60,280 nt of DNA from Oceanospirillaceae bacterium. Lineage in GTDB: Bacteria > Pseudomonadota > Gammaproteobacteria > Pseudomonadales > Balneatricaceae. Below, piece by piece: positions 1-60,280 of this stretch. The position numbers and the translations under genes are program-made. The stretch spans positions 1 through 60,280 of the forward strand of contig JABSQZ010000011.1 of assembly GCA_013215505.1 (NCBI GenBank). The letters are read 5' to 3'. How positions within the stretch are numbered: position 1 is the stretch's first letter; each line of letters opens with the position of its first letter. The notes beneath the pieces are model-generated. The model saw nothing but the letters and a program-made list of their open reading frames with translations, ran no database searches and had not been told where the DNA came from.

Positions 1-1
1 T

Positions 2-151
2 TGTCGCTTTGTCTACTTGAATGTTGGCAAGAGCCTAGCAGGACGCCTAGTTTCAGCCAACTTTGCAGCGGCGATTGTGGTGCAAGCCTATAAAGAAAAG
101 AGAGGCTACAGAGAACATATTCGGCATATTGGTAGTAACAGCTGCTATTAA
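2..151 (+). CDS. C-terminal end of an unidentified protein (5' part outside the window)
   Basis: An open frame enters from the left edge and runs 49 codons to a TAA at 149-151. The peptide reads like a real protein end: a hydrophobic helix-like stretch followed by a basic tail (motifs SANFAAAIVVQAYKEKRGY and HIRHIG). I do not recognise the family. It converges with fxsA, and the two stop codons overlap by a few bases, which fits a compact genome. It could still be a chance open frame, because only 49 codons are visible. Confidence 0.5.
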   Translation, partial: CRFVYLNVGKSLAGRLVSANFAAAIVVQAYKEKRGYREHIRHIGSNSCY

Positions 152-708
152 TGCCGTGACTTATTGGGATCAATGCATTCACCATCTGCATTATTTATAA
201 TGCTGCGATTAGGGTCTTGCTCTTTACTGAACTCTCCTTCAAACACATCCCCCTGCTGAGCACTTCGGCTAGAATAATCACTGCTGTATTTACCCTGCAT
301 ACCGGCACCCTGCTGATTTGAATAGCCGGAGAAACCTGAGATACCGGCAGACATTTTATGCTTAAAACGTCTGCTGACAATTTTGATGAAGCCTATTCGT
401 GTGAAGGGGACTAGACAACAAAAGCCTATGATATCAGTGACAAATCCCGGGGTTATTAATAGCGCCCCACCTACCGCTAACACTAAGCCCTCGATCATTT
501 CCTGTTGTGGCATTTCACCTTGCTGCATTTTCTGCTGGGCGCGACCAAGTGTCGCTAAACCTTGATGTCGCAGCATATTAACCCCGACAAAAGCCGACAA
601 CAGGACCAGAGCGATAGTGTACCAAACTCCGATTAACTGCCCGACGTTGATCAACAAGGTGATCTCTACGATTGGAATCAAAACAAAAATTATCAATAGT
701 ATTGGCAT
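148..708 (-). CDS. fxsA: FxsA family inner-membrane protein
   Basis: The 186-residue protein begins MPILLIIFVLIPIVE and has FxsA family features: two N-terminal membrane helices (about residues 3-22 and 25-45), a polar stretch with ALVLLSAFVGVNMLR before it and QGLATLGRAQQKM within it, then a hydrophobic region around 72-105 containing LLITPGFVTDIIG. The last 75 residues are a soluble tail rich in Ser, Gly and Gln, as in other family members. In E. coli, overexpressed FxsA relieves exclusion of phage T7 by F plasmids; its normal role is unknown. It is transcribed away from ampG, with a 344-bp gap between them. Confidence 0.9.
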   Translation of the reverse strand: MPILLIIFVLIPIVEITLLINVGQLIGVWYTIALVLLSAFVGVNMLRHQGLATLGRAQQKMQQGEMPQQEMIEGLVLAVGGALLITPGFVTDIIGFCCLVPFTRIGFIKIVSRRFKHKMSAGISGFSGYSNQQGAGMQGKYSSDYSSRSAQQGDVFEGEFSKEQDPNRSIINNADGECIDPNKSRH

Positions 709-1052
709 GGCTAAAATCTCAGGTAATTACAACAAACATCTGTTCTATTTATTGGGGAGCAATCAATATTTTTAAAGCTAATCATAGAAGTTATTGATGC
801 AAAAAATCCAACTGCATGCTTCAAATGCCCCCACATCTAGTGGTAATTAAATATAACACACTAGATATAGTAGTTAGATTTAACTCAGCATTTCAGATGC
901 TTTATTATAAGATTCCTGAGCCCAACGATTATCAACTAAGCCACTGATATTCTGGGCTTTAGAACGAAGCTTAAACTTGTAATCCGACCGAGTCTTGTGT
1001 AGTTTAAACGCTAAAAAATACGCTCTTTTTTCTTACAAAATGGTAGAAAATT
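709..1052. other. Divergent intergenic region fxsA/ampG
   Basis: This region separates two divergent genes and should hold both promoters. I could not pick out a convincing -35/-10 pair. A frame on the minus strand from about 1032 down to 880 stays open for 50 codons with protein-like composition (for example NRWAQESYNKASEML), but it has no usable start codon, so it is either a gene remnant or chance. Confidence 0.4.
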
Positions 1053-2603
1053 ATGTCTGAAATACAAACAAACCGTACCTGGCTTGAAACCTTTTCGCTG
1101 ATGTTTCATCGCAAAGTATTAGTCATGCTGTTTCTCGGTTTCTCCGCTGGTTTGCCTATACTATTGATCTTCAGCAGCTTGTCACTCTGGTTAAAAGATG
1201 CAGAAGTATCGCGCAGCACTATTACTTTCTTCAGTTGGGCTGCCTTAGGTTACTCCTTTAAATTTATCTGGGCGCCGCTGGTAGACAATTTGCGCATACC
1301 AGGATTAACCGCCGCCCTGGGCAGAAGACGCAGCTGGATCTTACTCAGCCAGATCGCCATTATTATTTCTATCCTGGCGATGGCCTTTAGTGAACCCACC
1401 AGCTCGCTGACTTTCACTGCAGTAGCCGCTGTGATGTTGGGTTTCTCATCCGCAACCCAGGATATTGTTATCGACGCCTACCGCATCGAATCGGCAAAAG
1501 GTGACATGCAATCTATGTTGTCCAGCGCCTACATCGCCGGTTACCGTATCGGCATGATAGTCGCTGGTGCCGGCGCTCTGTATATCGCCGGTTGGATAGG
1601 CGTCGAGGGCACCTACACCCCACACGCCTGGACCACTGCTTATGTTTGCATGGCAATAGCCATGTTGATTGGTGTCGCAACTACCTTGTGTATTAGCGAG
1701 CCGACTAGCTATAAAGACAGCCACGCAGTATTTTCCAACAACCGCAACGTATTGCATTTTCTCGGTTGCTTCTTTATCTGTGTTGCTGTTTTCATCACCG
1801 CTTTCAGTCTATTGGGGGATAGTTTTAAAGACTTTAAAGCTTGGTTAATTGAAGATATCACCGAGAACAAACGCATCGCCGGCTTTGTTGCCGCCACCGT
1901 CAAACTTTGGTTGTGCATAGGGTTAGCAGCTGTCACTGGCTGGGCGTTAGTTCGAGTTAAAGCTGTACCTAAAGAAATGTTAATTGAGGGTTATGTAGAC
2001 CCGGTTAGAGACTTTTTTGTTAAATACGGTAAAACGGCACTGCTAGTGATATTACTGATCGGGCTGTATCGGGTGTCTGACATTGTCATGGGGGTTATTG
2101 CCAACCTGTTCTACTCAGATCTGGGCTTCACTAAAATTGAAATTGCCGCCTATTCGAAAACTTATGGTTTAATCGCAACAATTGCCGGCGGATTTCTAGG
2201 CGGAGCTATCGCCATCCGCTACGGTGTTTACAAAGCACTATTAACCGGTGCGATACTCTCAGCTGCCACTAATATCTTATTTGCCTTTATGGTGGGTTTA
2301 GATAAAAGCGGATCTATTTTACTGATGACCATTACCGCAGACAATATCAGCGGCGGCATAGCGACAGCGGCCTTTGTCGCCTATCTATCCAGCTTAACCA
2401 GCGTGTCATTTACGGCAATGCAATACGCCATCTTCAGTTCATTTATGACCCTGTTTCCAAAATTATTGGCGGGTTATTCAGGGGCTATGTCTATCTCTTT
2501 AGGCTACGCAGATTTTTTCTACTTAACCGCACTAATGGGTATACCGGCAGTAATACTAGTAGTGATATTAAGCAAGCTAGTCCCCGTAGAGAAGCTAAAT
2601 TGA
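1053..2603 (+). CDS. ampG: AmpG muropeptide permease (MFS)
   Basis: AmpG imports GlcNAc-anhydroMurNAc peptides released during wall turnover from periplasm to cytoplasm for recycling. The 516-residue protein has about 12-14 hydrophobic helices and the AmpG N-terminal signature: FSAGLPILLIFSSLSLWLKD at about residues 29-48, then SWAALGYSFKFIWAPLVD, and SATQDIVIDAYRIE near 135. It is slightly longer than E. coli AmpG (491); the extra length lies in the central loop around 235-330. The recycling amidase gene ampD is in the same window (24019-24588) but not in the same operon. It is followed by a bidirectional terminator shared with yajQ. Confidence 0.93.
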   Translation: MSEIQTNRTWLETFSLMFHRKVLVMLFLGFSAGLPILLIFSSLSLWLKDAEVSRSTITFFSWAALGYSFKFIWAPLVDNLRIPGLTAALGRRRSWILLSQIAIIISILAMAFSEPTSSLTFTAVAAVMLGFSSATQDIVIDAYRIESAKGDMQSMLSSAYIAGYRIGMIVAGAGALYIAGWIGVEGTYTPHAWTTAYVCMAIAMLIGVATTLCISEPTSYKDSHAVFSNNRNVLHFLGCFFICVAVFITAFSLLGDSFKDFKAWLIEDITENKRIAGFVAATVKLWLCIGLAAVTGWALVRVKAVPKEMLIEGYVDPVRDFFVKYGKTALLVILLIGLYRVSDIVMGVIANLFYSDLGFTKIEIAAYSKTYGLIATIAGGFLGGAIAIRYGVYKALLTGAILSAATNILFAFMVGLDKSGSILLMTITADNISGGIATAAFVAYLSSLTSVSFTAMQYAIFSSFMTLFPKLLAGYSGAMSISLGYADFFYLTALMGIPAVILVVILSKLVPVEKLN

Positions 2604-2626
2604 TCTGCAGCTAGTCCATTGCGCCG

Positions 2627-2749
2627 GACATACCGTTCATCCTGAACATTGTCTCTCTTTGGCATTGCCTACAGGGAGTAGGTACTTAGAGTTTGTCTGG
2701 AACATTAAACTCTGCCATGCCACCGAGACATACCGTTCATCCTGAACAT
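2627..2749. repeat. Two 23-bp direct repeats exactly 100 bp apart
   Basis: The same 23 bases occur at 2627-2649 and 2727-2749. Each copy contains the small hairpin GTTCA-TCC-TGAAC. They lie downstream of ampG, just before a strong terminator, so they are transcribed or lie at the transcript end. The spacing is exactly 100 bp start to start. They may be intergenic repeat elements of the REP type; no open frame covers them. Confidence 0.7.
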
Positions 2750-2779
2750 AAAAAAGGTAGGCCTAAGCCTACCTTTTTT
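2750..2779. terminator. Bidirectional intrinsic terminator ampG/yajQ
   Basis: Perfect stem AGGTAGGC / GCCTACCT with loop CTAA, preceded by an A run and followed by a T run, so it works from either strand. It lies between the convergent genes ampG and yajQ. Confidence 0.9.
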
Positions 2780-2782
2780 ATT

Positions 2783-2855
2783 ACTGATGACTCGCTACTT
2801 ACGACTCACGACCCACGACTTCCGACTTCCGACTTCCGACTTCCGACTTCCGACT
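2783..2855 (-). repeat. Heptanucleotide tandem array after yajQ
   Basis: About ten 7-bp units run in register. On the + strand the first five are degenerate (ACTGATG, ACTCGCT, ACTTACG, ACTCACG, ACCCACG), then come five perfect copies of ACTTCCG and a partial one. The array starts 5 bp beyond the yajQ stop codon. Read in the direction of yajQ the unit is GGAAGTC, matching the orientation of the arrays after pilC and after the giant gene. Confidence 0.95.
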
Positions 2856-2859
2856 GTAT

Positions 2860-3342
2860 CTAATCCCTAAAGTTGTTGTACTGCAACGGCAGTTCAATAT
2901 CGCTGTCTTTTAACAGTGTCATCACCGCTTGCAGGTCATCGCGCTTTTTACCGGTCACTCGTACTTTTTCACCTTGAATTTGCACTTGCACTTTAATTTT
3001 TGACTCTTTAATCGCCTTAGTAATTTTCTTTGCGCTTGGCTGATCTAAACCCTGGCGCAATAAAACTTCCTGACGCGCTTTCACTCCGGAGAGTTCAGGC
3101 TCTTTTTCTTCAAAGCACTTTGGGTCCATACCGCGGGCGACAAATTTTGAAACCAGCATATCGATCATCTGCCGCAGTTGAAAGTCGACATCTGCTTCCA
3201 TCGATACCGAGTCTTCATTTCTGGTGAAAGAGGCTTTTACTCCCTTAAAATCAAAACGGGTACTCAGCTCGCGGCTCGCTTGATCTACAGCGTTAGTAAC
3301 TTCATGTTTATCTAATTCAGAGACAATATCAAAAGATGGCAT
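2860..3342 (-). CDS. yajQ: YajQ family nucleotide/c-di-GMP-binding protein
   Basis: The 160-residue cytosolic protein begins MPSFDIVSELDKHEV and has the two ferredoxin-like halves typical of YajQ (TRFDFKGVKASFTR near 30, KKITKAIKESKIKVQVQIQG near 105, VRVTGKKRDDLQAVM near 130). Homologues bind nucleotides, and some bind cyclic di-GMP and act with transcription factors. I chose the ATG at 3342 because it gives the family's usual length and has an AAGGA box just upstream; the longer frame to 3399 adds 19 residues not seen in the family. It converges on ampG. Confidence 0.95.
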   Translation of the reverse strand: MPSFDIVSELDKHEVTNAVDQASRELSTRFDFKGVKASFTRNEDSVSMEADVDFQLRQMIDMLVSKFVARGMDPKCFEEKEPELSGVKARQEVLLRQGLDQPSAKKITKAIKESKIKVQVQIQGEKVRVTGKKRDDLQAVMTLLKDSDIELPLQYNNFRD

Positions 3343-3511
3343 AATTTTATCCTTGTATAATTTATGCTGAGATTTTACTGAGTTTATGGCGGGAAACAAG
3401 TTCTAAGACCACTGTGCTACCCCCTAACTAACCTAGCTGACAAATAAACAACTTATTTCAGCGGCTTTTCCGGTATATTGCAGGAAAATCACTACAGATT
3501 CACGAGCAAAA

Positions 3512-4447
3512 ATGCACACTAATAACGTTGACAGAACATGGTATATTTTGGGTACAGGTGCTGTAGGCACTTTATGGGCCGCTAAATTTTTGCAGCACTG
3601 TATTCCCTGCCGGTTACTGCACCGGAGCGCTGCCAAGCTAACCACAGAGATATTCAGTCGCAAGTTGCGCATGACAGAGCTAGACGACAACCAGCTCAGC
3701 TTCGATCTATACTCAGAGCCCGTTTCCCACAACAGTAAAATTAACCGCTTGCTTGTCTGTACTAAATCTTATCAGTGTATTGAAGCTATTAAACCATTAA
3801 TCTCCCGACTCAGCGATACTGCAACAGTCCTGATACTGCAAAACGGTATGGGACAACAGCAACAACTGGCAAGGCTATTACCCAAGCATCAAATACTGGC
3901 AGCTTCTACAACAGAAGCCGCGCTAATTAAATCACCGTTAGACGTTGTACACACAGGTGCCGGGATCTCTTTGTTTGGCGTTTTAGATAACTCAACACTG
4001 ATCAACCCAAGAATAGTTGCCGAGCTTAACAGCATTAAAATGCGACAAGATGACGACATTGAAGCGGTACTCTGGTCAAAATTGACCGTTAACTGCGTAA
4101 TCAATCCCCTGACTGCGATTCACAATTGTCGCAACGGCCAGCTGTTAGAAAAACCAGAATTGCTGAGATTGACTGAACAGCTTTGCTCTGAAGTAGAAGC
4201 AGTGACCGGGGCCATGGGTAGATACTCGAAAACGACAGGATTGTTTGAAAAAGTGCGGTCAGTCGCAGCCGCGACTAAGCAAAATTATTCTTCAATGCAA
4301 CAAGACATATTATATAAACGCAAAACAGAAATTGATTTTATCAACGGTTATCTTCAGCAGCATGCCGATAGACTAAAAATCTGCTGCCCTATCAATCAGA
4401 AAATCATTAGTAAAATCAAGCAACTGGAGTTTACCCAAGATCAATAA
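3512..4447 (+). CDS. panE: 2-dehydropantoate 2-reductase (ketopantoate reductase family)
   Basis: This enzyme reduces ketopantoate to pantoate with NADPH on the route to coenzyme A. The 311-residue protein has the N-terminal Rossmann motif GTGAVG at residues 10-15, the family lysine in VCTKSYQC (K85), the QNGMGQ motif near 110, and the second conserved lysine and Asn in SKLTVNCVINPLTA (K190). The C-terminal helical domain is present. ApbA/PanE paralogues act on other 2-oxo acids, so the substrate is assigned by family only. It stands alone, with yajQ diverging. Confidence 0.88.
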   Translation: MHTNNVDRTWYILGTGAVGTLWAAKFLQHCIPCRLLHRSAAKLTTEIFSRKLRMTELDDNQLSFDLYSEPVSHNSKINRLLVCTKSYQCIEAIKPLISRLSDTATVLILQNGMGQQQQLARLLPKHQILAASTTEAALIKSPLDVVHTGAGISLFGVLDNSTLINPRIVAELNSIKMRQDDDIEAVLWSKLTVNCVINPLTAIHNCRNGQLLEKPELLRLTEQLCSEVEAVTGAMGRYSKTTGLFEKVRSVAAATKQNYSSMQQDILYKRKTEIDFINGYLQQHADRLKICCPINQKIISKIKQLEFTQDQ

Positions 4448-4555
4448 CCATCGATAACCAAGACCTACAACCCACTGAAATAAATCTCTGGGATATTAAA
4501 GTTTCAAAGGGCAAATTATTCAACATTTATACGACTGTATTAAGGCAGAGAGCTA

Positions 4556-5128
4556 ATGAGCGACAAAACAGAGCGCAACCGTCTGGATAAAATTTATACC
4601 CGCGGCGGAGACAAAGGTAAAACCTCACTGGCAATGGGGGGCAGATTAAGCAAAGCTGACGATCATATCAAGGCTCTAGGCGAAGTCGATGAACTCAATT
4701 GCCAATTAGGGGTGTTAATAGCAACTTTGCCAGCCGGGCATCAATTAGCCGCTTCACTTCAGCAAATACAAAATATACTTTTCGATATGGGGGCAGAACT
4801 GGCGATGAACAGTACCGATTATCCACCACTAGCACAAGCGTTCATCGATACTTTAGAACAACAACTAGATCAGTTAAATAGTGGGCTACCAGCACTGCGT
4901 GAGTTTATCTTACCTGGGGGCAACATTAGCGCTGCACATTGCCACTTGGCGAGAGCAGTCTGTCGGCGCGCAGAAAGACAATTAATTCAACTAGCCAGTA
5001 CCGAAAAATCATTTCCACAGGCAATAAAGTACTTAAACAGGCTATCAGATTATTTGTTTGTAGCAGCCAGGCATCTGAATTTACAAGAAAACGGATCTGA
5101 AATATATTGGCAACCGAGTGGCAAATAG
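4556..5128 (+). CDS. pduO: PduO-type ATP:cob(I)alamin adenosyltransferase
   Basis: It transfers the 5'-deoxyadenosyl group of ATP to cob(I)alamin to make coenzyme B12. The 190-residue protein has the PduO signature: IYTRGGDKGKTSLAMGGR at about residues 13-30 (the ATP-binding N-terminal segment), ALGEVDELNCQLG near 41, and the C-terminal CHLARAVCRRAERQL and YLNRLSDYLFVAARHLN helices carrying the conserved Arg and Asn. The length is normal for the single-domain form. No cobalamin riboswitch was recognised in the 108-bp upstream gap. No B12 synthesis genes are nearby, which suggests salvage. Confidence 0.92.
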   Translation: MSDKTERNRLDKIYTRGGDKGKTSLAMGGRLSKADDHIKALGEVDELNCQLGVLIATLPAGHQLAASLQQIQNILFDMGAELAMNSTDYPPLAQAFIDTLEQQLDQLNSGLPALREFILPGGNISAAHCHLARAVCRRAERQLIQLASTEKSFPQAIKYLNRLSDYLFVAARHLNLQENGSEIYWQPSGK

Positions 5129-5342
5129 CCAAGAATTTACAGATGTTTAAGCTCACCCAGAATAAAATCCACTTATTGGTCATTCACTCATAGGCAATTA
5201 AGTTGAATTGATTTATTCTTGAGCCAAACCAGCAACTATATATTCCCTATTTATTCAACAATCACTCTAATAACTAGTTTTATAATCAAGTTTTGTTATA
5301 TCAACGACAAGTTTTATCATTTATCAGCAGTAAGGAGATACT

Positions 5343-5834
5343 GTGGAAGAAAGTAACATTTTAATTGCATTAATTACTCTTGGAGTGGGCGGAGCAATTG
5401 GCTACTTTGCCGGTCGTTCGTCATCTTCAACCAATAGCAGTTCACAAGAAACGCAAGTAGATGAGTTAAAAAAAGAAATCGTACAGTACAGAGATTCAGT
5501 CGCCAGCCATTTTCAGCAGACAGCCACTATGATCAATGAAATGAATGACAGCTATAAAAGCGTTGTTCAACATTTGGCGCAGGGCTCTCAGGATCTATGC
5601 GACCCGGGGACTGCCGAAGATGTAGAAAACAGACTCGCCACTAAACCTGAAACTGACAGCACGGACGAGCAACAACAGTCTGATACCGCTGCTATTGAAC
5701 CTCCCAGAGACTATGCACCCAAAAAGCCTGACGAGATTGGTGCCCTGTCAGAAAACTACGGCCTAACTAGCAACAAAATCCCAGCCGAAGAAGAAGCTGT
5801 TATTCCTTCTTTCGCTGCCGCCCCTAAAGGCTAA
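5343..5834 (+). CDS. zapG: ZapG/YhcB family membrane protein (DUF1043)
   Basis: The 163-residue protein has one N-terminal membrane helix (about residues 7-24, containing GVGGAIGYFAGR), a predicted coiled coil (about 38-80, including QVDELKKEIVQYRDSVASHF), and an acidic, Pro- and Gln-rich tail. This is the YhcB layout. In E. coli YhcB/ZapG links division, envelope growth and MreB-associated proteins. The start is GTG at 5343, with a strong AAGGAG box at 5332-5337. In many gammaproteobacteria it lies beside degQ/degS-type protease genes, as it does here with the Nif3-like gene between. Confidence 0.88.
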   Translation: MEESNILIALITLGVGGAIGYFAGRSSSSTNSSSQETQVDELKKEIVQYRDSVASHFQQTATMINEMNDSYKSVVQHLAQGSQDLCDPGTAEDVENRLATKPETDSTDEQQQSDTAAIEPPRDYAPKKPDEIGALSENYGLTSNKIPAEEEAVIPSFAAAPKG

Positions 5835-5839
5835 TCCAG

Positions 5840-5872
5840 ATACCCCCAATAATTTTTCATTATTGGGGGTAT
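5840..5872. terminator. Hairpin between convergent zapG and nif3-like gene
   Basis: Perfect 14-bp inverted repeat (ATACCCCCAATAAT and its complement) around a 5-base loop. It starts 6 bp after the zapG stop and ends 14 bp before the end of the convergent gene. No long T tract follows on either strand, so it may act partly as a 3' end stabiliser. Confidence 0.75.
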
Positions 5873-5885
5873 TAAATACCCATCA

Positions 5886-6647
5886 TCAGACAGGGTTGTG
5901 GATATTAATAAACTCGTGTTCAATCGAAAAATGCTCAGCCAAGTGCTCCCCCAACGCTTGCACACCGTAACTTTCTGTGGCGTGATGCCCTGCTGCAAAA
6001 TAGTCCAGCCCCAGCTCTCTGGCTAAGTGCACAGTCTGTTCTGATATTTCCCCCGAGATGAAAGCATCTACCCCAGTGCTCGCCACTTCTTCAATAAAAC
6101 TTTGCGCAGCTCCAGTACACCAAGCTATACGTTTAATCTCACGCTGATGCCCCGCTATATGCAATGGCTGCCGGTTTAATACCCTTGCAAGCTGATCTGA
6201 CAACTCCCCTGCGTACATCGCCTTGGCGGTTTCGCCCAGTAGGACTAACGCCTCACCCAATTCGCCATTCATTCCCGAGCAGATCTTCCAACCCATTTTA
6301 TTCGCCAGTTGAACATTATTACCTAAGCTATGATGGGCATCTAAAGGAAGATGGTACGCCAGTAAATTGAGGTCGTTGACCAGCAATGTCTGCAGTCGAT
6401 TTCTTTTAATTGAGACAACGTTCTGCTGCTCTCCTCTCCAAAAATAACCGTGGTGAACTAAGATAACATCCGCTTCCGCCAGGACAGCGGCATCTAATAA
6501 TTGCTGACAGGCAGTGACCCCAGATACAATTTTGTTAATCTTATCTCTACCCGCAACTTGTAAGCCATTTGGGCAGTAATCTTTAAATTTACTCGGCTCT
6601 AAAAGCTGCTGGCAATAAGTTACTATTTCATTAATTGCTACTGACAT
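5886..6647 (-). CDS. Nif3-like dinuclear metal-centre protein
   Basis: The 253-residue protein is a short-form Nif3/YbgI homologue. Metal-ligand motifs of the family are visible: DVILVHHGYFW near residues 60-70, YHLPLDAHHSLGNN near 98-111, and the C-terminal AAGHHATESYGVQALGEHL near 218-236. Homologues form hexameric toroids with two metals per active site. Some are annotated as GTP cyclohydrolase 1 type 2, but the cellular role is unsettled. It diverges from the DegS-type protease gene. Confidence 0.9.
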   Translation of the reverse strand: MSVAINEIVTYCQQLLEPSKFKDYCPNGLQVAGRDKINKIVSGVTACQQLLDAAVLAEADVILVHHGYFWRGEQQNVVSIKRNRLQTLLVNDLNLLAYHLPLDAHHSLGNNVQLANKMGWKICSGMNGELGEALVLLGETAKAMYAGELSDQLARVLNRQPLHIAGHQREIKRIAWCTGAAQSFIEEVASTGVDAFISGEISEQTVHLARELGLDYFAAGHHATESYGVQALGEHLAEHFSIEHEFINIHNPV

Positions 6648-6818
6648 TCATTCATCCATATATTCATAGGTTACACTTACGTATAATCTGCTAAACTATT
6701 AACTTTTATGTAGCCAGCAAATTCATATTGATGGCTTTGGCGGTTTTAAAATTTATTTGCTACTTGGGAACTTGCAAACTAGTTCCCAAACTATAGCTTC
6801 TGTTGTTCAGGTTGTATT

Positions 6819-7943
6819 ATGAAGAAATTTGCGTTCTTAGCTTGGCCCGCTTTATCGGGCGTGCTAATTGCTCTGTTAGTATTGCAAATTACGCCGCAAT
6901 ATTCTGCCCCCGTCGTCACTAGAGTCTCTTTAACAACAATTTCACCCAGCCCGAAAATTGTCAACGCTAATATAGCTGAAGACTTTGTGCATTCTTATGC
7001 CGATGCGGTGGCAAAAGCTGCCCCAGCGGTGGTTAACGTTTACATTAGAAGAAACGATAATGCAAACGCAGACAATGGCCAACCACTGCCCCGCCCTTCC
7101 AGTGAGTTTCATACCAGCCTGGGTTCAGGAGTCATCCTCAATCAGCAAGGTTATATTGTCACTAACAATCATGTTATTGATAAAGCAGATGAGATTGTCA
7201 TCGCTCTACAAGATGGCAGAGAAGCAGTGGCGAAAGTCATAGGCACAGACCCAGGTACCGATCTGGCTATCTTAAAGATTAATTTAGGGCAACTACCTAT
7301 CATTACTATTGAACCTTCAGAAAGCCTCAGAGTTGGAGATGTAGTACTGGCAATAGGCAACCCTTTCGACTTTGGGCAGACAGTCACTAAAGGTATCATC
7401 AGTGCCAAAAGCCGCAACACAGTTGGCCTGAACAGATATGAGGACTTTTTACAGACCGATGCTGCGATCAACCCTGGCAATTCCGGTGGCGCTTTAATCA
7501 ACGCGGCGGGCCATCTGGTGGGAATCAGCACTGCTATATTTTCAAAATCGGGTGGCTCCAACGGCATAGGTTTTGCCATTCCTTCATCTTTAGCCATTAA
7601 AGTAATGCGCAATTTAATTGAAAATGGCCGGGTAATCAGGGGCTGGTTAGGTGTCGAAACCCAAGAGCTAACGCCTCAGTTAGCCGAATCTTTTGGCTTA
7701 AATAATGTCCGCGGGCTGATTTTAGCCGGTGTATTCCCCGATGGCCCGGCCTCTAAAGCAGGGTTGCAAGCCGGTGACTTGATTCTCTCTTTCAACGGTA
7801 TGTCGATTATCAGTGGCTTAGATTCGATGCGCAGCATCGCAGAAGTTAAACCCGGCAGCATCCTCAAAGTAAGCTTCCTGCGCAATGGCGAAGCACTTAG
7901 CACTAAAATTATTGTCGGTGAACGCCCTTCCAGCAAAATATGA
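6819..7943 (+). CDS. degS: DegS/AlgW-type periplasmic serine protease with one PDZ domain
   Basis: The 374-residue protein has an N-terminal membrane anchor (about residues 7-26), a trypsin-like domain with the catalytic triad visible as H118 (TNNHV), D148 (TDLAIL) and S222 (GNSGG), and a single C-terminal PDZ domain (about 270-365, starting GWLGVETQEL). One PDZ plus an uncleaved anchor marks the DegS/AlgW branch rather than DegP/DegQ. Such proteases sense misfolded outer-membrane proteins and start RseA/MucA cleavage, releasing sigma-E/AlgU. The regulator and anti-sigma genes are not in this window. Confidence 0.92.
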   Translation: MKKFAFLAWPALSGVLIALLVLQITPQYSAPVVTRVSLTTISPSPKIVNANIAEDFVHSYADAVAKAAPAVVNVYIRRNDNANADNGQPLPRPSSEFHTSLGSGVILNQQGYIVTNNHVIDKADEIVIALQDGREAVAKVIGTDPGTDLAILKINLGQLPIITIEPSESLRVGDVVLAIGNPFDFGQTVTKGIISAKSRNTVGLNRYEDFLQTDAAINPGNSGGALINAAGHLVGISTAIFSKSGGSNGIGFAIPSSLAIKVMRNLIENGRVIRGWLGVETQELTPQLAESFGLNNVRGLILAGVFPDGPASKAGLQAGDLILSFNGMSIISGLDSMRSIAEVKPGSILKVSFLRNGEALSTKIIVGERPSSKI

Positions 7944-7959
7944 CTGCAACCTTGTTCTG

Positions 7960-9957
7960 TCATTTCAAACCTAACAGTCGCAGCCTTTTATACAAGGTAT
8001 TGCGACTGATGCCTAAAGCTTTAGCAGTTTTCGATAGATTGCCATTACAGCGCTGGTAGCACTCTGAAGTGTCACAATCAGATGCTATTTCCATGGATTT
8101 ATATTGAATTTGCGGCTGCAGCCGGGAAATCGCCATCACTGAATCCGCATCGCTAACCGGCGCAGATTGTTGGTCAGACAATACAATCTCGGTAAATACC
8201 TTTGAATCTACAGTTGTACGGCTTCCTCTTTGCTCGGTCAACGCTGGCGCAGCAGAATAAGTATAATCAGTTGACGAGTTTTCTAAGTCATCATAGAAAT
8301 CGTCTGGCAGGTGCCAATTTTCAATGGGATCGCCATCAGCCATGGCCAGAGCGATTTCTAATACGCTGATAAACTGGCGGATATTACCCGGCCATGGATG
8401 CGCTAGAAACAAAGCCATAATCTGCGGATCTATTGCTAGCTGTCGCTCGGTTTCGCTTTTCGCTCTAATAATATTGGCAAAAAGAGCGCACTTATCTTGC
8501 CGGTCTTTTAGTGGAGGAATTTCTATGTTCAAACCACTAACCCGGTAAAACAAATCTTTTCTAAACTCTCCTTTGGCCACCAGCTCTTTAAGATTACAAT
8601 TGGTTGCAGACACCAATTTCACATCCACTGGATAGGAATGGGTTGATCCCAGCGGAGTCACCTTCCTCTCCTGTAAAACTCTCAATAATCGCGCTTGCAC
8701 ACTGAGCGGCATATCGCCGATTTCATCGAGAAACAATATACCTTTATTTGCCTTGCGCACCAGCCCTATCGACCCTTTGCTATCCGCTCCGGTAAAGGCA
8801 CCTTTTACGTAACCAAACAGCTCAGATTCGACCAGGTGAGCGGGTATCGCTGCGCAATTCAGCGCCACTAAAGGCGCTTTACAGCGGCTGCTGTGTTGAT
8901 GTAACGCCTTAACAAAGACTTCTTTACCCACCCCCGTTTCACCAAATATAAGAATGGGGATATCTTTTTCAACTACCTTTTCTGCTTGAGCTATGGCTTT
9001 TTTTAGCCGACTGTCACCAAATTGTAGCTGTGCAAAGGCAATTTCTCTGTCTGTTGACTGTTGGTAGTGATGCTTTGGATAAGCTAATGATTTGCTAAAC
9101 AAACTGGCATTTCGTGGCTGCTGTATTTTCGCGTACATTTGATATTTCCCCAATACCCGTACTGCAAATGAAGATTTTCTTTTCTGCTCTTCTACCGCCT
9201 TTAAATTGCAATCAAATATTTGTTCAATATTAGTATTGCTCAACTGATGGTTAATTAATAATTCAGCGCGCCTATTAAAGGCAATAATGTGACCCGTAGA
9301 GTCATAGACCATCAGTCCGGACCACTGACTATCTAAGTTGTCAAAGTGGCTATTAAGAGTCACTAAGTGATATTCATCTTGATACTGATCGATGATCAAG
9401 CGATTCTCAATTGACTGGGACATCAATCGCACCATACCTAAAGTATGCGCTTGTGGCATATAAGTATCGCTGGATATATCCAGCACCCCAAGCAGCTCAT
9501 TACTGGCATTATAGATAGGCGATGCCGAACCTATCATATAGCGATGACGCTTTAAAAAATGCTCATCCCTTTGAATCTGTACCGCCTCACCCGCTGCCAA
9601 TGCCGTACCTATAGCATTGGTTCCGGTAGTCATTTCACGCCAATTGGTACCGGCTGCAAACCATTCACTCTGTTCACTGGATAGAAACCGTCTCTCTCCC
9701 CAGCTGTTTAGCACATGCCCCTGGCTATCGGCTAAGAGTATCAGGCAGGGGCTATTATTGAGTATATTGTCGTAGTAAGGCAGTACCGCATGATCAGTGG
9801 TTTGAATCAAACTACGCTGCTTTTCCAACAAGATATTGGTATCTGCCAACTGCAATTTTTGCAGTTCAGGCTTTGCATCGTGTTGCAAACCGAATTCCCT
9901 GCAACGCTGCCAGGACTCACTGACTAACTTTTGGTGCTGAGGAGCAGTGCTATTCAT
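7960..9957 (-). CDS. AcoR-like sigma-54-dependent transcriptional activator
   Basis: The 665-residue protein starts with a GAF-type sensor region (about 60-200, including AAGTNWREMTTGTNAIGTAL), followed by a PAS-like segment (about 212-255). The AAA+ domain follows, with Walker A GETGVGKE (about 337), the sigma-54 contact loop GAFTGA (about 386) and Walker B GILFLDEIGDMP (about 405). A Fis-type helix-turn-helix ends the protein (NLSKTAKALGISRNTLYKRL, 640-659). No response-regulator receiver domain is present, so activity is probably set by a ligand at the GAF domain, as in AcoR. It diverges from the GlpSTPQUV-type operon, which has a -24/-12 promoter, so that operon is the likely target. Confidence 0.93.
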   Translation of the reverse strand: MNSTAPQHQKLVSESWQRCREFGLQHDAKPELQKLQLADTNILLEKQRSLIQTTDHAVLPYYDNILNNSPCLILLADSQGHVLNSWGERRFLSSEQSEWFAAGTNWREMTTGTNAIGTALAAGEAVQIQRDEHFLKRHRYMIGSASPIYNASNELLGVLDISSDTYMPQAHTLGMVRLMSQSIENRLIIDQYQDEYHLVTLNSHFDNLDSQWSGLMVYDSTGHIIAFNRRAELLINHQLSNTNIEQIFDCNLKAVEEQKRKSSFAVRVLGKYQMYAKIQQPRNASLFSKSLAYPKHHYQQSTDREIAFAQLQFGDSRLKKAIAQAEKVVEKDIPILIFGETGVGKEVFVKALHQHSSRCKAPLVALNCAAIPAHLVESELFGYVKGAFTGADSKGSIGLVRKANKGILFLDEIGDMPLSVQARLLRVLQERKVTPLGSTHSYPVDVKLVSATNCNLKELVAKGEFRKDLFYRVSGLNIEIPPLKDRQDKCALFANIIRAKSETERQLAIDPQIMALFLAHPWPGNIRQFISVLEIALAMADGDPIENWHLPDDFYDDLENSSTDYTYSAAPALTEQRGSRTTVDSKVFTEIVLSDQQSAPVSDADSVMAISRLQPQIQYKSMEIASDCDTSECYQRCNGNLSKTAKALGISRNTLYKRLRLLGLK

Positions 9958-10056
9958 AATTATTCTTCTTGTTATATATCACTTACAGAACTTCGTTATT
10001 TTGCTGGGCAAAGTAGTCGTACTTGCGATGATATGGCAATCAGTAAAATTCTAACA

Positions 10057-10084
10057 TGTTCACTTTTATGTTCAATATTGTTCA
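10057..10084 (+). promoter_or_regulatory. Three TGTTCA repeats, candidate activator-binding sites
   Basis: TGTTCA occurs at 10057-10062, 10069-10074 and 10079-10084 (spacings 12 and 10 bp), about 120-150 bp upstream of the -24 element. That distance is usual for enhancer sites of sigma-54 activators. The first copy overlaps the palindrome AACATGTT (10053-10060). The proposal that the divergent AcoR-like protein binds here is inference. A fourth TGTTCA lies at 10243-10248, downstream of the promoter. Confidence 0.45.
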
Positions 10085-10202
10085 AAGTCAACAAAATAGT
10101 AAAAATATTTTCTTAACCGAAAACATAGAGCACCACCGCATTAAAATATAAATTCTTATTTTTCAGCTGCTTAAGCACTAATCCTGCATATTACTGTATT
10201 TG

Positions 10203-10218
10203 TGGCACGCTATTCGCT
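10203..10218 (+). promoter_or_regulatory. Sigma-54 (-24/-12) promoter of the ABC operon
   Basis: The sequence TGGCACGCTATTCGCT has GG at 10204-10205 and GC at 10216-10217, exactly 10 bp apart as RpoN promoters require. It matches TGGCAC-N5-TTGC at every position but one. Transcription would start near 10229, giving a leader of about 75 nt to the ATG at 10303. A sigma-54 activator gene lies immediately upstream in the opposite direction. Confidence 0.72.
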
Positions 10219-10302
10219 TTATCTAAATTAATAAAAACAAAGTGTTCAATGTGATTGCACAATTTTCCGGTTGCTCTCACTTGCCTACAGGGATCAGAAA
10301 CT

Positions 10303-11400
10303 ATGTCCTTAGTGTTAGAAAAAGTATTTCGCCATGTTGAAGGTATTGACCACCTTCATGACATCAATATTGAATTTAAGCCCGGCTCTTTCAATGTCTT
10401 GCTAGGGAGAACCCTCGCCGGAAAAACTTCGCTGATGCGCGCTATTGCGGGCTTAGACAAAGTGACTTCCGGCAAAGTCTTTATCGACGGTGTAGATGTC
10501 ACTGGCCTAAGCGTGCAAAAACGCAATATTTCGATGGTTTACCAGCAATTCATCAATTACCCAAATTTAACCGTGTATGACAACATAGCTTCACCGTTAA
10601 AACTCAGCGGCACACCCGCTGCAGAGATTAAAAAACGGGTCTATGAAACCGCAAATATGCTGCACATTGAAAGCTTTCTGAAACGCTATCCACTGGAGTT
10701 ATCAGGTGGTCAACAACAGCGTACGGCGATGGCCAGGGCACTGGTGAAAGATGCGCAGATAATTTTATTTGATGAGCCACTGGTTAATTTGGATTATAAA
10801 TTGCGTGAAGAGCTGCGTCAGGAATTACGAGAGCTTTTCAAAGCACGCAACAGTATTGCTATTTACGCCACCACCGAGGCCAACGAAGCATTGGCTTTAG
10901 GAGGCACTACCAGCCTGTTGCATTGTGGCCAACTGCTACAGTCAGGCACTGCGATTGAGCAGTATCACAACCCGGTTAATTTACACGCAGCGGATCTCTA
11001 TAGCGAACCGCCAATAAACTTATTTAGAGGCAACATCAGCGAGAGCCAGATTAGCTTTGAGAATTACGCCAGCTTCCCAGCTGCAAACAATTTCTCCTCA
11101 ATAGCGGCGGGTGACTATAGTTTTGGCATCAGACCCAGTCATATCAGTTTAGTACCGAAAAATGGCTCGGATATAGAGCTTAGCGTCAAAGTTGATGTAG
11201 CGGAAATCAGCGCCTCGGAAACTTTCCTGCACGTTGCTAATAACGATTTACAAATGGTCTTACAGCTGTCGGGTGTACATGATTATAAAACCAACACACC
11301 GGTCAATATTTATCTGCCCCCGGAAAAACTGTTCGTTTTTGACGCCACCGGAAAAATCATCAAAGCACCCAGTATCTCGGGTGCAGGAGGCTATCAATAA
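10303..11400 (+). CDS. glpS: ABC transporter ATPase, GlpS-like (degenerate ATP site)
   Basis: First of two ATPases of a glycerol/polyol-type importer (365 residues). The Walker A is unusual (GRTLAGKTS, about residues 34-42), the signature motif is canonical (LSGGQQQRTAMARAL), and Walker B is ILFDEP. The switch histidine expected after Walker B (usual YVTHDQ) is replaced by Thr in YATTEANEAL. A TOBE-like regulatory domain occupies the last 110 residues. The ATG at 10303 is preceded by CAGGGA at good spacing; a TTG at 10255 would add 16 unlikely residues. It shares one base with the next gene (TAATG), which indicates translational coupling. Confidence 0.85.
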   Translation: MSLVLEKVFRHVEGIDHLHDINIEFKPGSFNVLLGRTLAGKTSLMRAIAGLDKVTSGKVFIDGVDVTGLSVQKRNISMVYQQFINYPNLTVYDNIASPLKLSGTPAAEIKKRVYETANMLHIESFLKRYPLELSGGQQQRTAMARALVKDAQIILFDEPLVNLDYKLREELRQELRELFKARNSIAIYATTEANEALALGGTTSLLHCGQLLQSGTAIEQYHNPVNLHAADLYSEPPINLFRGNISESQISFENYASFPAANNFSSIAAGDYSFGIRPSHISLVPKNGSDIELSVKVDVAEISASETFLHVANNDLQMVLQLSGVHDYKTNTPVNIYLPPEKLFVFDATGKIIKAPSISGAGGYQ

Positions 11401-12519
11401 TGGCTGAAATACATTTAAAAGGTTTAGCTCACAGCTACAGCGACAACCCACAAAGCAGTGCTGACTATGCCATTCATGAAATGGAACACGTCTGGCACCA
11501 GGGGGGAGCCTATGCACTGCTTGGCCCCTCAGGCTGTGGCAAAAGCACCTTGCTGAACATTATTTCCGGTTTGATAAAACCTTCTCATGGCAGTGTCTTG
11601 TTTGATGGGGTTGAGGTCAATGAAATTGCTACTCAAGACCGAAATATCGCCCAGGTCTTTCAATTCCCGGTGATCTACGATTCGATGACGGTCTACGACA
11701 ATTTAGCTTTCCCGCTAAGAAATATGAAAGTAGACAAAGACAAGATCGACAGCAAAGTTAAAGAAGTCGCACATACTTTAGATTTGACTGACATATTACA
11801 CCGCAGGGCCAGTAACTTATCGGCAGATGCAAAACAGAAAATATCTATGGGCCGCGGGCTGGTCCGCGACGATGTATCGGCAATTTTGTTTGATGAGCCG
11901 CTCACCGTTATAGACCCTAATTTGAAGTGGAAACTACGTCGACAGCTTAAGCAAATCCATGAACGCTACAATATTACTATGGTGTATGTCACCCATGATC
12001 AGTTAGAAGCCTCCACTTTTGCCGACAAAATTGCCCTAATGTACCAGGGTAAAATTGTTCAATTTGGCACCCCCAGAGAACTGTTTGAAAATCCCAATCA
12101 TACCTTTGTCGGTTATTTTATAGGCAGCCCCGGTATGAATTTCCTTAGCGTGGAAAAGCTTGCAAGCGGCAACGGAACTGAATTTTGCTTTGATGGGATA
12201 GCGCTACCTTTAGATAGCAATCAGAAAAAGATCCTAAATGACAGCAGTAGCAGTAATTTAAAAGTGGGAATTCGCCCGGAGTTTATTCAGCTCTCTGCTG
12301 TTCAACATCCGGAATCGCTCCCCTGTGAAGTTATTCATACTGAAGATTTGGGCACTTACAAGATTGTCACTGTGCTCTTAGGCCAACAAAAACTGAAGAT
12401 ACGCCTGGGGGAAGAGCAGCAAGCTCCACAGAAAACCGCCTTTGCCACATTCCCCAGTCAGTGGCTAAAAATCTATATCGATGAATACTTAGTTGATACT
12501 AATAGTGGAGATGCCGGCG

Positions 12520-12527
<8 letters not shown>
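11400..12527 (+). CDS. glpT: ABC transporter ATPase, GlpT-like (degenerate signature motif)
   Basis: Second ATPase (375 residues), the complement of its partner. Walker A is canonical (GPSGCGKST, about residues 42-50), the Q-loop (QVFQFPVIYD), Walker B (ILFDEP) and switch histidine (YVTHDQ) are present, but the LSGGQ signature is replaced by LSADAKQ. A TOBE-like domain follows (about 280-370). Together the pair would form one competent and one dead ATP site. The symbol follows the rhizobial GlpSTPQUV system and does not refer to the E. coli glycerol-3-phosphate antiporter. Confidence 0.85.
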
Positions 12528-13399
<872 letters not shown>

Positions 13400-13407
<8 letters not shown>

Positions 13408-14200
13408 AAATAAGCGTATTGGCATTATTAGCTACTCTGCATTTGTATTACTGCCTATTTACTGGCTAATCAATATGTCGTTTAAAAGTAATGAGGAAAT
13501 CACTGGAGGGCTGAGTTTGTGGCCGCAGCAGTTCACTTTCGCCAATTATCAAGTGATCTTCACTGACCCAAGCTGGTACAACGGTTACTTTAACTCTATC
13601 TACTACGTGGTACTAAACTCCGTCATTACCTTAGTAGTAGCACTGCCGGCAGCTTATGCTTTCAGCCGCTATAAGTTCGTCGGCGACAAGCACTTATTCT
13701 TCTGGTTATTAACCAACAGAATGGCGCCACCTGCTGTATTTTTACTGCCATTTTTCCAGCTCTATTCATCCGTAGGATTATTCGATACGCACATCGCAGT
13801 GGCACTCGCCCACTGCCTGTTCAGCGTACCACTGGCGGTGTGGATATTGGAGGGCTTCATGTCGGCAGTGCCCAGAGAAATTGATGAAACAGCCTACATA
13901 GATGGCTACAGCTTTGGCCACTTCTTTATCCGTTTATTTTTGCCGCTGATTAGTTCTGGTATTGGTGTCACGATATTTTTCAGCTTTATGTTCTCCTGGG
14001 TAGAGCTATTGCTGGCACGTACCTTAACGTCGGTCAATGCCAAACCTATCGCCGCCATTATGACCCGAACTATTGGCGCCTCAGGAGTTGATTGGGGAGT
14101 GCTGGCAGCGGCTGGTGTACTGACAATCATTCCGGGAGTATTAGTGATTTATTTTGTCCGCAACCATGTAGCCAAAGGCTTTGCCTTAGGTCGAGTATAA
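13400..14200 (+). CDS. glpQ: ABC transporter permease, GlpQ-like
   Basis: The 266-residue partner permease (MalG-like) has six predicted helices, the N-terminal SYSAFVLLPIYWLINMSFK helix, and an EAA loop (REIDETAYIDGYSFGHFF, about residues 157-174). The start overlaps the previous stop by 8 bases (ATGACTAG) and has AAGGAG at 13387-13392. Rhizobial glycerol importers carry the same permease pair. The name does not imply the E. coli GlpQ phosphodiesterase. Confidence 0.85.
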
Positions 14201-14211
14201 GAGGATATAAC

Positions 14212-14484
14212 ATGAACTGGATGGCTTGGACCTTACCTACTGCAATATTTTTTTCAACCATTGGCTCTATTATTGTGATGATGACAGTCTGGGAAATTAG
14301 ATCCCCCTGTATTGAGCGCAAAGGGTTTTTACCTATCTCTACCACCCGTGGAGACAGGTTATTCATTGGTTTGCTCAGCTCGGCATTTATTCACCTGTTC
14401 ACGCTGGGTTTTACCTCCCTGAACATCTGGCTGGCATTGATCGCATCGGTTATTTGGCTTATATCACTGATGCGCTGGGGTTAA
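14212..14484 (+). CDS. glpU: Small membrane protein GlpU (DUF2160)
   Basis: The 90-residue protein begins MNWMAWTLPTAIFFS and has three hydrophobic segments (about residues 8-24, 45-65 and 66-85) with the conserved charged patch WEIRSPCIERKGFLP. This matches DUF2160, known almost only from GlpSTPQUV-type ABC operons, where it is required or supports transport by an unknown mechanism. The ATG at 14212 follows GAGGA at 14201-14205. It is the best single marker that the operon is of the glycerol/polyol type and not a general sugar importer. Confidence 0.85.
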   Translation: MNWMAWTLPTAIFFSTIGSIIVMMTVWEIRSPCIERKGFLPISTTRGDRLFIGLLSSAFIHLFTLGFTSLNIWLALIASVIWLISLMRWG

Positions 14485-14517
14485 AAATTACACTAAATTC
14501 AAGCATTGAGTTTAGCT

Positions 14518-14620
14518 GGGGAACATGAGGACAAGTCCGCAGAGAAATCACCGGAGTTATTCACATGTTCCATAAAAAATTAATCGGGTTTCCGGTTATA
14601 TCGGTCAGAGCAAAACTCTG
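14518..14620 (+). other. Structured leader between glpU and glpV
   Basis: The 203-bp gap inside the operon holds several inverted repeats: an outer pair GGAACATG (14520-14527) and CATGTTCC (14564-14571), a small nested hairpin GGAC-AA-GTCC, and a hairpin CAGAG-CAAAA-CTCTG (14606-14620). None is followed by a clear T tract, so RNA processing or 3'/5' stabilisation that raises binding-protein expression is more likely than termination. It could instead be an sRNA or cis-regulatory RNA. Confidence 0.5.
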
Positions 14621-14687
14621 TCCAACACGACGCGGGTTAACTGCAGCAACGTTATCACGCTTAAATTAGATGAGATTGAGGTTAAAA

Positions 14688-16418
14688 ATGAAAAATAAAA
14701 AATCTCCGCGCTTATTGACACTGGCGGCAGTCATCGCATTGACGACTGTAGGAATGCAAGCTCAAGCCGATATGGCGGCAGCTAAAAAGTGGGTATCCAC
14801 AGAGTTTACTGAGTCAACTTTGAGCCAGGCTGAACAGCTTAAAGAAATGCAGTGGTTCATAGACGCCGCCAAAGACTTCGCAGGCATGGAAATTAACGTT
14901 GCATCAGAAACAATCGCCACTCATGAATACGAGTCAAAAACTTTAGCCAAAGCTTTTACTGAGATCACTGGCATCAAAGTTAAGCACGACTTAATTCAAG
15001 AAGGTGATGTGATTGAAAAGCTGCAGACACAAATGCAGTCTGGCCGTAATATTTACGATGCCTATGTCAACGATTCCGACTTGATCGGCACCCACTTTCG
15101 CTACGGAAAAGTGGTCGCGGTCTCGGACATGATGGAGGGAGACGGTAAGAAGTACACCCTTCCAACACTGGATCTTGAAGACTTCATCGGCCTTGATTTC
15201 ACCACCGGACCCGATGGAAAATTGTACCAACTACCGGATCAGCAGTTTGCTAACTTGTACTGGTTCAGAGCCGACTGGTTTGCACGCGCCGACCTGAAAG
15301 CAAAATTTCAAGACATTTACGGTTACGAGCTAGGTGTACCGGTAAACTGGTCGGCCTATGAAGATATCGCCAAGTTCTTCTCTGAAGATGTTAAAAACAT
15401 CGATGGTACCCGCGTTTACGGACACATGGATTACGGTAAAAAAGATCCGTCTCTTGGATGGCGTTTCACCGATGCATGGTTCTCAATGGCTGGGGGCGGC
15501 GACAAAGGCCTACCTAATGGCCTTCCTGTAGACGAGTGGGGAATCCGCGTCAATGGCTGTCAGCCTGCAGGTGCTTCCGTTTCCAGAGGTGGTGCAACAA
15601 ACGCCCCGGCAGCTGTATTTGCCACGACCAAGTATGTAGATTGGATGCGTAAATATGCACCCCCTGCTGCGCAGGGCATGACTTTTGGTGAATCAGGTCC
15701 AGTACCTGCTCAAGGCCAGATCGCTCAGCAAATTTTTTGGTACACCGCCTTTACCGCCAGCATGAATAAGCCTGGGCTACCGGTCGTTAATGAAGACGGT
15801 ACTCCAAAGTGGCGTATGGCACCTAGTCCTAAAGGACCGTACTGGGAAGAGGGAATGAAGTTGGGCTATCAAGATGTTGGCTCTTGGACTTTCCTTAAAT
15901 CCACTCCACAAAAACAGCGTTTAGCGGCATGGTTATATGCACAGTTCACTGTGTCTAAAACTGTTTCTTTGAAGAAGACCTTGGTAGGTCTAACGCCTAT
16001 TCGCAACTCTGACATCAACTCCGATGCGATGACAGCTGCAGCACCGAAATTAGGTGGTCTAGTTGAATTTTATCGCAGCCCGGCCAGAGTGCAGTGGACA
16101 CCAACCGGCACTAACGTCCCGGATTACCCGAAACTTGCACAACTTTGGTGGCAGTATGTTGCCGAGGCATCCAGTGGAGAAAAAACGCCACAGCAAGCAC
16201 TTGACGGTTTAGCTGCAGCGCAAGATAAAGTAATGGCCCGCTTAGAGCGCGCCAATGTGCAAGGCGAATGTGGCCCTAAACTTAACCCTGAACAAGATCC
16301 AGAGTACTGGTTGAGCCAGCCGGGTTCTCCAAAGCCTAAATTGGCCAATGAGAAGCCGCAGGGCGTCACCGTGAATTACGACGAACTGTTAAAGAGCTGG
16401 AAACAAGCTTCTAACTAA
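14688..16418 (+). CDS. glpV: Periplasmic substrate-binding protein, GlpV-like
   Basis: The 576-residue protein carries a Sec signal peptide (basic MKNKKSPR, hydrophobic core to about residue 24, cleavage near AQA). It is much larger than usual sugar-binding proteins but matches the size of GlpV-type glycerol-binding proteins. Visible motifs include YDAYVNDSDLIGTHFRYGK, GPDGKLYQLPDQQFANLYWF and DVGSWTFLKSTPQKQRLAAW. I chose the ATG at 14688 because GAGG lies 6 bases upstream. It is the last gene of the operon and ends in a strong terminator. Glycerol is the likely ligand, but other polyols cannot be excluded. Confidence 0.85.
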   Translation: MKNKKSPRLLTLAAVIALTTVGMQAQADMAAAKKWVSTEFTESTLSQAEQLKEMQWFIDAAKDFAGMEINVASETIATHEYESKTLAKAFTEITGIKVKHDLIQEGDVIEKLQTQMQSGRNIYDAYVNDSDLIGTHFRYGKVVAVSDMMEGDGKKYTLPTLDLEDFIGLDFTTGPDGKLYQLPDQQFANLYWFRADWFARADLKAKFQDIYGYELGVPVNWSAYEDIAKFFSEDVKNIDGTRVYGHMDYGKKDPSLGWRFTDAWFSMAGGGDKGLPNGLPVDEWGIRVNGCQPAGASVSRGGATNAPAAVFATTKYVDWMRKYAPPAAQGMTFGESGPVPAQGQIAQQIFWYTAFTASMNKPGLPVVNEDGTPKWRMAPSPKGPYWEEGMKLGYQDVGSWTFLKSTPQKQRLAAWLYAQFTVSKTVSLKKTLVGLTPIRNSDINSDAMTAAAPKLGGLVEFYRSPARVQWTPTGTNVPDYPKLAQLWWQYVAEASSGEKTPQQALDGLAAAQDKVMARLERANVQGECGPKLNPEQDPEYWLSQPGSPKPKLANEKPQGVTVNYDELLKSWKQASN

Positions 16419-16430
16419 ATCTACATAGCT

Positions 16431-16458
16431 AAAAGCGGGAGTTATCCCGCTTTTTTTC
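16431..16458 (+). terminator. Intrinsic terminator of the GlpSTPQUV-type operon
   Basis: Stem AAAGCGGGA / TCCCGCTTT with loop GTTA, followed by a run of T. It starts 12 bp after the glpV stop codon. Confidence 0.92.
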
Positions 16459-16772
16459 TTGTAAAAACTCACTTCCCATTAAATAACCACAGCGCACCAG
16501 TCCTGCTATATTTATTAAATATGTCTTAATATCAAGACACTATATTTTTATATAAAAATAAATATATCACCCCATAAATATTAATCCAGCATAAATATCC
16601 TAAAATTATAAATTTATTTAATTTTTTCAATAAGTTGAAAACATCCAGCCAGCTCAACCAAAGAACTTAACGGTAATAAGAATAGTTATTGTTTGCAATA
16701 TTCATCCTATTACTATAAGTTGCTGTTTTTCTGGACTATCCTTGAATACTCAACTTCTAAGGGCTTAATATT
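16459..16772. other. AT-rich intergenic region before the DUF4856-like gene
   Basis: This 314-bp region is strongly AT-rich, with long stretches of A and T around 16540-16625. It contains the candidate Fur box at 16672-16690. I see no gene or tRNA in it. Confidence 0.5.
16672..16690. promoter_or_regulatory. Candidate Fur box
   Basis: GGTAATAAGAATAGTTATT matches the 19-bp Fur consensus GATAATGATAATCATTATC at 13 of 19 positions by hand alignment. The background is very AT-rich, so a match of this quality could arise by chance. Support comes from the iron transporter downstream and a second candidate at 19373-19391. Confidence 0.35.
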
Positions 16773-18191
16773 GTGAAACTAAACAAACTTACCTCAGCGA
16801 TGGCGATTGCCTCACTTGCAACTCTGGCATCTTTTTCCACACAGACAATTTCGGCGCCAATCTATGCTGATTTTCCGGTGACTGTTAAAGATTACCAGGG
16901 TGACAAAAAAACCTCTGTCTCCTACGGTGGGCAGATAGCGCGTCACGTATTACACAACTCGCTAAAGAAGCTGGCTGGTCAAGGCAACGGTGCAGAAAAC
17001 CCTGAATTACTGGCTAAAATGCAGTCTTACTTCGCTAATAAAGATGCAAATCGCGCGATTCTGGATCCGGTAAGTAAAGAAGGTTTCACAATTTCTGAAA
17101 CAGACATCGATCAGCTGTCGAAAGGTAAGAACCTTGCGGGTAAAGCCTACGAAGGCGCTGTTAACGGCTGGCCTGGAAACATGACCGCTGCGGAAGTATT
17201 AGCTTTCATGGTGGAAAAAGCCTCTGCCGCCGATGCCGGTTTTGATTTCAACAACGGCATGGACTACCCGCAGCTTATTTCAAAATTCACTATGGGTGCG
17301 GTTTTCTACAACCAAGCTGTAGACTCTTACCTGGATGAAAAACTTGCCGCTGATGTTAAGCCCAACGACCAGCCCTATAAAAAAGGCGCAGCCTACACAG
17401 GTAAAGAACATGTCTGGGACGAAGCTTTTGGTTACTTTGGTACTCCAGCCAATACCCTTAATTTAGATGCTGCAACAGCGCACGCTATTGCCAAAGGGAA
17501 AAAAGAGGCACTGACTGCTGCTGACAGCAACGCCAATGGCAAAATCGATCTGGCAACAGAAATGACTTATGCGCACGCTTATTATGCAGCAAGCACAGAT
17601 AAAGGCGGTAAAACAAACTACCTGCAAACGATCACTAAAGCTTTCATCGATGGCCGCCAGTTAATTACCGACGCCAACGGTGAGAAACTGAGCGATGCGC
17701 AACGCAGCCAGTTACTTGGCCATGCCGACATCATCAAAACTAATTGGGAATTAGTGATTGCAGAAGCTACTTTTAAGTACGCTGGTAGCGTTTACTCAGA
17801 TGCACTTAAACTGCAAGCTGGGATTGAAAATAACGAAGATGTTAAAGCGTTATTTAAAAAATACATTCATCACTGGGGCGAGCTAAAAGGTTTCTCAATG
17901 TCGCTACAAACCAGTGGCAAAGACCTGGGTGGTGTTGCAGTGTCACTTAACCGCTTAATCGGTTACAGCCCGGTGTTACTTGGCAACACTCAAGTTACTG
18001 GTATTGATGCCAAAGGCAACTACCAGCAATCAAGCTCTGTTGATTTAAATGAGTTTGCCCTGCAAATGTTAAAAGTACAGCAACTGCTAGCTGATAACTT
18101 CGCACTTAAAGCACGTGGCAAAGATCAGTTAGCTAACCTCAGTGCGTTAGCCGCCAAGCTGGGATCAGGTAAAAACACAGAAAACGATTAG
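16773..18191 (+). CDS. Exported DUF4856-like protein
   Basis: The 472-residue protein has a Sec signal peptide (about residues 1-27, cleavage near TISA). The mature part is rich in Lys, Asp and Ala and contains a conserved-looking block near 366-385 (KYIHHWGELKGFSMSLQ) that I associate with the DUF4856 family. An EF-hand-like loop DSNANGKIDLATE lies near 250. The start is GTG at 16773 with AAGGG at 16759-16763. Its function is unknown; related genes often sit near imelysin and other iron-linked genes, but no imelysin is present here. The next genes are a di-iron hydroxylase and a ferric-iron transporter, so a periplasmic iron role is inferred. Confidence 0.7.
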   Translation: MKLNKLTSAMAIASLATLASFSTQTISAPIYADFPVTVKDYQGDKKTSVSYGGQIARHVLHNSLKKLAGQGNGAENPELLAKMQSYFANKDANRAILDPVSKEGFTISETDIDQLSKGKNLAGKAYEGAVNGWPGNMTAAEVLAFMVEKASAADAGFDFNNGMDYPQLISKFTMGAVFYNQAVDSYLDEKLAADVKPNDQPYKKGAAYTGKEHVWDEAFGYFGTPANTLNLDAATAHAIAKGKKEALTAADSNANGKIDLATEMTYAHAYYAASTDKGGKTNYLQTITKAFIDGRQLITDANGEKLSDAQRSQLLGHADIIKTNWELVIAEATFKYAGSVYSDALKLQAGIENNEDVKALFKKYIHHWGELKGFSMSLQTSGKDLGGVAVSLNRLIGYSPVLLGNTQVTGIDAKGNYQQSSSVDLNEFALQMLKVQQLLADNFALKARGKDQLANLSALAAKLGSGKNTEND

Positions 18192-18199
18192 TAAACTCT

Positions 18200-18246
18200 A
18201 TTAGTTCAGGGGTAATCTGTTGATTATCCACTGCTGAACTAATTTT
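18200..18246 (+). terminator. Long hairpin after the DUF4856-like gene
   Basis: Outer stem ATTAGTTCAG (18200-18209) / CTGAACTAAT (18234-18243), with an inner stem GGGTAATC / GATTATCC and a short TTT tail. A second hairpin, CAGGGC (18247-18252) / GCCCTG (18274-18279), follows directly and ends 7 bp before the next start codon. This suggests attenuation or mRNA processing between the two genes. Confidence 0.6.
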
Positions 18247-18286
18247 CAGGGCTAGCAGCTTTTCAACGGGCTGGCCCTGGACTATC

Positions 18287-19309
18287 ATGCAAGCAACTGC
18301 TCTTTTTCACCTTCTCGGTATCCTCACTTGGCAATTATTGGTAATGACTTCATTTTTTAGCGAATACTGGTCCGACCTCAGCCAACTTTTCAGTAACTCC
18401 CAACAGCGACTCTACTTCGGCTATCTACTTTGTGCAGCCATCATTGCTTTTATCTGGTTAAATAATACCGGCCAAAACCTTAAGCACAGCCTGATCCAAG
18501 CGACGGGTTTTAAACACTGGTTCTCTCAATCTGCACTTGCCGATTACAAACTGATTTTAATCAACAAAATAATTTTTTTACTGATGCTGCCGCTATTAGT
18601 CACTAAGCTGGCGATCGCCACCGCCATGTTTGAGTTGATGCATCAGAGCTTTAGTCAGCGCAGCAGCATCGATAACGACCTCCCTGTCTGGCTGATAATT
18701 TCCGCCTTCACCTTATTTGTTTTTCTGCTGGATGACTTTGCCAGGTTTTATTTGCACAAGTTAATGCATCAAATCCCCTGGTTGTGGGAGTTCCATAAGA
18801 CCCATCACAGTGCCACCTCCATGACCCCATTGACGGTACTGCGCACACATCCGATTGAGGGAATTATCTTTTCCCTACGCAGCGCCTTAGTACAAGGCTT
18901 TAGCATTGCGCTTTTTATATATTTCTTCGCCGGCAAAGTAGACCTATACACAGTTTTGCAGGTTAATGTACTGGTGTTTGCCTTTAACGTTGCCGGGGCC
19001 AACTTACGCCACAGCCATGTCGCTATTTACTACTGGCGCTGGCTGGAAACGATCATCATCTCTCCGGCACAACACCAGATACACCACTCAACCCAACCCA
19101 GGCACTACAACAAAAACTATGGGGCTATTTTGGCTATCTGGGACAAAATTTCAAGCAGCCACTGTTACTCCGAACCTGAGCATAAATTGCAATTTGGTCT
19201 AAATAGAATGCAGGCGAGCAGCGAACATAACTTATACGCACTGTACCTTGCAGCATTTATTAACATATTCGCCGACTGTAAGCGTTTCATCAGACAACTA
19301 AGCCAATAG
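18287..19309 (+). CDS. Sterol desaturase/fatty-acid hydroxylase family membrane protein
   Basis: The 340-residue membrane protein has at least four hydrophobic segments (about residues 1-20, 45-60, 95-120 and 140-165). It carries the histidine motifs of the integral-membrane di-iron hydroxylase superfamily: HKLMH (about 158-162), HKTHH (about 170-174) and QIHHS near 263-267. These bind a di-iron centre that oxidises lipid C-H bonds; the substrate cannot be read from sequence. No convincing ribosome-binding site precedes the ATG at 18287, and the hairpin just upstream could affect its translation. It sits between an exported putative iron-linked protein and a ferric-iron importer. Confidence 0.85.
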   Translation: MQATALFHLLGILTWQLLVMTSFFSEYWSDLSQLFSNSQQRLYFGYLLCAAIIAFIWLNNTGQNLKHSLIQATGFKHWFSQSALADYKLILINKIIFLLMLPLLVTKLAIATAMFELMHQSFSQRSSIDNDLPVWLIISAFTLFVFLLDDFARFYLHKLMHQIPWLWEFHKTHHSATSMTPLTVLRTHPIEGIIFSLRSALVQGFSIALFIYFFAGKVDLYTVLQVNVLVFAFNVAGANLRHSHVAIYYWRWLETIIISPAQHQIHHSTQPRHYNKNYGAILAIWDKISSSHCYSEPEHKLQFGLNRMQASSEHNLYALYLAAFINIFADCKRFIRQLSQ

Positions 19310-19372
19310 TTTCTTTTATCTCAACTCTTTATTTTTCAACTACACTGATCTAAGCGATTCTTGTATACAAAT

Positions 19373-19391
19373 CAAAACAATTATCATTTAT
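19373..19391. promoter_or_regulatory. Candidate Fur box upstream of fbpA
   Basis: The 19 bases include the core AATTATCATT and match one orientation of the Fur consensus at about 12 of 19 positions by hand. The site lies 47-65 bp before the fbpA start, where a repressor would overlap the promoter. The match is only moderate. Confidence 0.42.
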
Positions 19392-19437
19392 AATCAACGC
19401 AATATCCCAGTCTCTCAATAATCTATAAGAGCTCACG

Positions 19438-20469
19438 ATGATTAAAAACTTCTGTACTACATTTCTGTTACTAGCCACCACCGCCAGTATCTTAACGTCA
19501 CAAACAGTGCTGGCTAACGGTGAAGTTAATGTGTATTCGGCGAGAAAAGAAGCGCTGATAAAACCTCTGTTAGATAAATTTTCACAAAGTACCGGTATCA
19601 ACGTCAACCTGATTACCGGCAAAGCAGATGCACTACTACAGCGCCTGAAGATAGAAGGCAAGGCCAGCCCCGCGGATATTTTTATCACCGTAGATGCCGG
19701 TCGTTTACATCGCGCCAAACAAGCGGGTGTATTACAACCCATCGATAGCGCTGTTCTGAACAAAAACATTCCCGCACACCTTCGTGACGCAGACAACCTA
19801 TGGTTTGGCTTATCACAGCGCGCCAGGACCATCTTCTACGCCGTTGATCGAGTGAACCCCTCCGAACTGTCCAGTTACGAAGATTTAGCCTCTAGCCAAT
19901 GGCGAGGCCGAATTTGCTTGCGAAGCTCCAACAATATTTACAATCAATCGCTGGTCGCCTCTATGATCGAGAATATCGGCGCTGACAAAACTGAAACTTG
20001 GGCGAAACAGATAGTTGCCAATATGGCCAAGCCCCCTTCTGGGGGTGATACAGATCAACTCAAAGCCGTGGCAGCAGGTGTATGTGATATTACCATCGCC
20101 AATACCTACTACTACGGACGCTTAAGTAACAGCACCAGCAACAGCGATCAACAGCTGGTAAAAAAGGTAAAAATCTTCTGGCCAAACCAAGACAACCGCG
20201 GGGTACACATGAATGTCAGCGGTGCCGGTGTGACTAAATTCGCTAAGCACAAAGAAAATGCCATTAAGTTAATTGAGTTTATGTCTTCTGCTGAATCTCA
20301 AGCCTGGTATGCGGCAGTTAATAGTGAGTTCCCGGTCTTGAAAAGCGCGGAGATTTCAGCGACCCTAAAAAGCTGGGGGGGATTTTCAACGGATCCTATC
20401 CCACTTAATAAGCTCGGCGAAAACAACCGCTCTGCAGTAGAACTTATGGACAGAGCAGGCTGGAAATAG
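19438..20469 (+). CDS. fbpA: Ferric-iron-binding periplasmic protein FbpA/FutA
   Basis: The 343-residue protein has a Sec signal peptide ending near VLA at residue 26 and then the FbpA start NVYSARKEALIKPLLDKF. Typical motifs follow: TGKADALLQRLKIEG near 60, ADIFITVDAGRLHRAKQAG near 81, and the iron-ligand tyrosines in NTYYYGRL near 222-229. It captures Fe(III) in the periplasm for the permease and ATPase encoded next. A hairpin with a T run after the gene probably limits transcription into the permease gene, giving more binding protein than transporter. Confidence 0.92.
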   Translation: MIKNFCTTFLLLATTASILTSQTVLANGEVNVYSARKEALIKPLLDKFSQSTGINVNLITGKADALLQRLKIEGKASPADIFITVDAGRLHRAKQAGVLQPIDSAVLNKNIPAHLRDADNLWFGLSQRARTIFYAVDRVNPSELSSYEDLASSQWRGRICLRSSNNIYNQSLVASMIENIGADKTETWAKQIVANMAKPPSGGDTDQLKAVAAGVCDITIANTYYYGRLSNSTSNSDQQLVKKVKIFWPNQDNRGVHMNVSGAGVTKFAKHKENAIKLIEFMSSAESQAWYAAVNSEFPVLKSAEISATLKSWGGFSTDPIPLNKLGENNRSAVELMDRAGWK

Positions 20470-20486
20470 GTAAAAAACGAACTCTC

Positions 20487-20523
20487 GACGCCGGGCAATT
20501 ATGTTAAGCTTAGCGTCTTTTTT
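20487..20523 (+). terminator. Leaky terminator between fbpA and fbpB
   Basis: GACGC (20487-20491) pairs with GCGTC (20513-20517), which is followed directly by six T. The loop is about 21 bases and contains TAAGCTTA. The short stem suggests partial termination inside the operon. Confidence 0.55.
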
Positions 20524-20545
20524 CTAACGACTTATAATACGACTG

Positions 20546-22219
20546 ATGATAGCTAAAGCACTAAATTATAAAACCTTTAATTGGCTCAGTGGTTGCGCCC
20601 TGCTGATTGCTGTGACTTTGTCACTGCCGATTTTTGTTGTCTCCAGTTCAATTTTTAGCGGCTTTGGCCCCACCTGGGCGCACCTGGCAGACACTGTATT
20701 ATCCGATTATGTGATCAACTCGCTACTACTATTGCTTGGAGTAGCCACTGGTAGTTTGCTATTAGGGGTGCCAGCCGCTTGGTTTACCAGTGTTTGCCAA
20801 TTCAGGGGCAAGAACCTGCTCACTTGGATGCTGCTGTTACCTCTGGCCTTTCCCGCTTATATAGTCGCTTACACTTATACCGGACTGCTGGATTTTGCCG
20901 GCCCAGTGCAAAGCTTTATCAGAGAGGTCAGCGGTTTAAGATATGGAGAGTACTGGTTTTTCGAAATCCGCTCGCTACCCGGTGCCGCTTTGATGCTCAC
21001 CTTAGTCCTCTACCCCTACGTATATCTACTGGCCCGGGCCGCCTTCCTGCAACAATCAACCAACTCACTGGAAGTGTGCCGTACTTTAGGCTACAACCGC
21101 TGGCAGTCTTTTTTTCACTTGTCTCTACCTATGGCGCGACCAGCTATTATTGCTGGGCTAACATTAGCGCTGATGGAAACCTTGGCTGATTATGGGACGG
21201 TACAATTCTTTGGAGTCAGCACTTTTACCACCGGAATCTTTCGTACCTTTTACGGCTTAGGTGATGCCACAGCAGCCGCCCAACTGGCCTCTTTGCTACT
21301 GACTTTTGTCGCTGTATTAATCATCTTGGAACGCTATTCCAGACGACAAAATCGCTACCATTCAAACTCTGAACAACGTGCTGCTGCCGCTTTAATTCAG
21401 CTATCGAAGAAAGATACTTGTTATGTTTGGCTGATTTGTTTTACGCCGATCTTGTTTGGCTTTGTAATACCTGCTGCGGTATTAGGCTACTGGTCTGTTG
21501 CTGAGGCGGTATTTGAAGCTCGCTCGTTCTTTTCACTGGCCTGGAACTCTTTTTACTTAGCCTTCAGCGCTGCCATTATCGCAGTGTTACTGTCCCTACT
21601 GTTGGCTTACGCCAAAAGACTGAAAAGCAACCCTCTGGTGATCAGTGCGGTAACTGTTTCAGGCCTTGGTTACGCCCTCCCCGGCACTATTATTGCCATA
21701 GGAATTATCATTCCACTGGCCTGGTTGGACCATAGATTGATTGATGCCTTTGACTGGCTTTTTGACGTTGAAGTCGGCTTAATATTTTCAGGCAGCTTAT
21801 TTGCATTACTGTTTGCCTATACCGTTAGATTTCTGGCAGTTTCAATGGGCGCAGTGCAAACAGGTTTAGATAAAATAAAACCTAACATTGACAACGCCGC
21901 CAGATCTTTAGGCAACACCAACGCAAAAGTACTGCAGTTAATTCATATACCACTGATGCGCAGCTCACTGTTAACCGCACTCTTGATAGTATTTGTCGAT
22001 GTGTTAAAAGAGTTACCCGCCACCTTGATTTTACGGCCCTTTAACTTTAATACTTTAGCAGTGCACGCATTCGAGCTGGCCTCTGATGAAAGGCTGATAG
22101 ATGCGGCACCTGCCTCGTTAATGATAGTTGCGGTCGGACTACTGCCGGTTATTTTACTTAGCCGATCAATCTCTAAAAGACCAGCCATATCCTCTGCACA
22201 AGGGAATCAAAAGCAATGA
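20546..22219 (+). CDS. fbpB: Ferric-iron ABC permease FbpB
   Basis: The 557-residue inner-membrane protein consists of two fused permease halves, as in FbpB/SfuB, with about 12 hydrophobic helices. EAA-type loops occur in both halves: NSLEVCRTLGYNRWQSFFHL near 171-190 and NIDNAARSLGNTNAKVLQL near 450-470. It forms the whole membrane channel for Fe(III) delivered by FbpA. The stop overlaps the start of the ATPase gene (ATGA), so the two are translationally coupled. Confidence 0.93.
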   Translation: MIAKALNYKTFNWLSGCALLIAVTLSLPIFVVSSSIFSGFGPTWAHLADTVLSDYVINSLLLLLGVATGSLLLGVPAAWFTSVCQFRGKNLLTWMLLLPLAFPAYIVAYTYTGLLDFAGPVQSFIREVSGLRYGEYWFFEIRSLPGAALMLTLVLYPYVYLLARAAFLQQSTNSLEVCRTLGYNRWQSFFHLSLPMARPAIIAGLTLALMETLADYGTVQFFGVSTFTTGIFRTFYGLGDATAAAQLASLLLTFVAVLIILERYSRRQNRYHSNSEQRAAAALIQLSKKDTCYVWLICFTPILFGFVIPAAVLGYWSVAEAVFEARSFFSLAWNSFYLAFSAAIIAVLLSLLLAYAKRLKSNPLVISAVTVSGLGYALPGTIIAIGIIIPLAWLDHRLIDAFDWLFDVEVGLIFSGSLFALLFAYTVRFLAVSMGAVQTGLDKIKPNIDNAARSLGNTNAKVLQLIHIPLMRSSLLTALLIVFVDVLKELPATLILRPFNFNTLAVHAFELASDERLIDAAPASLMIVAVGLLPVILLSRSISKRPAISSAQGNQKQ

Positions 22220-23289
22220 ACGCAGCCCTGCAATTGACCAGTAACAATTTGCTTGAATTACGAGATATCTGCGTCGGTTATGGCCAGCAGGTTGTTATTA
22301 ACAAGGTTTCCCTGAATATCGAAAAGGGTGAAATCGGCTGTTTACTAGGCCCTAGCGGCTGCGGCAAATCGACACTGCTCAGAGCTATTGCCGGTTTTGA
22401 GCCGGTACGACAAGGTGTTATTCAACTCTGCACTAAAACCATTTCTGAAACACACAATACCTTGGCCCCGGAGCACCGCAACATTGGCATGGTGTTTCAG
22501 GATGTAGCTCTGTTCCCGCATTTAAGCATTGAACAAAATGTCGCTTTCGGCATTAAAAAATTAGCTGCAGCTCAACGCAAAGAGAGAGTACAACAGCTGT
22601 TGCACCTTGTGGGCCTTAGCGATTCGGCGAAACGTTATCCACATGAACTCTCTGGCGGTCAACAACAACGCATTGCTCTGGCCCGTGCACTGGCACCTAA
22701 ACCAAAATTAATTTTGCTGGATGAGCCTTTTTCCGGACTAGATGCAAAACTGCGGGAAACATTAGTGCCACAAGTGCGTGACATATTAAAACAGGAACAA
22801 GTGAGTGCCCTGATGGTTAGCCACGATCAAGCCGAAGCGTTTGCTATCGCCGATAAAATTGCTGTGATGCATAAAGGAGAAATCCACCAATGGGATAACG
22901 CCTATAACAGTTACCACCGTCCAGCGACAAAGTTTGTCGCTAGTTTTATCGGCAAAAGTAAGTTTCTCACTGCTACCACTTTGTGCGAACACTGCATAGA
23001 GACACCGCTGGGGAAACTAGAATCAAAATCACCTCATGGTTATACTGCCGGAGAAAAGGTCGAAGTGCTGATACGTTTAGATGATGTCGAGCACGACCCA
23101 AGCGCCCCGCACTTCGGCACAGTCACCCAGAAAAACTTTCACGGCTCATATTTCACTTACGAGATAACTTTGGCTGATGGTAGCCAATTATTATGTAGCA
23201 CCCCGGCCCACTATAGCTTCAAACACGACATTGGCGACCAGTTCAATATTAAACTGAGCATGGAACATTTGGTGCTATTTACTCGATGA
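22216..23289 (+). CDS. fbpC: Ferric-iron ABC ATPase FbpC
   Basis: The 357-residue ATPase has Walker A GPSGCGKST (about residues 44-52), Q-loop VFQDVALFPH, signature LSGGQQQRIALARAL (about 143), Walker B LILLDEPFSGLD and switch histidine VSHDQ, all canonical. A TOBE-like C-terminal domain (about 250-357) is typical of the FbpC/PotA group. It powers iron import through FbpB. The gene overlaps fbpB by 4 bases and, unexpectedly, overlaps rsmE by 4 bases as well. Confidence 0.93.
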   Translation: MNAALQLTSNNLLELRDICVGYGQQVVINKVSLNIEKGEIGCLLGPSGCGKSTLLRAIAGFEPVRQGVIQLCTKTISETHNTLAPEHRNIGMVFQDVALFPHLSIEQNVAFGIKKLAAAQRKERVQQLLHLVGLSDSAKRYPHELSGGQQQRIALARALAPKPKLILLDEPFSGLDAKLRETLVPQVRDILKQEQVSALMVSHDQAEAFAIADKIAVMHKGEIHQWDNAYNSYHRPATKFVASFIGKSKFLTATTLCEHCIETPLGKLESKSPHGYTAGEKVEVLIRLDDVEHDPSAPHFGTVTQKNFHGSYFTYEITLADGSQLLCSTPAHYSFKHDIGDQFNIKLSMEHLVLFTR

Positions 23290-23999
23290 ATTTAATACTA
23301 GTTACACCCTCTGACTTTATCAGTGAAGATGAAGTGTACTTGTCCGACCGACGCTTTCAACATATCCAACAAATTCACCGCGCTAAACTTGAGCAGAGAC
23401 TTAAAGTAGGGATGCTAAATGGCAACAGTGGTTACGGCGAGATCACTGCCATCAATGATCAGGGCATAACACTAAAACTGACTCTCACTGATGAACCACT
23501 TCGAGCAGTGCCGCTGACTCTGTTACTGGCGTTACCCAGACCGAAAATGCTCAAACGGATATTGCAGTCCACGGCGGCCCTGGGTATTAAAGAGATCTAT
23601 CTGATCAACAGCTATAAAGTGGATAAAAGTTATTGGTCAACGCCGGTGCTGCATGAAGAATCTATACATCAACAGCTGTTATTGGGCCTGGAACAATCTG
23701 GCGACACGTTATTACCTAAGGTACATTTGCGTAAAAGATTTAAACCTTTTGTCGAGGACGAACTCGAGGCCATTGCCGCTGACAGCCAAAAGCTACTCGC
23801 CCACCCCTACCAAGCTCAGACATGCCCTGACAGTTCCAAGCAAAAAACTACACTCGCCATAGGCCCCGAAGGGGGTTTTATAGAGTACGAAGTGGCTAAA
23901 TTACAGCAGTTGGGTTTTAATTCAATTAGCCTTGGTCAGCGAATTCTGAAGGTGGAGTCCGCCATTTGTGTGGCAATCGCCAAGTTATGCAATATCTAA
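23286..23999 (+). CDS. rsmE: 16S rRNA m3U1498 methyltransferase
   Basis: RsmE methylates N3 of U1498 in 16S rRNA using S-adenosylmethionine. The 237-residue SPOUT-type protein has the N-terminal PUA-like domain (about 1-70) and the knot with LLALPRPKMLKRILQSTAALGIKEI (written in two parts: LLALPRPKMLKRI and LQSTAALGIKEI, about 80-104), the SAM loop IGPEGGF near 196-202 and SLGQRILKVESA near 217-228. Its start overlaps the fbpC stop (ATGA), so it is probably expressed partly from the iron operon. It converges with ampD. Confidence 0.95.
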   Translation: MNLILVTPSDFISEDEVYLSDRRFQHIQQIHRAKLEQRLKVGMLNGNSGYGEITAINDQGITLKLTLTDEPLRAVPLTLLLALPRPKMLKRILQSTAALGIKEIYLINSYKVDKSYWSTPVLHEESIHQQLLLGLEQSGDTLLPKVHLRKRFKPFVEDELEAIAADSQKLLAHPYQAQTCPDSSKQKTTLAIGPEGGFIEYEVAKLQQLGFNSISLGQRILKVESAICVAIAKLCNI

Positions 24000-24018
24000 A
24001 CTATTGTATGGTCAGCGG

Positions 24019-24588
24019 TTAACTATCAGACAGCAGCTCAGACCACAACTGTCGGTATTCCCGCCAAGAAAAGTAGGGACCTGGGTCTGTTTTACGCCCT
24101 GGAGCTATCTCGCTGTGAGCGACAGTGCTCTGCGCATCGATGCGCGGATAGTGTTTTTGTATTAAGGCGCTGATCTCTGCCAATACGCGATATTGAATCT
24201 CTGTATACTTACAGTCATCAGTTCCCTCCAGCTCAATACCTATTGAAAAATCATTACAGTTGTTGCGATTTAAGTAATTTGAGACTCCAGCGTGCCATGC
24301 GCGCCAGTTAAAATTCACAAATTGGATCACCTCTCCTTCTCTTGTGATCAACAGGTGTGCCGAAACATACAACCCTTCAAGCTCTGAAAAAGACGGATGC
24401 GCTGAGTAATCCAAATTGTTTTGGAAAAAACGCTGTATGTGCCCCCCACCAAATTCACCTGCAGGCAAGCTAATGTTGTGTATCACCAATAATTCAACCG
24501 GGCTCTGCGCCGGGCGTAAATTAAAGTTGGGTGAGGGTAATTGCTGCGCCCCGCGCAAGACACCCTCAACGATTGAATATTTCTGCAC
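24019..24588 (-). CDS. ampD: AmpD, anhydro-muropeptide amidase
   Basis: This cytoplasmic zinc amidase cuts the peptide from 1,6-anhydroMurNAc-peptides imported by AmpG. The 189-residue protein has the amidase-2 fold: first zinc histidine in LLVIHNISLPAGEFGGG (about residues 33-49), YVSAHLLITREGEV near 72-85, WHAGVS near 103, and the second site VAHSEIAPGRKTDPGPYF near 157-174 with His, Lys and Asp. Loss of AmpD in other gammaproteobacteria induces AmpC; no ampC or ampR is in this window. It diverges from nadC over a 73-bp gap. Confidence 0.94.
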   Translation of the reverse strand: MQKYSIVEGVLRGAQQLPSPNFNLRPAQSPVELLVIHNISLPAGEFGGGHIQRFFQNNLDYSAHPSFSELEGLYVSAHLLITREGEVIQFVNFNWRAWHAGVSNYLNRNNCNDFSIGIELEGTDDCKYTEIQYRVLAEISALIQKHYPRIDAQSTVAHSEIAPGRKTDPGPYFSWREYRQLWSELLSDS

Positions 24589-24661
24589 CTATTTTTTCCT
24601 CAGCGGCAATATTTCAGATAGTATAGGCAAAAATATTAACGATCACTAGCAAGGGTGAAAA

Positions 24662-25501
24662 ATGTCTCTGGACTCAGCATTACAAGCAATAGTTAAAAAA
24701 AATGTGCGCACTGCGTTAGAGGAAGACATTGGCTCCGGTGATATTACCGCCAGCCTGATACCCGGTCGGCAACAAGCTACGGCACAAGTGATCACTCGCC
24801 AACAAGCAGTGATCTGCGGTATCGCCTGGGTCGATGAAGTATTTCGCCAGGTGGATCCGGATCTTTCAATCGAATGGCAAGTTAAAGACGGCGATAAAGT
24901 GACTGCCAATCAAGTACTTTTCACTTGTACAGGCTCCGCTAGCTCACTACTCACCGCCGAGCGCTGCGCTTTAAACTTTATGCAAACATTATCGGGCACT
25001 GCCACTATCAGCCAGTTTTATGCCGACATGGTCGCAGGCACTCAGGTAACTTTATTAGATACCCGCAAGACAATCCCGGGACTACGCAGCGCACAAAAAT
25101 ATGCCGTCACTTGCGGAGGTTGTCACAATCACCGTATCGGTTTGTTTGATGCATTTCTGATTAAAGAAAACCATATCATGGCCTGCGGGGGCATAGCAGA
25201 GTCAGTCCGTGCTGCCCATAAGCTGGCACCGGGGAAAAAGGTCGAGATTGAAGTAGAAACCATGAAGCAGCTTGAACAAGCTGTAGCGGCTGAAGCTGAT
25301 ATAGTCATGCTGGATAACTTTAGCTTTGAAATGATGCACGAAGCAGTTAAATGGGTGGATAGCAGAGTCAAGCTGGAAGCTTCAGGTAATATCAGCGATG
25401 CTACATTAGTAGCGACCGCTGAAACCGGGGTAGATTATATTTCTATTGGCGCATTGACAAAGCATTGCCAGGCGGTAGATCTATCTATGCGGTTTGTATG
25501 A
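24662..25501 (+). CDS. nadC: Nicotinate-nucleotide pyrophosphorylase (carboxylating)
   Basis: NadC converts quinolinate and PRPP to nicotinate mononucleotide, CO2 and pyrophosphate in de novo NAD synthesis. The 279-residue protein shows the type II PRTase features: [14 protein letters not shown] near 20-33, [17 protein letters not shown] near 96-112, [22 protein letters not shown] near 137-158 (quoted as [12 protein letters not shown] and KYAVTCGG), and KVEIEVET near 196. The ampD-nadC divergence beside pilA is a common gammaproteobacterial arrangement. Confidence 0.95.
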
Positions 25502-25511
25502 AGTTCAAAGA

Positions 25512-25535
25512 CAGTGTAGGGACAAACCTACACTG
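25512..25535. terminator. Hairpin between convergent nadC and pilA
   Basis: Perfect 9-bp stem CAGTGTAGG / CCTACACTG around the loop GACAAA, 10 bp after the nadC stop and 10 bp beyond the pilA stop. It has no strong T tract. It probably ends or protects both transcripts. Confidence 0.7.
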
Positions 25536-25545
25536 GTGCTAATAA

Positions 25546-25971
25546 TTATCTACAAGTTGCAGGCACAATTGAATTACTCAATGTATTTGTACAAGTCCAA
25601 GTAATGCTTCCTGTATTATCAGCCGGTGTCAGAACAATGGTTCCAGCACCACCTGCAAAAACAGCAGCGTTAAAAATCACAGTGATAACGCCACCAGATG
25701 CACCTCCAACAGTTACACTAGTAACAGCATTACCACTGATATCAGTGTTAGTTGGCAAGCCAGCAGAAGCGTTATTAGCCGGAAAAACTCCTGCAGAGGC
25801 AAAGTATTCAACTACCGCGGTTTTTGCTCCCGCTGCCAGTGATAATCCTTCAGAGACTTTAGCTCGCTTGGTATAATCTTGATAAGCTGGTAGTGCAATC
25901 GCTGCTAAAATTCCGATGATCGCCACTACGATCATCAATTCAATTAAAGTAAAACCTTGTTGCTTTTTCAT
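25546..25971 (-). CDS. pilA: Type IV pilin PilA
   Basis: Major pilin of the type IVa class (141 residues). The short leader MKKQQG is followed by [20 protein letters not shown], the class III signal cut by PilD after Gly6, with Glu5 of the mature protein present. The two C-terminal cysteines in WTCTNT and PATCR would form the usual disulfide loop. The variable region is Ala-, Gly- and Val-rich. It is divergent from pilB. A TATAAT-like -10 lies on the minus strand at 26078-26083, about 110 bp upstream of the start, without a clear -35. Confidence 0.96.
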
Positions 25972-26196
25972 GCTTTGCTCTCCAACTGTCTTCTGTTGTT
26001 TATTATGTAAGGTTAGACATCAGTTTTGATTAAGTCCAACTTTATTAGAAATTAACTAATAGCACTTGCTGGGCGCCATTATATAAGCAGATACTAGCAT
26101 TGAACAGATGATTGTTTTGCTTTTTTTCGTTATTATTCCATACTTTAATTACTTTTCTTAAGAACATTATAAATTTTGGTCAAAGGAGCTAACAGA

Positions 26197-27906
26197 TTGC
26201 AAACGACAAAACCTCTGGTGGGGTTGGCAAGAAGGTTAGTAAAAGACGGATATTTTTCTGCTCAAGTTGCCCACTTGGCGATAGAGAAAGCTCGCTCTTT
26301 ACAAAAGCCTTTTATCTCACACATCATCGCTGAAGAGCTGATCAGCAATTATAATGCCGCCTTCGCCGCCTCAGATGAGTTTGGCTTGCCACTATTTGAC
26401 TTAGATATATATGCGCCGGACAACATTCCCGAAGGTTTAGTCGACGAAAAATTAATTTTAAAACACCGCGCTCTGCCCATTATGAAGCGCAATAAAAAAA
26501 TATTTGTCGCGGTGGCCGACCCTACTAATACCAACGCATTAGATGACTTCAAGTTTCATACCGGCCTGAATACTGAAGCGGTTATAGTTGAAGAAGATAA
26601 ACTGCAGCTGGCCATTGATAATTTTTTGGATAAGCAGGGCTCTGGTCTTGATGATTTAGAAGACAATAGTTTAGATAATTTAGAGCTAGAAGACACTGAA
26701 CCGGAGCAGATTGACGATAGCAGCGAGGACCCTACCAAAGAAGCGCCCATCGTCCGTTTTGTCAATAAAGTACTGTTAGATTGCATTCGCAAAGGTGCAT
26801 CGGATATACATTTTGAGCCCTATGAAAAAACTTACCGGGTGAGGTCCAGAATTGACGGCATTCTACAAGAAGTCGCCAGACCTCCTTCTGCCCTTGCTAC
26901 CAGACTGTCCGCGCGTTTAAAAGTTATGTCAAAAATGGACATTTCTGAGCGGCGAGTCCCCCAGGATGGCAGGATTAAAATGCGCCTGTCAAAGACCAGA
27001 TCTATTGATTTTCGGGTTAACTCACTCCCCACGCTCTGGGGAGAAAAAATAGTATTGCGGATATTAGATTCCAGTAGCGCTAAAATCGGCGTGGATGCAT
27101 TAGGCTTTGACGCCATGCAAAAGAAGCTGTTTTTGGAAACCCTGGTCAAACCACAAGGCATGATATTGGTCACCGGCCCCACTGGCAGTGGTAAAACAGT
27201 CTCACTGTATACCGGATTGAACATTCTCAATACTGAAGAGCGCAACATATCCACTGCCGAAGATCCGGTCGAAATTAACTTAGAAGGCATCAACCAAGTA
27301 CACGTTAACCCCAAGGTTGGGCTAACCTTCGCAGAGGCACTGCGCTCATTCCTGCGCCAGGATCCCGATGTGGTGATGGTCGGAGAAATACGAGATCTGG
27401 AAACAGCAGAAATTTCTATCAAAGCGGCGCAAACAGGTCATATGGTGCTCTCTACGTTACACACTAATAGTGCTGCAGAGACCTTAACCCGGCTTCGTAA
27501 CATGGGGGTAGAAGCCTTTAACGTGGCAACCGCTGTGTCACTTATTATTGCCCAAAGACTTGCCAGACGCTTATGCGAAGAGTGTAAAGTTTCTTACACT
27601 ATTCCTGAGAACGCCTTATTAGAGGCGGGATTTGATGCAAAAGAGCTACATAGCTTAAGTTTATATGAACCAAACTCTGTAGGCTGTAATAAATGCACTA
27701 AAGGTTATAAAGGCCGGGTGGGTATCTATGAAGCTCTGGCCATGTCTCCGGAAATCTCTGATTGTATAATGAATAATGGTACTTCCATGGACATCCTAGA
27801 TATTGCATTACGTCAGGGATTTAGACCACTAAAGAAGTCTGGATTGGATAAAGTGGCGCAGGGGATCACCAGCCTGGAAGAGCTAAACAGAGTTATCACT
27901 ATTTAG
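26197..27906 (+). CDS. pilB: Type IV pilus extension ATPase PilB
   Basis: The cytoplasmic motor for pilus extension (569 residues). It has an N-terminal MshEN-like domain (about 5-145), an acidic linker (about 148-180), Walker A GPTGSGKT near 328, Asp and His boxes, Walker B in VVMVGEIRD near 400, and the zinc tetracysteine CEEC...CNKC near 467 and 500. The start is an uncommon TTG at 26197, placed by the AAAGGAG box at 26182-26188; a frame opening at 26176 would include that box. PilC follows 8 bases later. Confidence 0.95.
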   Translation: MQTTKPLVGLARRLVKDGYFSAQVAHLAIEKARSLQKPFISHIIAEELISNYNAAFAASDEFGLPLFDLDIYAPDNIPEGLVDEKLILKHRALPIMKRNKKIFVAVADPTNTNALDDFKFHTGLNTEAVIVEEDKLQLAIDNFLDKQGSGLDDLEDNSLDNLELEDTEPEQIDDSSEDPTKEAPIVRFVNKVLLDCIRKGASDIHFEPYEKTYRVRSRIDGILQEVARPPSALATRLSARLKVMSKMDISERRVPQDGRIKMRLSKTRSIDFRVNSLPTLWGEKIVLRILDSSSAKIGVDALGFDAMQKKLFLETLVKPQGMILVTGPTGSGKTVSLYTGLNILNTEERNISTAEDPVEINLEGINQVHVNPKVGLTFAEALRSFLRQDPDVVMVGEIRDLETAEISIKAAQTGHMVLSTLHTNSAAETLTRLRNMGVEAFNVATAVSLIIAQRLARRLCEECKVSYTIPENALLEAGFDAKELHSLSLYEPNSVGCNKCTKGYKGRVGIYEALAMSPEISDCIMNNGTSMDILDIALRQGFRPLKKSGLDKVAQGITSLEELNRVITI

Positions 27907-27914
27907 GGATCAAA

Positions 27915-29138
27915 ATGGCCAGCAAAACTAAAAAAATCTTCACCTTCACTTGGGCCGGTCTAGATAAAAGCGGCAACAGCAGTAAGGGAAAAATCCAAGC
28001 GGCTAGCCTGGCGGAAGCCAAAGCCCTGTTGCGCAGACAGGGAGTTGCACCGCGCAAAGTCAGCAAAGAATCCAGTTTTAGCTTGTTCAGTGCTCGGGGC
28101 CAGTCGATCAAACCCGTTGATATTGCTTTTTTCACCCGCCAGGTAGCCACTATGCTTAAAGCCGGTGTACCTTTAATTCAAGGTCTGGAAATCGTCGCTA
28201 CCGGGGTTGAAAAGGATAAACTAAAAAAATTAATTTTGGATATCAGAGACTCCGTCAATAGCGGTCAAGACCTGGCCAGCTCCATGGCTAGACACCCACT
28301 CTATTTTGATGATTTGTATTGCTCCCTGGTAGCAGCCGGAGAACAATCCGGAGCATTGGAAACTATGCTCGACCGGATTGCTACCTACAAAGAAAAATTA
28401 GAATCCTTAAAAGCCAAGATTAAAAAAGCGCTCACTTATCCCATAGCGGTACTCTGTGTCGGCTTGTTAGTTTCTGTATTGCTGTTGTTAAAGGTTGTAC
28501 CGCAATTCCAGGACATTTTCAGTAACTTCGGCGCCGATTTACCGGGTTTCACATTAATGATCCTGGCAATGTCTGATTTCGTTCAGGAATGGTGGATGAT
28601 CATCGCCGCGGGGATGGTGATATTTTTTTACTTGTTTATTCACTTTAAAAGGACTTCTGTTAAGTTTGCTAACTGGCTTGATAAAGTGGTACTGAAAATC
28701 CCAGTACTTGGCGATATATTACGCAAAGCCGTCATTGCTCGATTCGCCCGTACCTTATCCACTACATTTGCCGCCGGTGTGCCACTTGTAGAAGCTTTAG
28801 AGTCAGCAGCAGGTGCTTCAGGCAACGTTATATACCGAGATGCCATCATCCAGATTCGCAATGCGGTCTCAACCGGACAGACACTGCAAAACTCGATGCA
28901 GATGACCGGTGTCTTCCCCAACATGGTAGTGCAAATGATTGCTATTGGCGAAGAAGCAGGCTCCCTGGACAGTATGCTGGATAAAGTAGCCGCATTTTAT
29001 GAAGAGGAAGTGGATAACGCCGTGGATAATATGTCTTCGCTGATGGAGCCTTTCATTATGGTGGTACTAGGCACTATCGTCGGCGGACTGGTGGTCGCTA
29101 TGTACTTGCCTATATTCAAACTTGGCGCGGTCGTGTGA
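27915..29138 (+). CDS. pilC: Type IV pilus platform protein PilC
   Basis: Inner-membrane platform that couples PilB to pilin assembly (407 residues). It has two GspF-type domains (about 75-200 and 275-400), each starting FTRQVATMLKAGVPLIQGLE or FARTLSTTFAAGVPLVEALE, with membrane segments near 175-195, 215-240 and 380-400. The stop codon TGA is the first part of a heptanucleotide array that fills the 3' gap before pilD. Confidence 0.95.
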   Translation: MASKTKKIFTFTWAGLDKSGNSSKGKIQAASLAEAKALLRRQGVAPRKVSKESSFSLFSARGQSIKPVDIAFFTRQVATMLKAGVPLIQGLEIVATGVEKDKLKKLILDIRDSVNSGQDLASSMARHPLYFDDLYCSLVAAGEQSGALETMLDRIATYKEKLESLKAKIKKALTYPIAVLCVGLLVSVLLLLKVVPQFQDIFSNFGADLPGFTLMILAMSDFVQEWWMIIAAGMVIFFYLFIHFKRTSVKFANWLDKVVLKIPVLGDILRKAVIARFARTLSTTFAAGVPLVEALESAAGASGNVIYRDAIIQIRNAVSTGQTLQNSMQMTGVFPNMVVQMIAIGEEAGSLDSMLDKVAAFYEEEVDNAVDNMSSLMEPFIMVVLGTIVGGLVVAMYLPIFKLGAVV

Positions 29139-29197
29139 AGTAGGAAGTAGGAAGTAGGAAGTAGGAAGTAGGAAGTAGGAAGTAGGAAGTAGGAAGT
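29137..29197 (+). repeat. Heptanucleotide tandem array after pilC
   Basis: Eight perfect copies of GAAGTAG plus a partial copy, starting inside the pilC stop codon. Because 7 is not a multiple of 3, TAG appears in every frame within 21 bp, so ribosomes reading through would stop. It has the same sense orientation as the arrays after yajQ and after the giant gene. Confidence 0.97.
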
Positions 29198-29249
29198 TAA
29201 GCTTAACTCTGTTTTTTTCATCTCGCCAACTTATTAAACGAAATTATAT

Positions 29250-30104
29250 ATGCAACTTTATTTAGACTTTTTTTCAACTCATTTATTAGCTGCAACGCTA
29301 ATTGTCGCTTTATTTTCATTGCTAGTAGGGAGCTTCTTGAACGTAGTTATTCATCGAATTCCATTGATGATGCAGCAGCAGTGGGATACAGAGATCAGCG
29401 GCGTGCAGCCCACTGAAAAATTCAATTTAGTGACTCCGCACTCCCATTGCCCTAAATGCCAACACAAAATAAAATGGTATGAAAATATACCTCTGCTCAG
29501 TTATTTCCTACTGCTTAGAGGTAAGTGCTCACAATGTAAAACAGCTATTTCATTAAGGTACCCAATGGTTGAGCTGTTGTCAGCATTAATCAGTATCCCC
29601 GTGGTTTACAGCTTTGGCTTTAGCTACATCAGTTTATTTGCCTTGCTCTTTGCCTGGGTGTTGATTGCACTGACATTTATCGATCTCGACCACTTCCTGC
29701 TGCCCGATAAATTAACACTGCCGCTATTGTGGGCAGGCTTGCTACTCAATACCCAAAACGTATTTACCAGTTTGGAATCTGCAGTTTTAGGTGCCGCGGT
29801 CGGTTATCTGGCGCTCTGGTCTATATACTGGGTGTTTAAACTTGTCACTGGCAAGGAGGGCATGGGTTATGGTGATTTTAAATTACTGGCCGCCCTGGGT
29901 GCGTGGATGGGATTAGCGGCACTGCCGATGATAATTCTATTGAGCTCTGTCAGTGGTGTCATTATCGCTCTTATCCTGTCTGTTTGTAAAAAACAACAGC
30001 TGGACAACCCTATACCTTTTGGCCCCTACCTGACTATCGCTGGATTTGTCAGCTTGTTATGGGGTCCGGCGCTTAATCAGTACTACTTAAATCTAATTTT
30101 ATGA
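29250..30104 (+). CDS. pilD: Prepilin peptidase/N-methyltransferase PilD
   Basis: Bifunctional inner-membrane aspartate protease that cuts and methylates PilA and any type II pseudopilins (284 residues). The N-terminal cytoplasmic loop has two zinc CxxC pairs (HCPKCQ near 70 and KCSQC near 95), as in long-form PilD. The catalytic aspartates lie in FIDLDHFLLPD (about 145-155) and in GMGYGDFKLLAALGAW (about 205-220). It overlaps coaE by 4 bases. Confidence 0.96.
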   Translation: MQLYLDFFSTHLLAATLIVALFSLLVGSFLNVVIHRIPLMMQQQWDTEISGVQPTEKFNLVTPHSHCPKCQHKIKWYENIPLLSYFLLLRGKCSQCKTAISLRYPMVELLSALISIPVVYSFGFSYISLFALLFAWVLIALTFIDLDHFLLPDKLTLPLLWAGLLLNTQNVFTSLESAVLGAAVGYLALWSIYWVFKLVTGKEGMGYGDFKLLAALGAWMGLAALPMIILLSSVSGVIIALILSVCKKQQLDNPIPFGPYLTIAGFVSLLWGPALNQYYLNLIL

Positions 30105-30712
30105 GCAACAATAATGTCATAGGGATTACAGGCGGTATAGGCTGTGGAAAAAGCACGGTTACCGAGCTTTTTAAACATTATGGTATTGCCATTATAGATG
30201 CCGATATAGTAGCCCGCGAAGTAGTAGAACCTGCCAGCCCAGCACTGCACTCGATAGCAGAAAAGTTCGGCTCCGAGATATTACTGGAAGATGGATCATT
30301 AAACAGAGCAAAGTTACGCGGATTAATTTTCTCACGCCCCGCTGATAAGTCCTGGCTGGAAAATTTGTTACACCCTATCATTCGCAGTGAAATCCTTTGC
30401 CAACTACACTCAGCTGCCGCGAGCGATCGCTACACTATTTTAAGTTCCCCACTGCTGCTAGAGACTGATCAACACTTACTATGCAAGCAAGTGATCGCGA
30501 TTGATTTAGCATTAGAGACACAAATAGCCAGGGCTATGTCCAGAGATAACAATACCCGGGAACAGATAGTGAAAATTATTAATAATCAGCTCAGCAATGA
30601 ACTGCGCTGCGCAAAAGCTGATATCATTATCGACAACAACCACTCTTTAACAGATTTGGCCAGGCAAGTTTCCAAGATCCACTTAGACTTACTGGTCAAA
30701 ACAAACCTATAA
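30101..30712 (+). CDS. coaE: Dephospho-CoA kinase
   Basis: Last step of coenzyme A synthesis: phosphorylates the 3'-OH of dephospho-CoA. The 203-residue protein has the P-loop GGIGCGKST (about residues 10-18), DADIVAREVVEP near 32-43 and LLLETDQHLLCKQVIAIDL near 123-141. Linked to pilD by an ATGA overlap and followed by yacG, the normal pilD-coaE-yacG order. Confidence 0.95.
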   Translation: MSNNNVIGITGGIGCGKSTVTELFKHYGIAIIDADIVAREVVEPASPALHSIAEKFGSEILLEDGSLNRAKLRGLIFSRPADKSWLENLLHPIIRSEILCQLHSAAASDRYTILSSPLLLETDQHLLCKQVIAIDLALETQIARAMSRDNNTREQIVKIINNQLSNELRCAKADIIIDNNHSLTDLARQVSKIHLDLLVKTNL

Positions 30713-30743
30713 ATTTACTGATGGTCACTCAGAAGGAGCAATA

Positions 30744-30965
30744 ATGTCGACAGTTAAAGTCCCCTGCCCGCAATGCAAAAAGAAGCTAATCTGGAGCAGC
30801 GACAATCCCCACCGGCCATTTTGTTGCGAGAGATGTAAATTGATAGATTTGGGCGCCTGGGCCAGTGGGGACTACCAAATAGCCGCTGAAATGAATCCTG
30901 ATGAGGAAGAATTCAGTACTGGCATGGTCGAATTAAGTAACTGGAGATCTCCCACAATTCATTAA
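30744..30965 (+). CDS. yacG: DNA gyrase inhibitor YacG
   Basis: Small zinc protein (73 residues) with the four ligand cysteines in CPQCKKK (residues 8-11) and CCERCK (27-31), followed by LIDLGAWASGDYQIA, the family signature. E. coli YacG binds GyrB and inhibits gyrase. The C-terminus is short and acidic. It is the last gene of the pilB-yacG run on this strand. Confidence 0.95.
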   Translation: MSTVKVPCPQCKKKLIWSSDNPHRPFCCERCKLIDLGAWASGDYQIAAEMNPDEEEFSTGMVELSNWRSPTIH

Positions 30966-31153
30966 AACGAGATCCGTGATTTAGCAGTAAATCCTGAGGC
31001 TATGCTATTGCTTTTGCAGTGACAATGAAATGTTCTATGCAGTAAAATCCGCATTACTGTTTTTCAAGCTTCATCGAGATCAATAGTTTGCGCTGAACAT
31101 CAGACTACAGCCAATAATTTAACAACAACTATTGACTGCCAACCGAGGCCGTA

Positions 31154-31549
31154 TTAAGCATAAGTTAACTGCAGCTTTTCAAGTATTTTCAGGTTTGCGG
31201 CGGGAAAATCAAGTCCGGTCAGCTCCGGCAATTCAAACCAACCCGTCTGCTGTCCCTCTCTACCCCAGGGCTCCCCCTGAAAATCCTTGACTGTAAAGAC
31301 CTCTAAAGCAACCGCTTTATCAGGATAGTCAAATGCGATGCAGATAAATGGCTCTGCGCTGAGTATCTCTATATCCAACTCTTCAGCCAATTCCCTTCTT
31401 AGAGCTTCTACAGGCGTCTCATGCGCTTCAATTTTTCCACCGGGAAACTCCCAGAGCCCACCTTGATGCACATTCTTTAAACGTTTAGCAAGAAATATAC
31501 GCCCAGCTGCATCAAAGATCACCGCCGCAGCAACTTGAATTGTTTTCAA
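31154..31549 (-). CDS. mutT: MutT, 8-oxo-dGTP diphosphatase (Nudix)
   Basis: Sanitises oxidised guanine nucleotides. The 131-residue protein carries a full Nudix box, GGKIEAHETPVEALRREL followed by AEEL (about residues 37-59), with the LWEFPGGK lead-in. It is the last gene of the minus-strand run, 15 bp after argJ. No TMP-synthase-like or other C-terminal fusion is present; some mutT genes carry one. Confidence 0.93.
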   Translation of the reverse strand: MKTIQVAAAVIFDAAGRIFLAKRLKNVHQGGLWEFPGGKIEAHETPVEALRRELAEELDIEILSAEPFICIAFDYPDKAVALEVFTVKDFQGEPWGREGQQTGWFELPELTGLDFPAANLKILEKLQLTYA

Positions 31550-31564
31550 TTGAACTCCTGACGA

Positions 31565-32797
31565 TCAACTACGATAGTCTGCATTAATAGAAATATACTC
31601 ATGAGATAGATCAGTGGTCCAGACAGCGTCTGCAACTACTCCTCTGTTCAAGACAATACGAATGTTAATTTCATCTCTTGCCATTACCGTAGCTCCTGCC
31701 TCTTCGGTATAGCCTTCAGCTCTGCTACCACCGTCGACAATACACACCTCACCTAAGAAAATTTGTATCTGCTCTACATCGAGATCTTCTATACCAGCAC
31801 GACCCACAGCCGCTAAGATTCGCCCCCAATTGGCATCACTGGCAAACAGTGCGGTCTTCACCAGCGGCGAGTGAGCGACGGTATAAGCAACATCTAACGC
31901 CTCTTGTGCAGTGTTAGCCCCTTCACAGATGACCTTCACCAGTTTAGTCGCTCCTTCACCGTCACGGACAATTTGCAGCGCAATTTCCAGCATCAACTGA
32001 TTCAAATGCTGGCTAAAGAGCGCTAACGACAAAGTATCCGTTTGACTAATTTCAACACCACTGGCAGCTGTGGCAATTAACATACAGGCATCGTTGGTCG
32101 ACGTATCACCATCTACGGTAATACGATTAAAGCTTTGATCTGTAGCGGCGTTGAGTAACTTTTGCAATAGCTCGGAATCAAGTGCTGCATCGGTGGCAAC
32201 AAAAGCTAACATCGTTGCCATGTTCGGCCGAATCATCCCTGAACCTTTTGATATACCGGTAATAGTAACTTTCTTACCTTGGCAATCGAACTGCACACTG
32301 TGGCCTTTAATGCGTGTATCAGTGGTTAATATACCCGCTGCTGCACTGCTCCAATTATCGGCGGTCAATGAAAAGATAGCATCATCAAGCACTGCAGTAA
32401 TCTTTTCGGTCGGCAGTAGTTCGCCAATCACTCCAGTCGAAAATGGCAACACTTTGTCGCATGCTACTGCCACTTTGTCAGCTAGCTCAGTGCAACACTG
32501 CATTGCATCTAACATTCCCTGTTTACCAGTGCCGGCATTGGCATTACCGGTATTAATCAATAAATATTTTTCACAGTTTGCCCCAACAGTCAATTCAGAC
32601 AAGTGCGATTTCGCCACATGTACTGGTGCAGCACAGAAGCTATTTTTGGTAAACACACCGGCAATGGTAGCCGCTGGACATATTTCAAAAAGCACCACAT
32701 CAGGGCGATTAGTCTGTTTTATCCCCGCGGATGCAACACCAATTCTTACTCCACGTACAGGTTGCAAAGTCACTATGTTTCCGGAACCTACGGCCAT
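31565..32797 (-). CDS. argJ: ArgJ, glutamate N-acetyltransferase/amino-acid acetyltransferase
   Basis: Transfers acetyl between N-acetylornithine and glutamate (arginine cycle); many homologues also use acetyl-CoA. The 410-residue precursor contains the self-cleavage site at the Thr of NMATMLAFVATDA (about residues 193-205), whose Thr becomes the nucleophile of the beta chain. Other motifs: KGSGMIRP near 185 and SDANWGRILAAVGRAG near 318-333. A bidirectional hairpin separates it from secA. Confidence 0.95.
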   Translation of the reverse strand: MAVGSGNIVTLQPVRGVRIGVASAGIKQTNRPDVVLFEICPAATIAGVFTKNSFCAAPVHVAKSHLSELTVGANCEKYLLINTGNANAGTGKQGMLDAMQCCTELADKVAVACDKVLPFSTGVIGELLPTEKITAVLDDAIFSLTADNWSSAAAGILTTDTRIKGHSVQFDCQGKKVTITGISKGSGMIRPNMATMLAFVATDAALDSELLQKLLNAATDQSFNRITVDGDTSTNDACMLIATAASGVEISQTDTLSLALFSQHLNQLMLEIALQIVRDGEGATKLVKVICEGANTAQEALDVAYTVAHSPLVKTALFASDANWGRILAAVGRAGIEDLDVEQIQIFLGEVCIVDGGSRAEGYTEEAGATVMARDEINIRIVLNRGVVADAVWTTDLSHEYISINADYRS

Positions 32798-32848
32798 TGG
32801 AATTTCCTTTTATACAATTCAGATACGGCTCTTTAAAGCCTAAAAACA

Positions 32849-32874
32849 AAGAAGAGCGATAAATCGCTCTTCTT
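32849..32874 (-). terminator. secA terminator
   Basis: Perfect 12-bp stem AAGAAGAGCGAT / ATCGCTCTTCTT with a 2-base loop. On the minus strand it is followed by TTGTTTTTA, which gives a T-rich tail after secA. Confidence 0.85.
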
Positions 32875-32899
32875 GAAAAATAAAAAGTCAGACTAAAGC

Positions 32900-35611
32900 T
32901 CAGCTAAGCTTGCCATGACACTGCTTGTACTTTTTACCTGATCCGCAAGGACAAGGAGAGTTACGTCCAACTTTCTGGCCCTCTCGAACAAAAGGCTCCG
33001 CTTCGTGTGGCTGATCTTCTGCAGCGGGTGCTGAACTGTGTTCAAAGTTCATCTCCTGAGAAAGAGCTTTTTCACGGCGTAACTCTTCTTGTTCAGCCAT
33101 CTCCTCAGGCATTTGAATCTGCACATGAGATAACACTTTGATGACATCAGTTTTGATGTTAGTTAGCAAATGCTGAAATAACTCAAATGATTCACGCTTG
33201 TATTCCTGCTTCGGATTTTTCTGTGCATAGCCACGTAAGTGAATCCCCTGGCGCAAGTTATCCATGGTTTGCAAATGTTCTTTCCACAGCGTATCTAGTA
33301 CTTGAAGCATGACTTGCTTCTCGAAAGTGCGCATCCCCTCAGCACCCACCATCTCTTCCTTAACTGTATAGGCATCGCCGATTTGTTGTTGAATTTTTTC
33401 AATCAGCGTTTCTTCGTGTAAATTATCATCGCCCTTGAGCCATTCACCAATAGACAAGTTCATGCCATATTCCGCTTGCACTGCTTTTTCTAACCCCTCG
33501 ACATCCCACTGCTCTTCGATACTTTGTGGCGGGATGAAGTTGGCGATAGTATCATTGACTACTTCTTCTCGAATCAATCTGATTGTTTCAGAGATATCTG
33601 AAGAAGACATGACTTCATTGCGCTGGGTGTATATTACATTTCGCTGATCATTAGCGACATCATCATATTCCAGTAGCGATTTACGAATATCGAAGTTGCG
33701 GCCTTCAACTTTGCGCTGGGCTTTTTCAATGGCATTACTGACCATTTTATGTTCAATCGCCTCTCCGTGCTCCATACCTAATGAGCGCATAAAGGAGCGC
33801 ATTCTGTCGGAGGCAAAGATGCGCATCAAGTCATCTTCCAGTGAAAGGAAAAAGCGCGAGGAACCTGGATCTCCCTGTCTGCCAGCACGACCACGCAACT
33901 GATTATCAATCCTTCGCGATTCATGTCTCTCAGTACCTATGATATGCAAACCACCGGATGCCAATACCTCATCGTGACGTATCTGCCAGGCACTGGTGAT
34001 TGTCTCATGCTCAGCTTCATCCGCAGCATCCAGCTCGGCCTGTAGTCGCCCACCTAATACGATATCTGTTCCACGACCCGCCATGTTAGTGGCGATAGTG
34101 ACAATTCCGGGGCGCCCCGCTTCAACGATAATATCCGCTTCTCTGCCGTGATGTTTGGCGTTCAAAACGTTGTGCTTAATGTCTTCTTTGATCAGCAGCT
34201 GAGAAATAAGCTCGGAGGATTCGACCGAGGCAGTACCGACCAATACCGGTTGACCCAAATCTTGTCTGACCTTAATTTCTTCGATGATCGCCTGATACTT
34301 TTCTTCCATGGTCATGTAGATAAGATCGTTGGAATCGATACGTGCCACTTTTTGGTTGGTTGGAATCACCACCACCGTTAGCCCATAAATTTGCTGTAAT
34401 TCAAACGCTTCTGTATCTGCTGTACCTGTCATTCCAGACAGATTTTCATACAGCCGGAAATAGTTTTGGAATGTAGTTGAAGCTAAGGTTTGACTCTCCA
34501 GCTGGATATCAACGCCCTCTTTAGCTTCTATCGACTGGTGCAGCCCTTCCGACCAACGTCTGCCGGGCATAATGCGACCAGTGTGCTCGTCAACGATCAC
34601 TACTTCGTTGTTTTGTACTATGTAATCTTTATCGCGTTGAAACAAATTGTGGGCTCGCAGCCCTGATAATACATGGTGCAATAAATTCAGATTATGAGGA
34701 GAATATAAACTTTCCCCCTCTTTCAAAAATCCATCCTCGGATAACAGCTTTTCGACTAACTCATGTCCGGCTTCAGTCAGATCAATAGTGCGATTTTTCT
34801 CATCGACCACAAAGTGTTCATTTACCACTTGCTCAGTGTCTTTAACATCTATCTCCCCTTCAAAGCGTAATAGGCTGGGGACTAGTTTGTTAATACCGGC
34901 ATACAGTTTAGAGCTATCTTCAGCGGGACCCGAGATAATCAGTGGGGTTCTGGCTTCGTCAATTAAAATAGAATCGACTTCATCGATCACCGCAAAATGG
35001 AATTCACGCTGAACCTTTTCTTCAATACTAAAGGCCATATTATCGCGTAGGTAATCAAAGCCAAACTCGTTATTTGTGCCATAGGTTATATCAGAAGCAT
35101 AAGCCGCTCTTTTAACCTGCGGGTCTTGTTGGGATAATACTACACCGACACTTAACCCCAATGCTTCGTACAACGGGCGCATCCACTCGGCATCTCGACT
35201 GGCAAGGTAGTCGTTGACTGTCACTAAGTGAACCCCTTTAGCACTCAAGGCATTCAAATATACCGGCAGTGTCGCCACTAATGTTTTACCTTCACCAGTG
35301 CGCATTTCCGCGACACTTCCCTGGTGCAAGGTGATACCGCCAATCATTTGCACATCGAAATGACGCATGCCCATAACCCGTACAGAAGCTTCCCGTACCA
35401 AGGCAAACGCCTCCGGCAAAATATTATCTACCGTCGTTTCGCCTGCGGCTAAGCGGGTTTTGAAATCATTGGTTTTCTCTATGATTTGACTGTCACTGAG
35501 CGCTTGCATCTGAGTTTCAAGGTCATTGATCTGTGAAACTGTTTTTTGCATGCGCTTTAAAACACGTGCATTTTTACTGCCAAATACTTTCTTGAAAATT
35601 GAAGTCATCAT
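32900..35611 (-). CDS. secA: Preprotein translocase ATPase SecA
   Basis: Motor of Sec protein export (903 residues, normal length). Visible: [17 protein letters not shown] (Walker A, about residues 101-117), [17 protein letters not shown] (DEAD box, about 208-224), [14 protein letters not shown] near 508, and the C-terminal zinc tail [14 protein letters not shown] that binds SecB and phospholipid. An SecA-regulating secM is not seen between lpxC and secA. Confidence 0.97.
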
Positions 35612-35994
35612 ATTGTAGATATCACCAATAAATTATCATTCATCTTACATATACCTTATATTTTCAGCCCTGAGACAAGCCGTTCCATCGATGTGCAACT
35701 GCATTCAACAATACTGGCAAGCATTTATCATTTGCGCTGTTTTGCTGTGCATTCTTGACATCAATTCAAACAAATAGGTGAAGATGTTTAAAATTAAATT
35801 CTGTCATAATTATATAAATTAGATCATGAAATTGTCGCTATTGTACCTTGATGGGGATGAATAATAGAACCTCAAGGGTAAAATAAAAACAATGCTGGGG
35901 TGATTTTTTTGCCGGACGTAAAAAAACCGGAGCAAGCCGGTTTATTTAGTACTATTTCCGAAATATCAAAGATATCGAAGATTTACACTTCAGC
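35612..35994. other. Intergenic region between lpxC and secA
   Basis: This 383-bp region holds the lpxC terminator (35918-35943) and the secA promoter region. I see no secM-like or DciA-like gene, both of which occur here in some relatives. On the minus strand a TATAAT at 35809-35814 with a GCGACA 18 bp upstream is a possible secA promoter. Confidence 0.45.
35918..35943 (-). terminator. lpxC terminator
   Basis: Stem AAACCGG / CCGGTTT with a 6-base loop. On the minus strand the arm is followed by a run of seven T. It ends about 50 bp beyond the lpxC stop codon. Confidence 0.85.
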
Positions 35995-36879
35995 TTATGC
36001 AACTGCTAAATTATTTTCCGGGCAATGCACAATTTCAAATGCATCCGGAGTCGAAAGTAGCTTTCTTACCAGCTGGTTATTCATAAAGTGGCCGGTTTTG
36101 TAGCCAACAAACTCGCCAATCATATTCATGCCAAGCAAGTAGATATCGCCGACAGCATCCAGCACTTTATGTTTTGAAAACTCATCTTCAAATCTCAAAC
36201 CATCACCATTGAGGATATTTTTCTCATCGACAACGATGGCATTTTCCATGCTGCCACCGCGGGCTAAATTGTTGGCTCTCAAGTACTCTATATCACTCAT
36301 AAAGCCAAAAGTTCTGGCTCTGCTGACTTGTTTGATGAAATTTTCACTGGATAACTCCAGCTCACACTTCATGTTTTTTCCCATAAATGCCGGGTGATCA
36401 AAATCAATTTCAACAGATAATTTACAACCTTGATAAGGCTTAAAAGTGGCTTTTTTGCCCTCGTGCACAAAACTGACTTCGCGGACAATCTTGATATACT
36501 TTTTCGGGCTGTGCTGTTGTTTAATGCCTGCAGCTTTCAGTAAGAAAATAAAGGGAGCGGCTGAGCCATCCATAATAGGTACTTCTTCGGCATTCAGTTC
36601 AACGATTGCATTGTCTATGCCCATTGCAGCGAAAGCCGACATCAGATGTTCAATTGTCGCAACTTTAATGTCGTCTTTAAAAATATTTGTCGACAACACT
36701 GTCTCTTTAACCAGAAAGGCATCTGCCGGTATCTCTACGACGGGATCCAAATCTACCCGTCGAAATACAATACCGCTATCAACAGCTGCGGGGCGCAAGT
36801 TAAGGTAGACCTTAGCACCGGAGTGAATGCCTAATCCGGTCGCTCTGATACTGCTTTTTAGTGTTGTTTGCTTGATCAT
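35995..36879 (-). CDS. lpxC: LpxC, UDP-3-O-acyl-GlcNAc deacetylase
   Basis: Zinc deacetylase that commits to lipid A synthesis (294 residues). Zinc ligands are visible in TIEHLMSA (H78) and in [10 protein letters not shown] (His and Asp, about 235-245), and a further conserved His in [13 protein letters not shown] near 262. [11 protein letters not shown] near 95-105 is also conserved. It follows ftsZ, the usual dcw order, and ends in its own terminator. Lipid A shows that the cell is a true Gram-negative. Confidence 0.96.
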
Positions 36880-36997
36880 TACTTAAATTATTAACCTAAT
36901 TGTTCTGTCTGTTCTGCCTGGTTGTTTATTGATTGAGAATATCTTATCCCGGATGATAGTAACTAATCAGCAAGGTAATGACAATTATTCTCAATAA

Positions 36998-38176
36998 CTA
37001 TTCACTTCGTCTACGTAAAAAAGTGGGTACATCAAACATATCTTCAGTTTTAGTCTTTGCCTTGGGAACGGGTGCAGCTTTACCATCTAATAATGCTTGC
37101 TGTTGTTTACGCCGCAATACTGTAGGTAACTCTATCTGATCCATGTTCGGTGTATAGCTTTTCGCCACCGGCTTCTTCACTGCAACTGTTTTCTCAGTAA
37201 GCGCTTCCACCTGCGGTTGCTTTTTTTCAAAACCTGTTGCCACTACTGTCACTTTTAAGTCGTCGACAAGCTCTGTATCTATGACAGTACCTATGACAAT
37301 AGTTGCATCATTGGAAGCATATTTTTCAATAATATTACCCACTTCACTAAATTCACCTAAAGTAAGGTCCAAACCTGCAGTAATGTTCACCAAGATGCCA
37401 CTGGCGCCTTTTAGATCAACGTTTTCTAATAGAGGGCTGTTGATAGCTCCCTCTGCTGCCACCGAAGCCCTATCTTCACCACGCGCTTTATCAGAGCCCA
37501 TCATCGCCATACCCATCTCTGACATCACCGTCCGCACGTCGGCGAAATCGACATTTATCATCCCCGGGCAAGTAATTAATTCAGCAATTCCACGCACCGC
37601 TCCTAACAATACATCATTAGCTGCAGCAAATGCTTTAATCAAACTGGTACTGCGCCCAAGTACTTTCATCAGTTTTTCATTGGGAATAATGATCAGTGAA
37701 TCAACTTGTTCACGCAGCTCTTGCAGGCCTTTTTCTGCCAGCAACATACGTTTACGTCCCTCAAATGGAAACGGCGTTGTCACTACTGCTACGGTCAGAA
37801 TCCCCATACCTTTAGCGACTTCAGCGACAATAGGTGCAGCACCTGTACCTGTTCCTCCGCCCATCCCCGCGGTAATGAAAATCATGTCGGAACCGGCGAT
37901 TGCCTCGCCTATGGCATCGCGATCTTCAATCGCTGCGGCCCTGCCGATCTCCGGGTCAGCTCCGGCACCCAAACCTTTTGTCGTCTCTCGCCCCAATTGG
38001 ATAGTTTTATGGGCTTGCACACTACTCAATGCCTGGGCGTCTGTATTGGCGCAAATAAACTCCACCGCATTTAAATCTGCAACTAACATATGGGCAACGG
38101 CATTACCGCCACCGCCTCCCACACCTACTACTTTTATTACTGCACCGGGCATATCATCATCTTGTAATTCAAACAT
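36998..38176 (-). CDS. ftsZ: Cell division tubulin FtsZ
   Basis: Forms the Z ring (392 residues). It has the GTP-binding loop [13 protein letters not shown] near 105-117, the T7 loop [11 protein letters not shown] near 207-217, and a variable linker from about 318. The C-terminal peptide [10 protein letters not shown] (381-390), the docking site for FtsA/ZipA in relatives, is intact. A second similar motif, [10 protein letters not shown], lies at 348-357. A strong AGGAGG box precedes the ATG. The upstream neighbour is ftsQ, not ftsA. Confidence 0.97.
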
Positions 38177-38291
38177 AATAACCTCCTACCAGATTACTGC
38201 GTTATAGCGACGGGCATTGAAATATCGAAAAACTCTCTGCCAGTCTAATCTTTTCTGAAAAGCGCTCACTTCGACAACAGCGCCTCACTGT

Positions 38292-39155
38292 CTAATCTAC
38301 TTGTACCTTGCTTATTGGTGCTCGCCATTTAACAGCGACACCGTTGCTATAGCGGACATCAACACTCTTAATTTGTGCACTATTTTGATACAAGTGTCCT
38401 TTGTAAAGCTGTAAAAATCTTCTTAATCTGGCGAGTACCTGCTCTCGCCCTAACTCAACTTCAATACGGTTATCTAATAACAGCGTCCAGGCTCCACGCG
38501 CCTGTAGAGTCAGACCTAACATATATGTTTCGCCACCTTTGAAAAACTGACTCAAAGTATGGTATTGATCCATTACTCTGGCAGTCTCCGTTGAAGGTCC
38601 ATTTAACAGCGGCAAAAAGCCCAGCTGTACCGCGTGTTCGGGGATAAATACATCCCCCTGGTGGTTCAACAATCCCTTCTGCCCCCATTTAGCCACGGGT
38701 ACTTGTTCCTCTACCGTCACTTTGATCGCAGGGGGCCACTGCCGCTTAATGGCTGCACTATTCACCCAGGGATCTTCAAGCGCCAGCTGTTGAAGCTCGT
38801 TTATATCAATCGACAACAGCGAGCCGTTCTGCCTGGAACTTCGTGGGATAGCTGCCAACTTATCCAGAAGCTGTTCAGGTTTTAAATACTGGGTATTCCC
38901 AGTGACACTCAATTGTTCAATTGGTTTATCCAATACTTGCCAAAGCGCCATTGCAGCGTTGTACATCAGGCCACAAAATAGTGCGAATGCGGTCAAAATC
39001 ATCGCCGGTCGCACATACCAATCGGACAGCTTACTCTCTGTAAGAGCACTCTCAGCTTGCTGCTCCGTTGCATCTTTTTGCGCTGCACTAACCCTGCCAG
39101 GCTTCTCACCACCGGCTGGCGACTGTGCTATATCTTGTTTACGCCAATGCAACAT
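38292..39155 (-). CDS. ftsQ: Division protein FtsQ
   Basis: Bitopic divisome protein (287 residues) linking early and late division proteins. It has a long cytoplasmic N-terminus (about 49 residues against about 24 in E. coli), one membrane helix (about 50-70), the POTRA domain (IEQLSVTGNTQYLKPEQL from about 79) and the FtsQ beta domain with WPPAIKVTVEEQVPVAKWG near 140. The 115 bp between its stop and ftsZ hold no gene, so ftsA is not in its normal place. Only 47 bp separate it from murC, with no ddlB. Confidence 0.93.
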   Translation of the reverse strand: MLHWRKQDIAQSPAGGEKPGRVSAAQKDATEQQAESALTESKLSDWYVRPAMILTAFALFCGLMYNAAMALWQVLDKPIEQLSVTGNTQYLKPEQLLDKLAAIPRSSRQNGSLLSIDINELQQLALEDPWVNSAAIKRQWPPAIKVTVEEQVPVAKWGQKGLLNHQGDVFIPEHAVQLGFLPLLNGPSTETARVMDQYHTLSQFFKGGETYMLGLTLQARGAWTLLLDNRIEVELGREQVLARLRRFLQLYKGHLYQNSAQIKSVDVRYSNGVAVKWRAPISKVQVD

Positions 39156-39202
39156 AACTGCACTGCCTGTATAACCTGATTAACCGAGATGCCAGTCCCA
39201 TA

Positions 39203-40648
39203 TCACGAATAGTCCATGCTGCTTAATTTGTGTGCTAAAGCAGTAATATCACCCGCCCCCTGGGTCAATAATATATCTCCAGGACGTAAAATATTTTTCA
39301 GCAATAGCGGCACTTCATCAGCACTATCCACATAGATTGGCTCTAACTGTCCTCTCTGGCGAATACTTCTGCACAAACTTTTACTGTCGGCACTGGGGAT
39401 AGGTTCCTCTCCGGCTCCGTATACTTCCAGCAACAATAACAGGTCGACATCAGACAAAACTTGTACATAATCTTCATATAAGTCACGCGTTCTGGTATAC
39501 CTGTGTGGCTGATTAATCATCACGATGCGCCTCTCGGGCCAGCCATCGCGAACCGCCTTAATGGTCACTTGAATTTCTCTTGGATGATGACCGTAATCAT
39601 CAACCAACATCACCGACCCACCACTAACAGGCACATCACACAACACTTGAAAACGCCGACCGACACCTGAAAACGCTTCCAACGAGGCCGTTATAGCCTG
39701 ATCATCAATCCCTTCATCGGTAGCCACAGCAATAGCTGCAAGGGCGTTTTGTACGTTGTGAAAGCCCGGCATATTCACGATCACATCTAAATTTTTATGC
39801 TGCTCGGGGCGTATAACCGTAAAGTGGGTTTTCATACCAGACTGACTGATGTTGATAGCCCGATAATCTGCATCTTCATTTAACCCATAGGTTATCACCG
39901 GGCGGCTGACGCGCTCGCGAATCTCTGCCACCACCGGATCATCGGTACAGAGTACCGCCAAACCGTAAAATGGCAGGTTGTGCAAGAAATCCACAAAGGT
40001 TTGCTTCAGAACATTAAAATCACCGCCGTAAGTATCCATATGATCGGCATCGATATTAGTCACAATAGCGACCATGGGCTGCAAATGCAGAAAGGATGCA
40101 TCACTTTCATCCGCTTCGGCAATTAGATAGCGACTAGCCCCCAAACGCGCATTAGTGCCAGCACTGTTTAAGCGCCCACCAATGACAAAAGTAGGATCTA
40201 AGTTTCCCTCGGCAAAAACACAAGCCAGTAGACTGGTGGTAGTGGTTTTGCCATGGGTACCTGCTACAGCAACTCCATGTCGGTAACGCATTAGCTCCGC
40301 TAACATTTCCGCTCGGCGCACAATAGGGATATGCGCTGCCCGTGCCGCTATGATTTCTGGGTTGCTTTCATCAACAGCGGTTGAGGTTACTACTACATCG
40401 ACATTAGCGACATTCCCGGCCTTGTGCCCCAGATATATTCTGCTACCTAATTTTGCTAGTCGTACAGTAGTCGCGGAAGTTTTAATGTCTGATCCTGATA
40501 TTTCATATCCCTGGTTGCAGAGTACTTCAGCTATCCCACACATACCTACACCGCCGATACCGACAAAATGTATGCGTCTTATTCTGCGCATTTCCGGTAC
40601 TTCATGGATAGATTCTGTAAGCGTAGGTGCCTTACCGCTGGTAATCAT
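39203..40648 (-). CDS. murC: UDP-MurNAc-L-alanine ligase
   Basis: Adds L-Ala to UDP-MurNAc (481 residues). It has the Rossmann motif [17 protein letters not shown] near 27-43, the ATP loop [14 protein letters not shown] near 125-138, and the dinucleotide-ligase motif [12 protein letters not shown] near 355. I chose the ATG at 40648 because it overlaps the murG stop as ATGA and has GAGGAA 6 bases upstream; a frame from 40666 adds six residues. Confidence 0.95.
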
Positions 40649-41742
40649 TGTATTTCCTCTAAACAAATATTTGCCACTGTCACTGACGCTTGCGGAGCTG
40701 CTAGCTGCTGTGCTTTTTTCGCCATGCCCTGAAGCGACTGTCGATCATTTAACTGCTCTAATAGTGCCAGCAATTTTTCGTTATTTAAGTTTTTTTGTGG
40801 CACTAATATCGCGGCACCAGCACTCTCCAAAAAGCGCGCATTAGCCGTCTGATGATCATCCACTGCGAAGGGAAAAGGCACTAACACTGAAGCCACTCCC
40901 GCTATCGCCAACTCGGATACAGTCAGTGCCCCCGCCCGACAAATGACTAAATCTGCCCATGCATAAGCACGATCCATATCCTCAATAAAGGCGTCGATCT
41001 TAGCCTCTACTCCGTTATCTTTGTAAAGTGCCAGGGTCGCTTCGATATTCTTGCCTCCTGCCTGATGCCATACATTAGGCCGCGAATGCACCTCGATTTG
41101 TGCCAGCGCTTGCGGGACAACCTGATTAATCGCCTGCGCTCCCAAGCTTCCACCTACTATTAATAGGTTTATCGCTGCACTTCGATTAGCGTAGCGCTTT
41201 TCAATGGGCTGGATATTTAAAATTGGGCCGCGTACAGGATTGCCTACGATCTCGATGCCCTTGGCAACATCGTCTCCAAATGCCCCGGGAAATGCTGCTA
41301 ACTTTCGCTTAGCTAACAACAGCGAAAGTTTATTGGTCACTCCCGCCTTCGCATTCTGTTCGTGGATGATTAACGGCACCCCCGCAAGTTTAGCTGCCAC
41401 GGCCCCCGGCCCCGAGGCAAAACCACCCATACCTAAAACCACATCAGGTTTGACCTGCTTAAAAACTTTTCTCGCTTGTAAGATGGCTTTAAAAATTAAC
41501 CAGGGAGCTTTTAACAATCCCAATTTCCCTTTACCGCGCAGGCCTTTTACATCAATGCAATGTAGTTTAATTCCTGCATTGGGAACTACTGTTGCCTCAA
41601 TTCCTGCTGCAGTGCCCAGCCAGTGTATTTGCACTGCCGATTCTCTGAGTAAATCGGCGACAGCTAAGGCAGGAAACACATGCCCGCCGGTGCCACCGGC
41701 CATAATAAGCGCAACCTTTTGCCGCCCATGCCCCAGACTCAT
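40645..41742 (-). CDS. murG: MurG, lipid II-forming GlcNAc transferase
   Basis: Adds GlcNAc to lipid I on the inner face of the membrane (365 residues). Two glycine-rich loops are visible: [18 protein letters not shown] near 13-30 and [13 protein letters not shown] near 190-202, plus [13 protein letters not shown] near 125 and [20 protein letters not shown] near 262-281. It overlaps ftsW and murC by 4 bases each (ATGA), so the three are coupled. Confidence 0.96.
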
Positions 41743-43190
41743 ATAGACTCCCGGTTAAGTTTTCTTTTTGCTTTCGCTTGATCAAAAGTTTTACTTTGAT
41801 GTTGCTGTCTATTGGTTTTCACGATCTGCTGCTCTTCTTCTACAAGTTCTTCACTAAAATGTGATATGTCGGTAACAGCTTGCTTGTCTGTCCTAATTTT
41901 CTTCTCTTGCCTAGCTGCTCTGGGTGATTCTTTATCCGCTTTTAAGACATCAATTACCGGCTCTGGCCCTATCAACTCAATGCTTGCGGCACTGCCCATG
42001 TTTTTCAGCAACTGCCGCTGTATCTTGAGTTCGTAATCAACGCGTAAGATAACGGCTATCATAGCTGTACACACGATCAACGAGCTACCACCGTAACTTA
42101 GCAAAGGCAATGTCAGCCCTTTGGTTGGCACCGCCCCGACATTCACTCCTATATTAATCAGAATTTGTGCAGCCAGCACTAAACCAAATCCATAAGTGAT
42201 AAATGCCATAAAAAACTGCCGTTGGCGTTCAGCTTGCCTGCCTATGCGAAAGATGCGAAAAATTAATATTAGATAGAGTAATACAATGCACAGCGCCCCG
42301 AATAAACCTAACTCTTCCGAGAGCACCGAGTACACAAAATCTGTGTGCGCCTCCGGTAAGTAAAACAGTTTCTGTACACTGTTGCCTAAGCCAGTACCAA
42401 ACCACTCTCCGCGGCCAAAGGCTATTTGCGCTTGAGACAGCTGATAGCCACTGCCAAAAGGATCGGCCCAGGGATCCTGAAATGATTTAAGCCGCGCCAC
42501 GCGATATGGTTGAATTACCGCCAGTGAGCCAACGGTGACTAATGCACCGCTCAGGATCACTAAAAATTGGCTAAAACGCATTCCGCTCAAAAAAATCATC
42601 CCCATTACAGCTGCCATCAATACCACAGCAGCACCATAATCGGGTTCCATAATCAGTAAAAAAACAAAAAAACCTAGCGGTAGAATAGGTCTTACTACAC
42701 CTTTCCAGCTGTTTCGTACATCGGTCAATCGGCGCACTAAGTAGCCACCTAAATACATAGTCATGCAAAACTTGGCTACTTCGGACGCTTGTAAATTAAG
42801 CACCCCGGCTCGGATCCAACGCTGTGATCCGTTAACTTCCTTACCGATACCAGGAATCAACACTAACACTAACAAAATAAATCCGAACGCCAACAGCCAG
42901 GGACCAAAATCATACCAGCGCTTGAGGGGCACTTTCCATACCACTAAGCCCGCAAATACTGACAAGACCATAAACATGCCATGTCGGGTCGAAAAGAAAA
43001 ATGCATTATTGTAATTCTTAGCCGCTACATCTAGTGATGCAGATGTAATCATGACAAAACCAGTCAGCATTATAAACACAGCTGAAAGCAGTAACAGCGG
43101 ATCAAACGGCAGCTGTCCCGAGGGGATAGACAACCATCTGCTAGCAACACTTTGCTCTGTTAACCACTTGGGTTCTGTCAGATTCGACAC
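41739..43190 (-). CDS. ftsW: FtsW, lipid II polymerase of the divisome
   Basis: SEDS glycosyltransferase working with FtsI (483 residues, longer than E. coli's 414). Ten membrane helices end near 382. Motifs include NGSQRWIRAG near 120, the catalytic Asp in EAHTDFVYSVLSEELG near 280-295 and PLLSYGGSSL near 362-371. A charged tail of about 100 residues follows, rich in Lys, Glu and Gln. The start is GTG at 43190, sharing one base with the murD stop (TAGTG). Confidence 0.94.
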   Translation of the reverse strand: MSNLTEPKWLTEQSVASRWLSIPSGQLPFDPLLLLSAVFIMLTGFVMITSASLDVAAKNYNNAFFFSTRHGMFMVLSVFAGLVVWKVPLKRWYDFGPWLLAFGFILLVLVLIPGIGKEVNGSQRWIRAGVLNLQASEVAKFCMTMYLGGYLVRRLTDVRNSWKGVVRPILPLGFFVFLLIMEPDYGAAVVLMAAVMGMIFLSGMRFSQFLVILSGALVTVGSLAVIQPYRVARLKSFQDPWADPFGSGYQLSQAQIAFGRGEWFGTGLGNSVQKLFYLPEAHTDFVYSVLSEELGLFGALCIVLLYLILIFRIFRIGRQAERQRQFFMAFITYGFGLVLAAQILINIGVNVGAVPTKGLTLPLLSYGGSSLIVCTAMIAVILRVDYELKIQRQLLKNMGSAASIELIGPEPVIDVLKADKESPRAARQEKKIRTDKQAVTDISHFSEELVEEEQQIVKTNRQQHQSKTFDQAKAKRKLNRESI

Positions 43191-44554
43191 TATAATTTTC
43201 TCGCCAAGTCGCTGAACACATGCCCGCGCTGTTCATAATTAGTAAACATATCAAAACTGGCACAAGCTGGAGACAGCAATACAATTTCCTCGGCACTGGC
43301 CAACGCAGCCGCTTGTCTTACTGCATCTTGCATATCAGTGGCATAGTGTATTTGCGCACCCGCTACTGAGGCGGCGATCTTTTTAGCATCTGCACCTATC
43401 AATATCACTGCTTTGACAAAAAGCGCCACAGGTTCAGCCAAATCATCAAAGTCGGCCCCTTTACCATCACCACCGGCGATCAAAACTATTTTTTTATCCG
43501 TGGCTAAAGTTGCCCCCAAACCTTCAAGTGCAGCGACAGTAGCGCCTACGTTGGTACCTTTGGAATCATTGAAGTAGTCGACCCCCTGTTTATTGGCCAC
43601 CCACTGACAGCGATGTTCAAGACCTTGAAAATTTTCAATTGCCTTTAACATACCTTGCATTTCAAAGCCTGCCGCATGCCCTATAGACAAAGCCGCTAAC
43701 GCATTTATAATATTGTGTCTGCCCGGCAATTTTATTTTGTTTGTCGCCAGTAGTGGTTTCTTAGCCAGCGCTAAATATTCCTGGACCTCACCGTCAACTT
43801 GCACATTTAGCAATCCAAATACTTTGAAATCTGACACCCCTAAATGGTAGGCATAAATCTGTACTTTTTTTGCCACTAGCGGATGAGTAAGTACATCATC
43901 GAGGTTTTCCACCACATTTTCGCAGCCTTTAAAGATGCGATGTTTAGCCTGATAGTACTTTTGGAAGTCGTTGTCGTACCGATCCAGATGATCCGGGGTA
44001 ATATTCAGAACTGTAGCAACCTTAGCGCGCAAATCATTGGCGGTTTCCAATTGAAAACTGGACAGCTCTAAAACATATACATCTTTCTCTGGTTGCTGCA
44101 AAAAATCTAATACTGGGGTGCCGATATTACCGCCTACCCCGACATCCAAATGACAGCATTTCGCCATTTCTCCCACCAATGTAGTGACAGTACTTTTAGC
44201 GTTGGAACCCGAAATAGCAAGAATCGGGGCGCTCACTTGACGACAAAATAAATCGATGTCTCCAACTAGTATTGCCCCTCTATTCAACGCATAGACAATC
44301 GCCGGATCGTCTTTGGCAATCCCCGGACTTAAAATCAACTCACTGGCTGTAGATAACAGCTGCGCATCCAGAGGCCCCAATAATACTTTAACTTGCGGAT
44401 AGTCGTGCCTGAACTGTTCAAGTTTAGGAGGTTTTTCTCTGGTATCGACGACAATAAAATTTTCGCCTTTCTCGGCAAGTAATTGGGCACAGGAAATACC
44501 GGTCACCCCCAGGCCAATAACAATTTTTAACTGGTCAGTAGCAATCAGACTCAT
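43190..44554 (-). CDS. murD: UDP-MurNAc-L-Ala-D-Glu ligase
   Basis: Adds D-Glu to UDP-MurNAc-L-Ala (454 residues). It has the N-terminal loop IGLGVTGISCAQLLAEKG near 13-30, ATP loop AISGSNAKSTVTTLVGEMA near 111-129, DHLDRYD near 189, and the C-terminal DSKGTNVGAT and LIAGGDGKGADFDDL. It lies 6 bp after mraY and is coupled to ftsW. Confidence 0.95.
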   Translation of the reverse strand: MSLIATDQLKIVIGLGVTGISCAQLLAEKGENFIVVDTREKPPKLEQFRHDYPQVKVLLGPLDAQLLSTASELILSPGIAKDDPAIVYALNRGAILVGDIDLFCRQVSAPILAISGSNAKSTVTTLVGEMAKCCHLDVGVGGNIGTPVLDFLQQPEKDVYVLELSSFQLETANDLRAKVATVLNITPDHLDRYDNDFQKYYQAKHRIFKGCENVVENLDDVLTHPLVAKKVQIYAYHLGVSDFKVFGLLNVQVDGEVQEYLALAKKPLLATNKIKLPGRHNIINALAALSIGHAAGFEMQGMLKAIENFQGLEHRCQWVANKQGVDYFNDSKGTNVGATVAALEGLGATLATDKKIVLIAGGDGKGADFDDLAEPVALFVKAVILIGADAKKIAASVAGAQIHYATDMQDAVRQAAALASAEEIVLLSPACASFDMFTNYEQRGHVFSDLARKL

Positions 44555-44560
44555 TCAGGT

Positions 44561-45643
44561 TTACCGTATCTTTAAGGTCGCTAGACCAATAAGCACTAAC
44601 ACAACGGTAATAATCCAAAAGCGCACTATAATGCGTGGTTCTGGCCAACCTTTTAACTCAAAGTGATGGTGAATGGGTGCCATGCGGAAAATTCGCTTAC
44701 CGGTTAATTTAAAGGAGGCGACTTGCAGCACCACCGAGACGGTTTCCATAACAAATACACCACCCATAATCACCAGCACTAATTCCTGACGCACGATAAC
44801 AGCGACCACGCCCAGTGCAGCACCGAGAGACAGAGCCCCGACATCACCCATGAAAACTTGTGCTGGATAGGTATTAAACCAGAGGAACCCTAAACCGGCG
44901 CCGACAATTGCACCGCAAAAGATAATCAGCTCACCGGAACCCTTGATATAGGGGATATTTAAGTAGCTGGAAAACTCTGTGTGACCGCTTAAATATGCAA
45001 AGACGCCTAAACCCGCTGCCACCATGACTGTCGGCATGATAGCTAAACCGTCCAGACCGTCGGTAAGATTGACGGCGTTAGAAGTGCCGACGATCACAAA
45101 GTAAGTGAAAATAATGAAAAACAGCCCCATGTTAATCGCAACATCTTTAAAGAATGGCACTATTAATTGTGTTTCAGCAGGGGACTGTGCTGTCGTATAG
45201 AGTACAATAGCTGCGCCAAACCCGCCGATCGATTGCCAAAAATACTTCCAGCGAGCAGGGAGCCCCACAGAGTTTTTCTCAACAACTTTACGCCAGTCGT
45301 CGACCCAACCGACCGCACCAAAAATAAAAGTAACCGCCAATACAATCCACACATAACGTGAGCTTAAATCTGCCCACAATAAAGTACTGATACCGATAGA
45401 CAGTAAAATAACGGCACCGCCCATAGTCGGCGTGCCCGCTTTAGATAAGTGAGATTGCGGACCATCATCACGAATAGATTGACCTATCTGCTTGTCCTTC
45501 AAGAAACGAATCATTTTGGGCCCAAGATATAGGGTGAGACAAAGGGCCGTAATCACTCCCAAAATTCCCCGCAAAGTCAGATACTCAAGTACTCCAATTG
45601 CGTTAAAATAATTAGAAAAATAATCAGATAATAACAATAACAT
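44561..45643 (-). CDS. mraY: MraY, lipid I synthase
   Basis: Moves phospho-MurNAc-pentapeptide onto undecaprenyl phosphate (360 residues). About ten membrane helices. Motifs: [12 protein letters not shown] near 73-84, [14 protein letters not shown] near 110-123 (the DD pair), [17 protein letters not shown] near 190-206 (catalytic Asp) and [17 protein letters not shown] near 320-336. The start shares one base with the murF stop (TGATG). Confidence 0.96.
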
Positions 45644-47031
45644 CAGCTGACGCTCCCCTGGGTTAATTCATTCACTACTTGTTTCATTCCCGAGCTCAAA
45701 GAGCCTTTAATAAGGATTTTTGTCTGTGCATTCATCATAGTTTTTAGTATCTTTAGCATTTTATCTTTATTGGCAAAAGCTGTTAACTGGCTGCCAGTGG
45801 CCGCTGCAAATTCTCTCGCTGCCAGCTCGCCCAGCGGGCCGCAACTAAACAAATAGTCGATTCCCTGTTGTGCCGCGTAAGTGCCAACACTCTGGTGTAA
45901 CTGTTTTTCATCAACTCCCAACTCGGCCATATCGCCCAGAGCCAAAATTTTTCGCCCCGGTAATTGTGCCAGCAAATCTACGCCAGCTTTGACCGAGTCA
46001 GGATTACCGTTATAACTGTCGTCTATCAAGGTGGCATTATTTATCGCCCTAAGCGCTTGGAGGCGCCCGCCAATAGCCGGTGCATTTTCTAAGCCGCGAA
46101 CAACCTCTTGCATACTGCCGCCAATGGCAAATACGGCCGCTGCGGCTGCCAGTGCGTTGAGCACATTATGGATGGCTAATAACTGCAGGGTAACTGTTGC
46201 GCTGTGATCACAAAAATGCAGCTCGAAGCTATAATTACCGGCTGTTAACTGTTGTAAGTGACTGGCGTAAACATCGGCTTCAGGGTTTTCTAAACTGAAA
46301 CTCAGGTACTTAATGGCAGTGCCTCGATCAGTTTTAAGCATCGTCAACCACTGGTTTACATTGTTATCGTCTAAATTAATGACCGCCGTGCCTTTTACTG
46401 AAAGCCCCTGAAAAATTTCAGCTTTCGCTTCCACAACTCCCTGTAGACTACCGAAGCCCTCTAAATGCGCTCCCATAGCATTCGTTATTATCGCCACATC
46501 TGGCCGGGCCAGTGCAGCGCAATAATTTATTTCGCCCTTGGCATTGGCACCCATTTCCACAACGCTATACTGCTGCTGGCCATTGAACCTGAGCAACGTC
46601 AGGGGCACTCCAATTTCATTATTCAGGTTGCCTAACGTCGCTAAGGTATTGCCTTTGCCAGCCAGTATCGAGGCTATCAGCTCTTTGGTGGTAGTTTTAC
46701 CATTACTGCCAGTGACCGCTATCAGCGGTCCCTGATACTTATCGCGGTTACATTTAGCAATTAACCCCAGCGCCAGGTGACAGTTCTTCACCACTAACTG
46801 CGGAACATCCAAATCGAGTGGACGTTCAACCACAAGCGCCGCGGCGCCAGCAGCAACCGCTTGTTGACAAAATTGATGGCCGTCAAAGTTTTCTCCGGTC
46901 AACGCTAGAAACACATCCCCGGCTTGAACTTTTCGGGTATCGGTAGACAGTGACTCAAACAGATAATCTGCGCCTTGTAGCTGACCATCAGTAATAGCAG
47001 CCAAATCAGACAGTAGCATTGGATAACTCAT
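45643..47031 (-). CDS. murF: UDP-MurNAc-tripeptide D-Ala-D-Ala ligase
   Basis: Adds the D-Ala-D-Ala dipeptide (462 residues). The ATP loop [19 protein letters not shown] lies near 105-123; further Mur motifs are [17 protein letters not shown] near 135-151, [14 protein letters not shown] near 337-350 and [10 protein letters not shown] near 361. It overlaps murE by 4 bases. The D-Ala-D-Ala ligase gene ddlB is not in this cluster, so the dipeptide must be made by a gene elsewhere. Confidence 0.95.
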
Positions 47032-48581
47032 AAATTTCTACCCGACGTCTGTGGCGACGATCTGCCCTGGTCTTTTTCCATCAGCGCGTAAGCGACTGCT
47101 TCGGCATCTAAAAAATAGTGTTTCTCGCCCATAATTTCCTGATAATCCTCGTGTCCTTTGCCGGCCACTAACACTACATCGCCCAAACCAGCAGTGTTTA
47201 TCGCTGCGACTATCGCCGACTTGCGATCGCTGATGACACGATACTCAGCTTGCTCACTAAATCCTGCTGTGATCATATTAATAATCGCCAACGGCTTTTC
47301 TGTGCGCGGATTATCACTGGTCACTATCACTGAATCCGCCAGGCGCTCTGCCACAACAGCCATTTCAGCTCTCTTGCCATGATCTCTGTCCCCACCACAG
47401 CCGAAGACCACAAGTAACTGACCACTACAATGCACCCTGCTTGCCTGCAGGGCTTTTTCTAGTGCATCGGGTGTGTGTGCGTAATCGACGATGCAAATAG
47501 GCTGACTTGAATTTTCAACCACAGTCTGCATACGCCCTGGGACTGGCTGCAATGCACTAACACTACTTTGCACCTGTAAATCGCTATACCCTAAGCGATA
47601 CAAAACTGAGCAAGTAAGCAATAAGTTTGCCACATTGAACTTACCCAGTAACTGAGTATTTATATCTACACTGGTTAGCTTATTACGCAGAGAAAATTGC
47701 AGGCCGCTGTGTAGTAAACGACAATCAACCGCGGTGATATCTGCGTTTTCAGCGAGTTCTTCACTATATGTAACAGTGCTATTCAGCTGTGCCTGATTGA
47801 GACTTGCCAAAAGTTGACAATTGTAAGCATCGTCTAGATTTAGTACCCGGTGGTTGACGGTATAATCGGTAAACAGCCGACTTTTAGCTTTGCCGTACTC
47901 CTGCATGCTGCCGTGATAATCCAAGTGGTCGCGGCTTAAATTGGTGAAAGCCACTGCATTAAAAGGCACACCTTTGACCCGCCCCTGCTCAAGCGCATGA
48001 GAACTTACTTCCATGACTACCGCTTGTGCGCCAGCGTAATAGAATTCGGCAAACATCTGCTGCAGGGCACAAGCATCTGGAGTTGTTCTGCTCGCCTCTT
48101 GCAACGCTTCAGGATCACCGTTGCCCAAGGTCCCTATAATGTAAGTTTTAACCTTCAAGCTATTTAATGCCTGGGCAAGGTAATGGGCGCAAGAAGTCTT
48201 ACCATTGGTACCAGTGATGCCAATGATATTAAGTTTCGCCACTACATTATTAAAAACTTGGGCGGCAATCACACCTATTTTATCGGACAGATTATCCAGG
48301 GCGATCACCGGAATTGAGAATCGTCTCTGATCTATAGCGGCGGGCCATTGTACTGATGTATTAACCAGTACGGCCACTGCGCCATTGGCCGCGGCAGCTG
48401 CAATATATTCGGTACCTTTAAAGTACTCACCATCGCGAGCGACAAACAAATCCCCTGGCAGGATTTTTCTACTGTCTTCTTTAATACCTGAAATTTGAAT
48501 TCGCTGCCATTCCCTATTCGCCACTGCAGTTGCAATTTTAGGAAAAAGTGCTCCCAGATATACGCTTTTTTTACTGGGCAT
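47028..48581 (-). CDS. murE: UDP-MurNAc-dipeptide meso-DAP ligase
   Basis: Adds the third residue of the stem peptide (517 residues from this start). ATP loop ITGTNGKTSCAHYLAQAL near 126-143, substrate motif RTTPDACALQQMFA, and the DNPRTEKP motif near 421-428 that marks specificity for meso-diaminopimelate rather than lysine. Start choice: the ATG at 48581 has GGTGG 6 bases upstream; an ATG at 48599 would add MKWWYK and overlap ftsI by 29 bases. Confidence 0.93.
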   Translation of the reverse strand: MPSKKSVYLGALFPKIATAVANREWQRIQISGIKEDSRKILPGDLFVARDGEYFKGTEYIAAAAANGAVAVLVNTSVQWPAAIDQRRFSIPVIALDNLSDKIGVIAAQVFNNVVAKLNIIGITGTNGKTSCAHYLAQALNSLKVKTYIIGTLGNGDPEALQEASRTTPDACALQQMFAEFYYAGAQAVVMEVSSHALEQGRVKGVPFNAVAFTNLSRDHLDYHGSMQEYGKAKSRLFTDYTVNHRVLNLDDAYNCQLLASLNQAQLNSTVTYSEELAENADITAVDCRLLHSGLQFSLRNKLTSVDINTQLLGKFNVANLLLTCSVLYRLGYSDLQVQSSVSALQPVPGRMQTVVENSSQPICIVDYAHTPDALEKALQASRVHCSGQLLVVFGCGGDRDHGKRAEMAVVAERLADSVIVTSDNPRTEKPLAIINMITAGFSEQAEYRVISDRKSAIVAAINTAGLGDVVLVAGKGHEDYQEIMGEKHYFLDAEAVAYALMEKDQGRSSPQTSGRNL

Positions 48582-50295
48582 TTTGTACCACCATTTCATC
48601 TTCTGCTTGCGTCGGCCATTGATCGGGAGAAATATTTAACATGCGTAACGCACCTGCGGTAACTCTGGAAAAAATCGGCGCAGCTACTCCACCTCCTGAA
48701 TATTGTTGTCCCTTGGGATTATTCACCATAACGACAATCGCCAGCTTCGGATCACTGGCTGGGGTGATACCAGCGAACACCGAAATATATTTATCTCTGT
48801 CGTAACCGCCGCGCGATGCCTGGTGCGCAGTACCGGTTTTGCCCGCCACCCGGTAACCGTAAACCGCCGCCTTGCGTCCGGTACCGCCTTTATCCGCTTG
48901 AGTAGTGGTTTCCATCATTGTGACAACGTCTTTAGCAATATCACTGGGAATAACCCTGGTACCTTTAGGGGCTCGCTCTAGCTTTAACAAACTGACCGGC
49001 ATCCGAATGCCATTATTAGCCAACACTGCATAAGCTTGTGCCAACTGGATAGGGGTTACCGACAGACCGTAACCATAGGACATAACAGCCCGTTCAAGCA
49101 CTTTCCTCTCTGAGTAGTAGGGTAGTACACCACTGCGTTCCCCAGGAAACCCAGTACTTGGCACACGGCCTATACCTACATTGGAAAACAAATTATGCAT
49201 GCTATCTGACTCCAGAGACAAAGCCAGTTTAGTCACTCCTACATTACTGGATTTAGTAATGATTCGGGTCAGAGACAATTCCCCATAATTTCTAAAATCC
49301 TTGATCTTTTTGCCTTTTACAAAAAAGTAGCCCGGCGAGGTGTTCACCACCGAATCTCGATCATATTTGCCGCTCATTAAAGCGGCCACTATGGTAAAAG
49401 GTTTTACTGTAGAGCCGGGCTCAAAAACATCCGTCAGCGCTCTGTTACGTAACTGCTCTCCAGTTAACACACTACGATCATTCGGGTTATATGACGGCTG
49501 ATTAACCATGGCCAACACTTCGCCGGTTTTAATGTCTAAAACCACCACGGAGGCTGAATCAGCCCGGTGAGATTTCACCGCTGACTTTAGCTCTTTATAT
49601 GCCAAGTACTGCAATCTCAGATCTATACTCAACTCCACATTCTGCCCTGACTCAGCTTCATCCAGCAGTTTAATGTGTTTTACCACGCGCCCAAGGCGAT
49701 CCTGCATGACTAATTTTTTGCCCGTTTCACCCTCCAGCGCCTGATCGTATGCAAGTTCGATTCCCTCTTGCCCCGCACCATCGATACCAGTAAATCCTAC
49801 CAAGTGCGTCGTTACTTCCCCTGCCGGATAGTAGCGCTTGTATTCGCGATCGACATTGACACCTTTGATGTTAAGCGCTTGTACTTTTGCCGCCAAGGTT
49901 GGAGAAATTTGCCTTTTCAAATAGAGAAACTGCCGTTTGAGGTTTTTATTGATTCGACCAACGACCGCGCTAGATTTTTTTCCCAACATTCTCGATAATT
50001 GCTTTAGCTTGGGATCTGTAATATCTATTTGTTTAGGATTGACCCAGACCGCTGCAACCGGTGCACTGACAGCCAGCGCCTCACCATTTCTATCAGTGAT
50101 CAAGCCACGGTGAGCGGGTACCATCATCGTTCTTAAGGTTCTTTTATCGCCCTGGCTCTGCAGGAATTCACGATCATAGGTATATAGCGAAACCAGCTTA
50201 ATTACGATAGCCACTGATACCGCAGCCAGCAGCAGACAGACCAGCCATAGACGCCAGACCCGTGAATGTGTTGGCACAGCAACATTGTCACTCAT
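48571..50295 (-). CDS. ftsI: FtsI, septal transpeptidase PBP3
   Basis: Cross-links septal peptidoglycan together with FtsW (574 residues). It has one N-terminal membrane helix (about 13-35), the pedestal domain with RGLITDRNGEALAVSAPVAA near 58-77, and the penicillin-binding motifs STVK with the active Ser at about 295, SSN near 350 and KTGTAHQ near 485. It overlaps ftsL by 8 bases and murE downstream. Confidence 0.96.
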   Translation of the reverse strand: MSDNVAVPTHSRVWRLWLVCLLLAAVSVAIVIKLVSLYTYDREFLQSQGDKRTLRTMMVPAHRGLITDRNGEALAVSAPVAAVWVNPKQIDITDPKLKQLSRMLGKKSSAVVGRINKNLKRQFLYLKRQISPTLAAKVQALNIKGVNVDREYKRYYPAGEVTTHLVGFTGIDGAGQEGIELAYDQALEGETGKKLVMQDRLGRVVKHIKLLDEAESGQNVELSIDLRLQYLAYKELKSAVKSHRADSASVVVLDIKTGEVLAMVNQPSYNPNDRSVLTGEQLRNRALTDVFEPGSTVKPFTIVAALMSGKYDRDSVVNTSPGYFFVKGKKIKDFRNYGELSLTRIITKSSNVGVTKLALSLESDSMHNLFSNVGIGRVPSTGFPGERSGVLPYYSERKVLERAVMSYGYGLSVTPIQLAQAYAVLANNGIRMPVSLLKLERAPKGTRVIPSDIAKDVVTMMETTTQADKGGTGRKAAVYGYRVAGKTGTAHQASRGGYDRDKYISVFAGITPASDPKLAIVVMVNNPKGQQYSGGGVAAPIFSRVTAGALRMLNISPDQWPTQAEDEMVVQNAQ

Positions 50296-50638
50296 AGCTC
50301 ACCATCTCTATATTTTCTGAGAGAGGAACGTGCATGGCTAACTTACTTTTAGCCAATTTTTCCACTCTGCTATTGGCACCCAGGGCGCTCTGCTCTAGCA
50401 GCAATTGGCCCCACTCAACTTGTCTCTCATCCCATTGGCTGACCAACTGCTGCTGAGTATTAAATAGAGTTCGGTATTCATAAGACTGAAAGATAATAGA
50501 GACGGCACTGAGTAACATAGCTATCAACAGTAGAAAAACTAGCAGCAGCGGGCGGCCAATTTCATTAGACGTCAACATATTCAAGCTCTGCTGAGCTCGC
50601 TGCTGAGTTTTATCTGAACTGACCTTAAACTTAATCAT
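50288..50638 (-). CDS. ftsL: Division protein FtsL
   Basis: Small bitopic divisome protein (116 residues) with a cytoplasmic N-terminus, one membrane helix (about 31-50, [20 protein letters not shown]) and a periplasmic coiled-coil segment carrying [19 protein letters not shown]. It works with FtsB and FtsQ. The start overlaps the rsmH stop by 4 bases. Identity rests on position, size and layout as much as on sequence. Confidence 0.93.
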
Positions 50639-51576
50639 GCTATTTTTTCAGAGACTCTCATTACCGCACTGCGGGCACGCGGATTTTGGTTAACTTCACC
50701 GGAGCTAGCTTTTACCTTTTTACTGATGTCTTTTAATCTGCAGCGCAACATGTCGTTAGTGTAGGGAATACCCTGAGGCAAATGATCATCACCTTTGACG
50801 TGCCTGCGTATAAAGCGTTTTACGATACGATCTTCCAATGAATGGAAACTGATAACCACCAGCCGCCCGCCCACTTCCAGTGCTTCCAGAGCTCCATCCA
50901 GGCACTTTTCCAGATCACTAAGTTCTTGATTGACTTGAATCCTGATAGCTTGGAAAGCGCGAGTCGCCGGGTGTTTACCCTTCTCCCATGCAGGGTTGGC
51001 ATCTTTAACTACTTGCGCCAGATGCGCAGTCGTCTCAATCGGGTTTTTTTCACGCTCAGCCACTATCGCTCTGGCCATTCGCCTGCCAAACTTATCTTCT
51101 CCGTAAGTAAAAATAACATCGGCAATTTCTTTCTCTGTCGCTCGGGCAATCCACTGCGCAGCGCTTTCGCCACAAGTAGTATCCATTCGCATATCTAGCG
51201 GACCATCGTACTGAAAGCTAAAACCGCGCTGAGGGTCATCCAATTGAGGAGAGCTAACGCCAAGATCAAGTAATATCCCAGTAACCTTCCCGTGCAACTG
51301 TTGCTGTTCGGTAAATTCTTCTATACGGGCGAAAGATCCATGACTTATAGAGAACCTATTGTCTGTGGCAAAACGCTGCTGAGCAAAGTCAATAGCTTCA
51401 AGGTCTTTGTCTATGGCTAATAACTTACCGTCCCCTGCCAGAGAGGCTAGTATTTTACTGCTGTGCCCGCCACGGCCAAAAGTACCGTCCACATAAGCCC
51501 CTGAAGCATCAGTAACTAATGCATCAACTGCCTCTTGTAACAACACAGTTACATGTTCAAAGTTTTCATTTTCCAC
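50635..51576 (-). CDS. rsmH: RsmH, 16S rRNA m4C1402 methyltransferase
   Basis: Methylates C1402 of 16S rRNA at N4 (313 residues). SAM-binding motif [16 protein letters not shown] near 28-43, [20 protein letters not shown] near 103-122 and the C-terminal [14 protein letters not shown] near 243-256. It is the second gene of the dcw operon, 123 bp after mraZ. Confidence 0.96.
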
Positions 51577-51698
51577 TTAGTTTCACCCCTACACTGAAGC
51601 AATATGCTACAGTGTGATTTAATTCATCTAGTCCGATAGCAAGCTGATTTGGTTGCTATTTTCAATTCTTAAAACGCCATTCATTTTTCTCTGCAGAA

Positions 51699-52154
51699 TC
51701 AGAGAGAGAGTGATTGTAGATCTACTGGTAATACAGCGGCTTCATCAGTTACCTGCAGATAATCGTCTCTGGTCTGATTCCACAACTCTTCACTCCATAT
51801 TTCAAATTTCTTGCCCTGGCCTAACAATACGATTTTTTTACCTAGTTTGGCGTATTCCCTCAGCGGAGCACTGAGCAACAAACGTCCATTGCCGTCCATT
51901 TCAATATCCGTTGCGTGCCCTATTAACAGCCGCTGTATTCTACGGGCATTGGGGTCAAAGCTAGGCAATGCCTCTATTTTTTCTTGAATGATTTCCCATT
52001 CATGTATTGGATAAAGTAATAAACAGCGGGATTCTGTATCAATTGTCGCGACCATTTGTCCGGCACAATGCACACTCAACTGCTCTCGATATCGAGAGGG
52101 AATCGCCATTCTACCTTTAGCATCCATATTAATTGGATTTACGCCGCGAAACAT
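51699..52154 (-). CDS. mraZ: MraZ transcriptional regulator of the dcw cluster
   Basis: The 151-residue protein has two AbrB-like swapped-hairpin repeats: INMDAKGRMAIPSRYREQL near 7-25 and IEMDGNGRLLLSAPLREYAK near 79-98. In E. coli MraZ binds direct TGGG repeats upstream of its own gene and represses the cluster. The same kind of operator is present here (52196-52220). The start has only a weak ribosome-binding site. Confidence 0.95.
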   Translation of the reverse strand: MFRGVNPINMDAKGRMAIPSRYREQLSVHCAGQMVATIDTESRCLLLYPIHEWEIIQEKIEALPSFDPNARRIQRLLIGHATDIEMDGNGRLLLSAPLREYAKLGKKIVLLGQGKKFEIWSEELWNQTRDDYLQVTDEAAVLPVDLQSLSL

Positions 52155-52171
52155 TCGACTATTCTTGCCCT

Positions 52172-52220
52172 ATTATAGTTGAACTCACAATAAACTCCAC
52201 ATTAGCCCACTTTTCCCCAC
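52172..52220 (-). promoter_or_regulatory. mraZ promoter with overlapping MraZ boxes
   Basis: On the minus strand GTGGG occurs at 52220-52216 and 52210-52206, and GTGGA at 52200-52196, spaced exactly 10 bp, with a weaker GTGAG at 52188-52184. This matches the MraZ operator of E. coli (TGGGN repeats 10 bp apart). A perfect TATAAT (-10) lies at 52177-52172, and the third box falls where the -35 would be (17 bp spacing). MraZ binding would therefore block RNA polymerase. Confidence 0.8.
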
Positions 52221-52807
52221 TATATTACACTATATGAAGATAGAGCTGTTTTTGCAAGTAAACAGTGCCTCAGTAAAGCATTTGATCTACTAACTATGTA
52301 ACTCTGACAAAAGCGCAAAAAAAGCGCATTTTTTAAACGGAGCAGTCAATAGAAGTAAAATTCTTGGGCATCCTCATTCACTTACGAAAAACACCAGCAT
52401 TGCGCAAGAAAGCAGACTAACCGAATCCACTGCGAATCTAACTCAAGCAGCGATTTTCTGAGCAAAGAGCAATGACTGTCGGGCTAGCTGAATAGAAAGC
52501 TCGAAAGCAGTGTTAAAATATTCTATAAGTTAATCCGAGCTAATTTTAAAGTCATCAGCTACTGGGGCAGACAGGTGGAAGTACTCTGCATTAAACGGTG
52601 CTACCCCTTAGACTTTGGATGAATTATTAGCTCACAGATAACATCTTAGGACTAATAAGCTACCCCTAGCTCACAATTGAATTAAGGATACACATTCACA
52701 TTATAATCAATAGCTTAACTGGGTCGAATAAAAACTAATAAGTAACCCGTGTAACACTGCTATAACAACTAGGAATAGTAGAATTGACAAACTTTGAAGG
52801 TTTACTG

Positions 52808-53051
52808 ATGGACACTAATTTTCGTCAGGCATTTTAACAAAATATTCGACATAAATATGAATTATTTCACAATAATCAAAGGATTTATCTTATTGGGTTT
52901 TGCGATTTAAAAATGCAACCGCAAGCAGTTGATACCGATAATAAAACTCACAGACGACAAAGGCCATGAACTGAAAAAGCGACTAACAAACGACACCAAT
53001 ACAGAGTTGCACTGGAAAAACAAACATAAGCTAGGCTACCTGCGGGGCTGA
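52808..53051 (+). pseudogene. Probable remnant of an unidentified gene
   Basis: A frame from ATG 52808 encodes MDTNFRQAF, then a TAA at 52835-52837, then continues open with protein-like sequence (QNIRHKYELFHNNQ, RIYLIGFCDLKMQPQ). A +1 shift near 52930 leads into a second stretch (IPIIKLTDDKGHELKKRL, TNTELHWKNKHKLGYLRG) ending at TGA 53049-53051. One in-frame stop and one frameshift would restore a reading frame of about 80 codons. I do not recognise the parent protein. Chance open frames remain possible. Confidence 0.4.
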
Positions 53052-53222
53052 ACTGGCAAGATTCTAGATGGCTGACCAACAGGTCTGTAGCTATTGCCTT
53101 TGGAGCATACTAAGGAACATACCAACGACTCCGCTATCTTCTCTGCTGGCTCTAAAGTGACAAGCTGTGCACGAAATGATGAGTGGAATGACGAGCTCTT
53201 CCCGGGTTCCTGACAAAACTCC

Positions 53223-53313
53223 CGCGTCCTGCTAACGCTCCTTGCCTACATCCATGTAGGCAAAGCTATCGCGTCCTGCTAACGCTCCTTGCCTACATCC
53301 ATGTAGGCAAAGC
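53223..53313. repeat. Two tandem 44-bp palindromic repeats (47-bp period)
   Basis: Identical copies at 53223-53266 and 53270-53313 begin CGCGTCCTGCTAACGCTCCT. Each ends with a perfect 10-bp inverted repeat, TTGCCTACAT / ATGTAGGCAA, around two bases. This form suits a REP/BIME-like element or the end of a non-autonomous mobile element. Confidence 0.9.
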
Positions 53314-53434
53314 AGATAGCCGTTTAATGGACCGTCAACTGGGACTTAGAACCCTCTTGCTCAGTGTTATCGCATCCACGGCATGATAACTTTCGACAGG
53401 CACAGACTTTTGCTCCATACAAACCCCAGTGCTT

Positions 53435-53469
53435 ACATATATGCAGGCAACCAGCATGCCTGTATGTGA
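53435..53469. repeat. Long imperfect hairpin
   Basis: CATATATGCAGGCA pairs with TGCCTGTATGTG across a 7-base loop, using G-U wobbles in the RNA form. GCAGGCA echoes the GTAGGCA of the nearby tandem repeats, so it may be a diverged relative. Confidence 0.55.
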
Positions 53470-53587
53470 TGCCTAGATCTCACATTGCTGTATGTTAGAT
53501 GCACCGCGGACTTATTCGCATACTTACTTAAGAAGCGCGCATTCATAAACATGCTTTTGCGAGCCTAAAATAAAAAAATTTTGCAAC

Positions 53588-54712
53588 TCATGATACACAA
53601 TTAGAAATGTATTCTTTGGGTGTGATCCCTTCAAATTTTTTGAATGCACGATAGAAACTGGCCTGGGAGTTAAAGCCAGAATCCAGAGAAACAGCTAAAA
53701 TTGACTGTTTGGAAAATTGTATCTGTTGCAGCTTTTCTTTCGCTTCATTGACTCGAGAGGAATTGATTAGATCCCTGAAACTGAAATTATACTCATGATT
53801 AATCACGAAGGATAAATTTTCAGTACTAATGCTTAACTCTAAAGCAAATTCTGATATAGACAAAGTAGGATTTAAATAAATTTTTTCTATCTCTAGCTTT
53901 TCAGTTATTTGTATTTTTATTCTATTAACGTCTAGTGCATTAATTTTTTTGTTCATAGACTCTAATGAAGCCTTAGAGCTATCTAAATTGGAATCGGTCT
54001 GACGATACCCCATAAAACCCAGGTAATAGATGAAAACAGAGACGTACATATAAAACATATTCCAACGAAAGATGTCGACCGAACTATAACGACCAAATGG
54101 TTCAAGTAACACATTATATAAATGAAATACAATTAGAAAAAAGCACCAAATAAAAACACTTCTTATCCAAGAATACACTGGATGTGTGTTATCAAATTTA
54201 AGCACGTTCATTACGACTTTATATTCTATCAATTTCACAATTGACAAATAAAAATAAAACAGAGAAGAAACAACAACAATATAACTTTCGAAGCTATTAA
54301 CATGAAAATAGTACAAGCTCGATGCAAGTATTATTTTTTCACTTTGTCCAATTAAATCAAACACAAAAAAATAGACAACCAGATCATATACTAGGAATAA
54401 CGTACCAGGAATAAAATGAATTATTTTAGTTCGATCTATTTTATAATTTTCTACCACCAATGAGTTAACATAAAAATAGGCCACCGGACATAAAAACAAA
54501 ATATTGTGAAAAGGTAAAAAATCGGAGTTTTCTATGTCATAAAATTTAATCACCTGTAATAGGTATTTAAAATTCACAAGACAAAGCAATAAGATAGCCA
54601 TACCTAAGACCTTAATACTTACTTGTTTGTCTTTTGAAATAAAAAAAATAAAACTAGAAATCACACCTTGTGCAATGCCTATACTAAGAAAAACATCATA
54701 TGCTGAAAACAC
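53588..54712 (-). CDS. Membrane-anchored AraC-family transcriptional regulator
   Basis: The 374-residue protein has seven or so membrane helices in its first 230 residues (for example FLSIGIAQGVISSFIFFIS at 8-26 and FLPFHNILFLCPVAYFYV at 65-82). A linker follows, then a C-terminal AraC/XylS double helix-turn-helix (about 272-374) with LSISEFALELSISTENLSFV and SGFNSQASFYRAFKKFEGITPKEY (quoted as SGFNSQASFYRAF and FEGITPKEY). This 7TM-HTH layout suggests direct signalling from membrane to DNA. The gene is clearly more AT-rich than the dcw genes and is flanked by gene-poor DNA, which suggests horizontal transfer. Its target is not evident. Confidence 0.88.
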   Translation of the reverse strand: MFSAYDVFLSIGIAQGVISSFIFFISKDKQVSIKVLGMAILLLCLVNFKYLLQVIKFYDIENSDFLPFHNILFLCPVAYFYVNSLVVENYKIDRTKIIHFIPGTLFLVYDLVVYFFVFDLIGQSEKIILASSLYYFHVNSFESYIVVVSSLFYFYLSIVKLIEYKVVMNVLKFDNTHPVYSWIRSVFIWCFFLIVFHLYNVLLEPFGRYSSVDIFRWNMFYMYVSVFIYYLGFMGYRQTDSNLDSSKASLESMNKKINALDVNRIKIQITEKLEIEKIYLNPTLSISEFALELSISTENLSFVINHEYNFSFRDLINSSRVNEAKEKLQQIQFSKQSILAVSLDSGFNSQASFYRAFKKFEGITPKEYISNCVS

Positions 54713-55894
54713 GATATTACACTCCTAAAACATACATCATCAGGGATGAACTAGCATAATTTTATGATAAGTATAGATACCTAAGAAAAATTCAAACAGG
54801 TATGGAACGCCTCCGGAAGCCAGTGTTTTCCGAAATCTATGCCTCTAATACAGACATGCCAAAAGAGCTATTTGTAGATTCCTCAACAAAGGCAAGAATT
54901 TATCTTGTATCAAAGTAAGCACTATCGATCGCGGAATTAAGCGCATTATGTGAACAATAGTATTTCCAAAACAGAAAAAAACTCCTACCAGTTGTCACTT
55001 CATTATTCTATTTAATGGCAGTCATAGGTACAGAAATTATGACTAATACTTTGGCCCTGCTATCTCACAGAACAGCGTAATTTCTGTCACTAAGTTTTTA
55101 CTCCCTTACACTGGACGTATTTTTAATCCACTGCGATACCAGCTTATTGGAGATTAAAAATAGGTGAAAAATCAACTTTTGAGCATCCAGTCTCTTATTC
55201 TTGATTAACTTATTCTTAATATTAAGACAAATTTATAACAGCAAATTAAATATGTCAACCAAACTGTAACCGAATTGAGACAAGCTATAGAAATTAAATC
55301 CTTTTGAAAATAACAACGAAAACAATCTAAAAGGATCAAGAGATACAAAATATCTAGATATTAGTTGCTTTAAATTAACCTAATTATTACATGTGATATT
55401 AATGATTCATTTAAAATACTATACAACTACAAATACAGTTTACATTCATTTTTTAAAAATCGTATCTCAACTCTATTACAGCCACTTTCTCTGGAAAGAG
55501 TCTTGTGATTAATAACTTATTTCGTATTTTAGGCCAATGGCTGCTATTTGTACTTTCATCAGAGGATAATTACGTTTCTCTCCTCCCGACAAAGTACAGT
55601 AATCTGATACTCTACTATCCATGACAAACATGCGAAGCGACATACGATCTTCTGGTTCACGTCTAGTCAACGCCCCAAGGGACTTCCAACTAGGCCATGA
55701 TGGTTAGAGCGCATCCGAAAAGTCCGATATTTTCTCTGCGGGCTTAAAAACCGCTAATACTGATAAATAGAGATACCTTGATATGCAAAGGCAGCGTGGC
55801 GCAATGACCGGCCATTTCCCAGCCTAATGACAAGGCTATCGCCCCTTACCAACATATATGGACCCACTCCTTTTGCAAGCCATATGATCTTACT
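54713..55894. other. Gene-poor AT-rich region
   Basis: About 1.18 kb with no supportable gene on either strand. It contains inverted repeats at 55119-55161 and 55298-55336, and a perfect 14-bp palindrome AATATCTAGATATT at 55349-55362. It must hold the promoter of the AraC-type gene at its left end, but I see no convincing -35/-10 pair. The part from 55700 to 55860 resembles pieces of 53125-53300. Confidence 0.55.
55119..55161. repeat. Inverted repeat with 10-bp arms
   Basis: ATTTTTAATC (55119-55128) and GATTAAAAAT (55152-55161) are perfect complements, with additional CCA/TGG pairing inside. It could be an operator, a terminator for an unseen transcript or an element end. Confidence 0.6.
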
Positions 55895-55918
55895 ACTTCA
55901 TACTTCCTACTTCCGACT
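55895..55918 (-). repeat. Short heptanucleotide array after the giant gene
   Basis: Three 7-bp units, ACTTCAT, ACTTCCT and ACTTCCG, plus a partial ACT, end 9 bp beyond the stop codon of the giant minus-strand gene. In gene orientation the units are GGAAGT-like, matching the arrays after yajQ and pilC. The first and last units differ, so it is a short, degenerate member. Confidence 0.8.
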
Positions 55919-55927
55919 AAATCGTCA

Positions 55928-58900
55928 TCATTCATAATCATTATGGCTGCGCGGGATGGTAATCAGATCTTCGGAATTTTCTGAGATACTGAAAGTCGCC
56001 ATTTCTAAGAGTGTTCCCTGCTGGCTGTCTGTCAGTCCCTCGAACAGTTCTGCACTGCTATTGGCCTTGTACAGATTATCGATCGCCGCTGAGAGCCCCT
56101 CGACATCAGCTAAAACATCATCCAGCGTCAGATCCTCAATTTGTGCGGGTGTTAACCATAATTCACGTTCATCTGCGGGATCACCTGAAGGTTCCAGCAG
56201 CGGGAATAGATGGCTTGCAGCTTTAATTTGCCCTTCTGCTCCTGGCGAATTTACAGCATTTCCACTAGGATCAGCTCCCAGGTATTCAGTAACAATCGCC
56301 GAAGGTTGCAGTGCTGCTTTCGCCGCCAGGCTGGTAAATTCAGCAAATAAGCTCGCATATTCCGCTAATAACTGCGCTTTAACACTGACGGCTTGCGCTG
56401 CAGGGACATTAAGATCGTCCTGAATAGCAGGTTCTATCACTGAGGAATCGATATTGAGTTGGGTAGAATTCGCTGACGCGGTTGCCGCTAAAGAGCCAGT
56501 GGTTAGCGCACCTGCCTGGTATTTAAACCAGACATCGCCCATCTGTTGCTGCTCACCGCTGTTATTAGTATAGCTACCGAGCATGCCGATGGTATTGCCG
56601 TTACTATCGATGTTGCTGTGCTGATATGTCAGGGTGATTTCGCTGACCCCGGCCTGTTGTAAGCTTAAAAGCTCGCCCGCCTGAGTAATACCATCAGAGT
56701 TGGCATCGACCCACACTTGCAGTTCTGTGAAGGTATCATCAGCGGCGTTAATCAGCCCATCGCCATTGGAGTCAAGTGCCGCCAGCGCCGCGTAGCCATC
56801 TTGGGCTTTTGTGCCATCTGCCAGCAGTGTGTGTTCACCAAATAACTCAGTAGCATCATTGATCATGCCATCACCGTTAAGGTCGCGTACTAACAGGCCA
56901 TCATTTTTGCCGACCCAGCCGGTATGATCGACGCTGCCATCGGCATCAATATCAAAGATGATGCCCTCATCAACCGACAAGGTTTCTATGCCATTGTTGT
57001 TCAGATCGAGGATTAACGGGGTGCTCATATCATAAGGTTGAGTGGTGATAGTGATGGTCGTACCGTCTATGATAGACGTTCCTGTGACAGTAATGGTTAA
57101 TTCGTAAGTCTGTGCATCTGTTATGCCTATTAATTTAACATCCAGCCAATCGGCCGCAGGGACAACAACTGTATTATAGTTGGAATCGGCGGGATCGGTG
57201 GACTCGACGGGATATTCTTTATTATTTTTAGCCACTAACAGCCCCTGAGTATACACCACTCTATAAGAAGTAGCCTCTAAGCCACCCTCTAGCGCCGTAG
57301 TAATGTCAATATCACCGTCACCGATCCAAGTGGTCAAAAACTGACCTTCTGATGAGACCCTCTGCGTATAGACATGGGTGCTACCATCTGGCAATCTTCC
57401 GTTCCAGCTAATCACGTAGTCACCACCTGAACCTATCTCACTGACACTTGGTCCCTGATCATGTAGAATTTCACTATTGGAGTTAAAACGAATAAGCTCG
57501 TTGCCTGTGGTAGTGCCGTTGGCATTGACTTTTTGTGAATAAATTTCATAAACACTATCAGCTCCCCATGCCTCCCAAACCACTACATATTCACCACTAG
57601 TGCCAATTTCGCTGATCGCCGTATTATCGACTGACATCGCACCTGAGGGCACATCTAAGGCTAATAAGCCATCCTGTTTTAACCCATCACTGTTAAACTT
57701 CTGAGTGTAAACCTGAGAGCCCGTCCCACTGCCACCACTGAAGGCAACCACAAAGTCCCCGCTATTGCCGAGCATACTGATTGATGAATACTGGTCAGCA
57801 TATTGATTATTAGTGTCTGTATCTAAGTACACCTTCGGCTGCGAACTTCCATCGGCGTTGATCTTTTGCACAAGAATCTGACTTTTACCATTAACATATT
57901 GGCTTGCCGTGATGATATAAGAGCCATCGTCCCCCGCGGAAGCCACTTTAACATAATAGGTACCGGAATCTGTTTTGGCTCCAGTCTCTCCTTTAATCGT
58001 GCCATTTGATGCTAATGTACAGCTGTAGACAGTGCTTCCGCCTTGCCATACCACGACAGAGGTCCCCGTCGCATTGATAACCGCCATATCCAGTTCATAA
58101 GTTGAACCATTGTCAGTAAGTATATTTATCATAATTGGAAACTTTGGATCAGTTACTACCATGTCGCTGTAAGCGGAAAAGTAAATATTACCGTCTTCGT
58201 TGAACCAGCTGATCACAAAATCACCACTGTCATTTAAGATAGCGATGTTAGGCTTGTGATCCGTGACATTATCAGCAGCTAATGTAACTATACCCTGTGA
58301 CGAACCGCTGCCATCTGCTTCAAATCTTTGAATATTAATTTTTCCTGAATCTCTCCAGGCCAGTAAATAGGCACCGGTATCACCTATAGCCTTCACCTCA
58401 GATTCTGTGTCATAAATAGAACCATAATCACCCTGGCTGTTTATCGTACCGGTAAAGCCAGAGACAGTAATAGAAAATTCTTGATCAACTATCTGTTGTA
58501 AAGCGCCTAAGGTGTCGTATATTTTTTCATCCGCTAAGTTAGCCATGAGCCGGGCTCGGATCTGTTGAATATTATTGTTGTCGACATTGGTGACACCCAG
58601 CGCTGCTAAGTCAGCGATACCTAAGCCCATAGTTCCGGTTGTATCTTTGGCATAATCAAACACACGATCCGCAGCATCGGCGATTGCCTGCAGCTCTGTG
58701 TAGTTATTGACATCTTCATCTGTGTTTTTTTGGTCAAACACTGAGTTGAGTAATTTTGCTCTGCCTGCCGATTCCACATTTTTTAAGCCTAAGAGTTGAT
58801 AGTCAACCATGCTCAGTTGTGGGTCAGCATCATCGATCCCATCGGCGCTGGCGAGAATAACATTGTAATTATCCACCAGCTGCTGGATTTCCAGCTTGCT

Positions 58901-60280
58901 ATTCATGGCATCACCATTAACCAACTGACTGTCGAGCAAACTGTTAATCGCCGCTAAGGTAACCGCTGATACATTTTTAACCTTTGCATCTGCATAATCC
59001 GATAACTGCAAACTGTGTGTGATGGCATCATTAGACTCGGCACGGTTTTTAATAGCTTCCAGGGCGTCCACCATCGATATGGCTACATCGACTATCGTTT
59101 GTATGTTGACCAGGCTATTTGCCGCGCCATCTTCTGCGGCCAATATTTCTGCATTGACCACTGTTATGTTATCTGAATTGACATTCGTGGCACCCGCATC
59201 CCAATAAACTTGCACGGCCAAATTTGGGTCGGACTGGCTGTACATTTCGATACTGTTAATGGCATCAGCTTGCATGTCGACAATCAAGGTTGCTAGCTTA
59301 GTCAAGCTGTCTACCGCGCTGCCAGAATCTACTGTGACAAAAATTAAGGTTTTAATGGTCACAAAGTTAAATGTATTGGCACCACTTAAGCCTAGATCGT
59401 TTAAATGTGTATAAGTGAGTACATTGCTGTTAGGGCCATCGGCAGTGGCCCAGATGACTGCATTAACCCTGTGAGCTAAATCCGTGACATCTGCTGGGGT
59501 ATCTACCCGCTCGATGGGCATCTCATTTATCACACTATTAAGTAGGTTAATACCCGTTTCATCATCGGCAACAAAAATTCCCAGTGCCGTAAAATCGGCG
59601 AACTCCAGCAATATTGGGCTAGTGCCCCCCTCATCGGCCGCCGAGCGAATCTTTAGCACGGCATCGGCAAAAGCTTTCACAGCTGCAAAAGTTTCTACTT
59701 TTGTACTATCAACGTTGCTATTTAAAAGGAATGGGGTAATGTACTGATAATTGTCAATATCAACATTAATCAGGCCGACATCGGCATAAGTGCTGGCTGT
59801 AATACTCGCAGTATTATCTGAATTCACTGCTCCTTTTAAAGCTTCCAAACCCTCCTGATAGGCCGTGATGGCCGACTGCACTGTCCCCTCTACTTTAACA
59901 ATGTTGTTCACTTCCCCGCTGCCTGCAGCAAATACTTTGTTGTTGACTGCCGCTAAGTTTTCAGTGGTCACCGTGCTGATGTCTATATCCAGAAAGTCCT
60001 GGATAACTAACCGGCCTGCAGTCACATCACCACCATCGCAATAGGTCTTAATACGCGCCAGCGCCTCAGGTACAACTGCATTGATCATGTTCTGTATCTC
60101 AGTGAACTGATCAACGCCGCTGCCATTGGAATTACTGTTGGCAACTTTACCGGCAACAGTGATTAGATTGTTAGCATTTACCCCACTAAAACCCAGATCA
60201 TCAAACAGCGCCACGTTCAAGCCACTGGTATCGACCTCCCCCCCCGGCGCCGCCACGCGCATAATTATTTCGACTTGACT
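55928..60280 (-). CDS. C-terminal part of a giant calcium-binding surface/secreted protein
   Basis: The frame is open to the right edge, so the N-terminus is missing; an ATG at 60262 is internal or coincidental. Residues below are counted from it. About nine helical repeats of 65-80 residues occupy 1-600 (pattern: short Leu-rich segment, DLG..NV, then a helix ending like LQxIVD). Seven repeats of the form GDYVVSW...YTQKxNxDG follow (about 605-975), suggesting a seven-bladed propeller. A C-terminal domain (about 1080-1245) has calcium loops DLNNNGIET, DIDADGSVDH, DLNGDGMIND, DSNGDGLINAAD and DANSDGITQAGE with TGWVGKNDGLLVRDLNGDG, as in hemolysin-type/RTX exoproteins. No GGxGxD nonapeptide run is seen. 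Likely a type I-secreted adhesin; no exporter is in this window. Confidence 0.8.
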   Translation of the reverse strand, partial: SQVEIIMRVAAPGGEVDTSGLNVALFDDLGFSGVNANNLITVAGKVANSNSNGSGVDQFTEIQNMINAVVPEALARIKTYCDGGDVTAGRLVIQDFLDIDISTVTTENLAAVNNKVFAAGSGEVNNIVKVEGTVQSAITAYQEGLEALKGAVNSDNTASITASTYADVGLINVDIDNYQYITPFLLNSNVDSTKVETFAAVKAFADAVLKIRSAADEGGTSPILLEFADFTALGIFVADDETGINLLNSVINEMPIERVDTPADVTDLAHRVNAVIWATADGPNSNVLTYTHLNDLGLSGANTFNFVTIKTLIFVTVDSGSAVDSLTKLATLIVDMQADAINSIEMYSQSDPNLAVQVYWDAGATNVNSDNITVVNAEILAAEDGAANSLVNIQTIVDVAISMVDALEAIKNRAESNDAITHSLQLSDYADAKVKNVSAVTLAAINSLLDSQLVNGDAMNSKLEIQQLVDNYNVILASADGIDDADPQLSMVDYQLLGLKNVESAGRAKLLNSVFDQKNTDEDVNNYTELQAIADAADRVFDYAKDTTGTMGLGIADLAALGVTNVDNNNIQQIRARLMANLADEKIYDTLGALQQIVDQEFSITVSGFTGTINSQGDYGSIYDTESEVKAIGDTGAYLLAWRDSGKINIQRFEADGSGSSQGIVTLAADNVTDHKPNIAILNDSGDFVISWFNEDGNIYFSAYSDMVVTDPKFPIMINILTDNGSTYELDMAVINATGTSVVVWQGGSTVYSCTLASNGTIKGETGAKTDSGTYYVKVASAGDDGSYIITASQYVNGKSQILVQKINADGSSQPKVYLDTDTNNQYADQYSSISMLGNSGDFVVAFSGGSGTGSQVYTQKFNSDGLKQDGLLALDVPSGAMSVDNTAISEIGTSGEYVVVWEAWGADSVYEIYSQKVNANGTTTGNELIRFNSNSEILHDQGPSVSEIGSGGDYVISWNGRLPDGSTHVYTQRVSSEGQFLTTWIGDGDIDITTALEGGLEATSYRVVYTQGLLVAKNNKEYPVESTDPADSNYNTVVVPAADWLDVKLIGITDAQTYELTITVTGTSIIDGTTITITTQPYDMSTPLILDLNNNGIETLSVDEGIIFDIDADGSVDHTGWVGKNDGLLVRDLNGDGMINDATELFGEHTLLADGTKAQDGYAALAALDSNGDGLINAADDTFTELQVWVDANSDGITQAGELLSLQQAGVSEITLTYQHSNIDSNGNTIGMLGSYTNNSGEQQQMGDVWFKYQAGALTTGSLAATASANSTQLNIDSSVIEPAIQDDLNVPAAQAVSVKAQLLAEYASLFAEFTSLAAKAALQPSAIVTEYLGADPSGNAVNSPGAEGQIKAASHLFPLLEPSGDPADERELWLTPAQIEDLTLDDVLADVEGLSAAIDNLYKANSSAELFEGLTDSQQGTLLEMATFSISENSEDLITIPRSHNDYE

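Follow-up and report, generated by a model that had tools for sequence, protein, structure and literature searches.

The window, as we call the whole stretch of DNA analysed (60,280 nucleotides of a marine bacterium), carries a dcw cluster on the minus strand that extends from mraZ (51699-52154) to lpxC (35995-36879), the downstream border of the cluster. In this cluster ftsQ (38292-39155, minus strand; 287 amino acids) and ftsZ (36998-38176, minus strand; 392 amino acids) are separated by an intergenic gap of 115 bp (38177-38291, minus strand), the place of ftsA in relatives. The initial annotation had described the gap as lacking ftsA, and any reading frame beyond the ribosome-binding site of ftsZ, and both observations held: an AGGAGG site precedes the ATG of ftsZ, and no remnant of ftsA was detectable in 13 ftsQ-ftsZ gaps, seven from genomes of g1, the genus of the window, and six from the genus g4. 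The best matches to ftsA in these gaps were 12-mers with an E value of 0.53 (blastn) and a match on the wrong strand with an E value of 0.050 (tblastn). In the genome of the window and six other g1 genomes ftsQ is joined to ftsZ by 82-121 bp, and since the same short junction recurs in those six, it is not an artefact of assembly.

The cluster is not otherwise of textbook order, as had been stated, because ddlB is also absent from between murC and ftsQ, where 47 bp remain (39156-39202, minus strand). This absence was seen in 7/7 genomes of g1 that were read, and ddlB is kept in g4. Nearly all relatives read have a frame of about 310-340 amino acids between murC and ftsQ, that is, at the ddlB position; it was identified as Ddl by profile in two of them, G017 and G009. 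A Ddl gene of the window genome sits off the cluster (G000:C34:41725-42765). Promoter-like sites between 36880 and 39300 numbered 4 against 3.7 expected, and are uninformative.

FtsA, ZipA and two FtsZ proteins in the genome

A profile search located a complete ftsA on another contig (G000:C10:126952-128061; TIGR01174, E 8.2e-155). Its product, of 432 amino acids, scored 515.7 bits against a cut-off of 175.85 and has the SHS2 and FtsA domains (PF02491, PF14450) of a full-length FtsA; the C-terminal end, NVIHRFKTWLSGNF, has an amphipathic look as judged by eye alone. A second full-length ftsZ begins 197 bp behind this ftsA, outside the window and invisible from the window alone. The second FtsZ scored 429.3 bits with TIGR00065 (cut-off 295.2) and has a canonical C-terminal peptide, ending in FLDIPAFLRRQAD. 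The dcw FtsZ, which is without an ftsA of its own, scored 424.0 bits with the same model and cut-off; its Tubulin GTPase and FtsZ_C domains (PF00091, PF12327) are complete, the match spans the full length, and the domains still mark the protein as an FtsZ. The GGGTGTG and NVDFADV stretches are identical in the two proteins.

The search for membrane anchors, which used FtsA and ZipA profiles, also returned a single copy of zipA (L244:4355-7084, minus strand), coding for 909 amino acids and assigned to ZipA by PF04354 (E 1.6e-40) and TIGR02205 (136.9 bits, cut-off 119.65). The genome thus has one ftsA, two ftsZ and one zipA. Both profile searches had been suggested in the initial annotation, and they make its proposal that another anchor stands in for FtsA unnecessary, a normal FtsA and a ZipA being in the genome. 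The set resembles that of E. coli in FtsA, in ZipA and in a second FtsZ whose tail, LDIPAFLRRQAD, is of the ordinary gammaproteobacterial kind; E. coli has one FtsZ, whereas two are found here. The ZipA of g1 is very long: in the five genomes read it has 870-1033 amino acids, compared with 471 in Neptunomonas G017 and 543 in G009 of g4. ZipA was not found by profile search in G003. CTP-like peptides in the long ZipA linker were considered and dropped, being unconserved within g1. A search of plasmids for FtsZ gave distant ftsZ records, one at 60-80% identity and 114 lower, which were not used.

Copy number and gene order in the family

We surveyed 89 genomes from 16 genera of the family, which goes by the name Nitrincolaceae in its records. 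The genus g1 includes the Osedax symbionts Rs1 (ASZJ, G004) and Rs2 (ASZI, G006; MABF, G003) as well as MAGs; G002 and G005 are labelled Nitrincolaceae. Among the other genera are g4 (Marinobacterium sp. xm-d-530), g9 (Marinobacterium arenosum), g11 (Nitrincola), g12 (Neptunomonas), g13 (Motiliproteus), g15 (Amphritea) and g16 (Neptuniibacter). In 57 of the 89 genomes there were two full ftsA together with two or more ftsZ matches; 15 had one ftsA and two ftsZ (six in g1, six in g4 and three in g9), and 11 had a single ftsA-ftsZ pair (eight in g2, plus g6, g10 and g14). In six genomes (G001, G055, G056, G068, G078 and G096) ftsA and ftsZ could not be read, since these genes are interrupted or absent, in most cases where a contig ends. 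All 72 readable genomes of the duplicated clade had two ftsZ matches, a count that includes the second ftsZ of G057, absent among the matches listed, and sets aside third matches in G042, G088 and G089; two ftsA were found in 57/72.

Across the order, ftsZ was counted at E 1e-60 in 215 genomes, nine of them from the family. The 206 outside the family had one match in 200 cases, two matches in two and none in four. Within this sample, duplication of ftsA-ftsZ is confined to the family. The two genomes with two ftsZ matches, G036 and G275, belong to other families of the order, and the matches of G036 are low-scoring and may be pieces of one gene. Those with no match at this threshold were G181, G225, G288 and G295, the first two from one genus (g87).

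We read the gene order of 61 of the 89 genomes; the duplicated clade accounts for 53 of these, and in G001, G056 and G068 only the dcw side was covered. The comparison of dcw loci with the nearest relatives, proposed in the initial annotation, revealed the order ftsQ-ftsA-ftsZ in 35/35 two-pair genomes read, and ftsQ followed directly by ftsZ in g1 (7/7) and g4 (6/6). Three g9 genomes have the dcw ftsA and a second ftsZ without ftsA; G053, also of g9, has both ftsA genes. Among 80 named dcw loci, some from outside the family, ftsA lies behind ftsQ in 65 and is missing there in 10 (six of g1, four of g4), and five loci stop soon after ftsQ. In G001, a g1 MAG, the dcw ftsZ (L044:3837-5011, minus strand) is split in two frames, which may be real or an assembly error; a profile search did not find the second ftsA-ftsZ locus of this genome.

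In 41/50 second loci, a gene for a small membrane protein lies upstream of the pair, frequently accompanied by rmuC or a YdbH-like gene. The membrane protein gene was unseen in 2/5 stretches of g5, 1/3 of g7, 3/4 of g12 and 2/3 of g13, and in one short g4 contig. In two genomes of g2, the small membrane protein gene is grouped with rmuC and an HTH-cupin gene, and ftsA-ftsZ are absent there; this trio precedes the second pair in G044 of g13. The arrangement in g2 is probably the site as it was before insertion of the second pair. The small membrane protein gene lies near an HTH-cupin gene in g14 and was found alone in g6; none of the second-locus neighbour genes was found in g10. The sequences compared show that an ancestor of most genera of the family acquired, by duplication, an additional ftsA-ftsZ pair at another location.

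Histories, tails and rates of the copies

A tree of six dcw proteins served as the species tree. It places g2, g6, g10 and g14 outside and g13 first among the rest, with g1 beside g12 and g4 beside g5. Since two-pair genera separate g1 and g4 in this tree, the dcw ftsA was lost twice, once in each genus; the second-locus ftsA was lost once, in part of g9. Trees of the two proteins were built from FtsZ of 331-479 and FtsA of 381-519 amino acids scoring above 150 bits (117 and 103 rows, respectively). These limits excluded the FtsZ of G001, G056 and G068 as well as the second FtsZ of G065, and likewise the third FtsZ-like frames of G042 and G089. In the FtsZ trees the dcw and second copies form two clades, but they are mixed in g13 and g15. 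In the FtsA tree, the copies cluster by genus or genome in many genera. In a set of 15 two-pair genomes, chosen after the first trees and omitting g13 and g15, the second FtsZs formed one clade with a support of 97 and one change of locus; for the second FtsAs a single clade was rejected (p-AU 0.0001), with 11 changes of locus.

Within genomes, the two FtsA copies are more alike than the two FtsZ copies in 35/35 comparisons by protein and 33/35 by DNA. In G017 (g12), the two loci share 98.0% identity in ftsA and 72.4% in ftsZ, and the likeness falls at the ends of ftsA. The ftsA copies are thus homogenised by gene conversion beside diverging ftsZ genes. Slow evolution alone was considered as the cause of the FtsA likeness, and the clade test speaks against it. 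The FtsA copies look interchangeable, being homogenised where both exist and lost from either locus in three lineages, and the two FtsZs are old paralogues that have both been retained.

The C-terminal peptide of the dcw FtsZ of the window (codons 37001-37036, minus strand) is altered from the canonical DIPAFLRRQAD. The initial annotation had called this tail intact, which is right for the core; the alanine is replaced by threonine and the QAD end by RSE, as against alanine and QAD in 18/18 single-pair relatives. The alanine before F (in DIPAF) is found in all 18 single-pair and all 49 second FtsZs, and threonine takes its place in 46/50 dcw FtsZs (45/47 outside g13 and 1/3 within it). The QAD end is present in none of the 12 dcw FtsZs of g1 and g4, in 35/38 other dcw FtsZs and in 49/49 second FtsZs. 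The dcw tail of g1 ends in xSE (6/6), the split gene of G001 in NE, and the dcw tail of g4 stops at RR (6/6). The orphaned second FtsZs of g9 retain QAD (2/2 in the tree set), so that a changed tail is not a constant sequel of the loss of ftsA.

By our own residue count, the site of the alanine-to-threonine change corresponds to residue 376 of E. coli FtsZ. The altered residues fall in the E. coli stretch 375-378/380-383, overlapping the ClpXP site. According to the available parts of the respective papers, alanine at 374, 377 and 378 disrupts ZipA binding (PMC8669495) and changes at 375-378 impair the function of FtsZ (PMC3983244). FtsZ lacking 380-383 is partly functional and degraded more slowly by ClpXP, and GFP-FtsZ with this deletion forms normal rings in cells that are not filamentous (PMC3983244). 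Given the normal rings of that fusion, anchoring may be little affected when just the tail end is lost.

Rates were expressed as the mean tree distance to the same reference genomes, ftsA-loser over sister, with a control built from the six dcw proteins. For g1 over g12, the ratio was 1.84 for the orphan dcw FtsZ, 1.46 for the second FtsZ and 1.31 for the control, the partner FtsZ of g1 thus being somewhat fast as well. The corresponding values for g4 over g5 were 2.31, 1.19 and 1.15. For the g9 losers over G053, a comparison of two losers with one sister genome, they were 1.69 for the orphan second FtsZ, 1.22 for the dcw FtsZ and 1.22 for the control. In each of the three cases, the FtsZ deprived of its ftsA evolves fastest.

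Two FtsZ proteins and a proposed shared FtsA

The window locus represents one state among several in which a duplicated ftsA-ftsZ module occurs naturally. The explanation that we favour, and hold as a whole to be reasonably probable, is that an old duplication of the pair was followed in g1 by loss of the dcw ftsA, and that two FtsZs now work in one ring with a shared FtsA and ZipA. The loss left a single ftsA, next to the second ftsZ, and two ftsZ genes that differ from each other; presumably it was tolerated because FtsA is supplied in trans, and with the dcw copy lost, one ftsA would have to serve two different FtsZ proteins. Both FtsZs may co-polymerise in one Z ring, with the single FtsA and ZipA as its anchors. 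Most of the FtsA-dependent anchorage would fall to the second FtsZ and its canonical tail, and the dcw FtsZ, with its altered tail, would lean more on co-assembly or ZipA, and could tune filament dynamics or turnover.

An assembly collapse between ftsQ and ftsZ that conceals an ftsA, which the initial annotation had allowed for, would fit with the near-identical ftsA copies that break assemblies in the family (in G055, G056, G068, G078 and G096 the genes run into contig edges or are absent), and with the dcw loci that stop soon after ftsQ (5/80). It was not borne out: independent assemblies place the short ftsQ-ftsZ gap on one contig in the window, in six other g1 genomes and in six of g4, leaving this reading practically no probability. 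The related suggestion that ftsA had moved was right in that a normal FtsA is encoded elsewhere, on C10, as a single gene off the cluster. A mere relocation with nothing duplicated is nevertheless refuted, and we regard it as extremely improbable, since a second ftsZ accompanies the ftsA of C10 and relatives have both pairs, with the extra one in a common neighbourhood; only the dcw ftsA of an ancestral two-pair state was lost, and both ftsZ were kept.

Two further readings accept the duplication and concern the role of the dcw FtsZ. It could be a redundant spare on its way out, under weak selection without ftsA, its fast evolution and altered tail being signs of decay. That it is the fastest FtsZ in g1 and g4, that its tail end is altered in 12/12 genomes of these genera and that its gene is split in G001 would agree with this. 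However, the split was seen in a single MAG, where it may reflect faulty assembly, the gene is one open frame in the 12/12 other genomes of g1 and g4, and two ftsZ matches are kept in 72/72 readable genomes of the duplicated clade. In the window, moreover, the domains of the protein score well over the cut-off, and its GGGTGTG and NVDFADV stretches match the second copy letter for letter. We find decay unlikely. About equally doubtful is that the dcw FtsZ builds a separate structure whose tether is ZipA or some further anchor instead of FtsA. Both the altered tail and the very long ZipA of g1 (870-1033 amino acids, against 471 in G017 and 543 in G009) would suit such an arrangement, but the tail retains I/V, F and L at the positions used for ZipA binding in E. 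coli (available part of PMC8669495; own residue count), and these positions fall in a stretch that FtsA also uses.

The favoured reading, two FtsZs in one ring, has parallels in known systems, here compared from the accessible portions of the papers. Chloroplasts of Arabidopsis have the paralogues FtsZ1 and FtsZ2, of which one keeps the C-terminal anchor peptide and the other has lost it and is thought to join the ring by co-assembly (PMC8142252). There, the peptide of FtsZ1 is lost outright and FtsA is absent; here, the peptide is altered but not lost, and the two FtsZs would co-assemble. Archaea such as Haloferax likewise have two FtsZs and one membrane anchor, but the duplication is an ancient archaeal one and the anchor is SepF, not FtsA. 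Pull-downs in Haloferax support binding of SepF to FtsZ2 and not FtsZ1 (PMC8187382), whereas binding to both is expected in PMC8178401, given their similar tails. Several bacterial phyla also have more than one FtsZ (Atribacteria, Synergistetes, Aquificae and others), for which the accessible portion of PMC8178401 mentions no joint ftsA-ftsZ duplication, ftsA conversion or loss of ftsA at either locus. Among the matches listed from the open-licence literature (titles and the starts of abstracts), none reports the duplication described here. As to what a ring of two FtsZs would lead one to look for, two old retained paralogues are present (72/72 genomes; clade support of 97 in the 15-genome set), and the anchor peptide of one is altered, not lost. 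Possibly, and somewhat short of an even chance in our estimation, the family independently evolved a labour split like that of chloroplasts and archaea, with a canonical-tail FtsZ and a less anchored one, g1 and g4 having gone furthest and a shared FtsA serving both. On this reading, the repeated disappearance of ftsA from one locus or the other, with no loss of ftsZ seen, would single out FtsA as exchangeable and the two FtsZs as distinct in role.

The question why chloroplasts and many archaea have two FtsZs has mostly been posed in systems remote from E. coli. In the present case, a gammaproteobacterial family with FtsA and ZipA offers a natural test of the reason for keeping two tubulins for division: it has two FtsZs of common origin, natural variants with either one or two copies of ftsA (missing, where single, from one locus or the other) and outlying genera that have just one ftsA-ftsZ pair. 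These variants make it testable what the second FtsZ adds and whether FtsA must be encoded together with FtsZ, and several members are named and cultured (Marinobacterium, Neptunomonas, Amphritea, Nitrincola and Neptuniibacter).

The near-identical ftsA copies also carry a warning, as they break short-read assemblies and can mimic missing division genes; the broken assemblies in the family follow from gene conversion keeping the copies so alike. In G056 and G068, loss of ftsA and ftsZ was considered and set aside in favour of a probable repeat break, because only a piece of the ftsZ end is present, at a contig start. An FtsZ-FtsA chimera in G089 is probably a scaffold artefact, since the frame contains Ns. 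In G042 (Nitrincola), a third, divergent FtsZ-like protein of 552 amino acids is encoded at L158:3548-5206 (plus strand), with a weak N-terminal half, a retained NVDFADL stretch and a long C-terminal extension.
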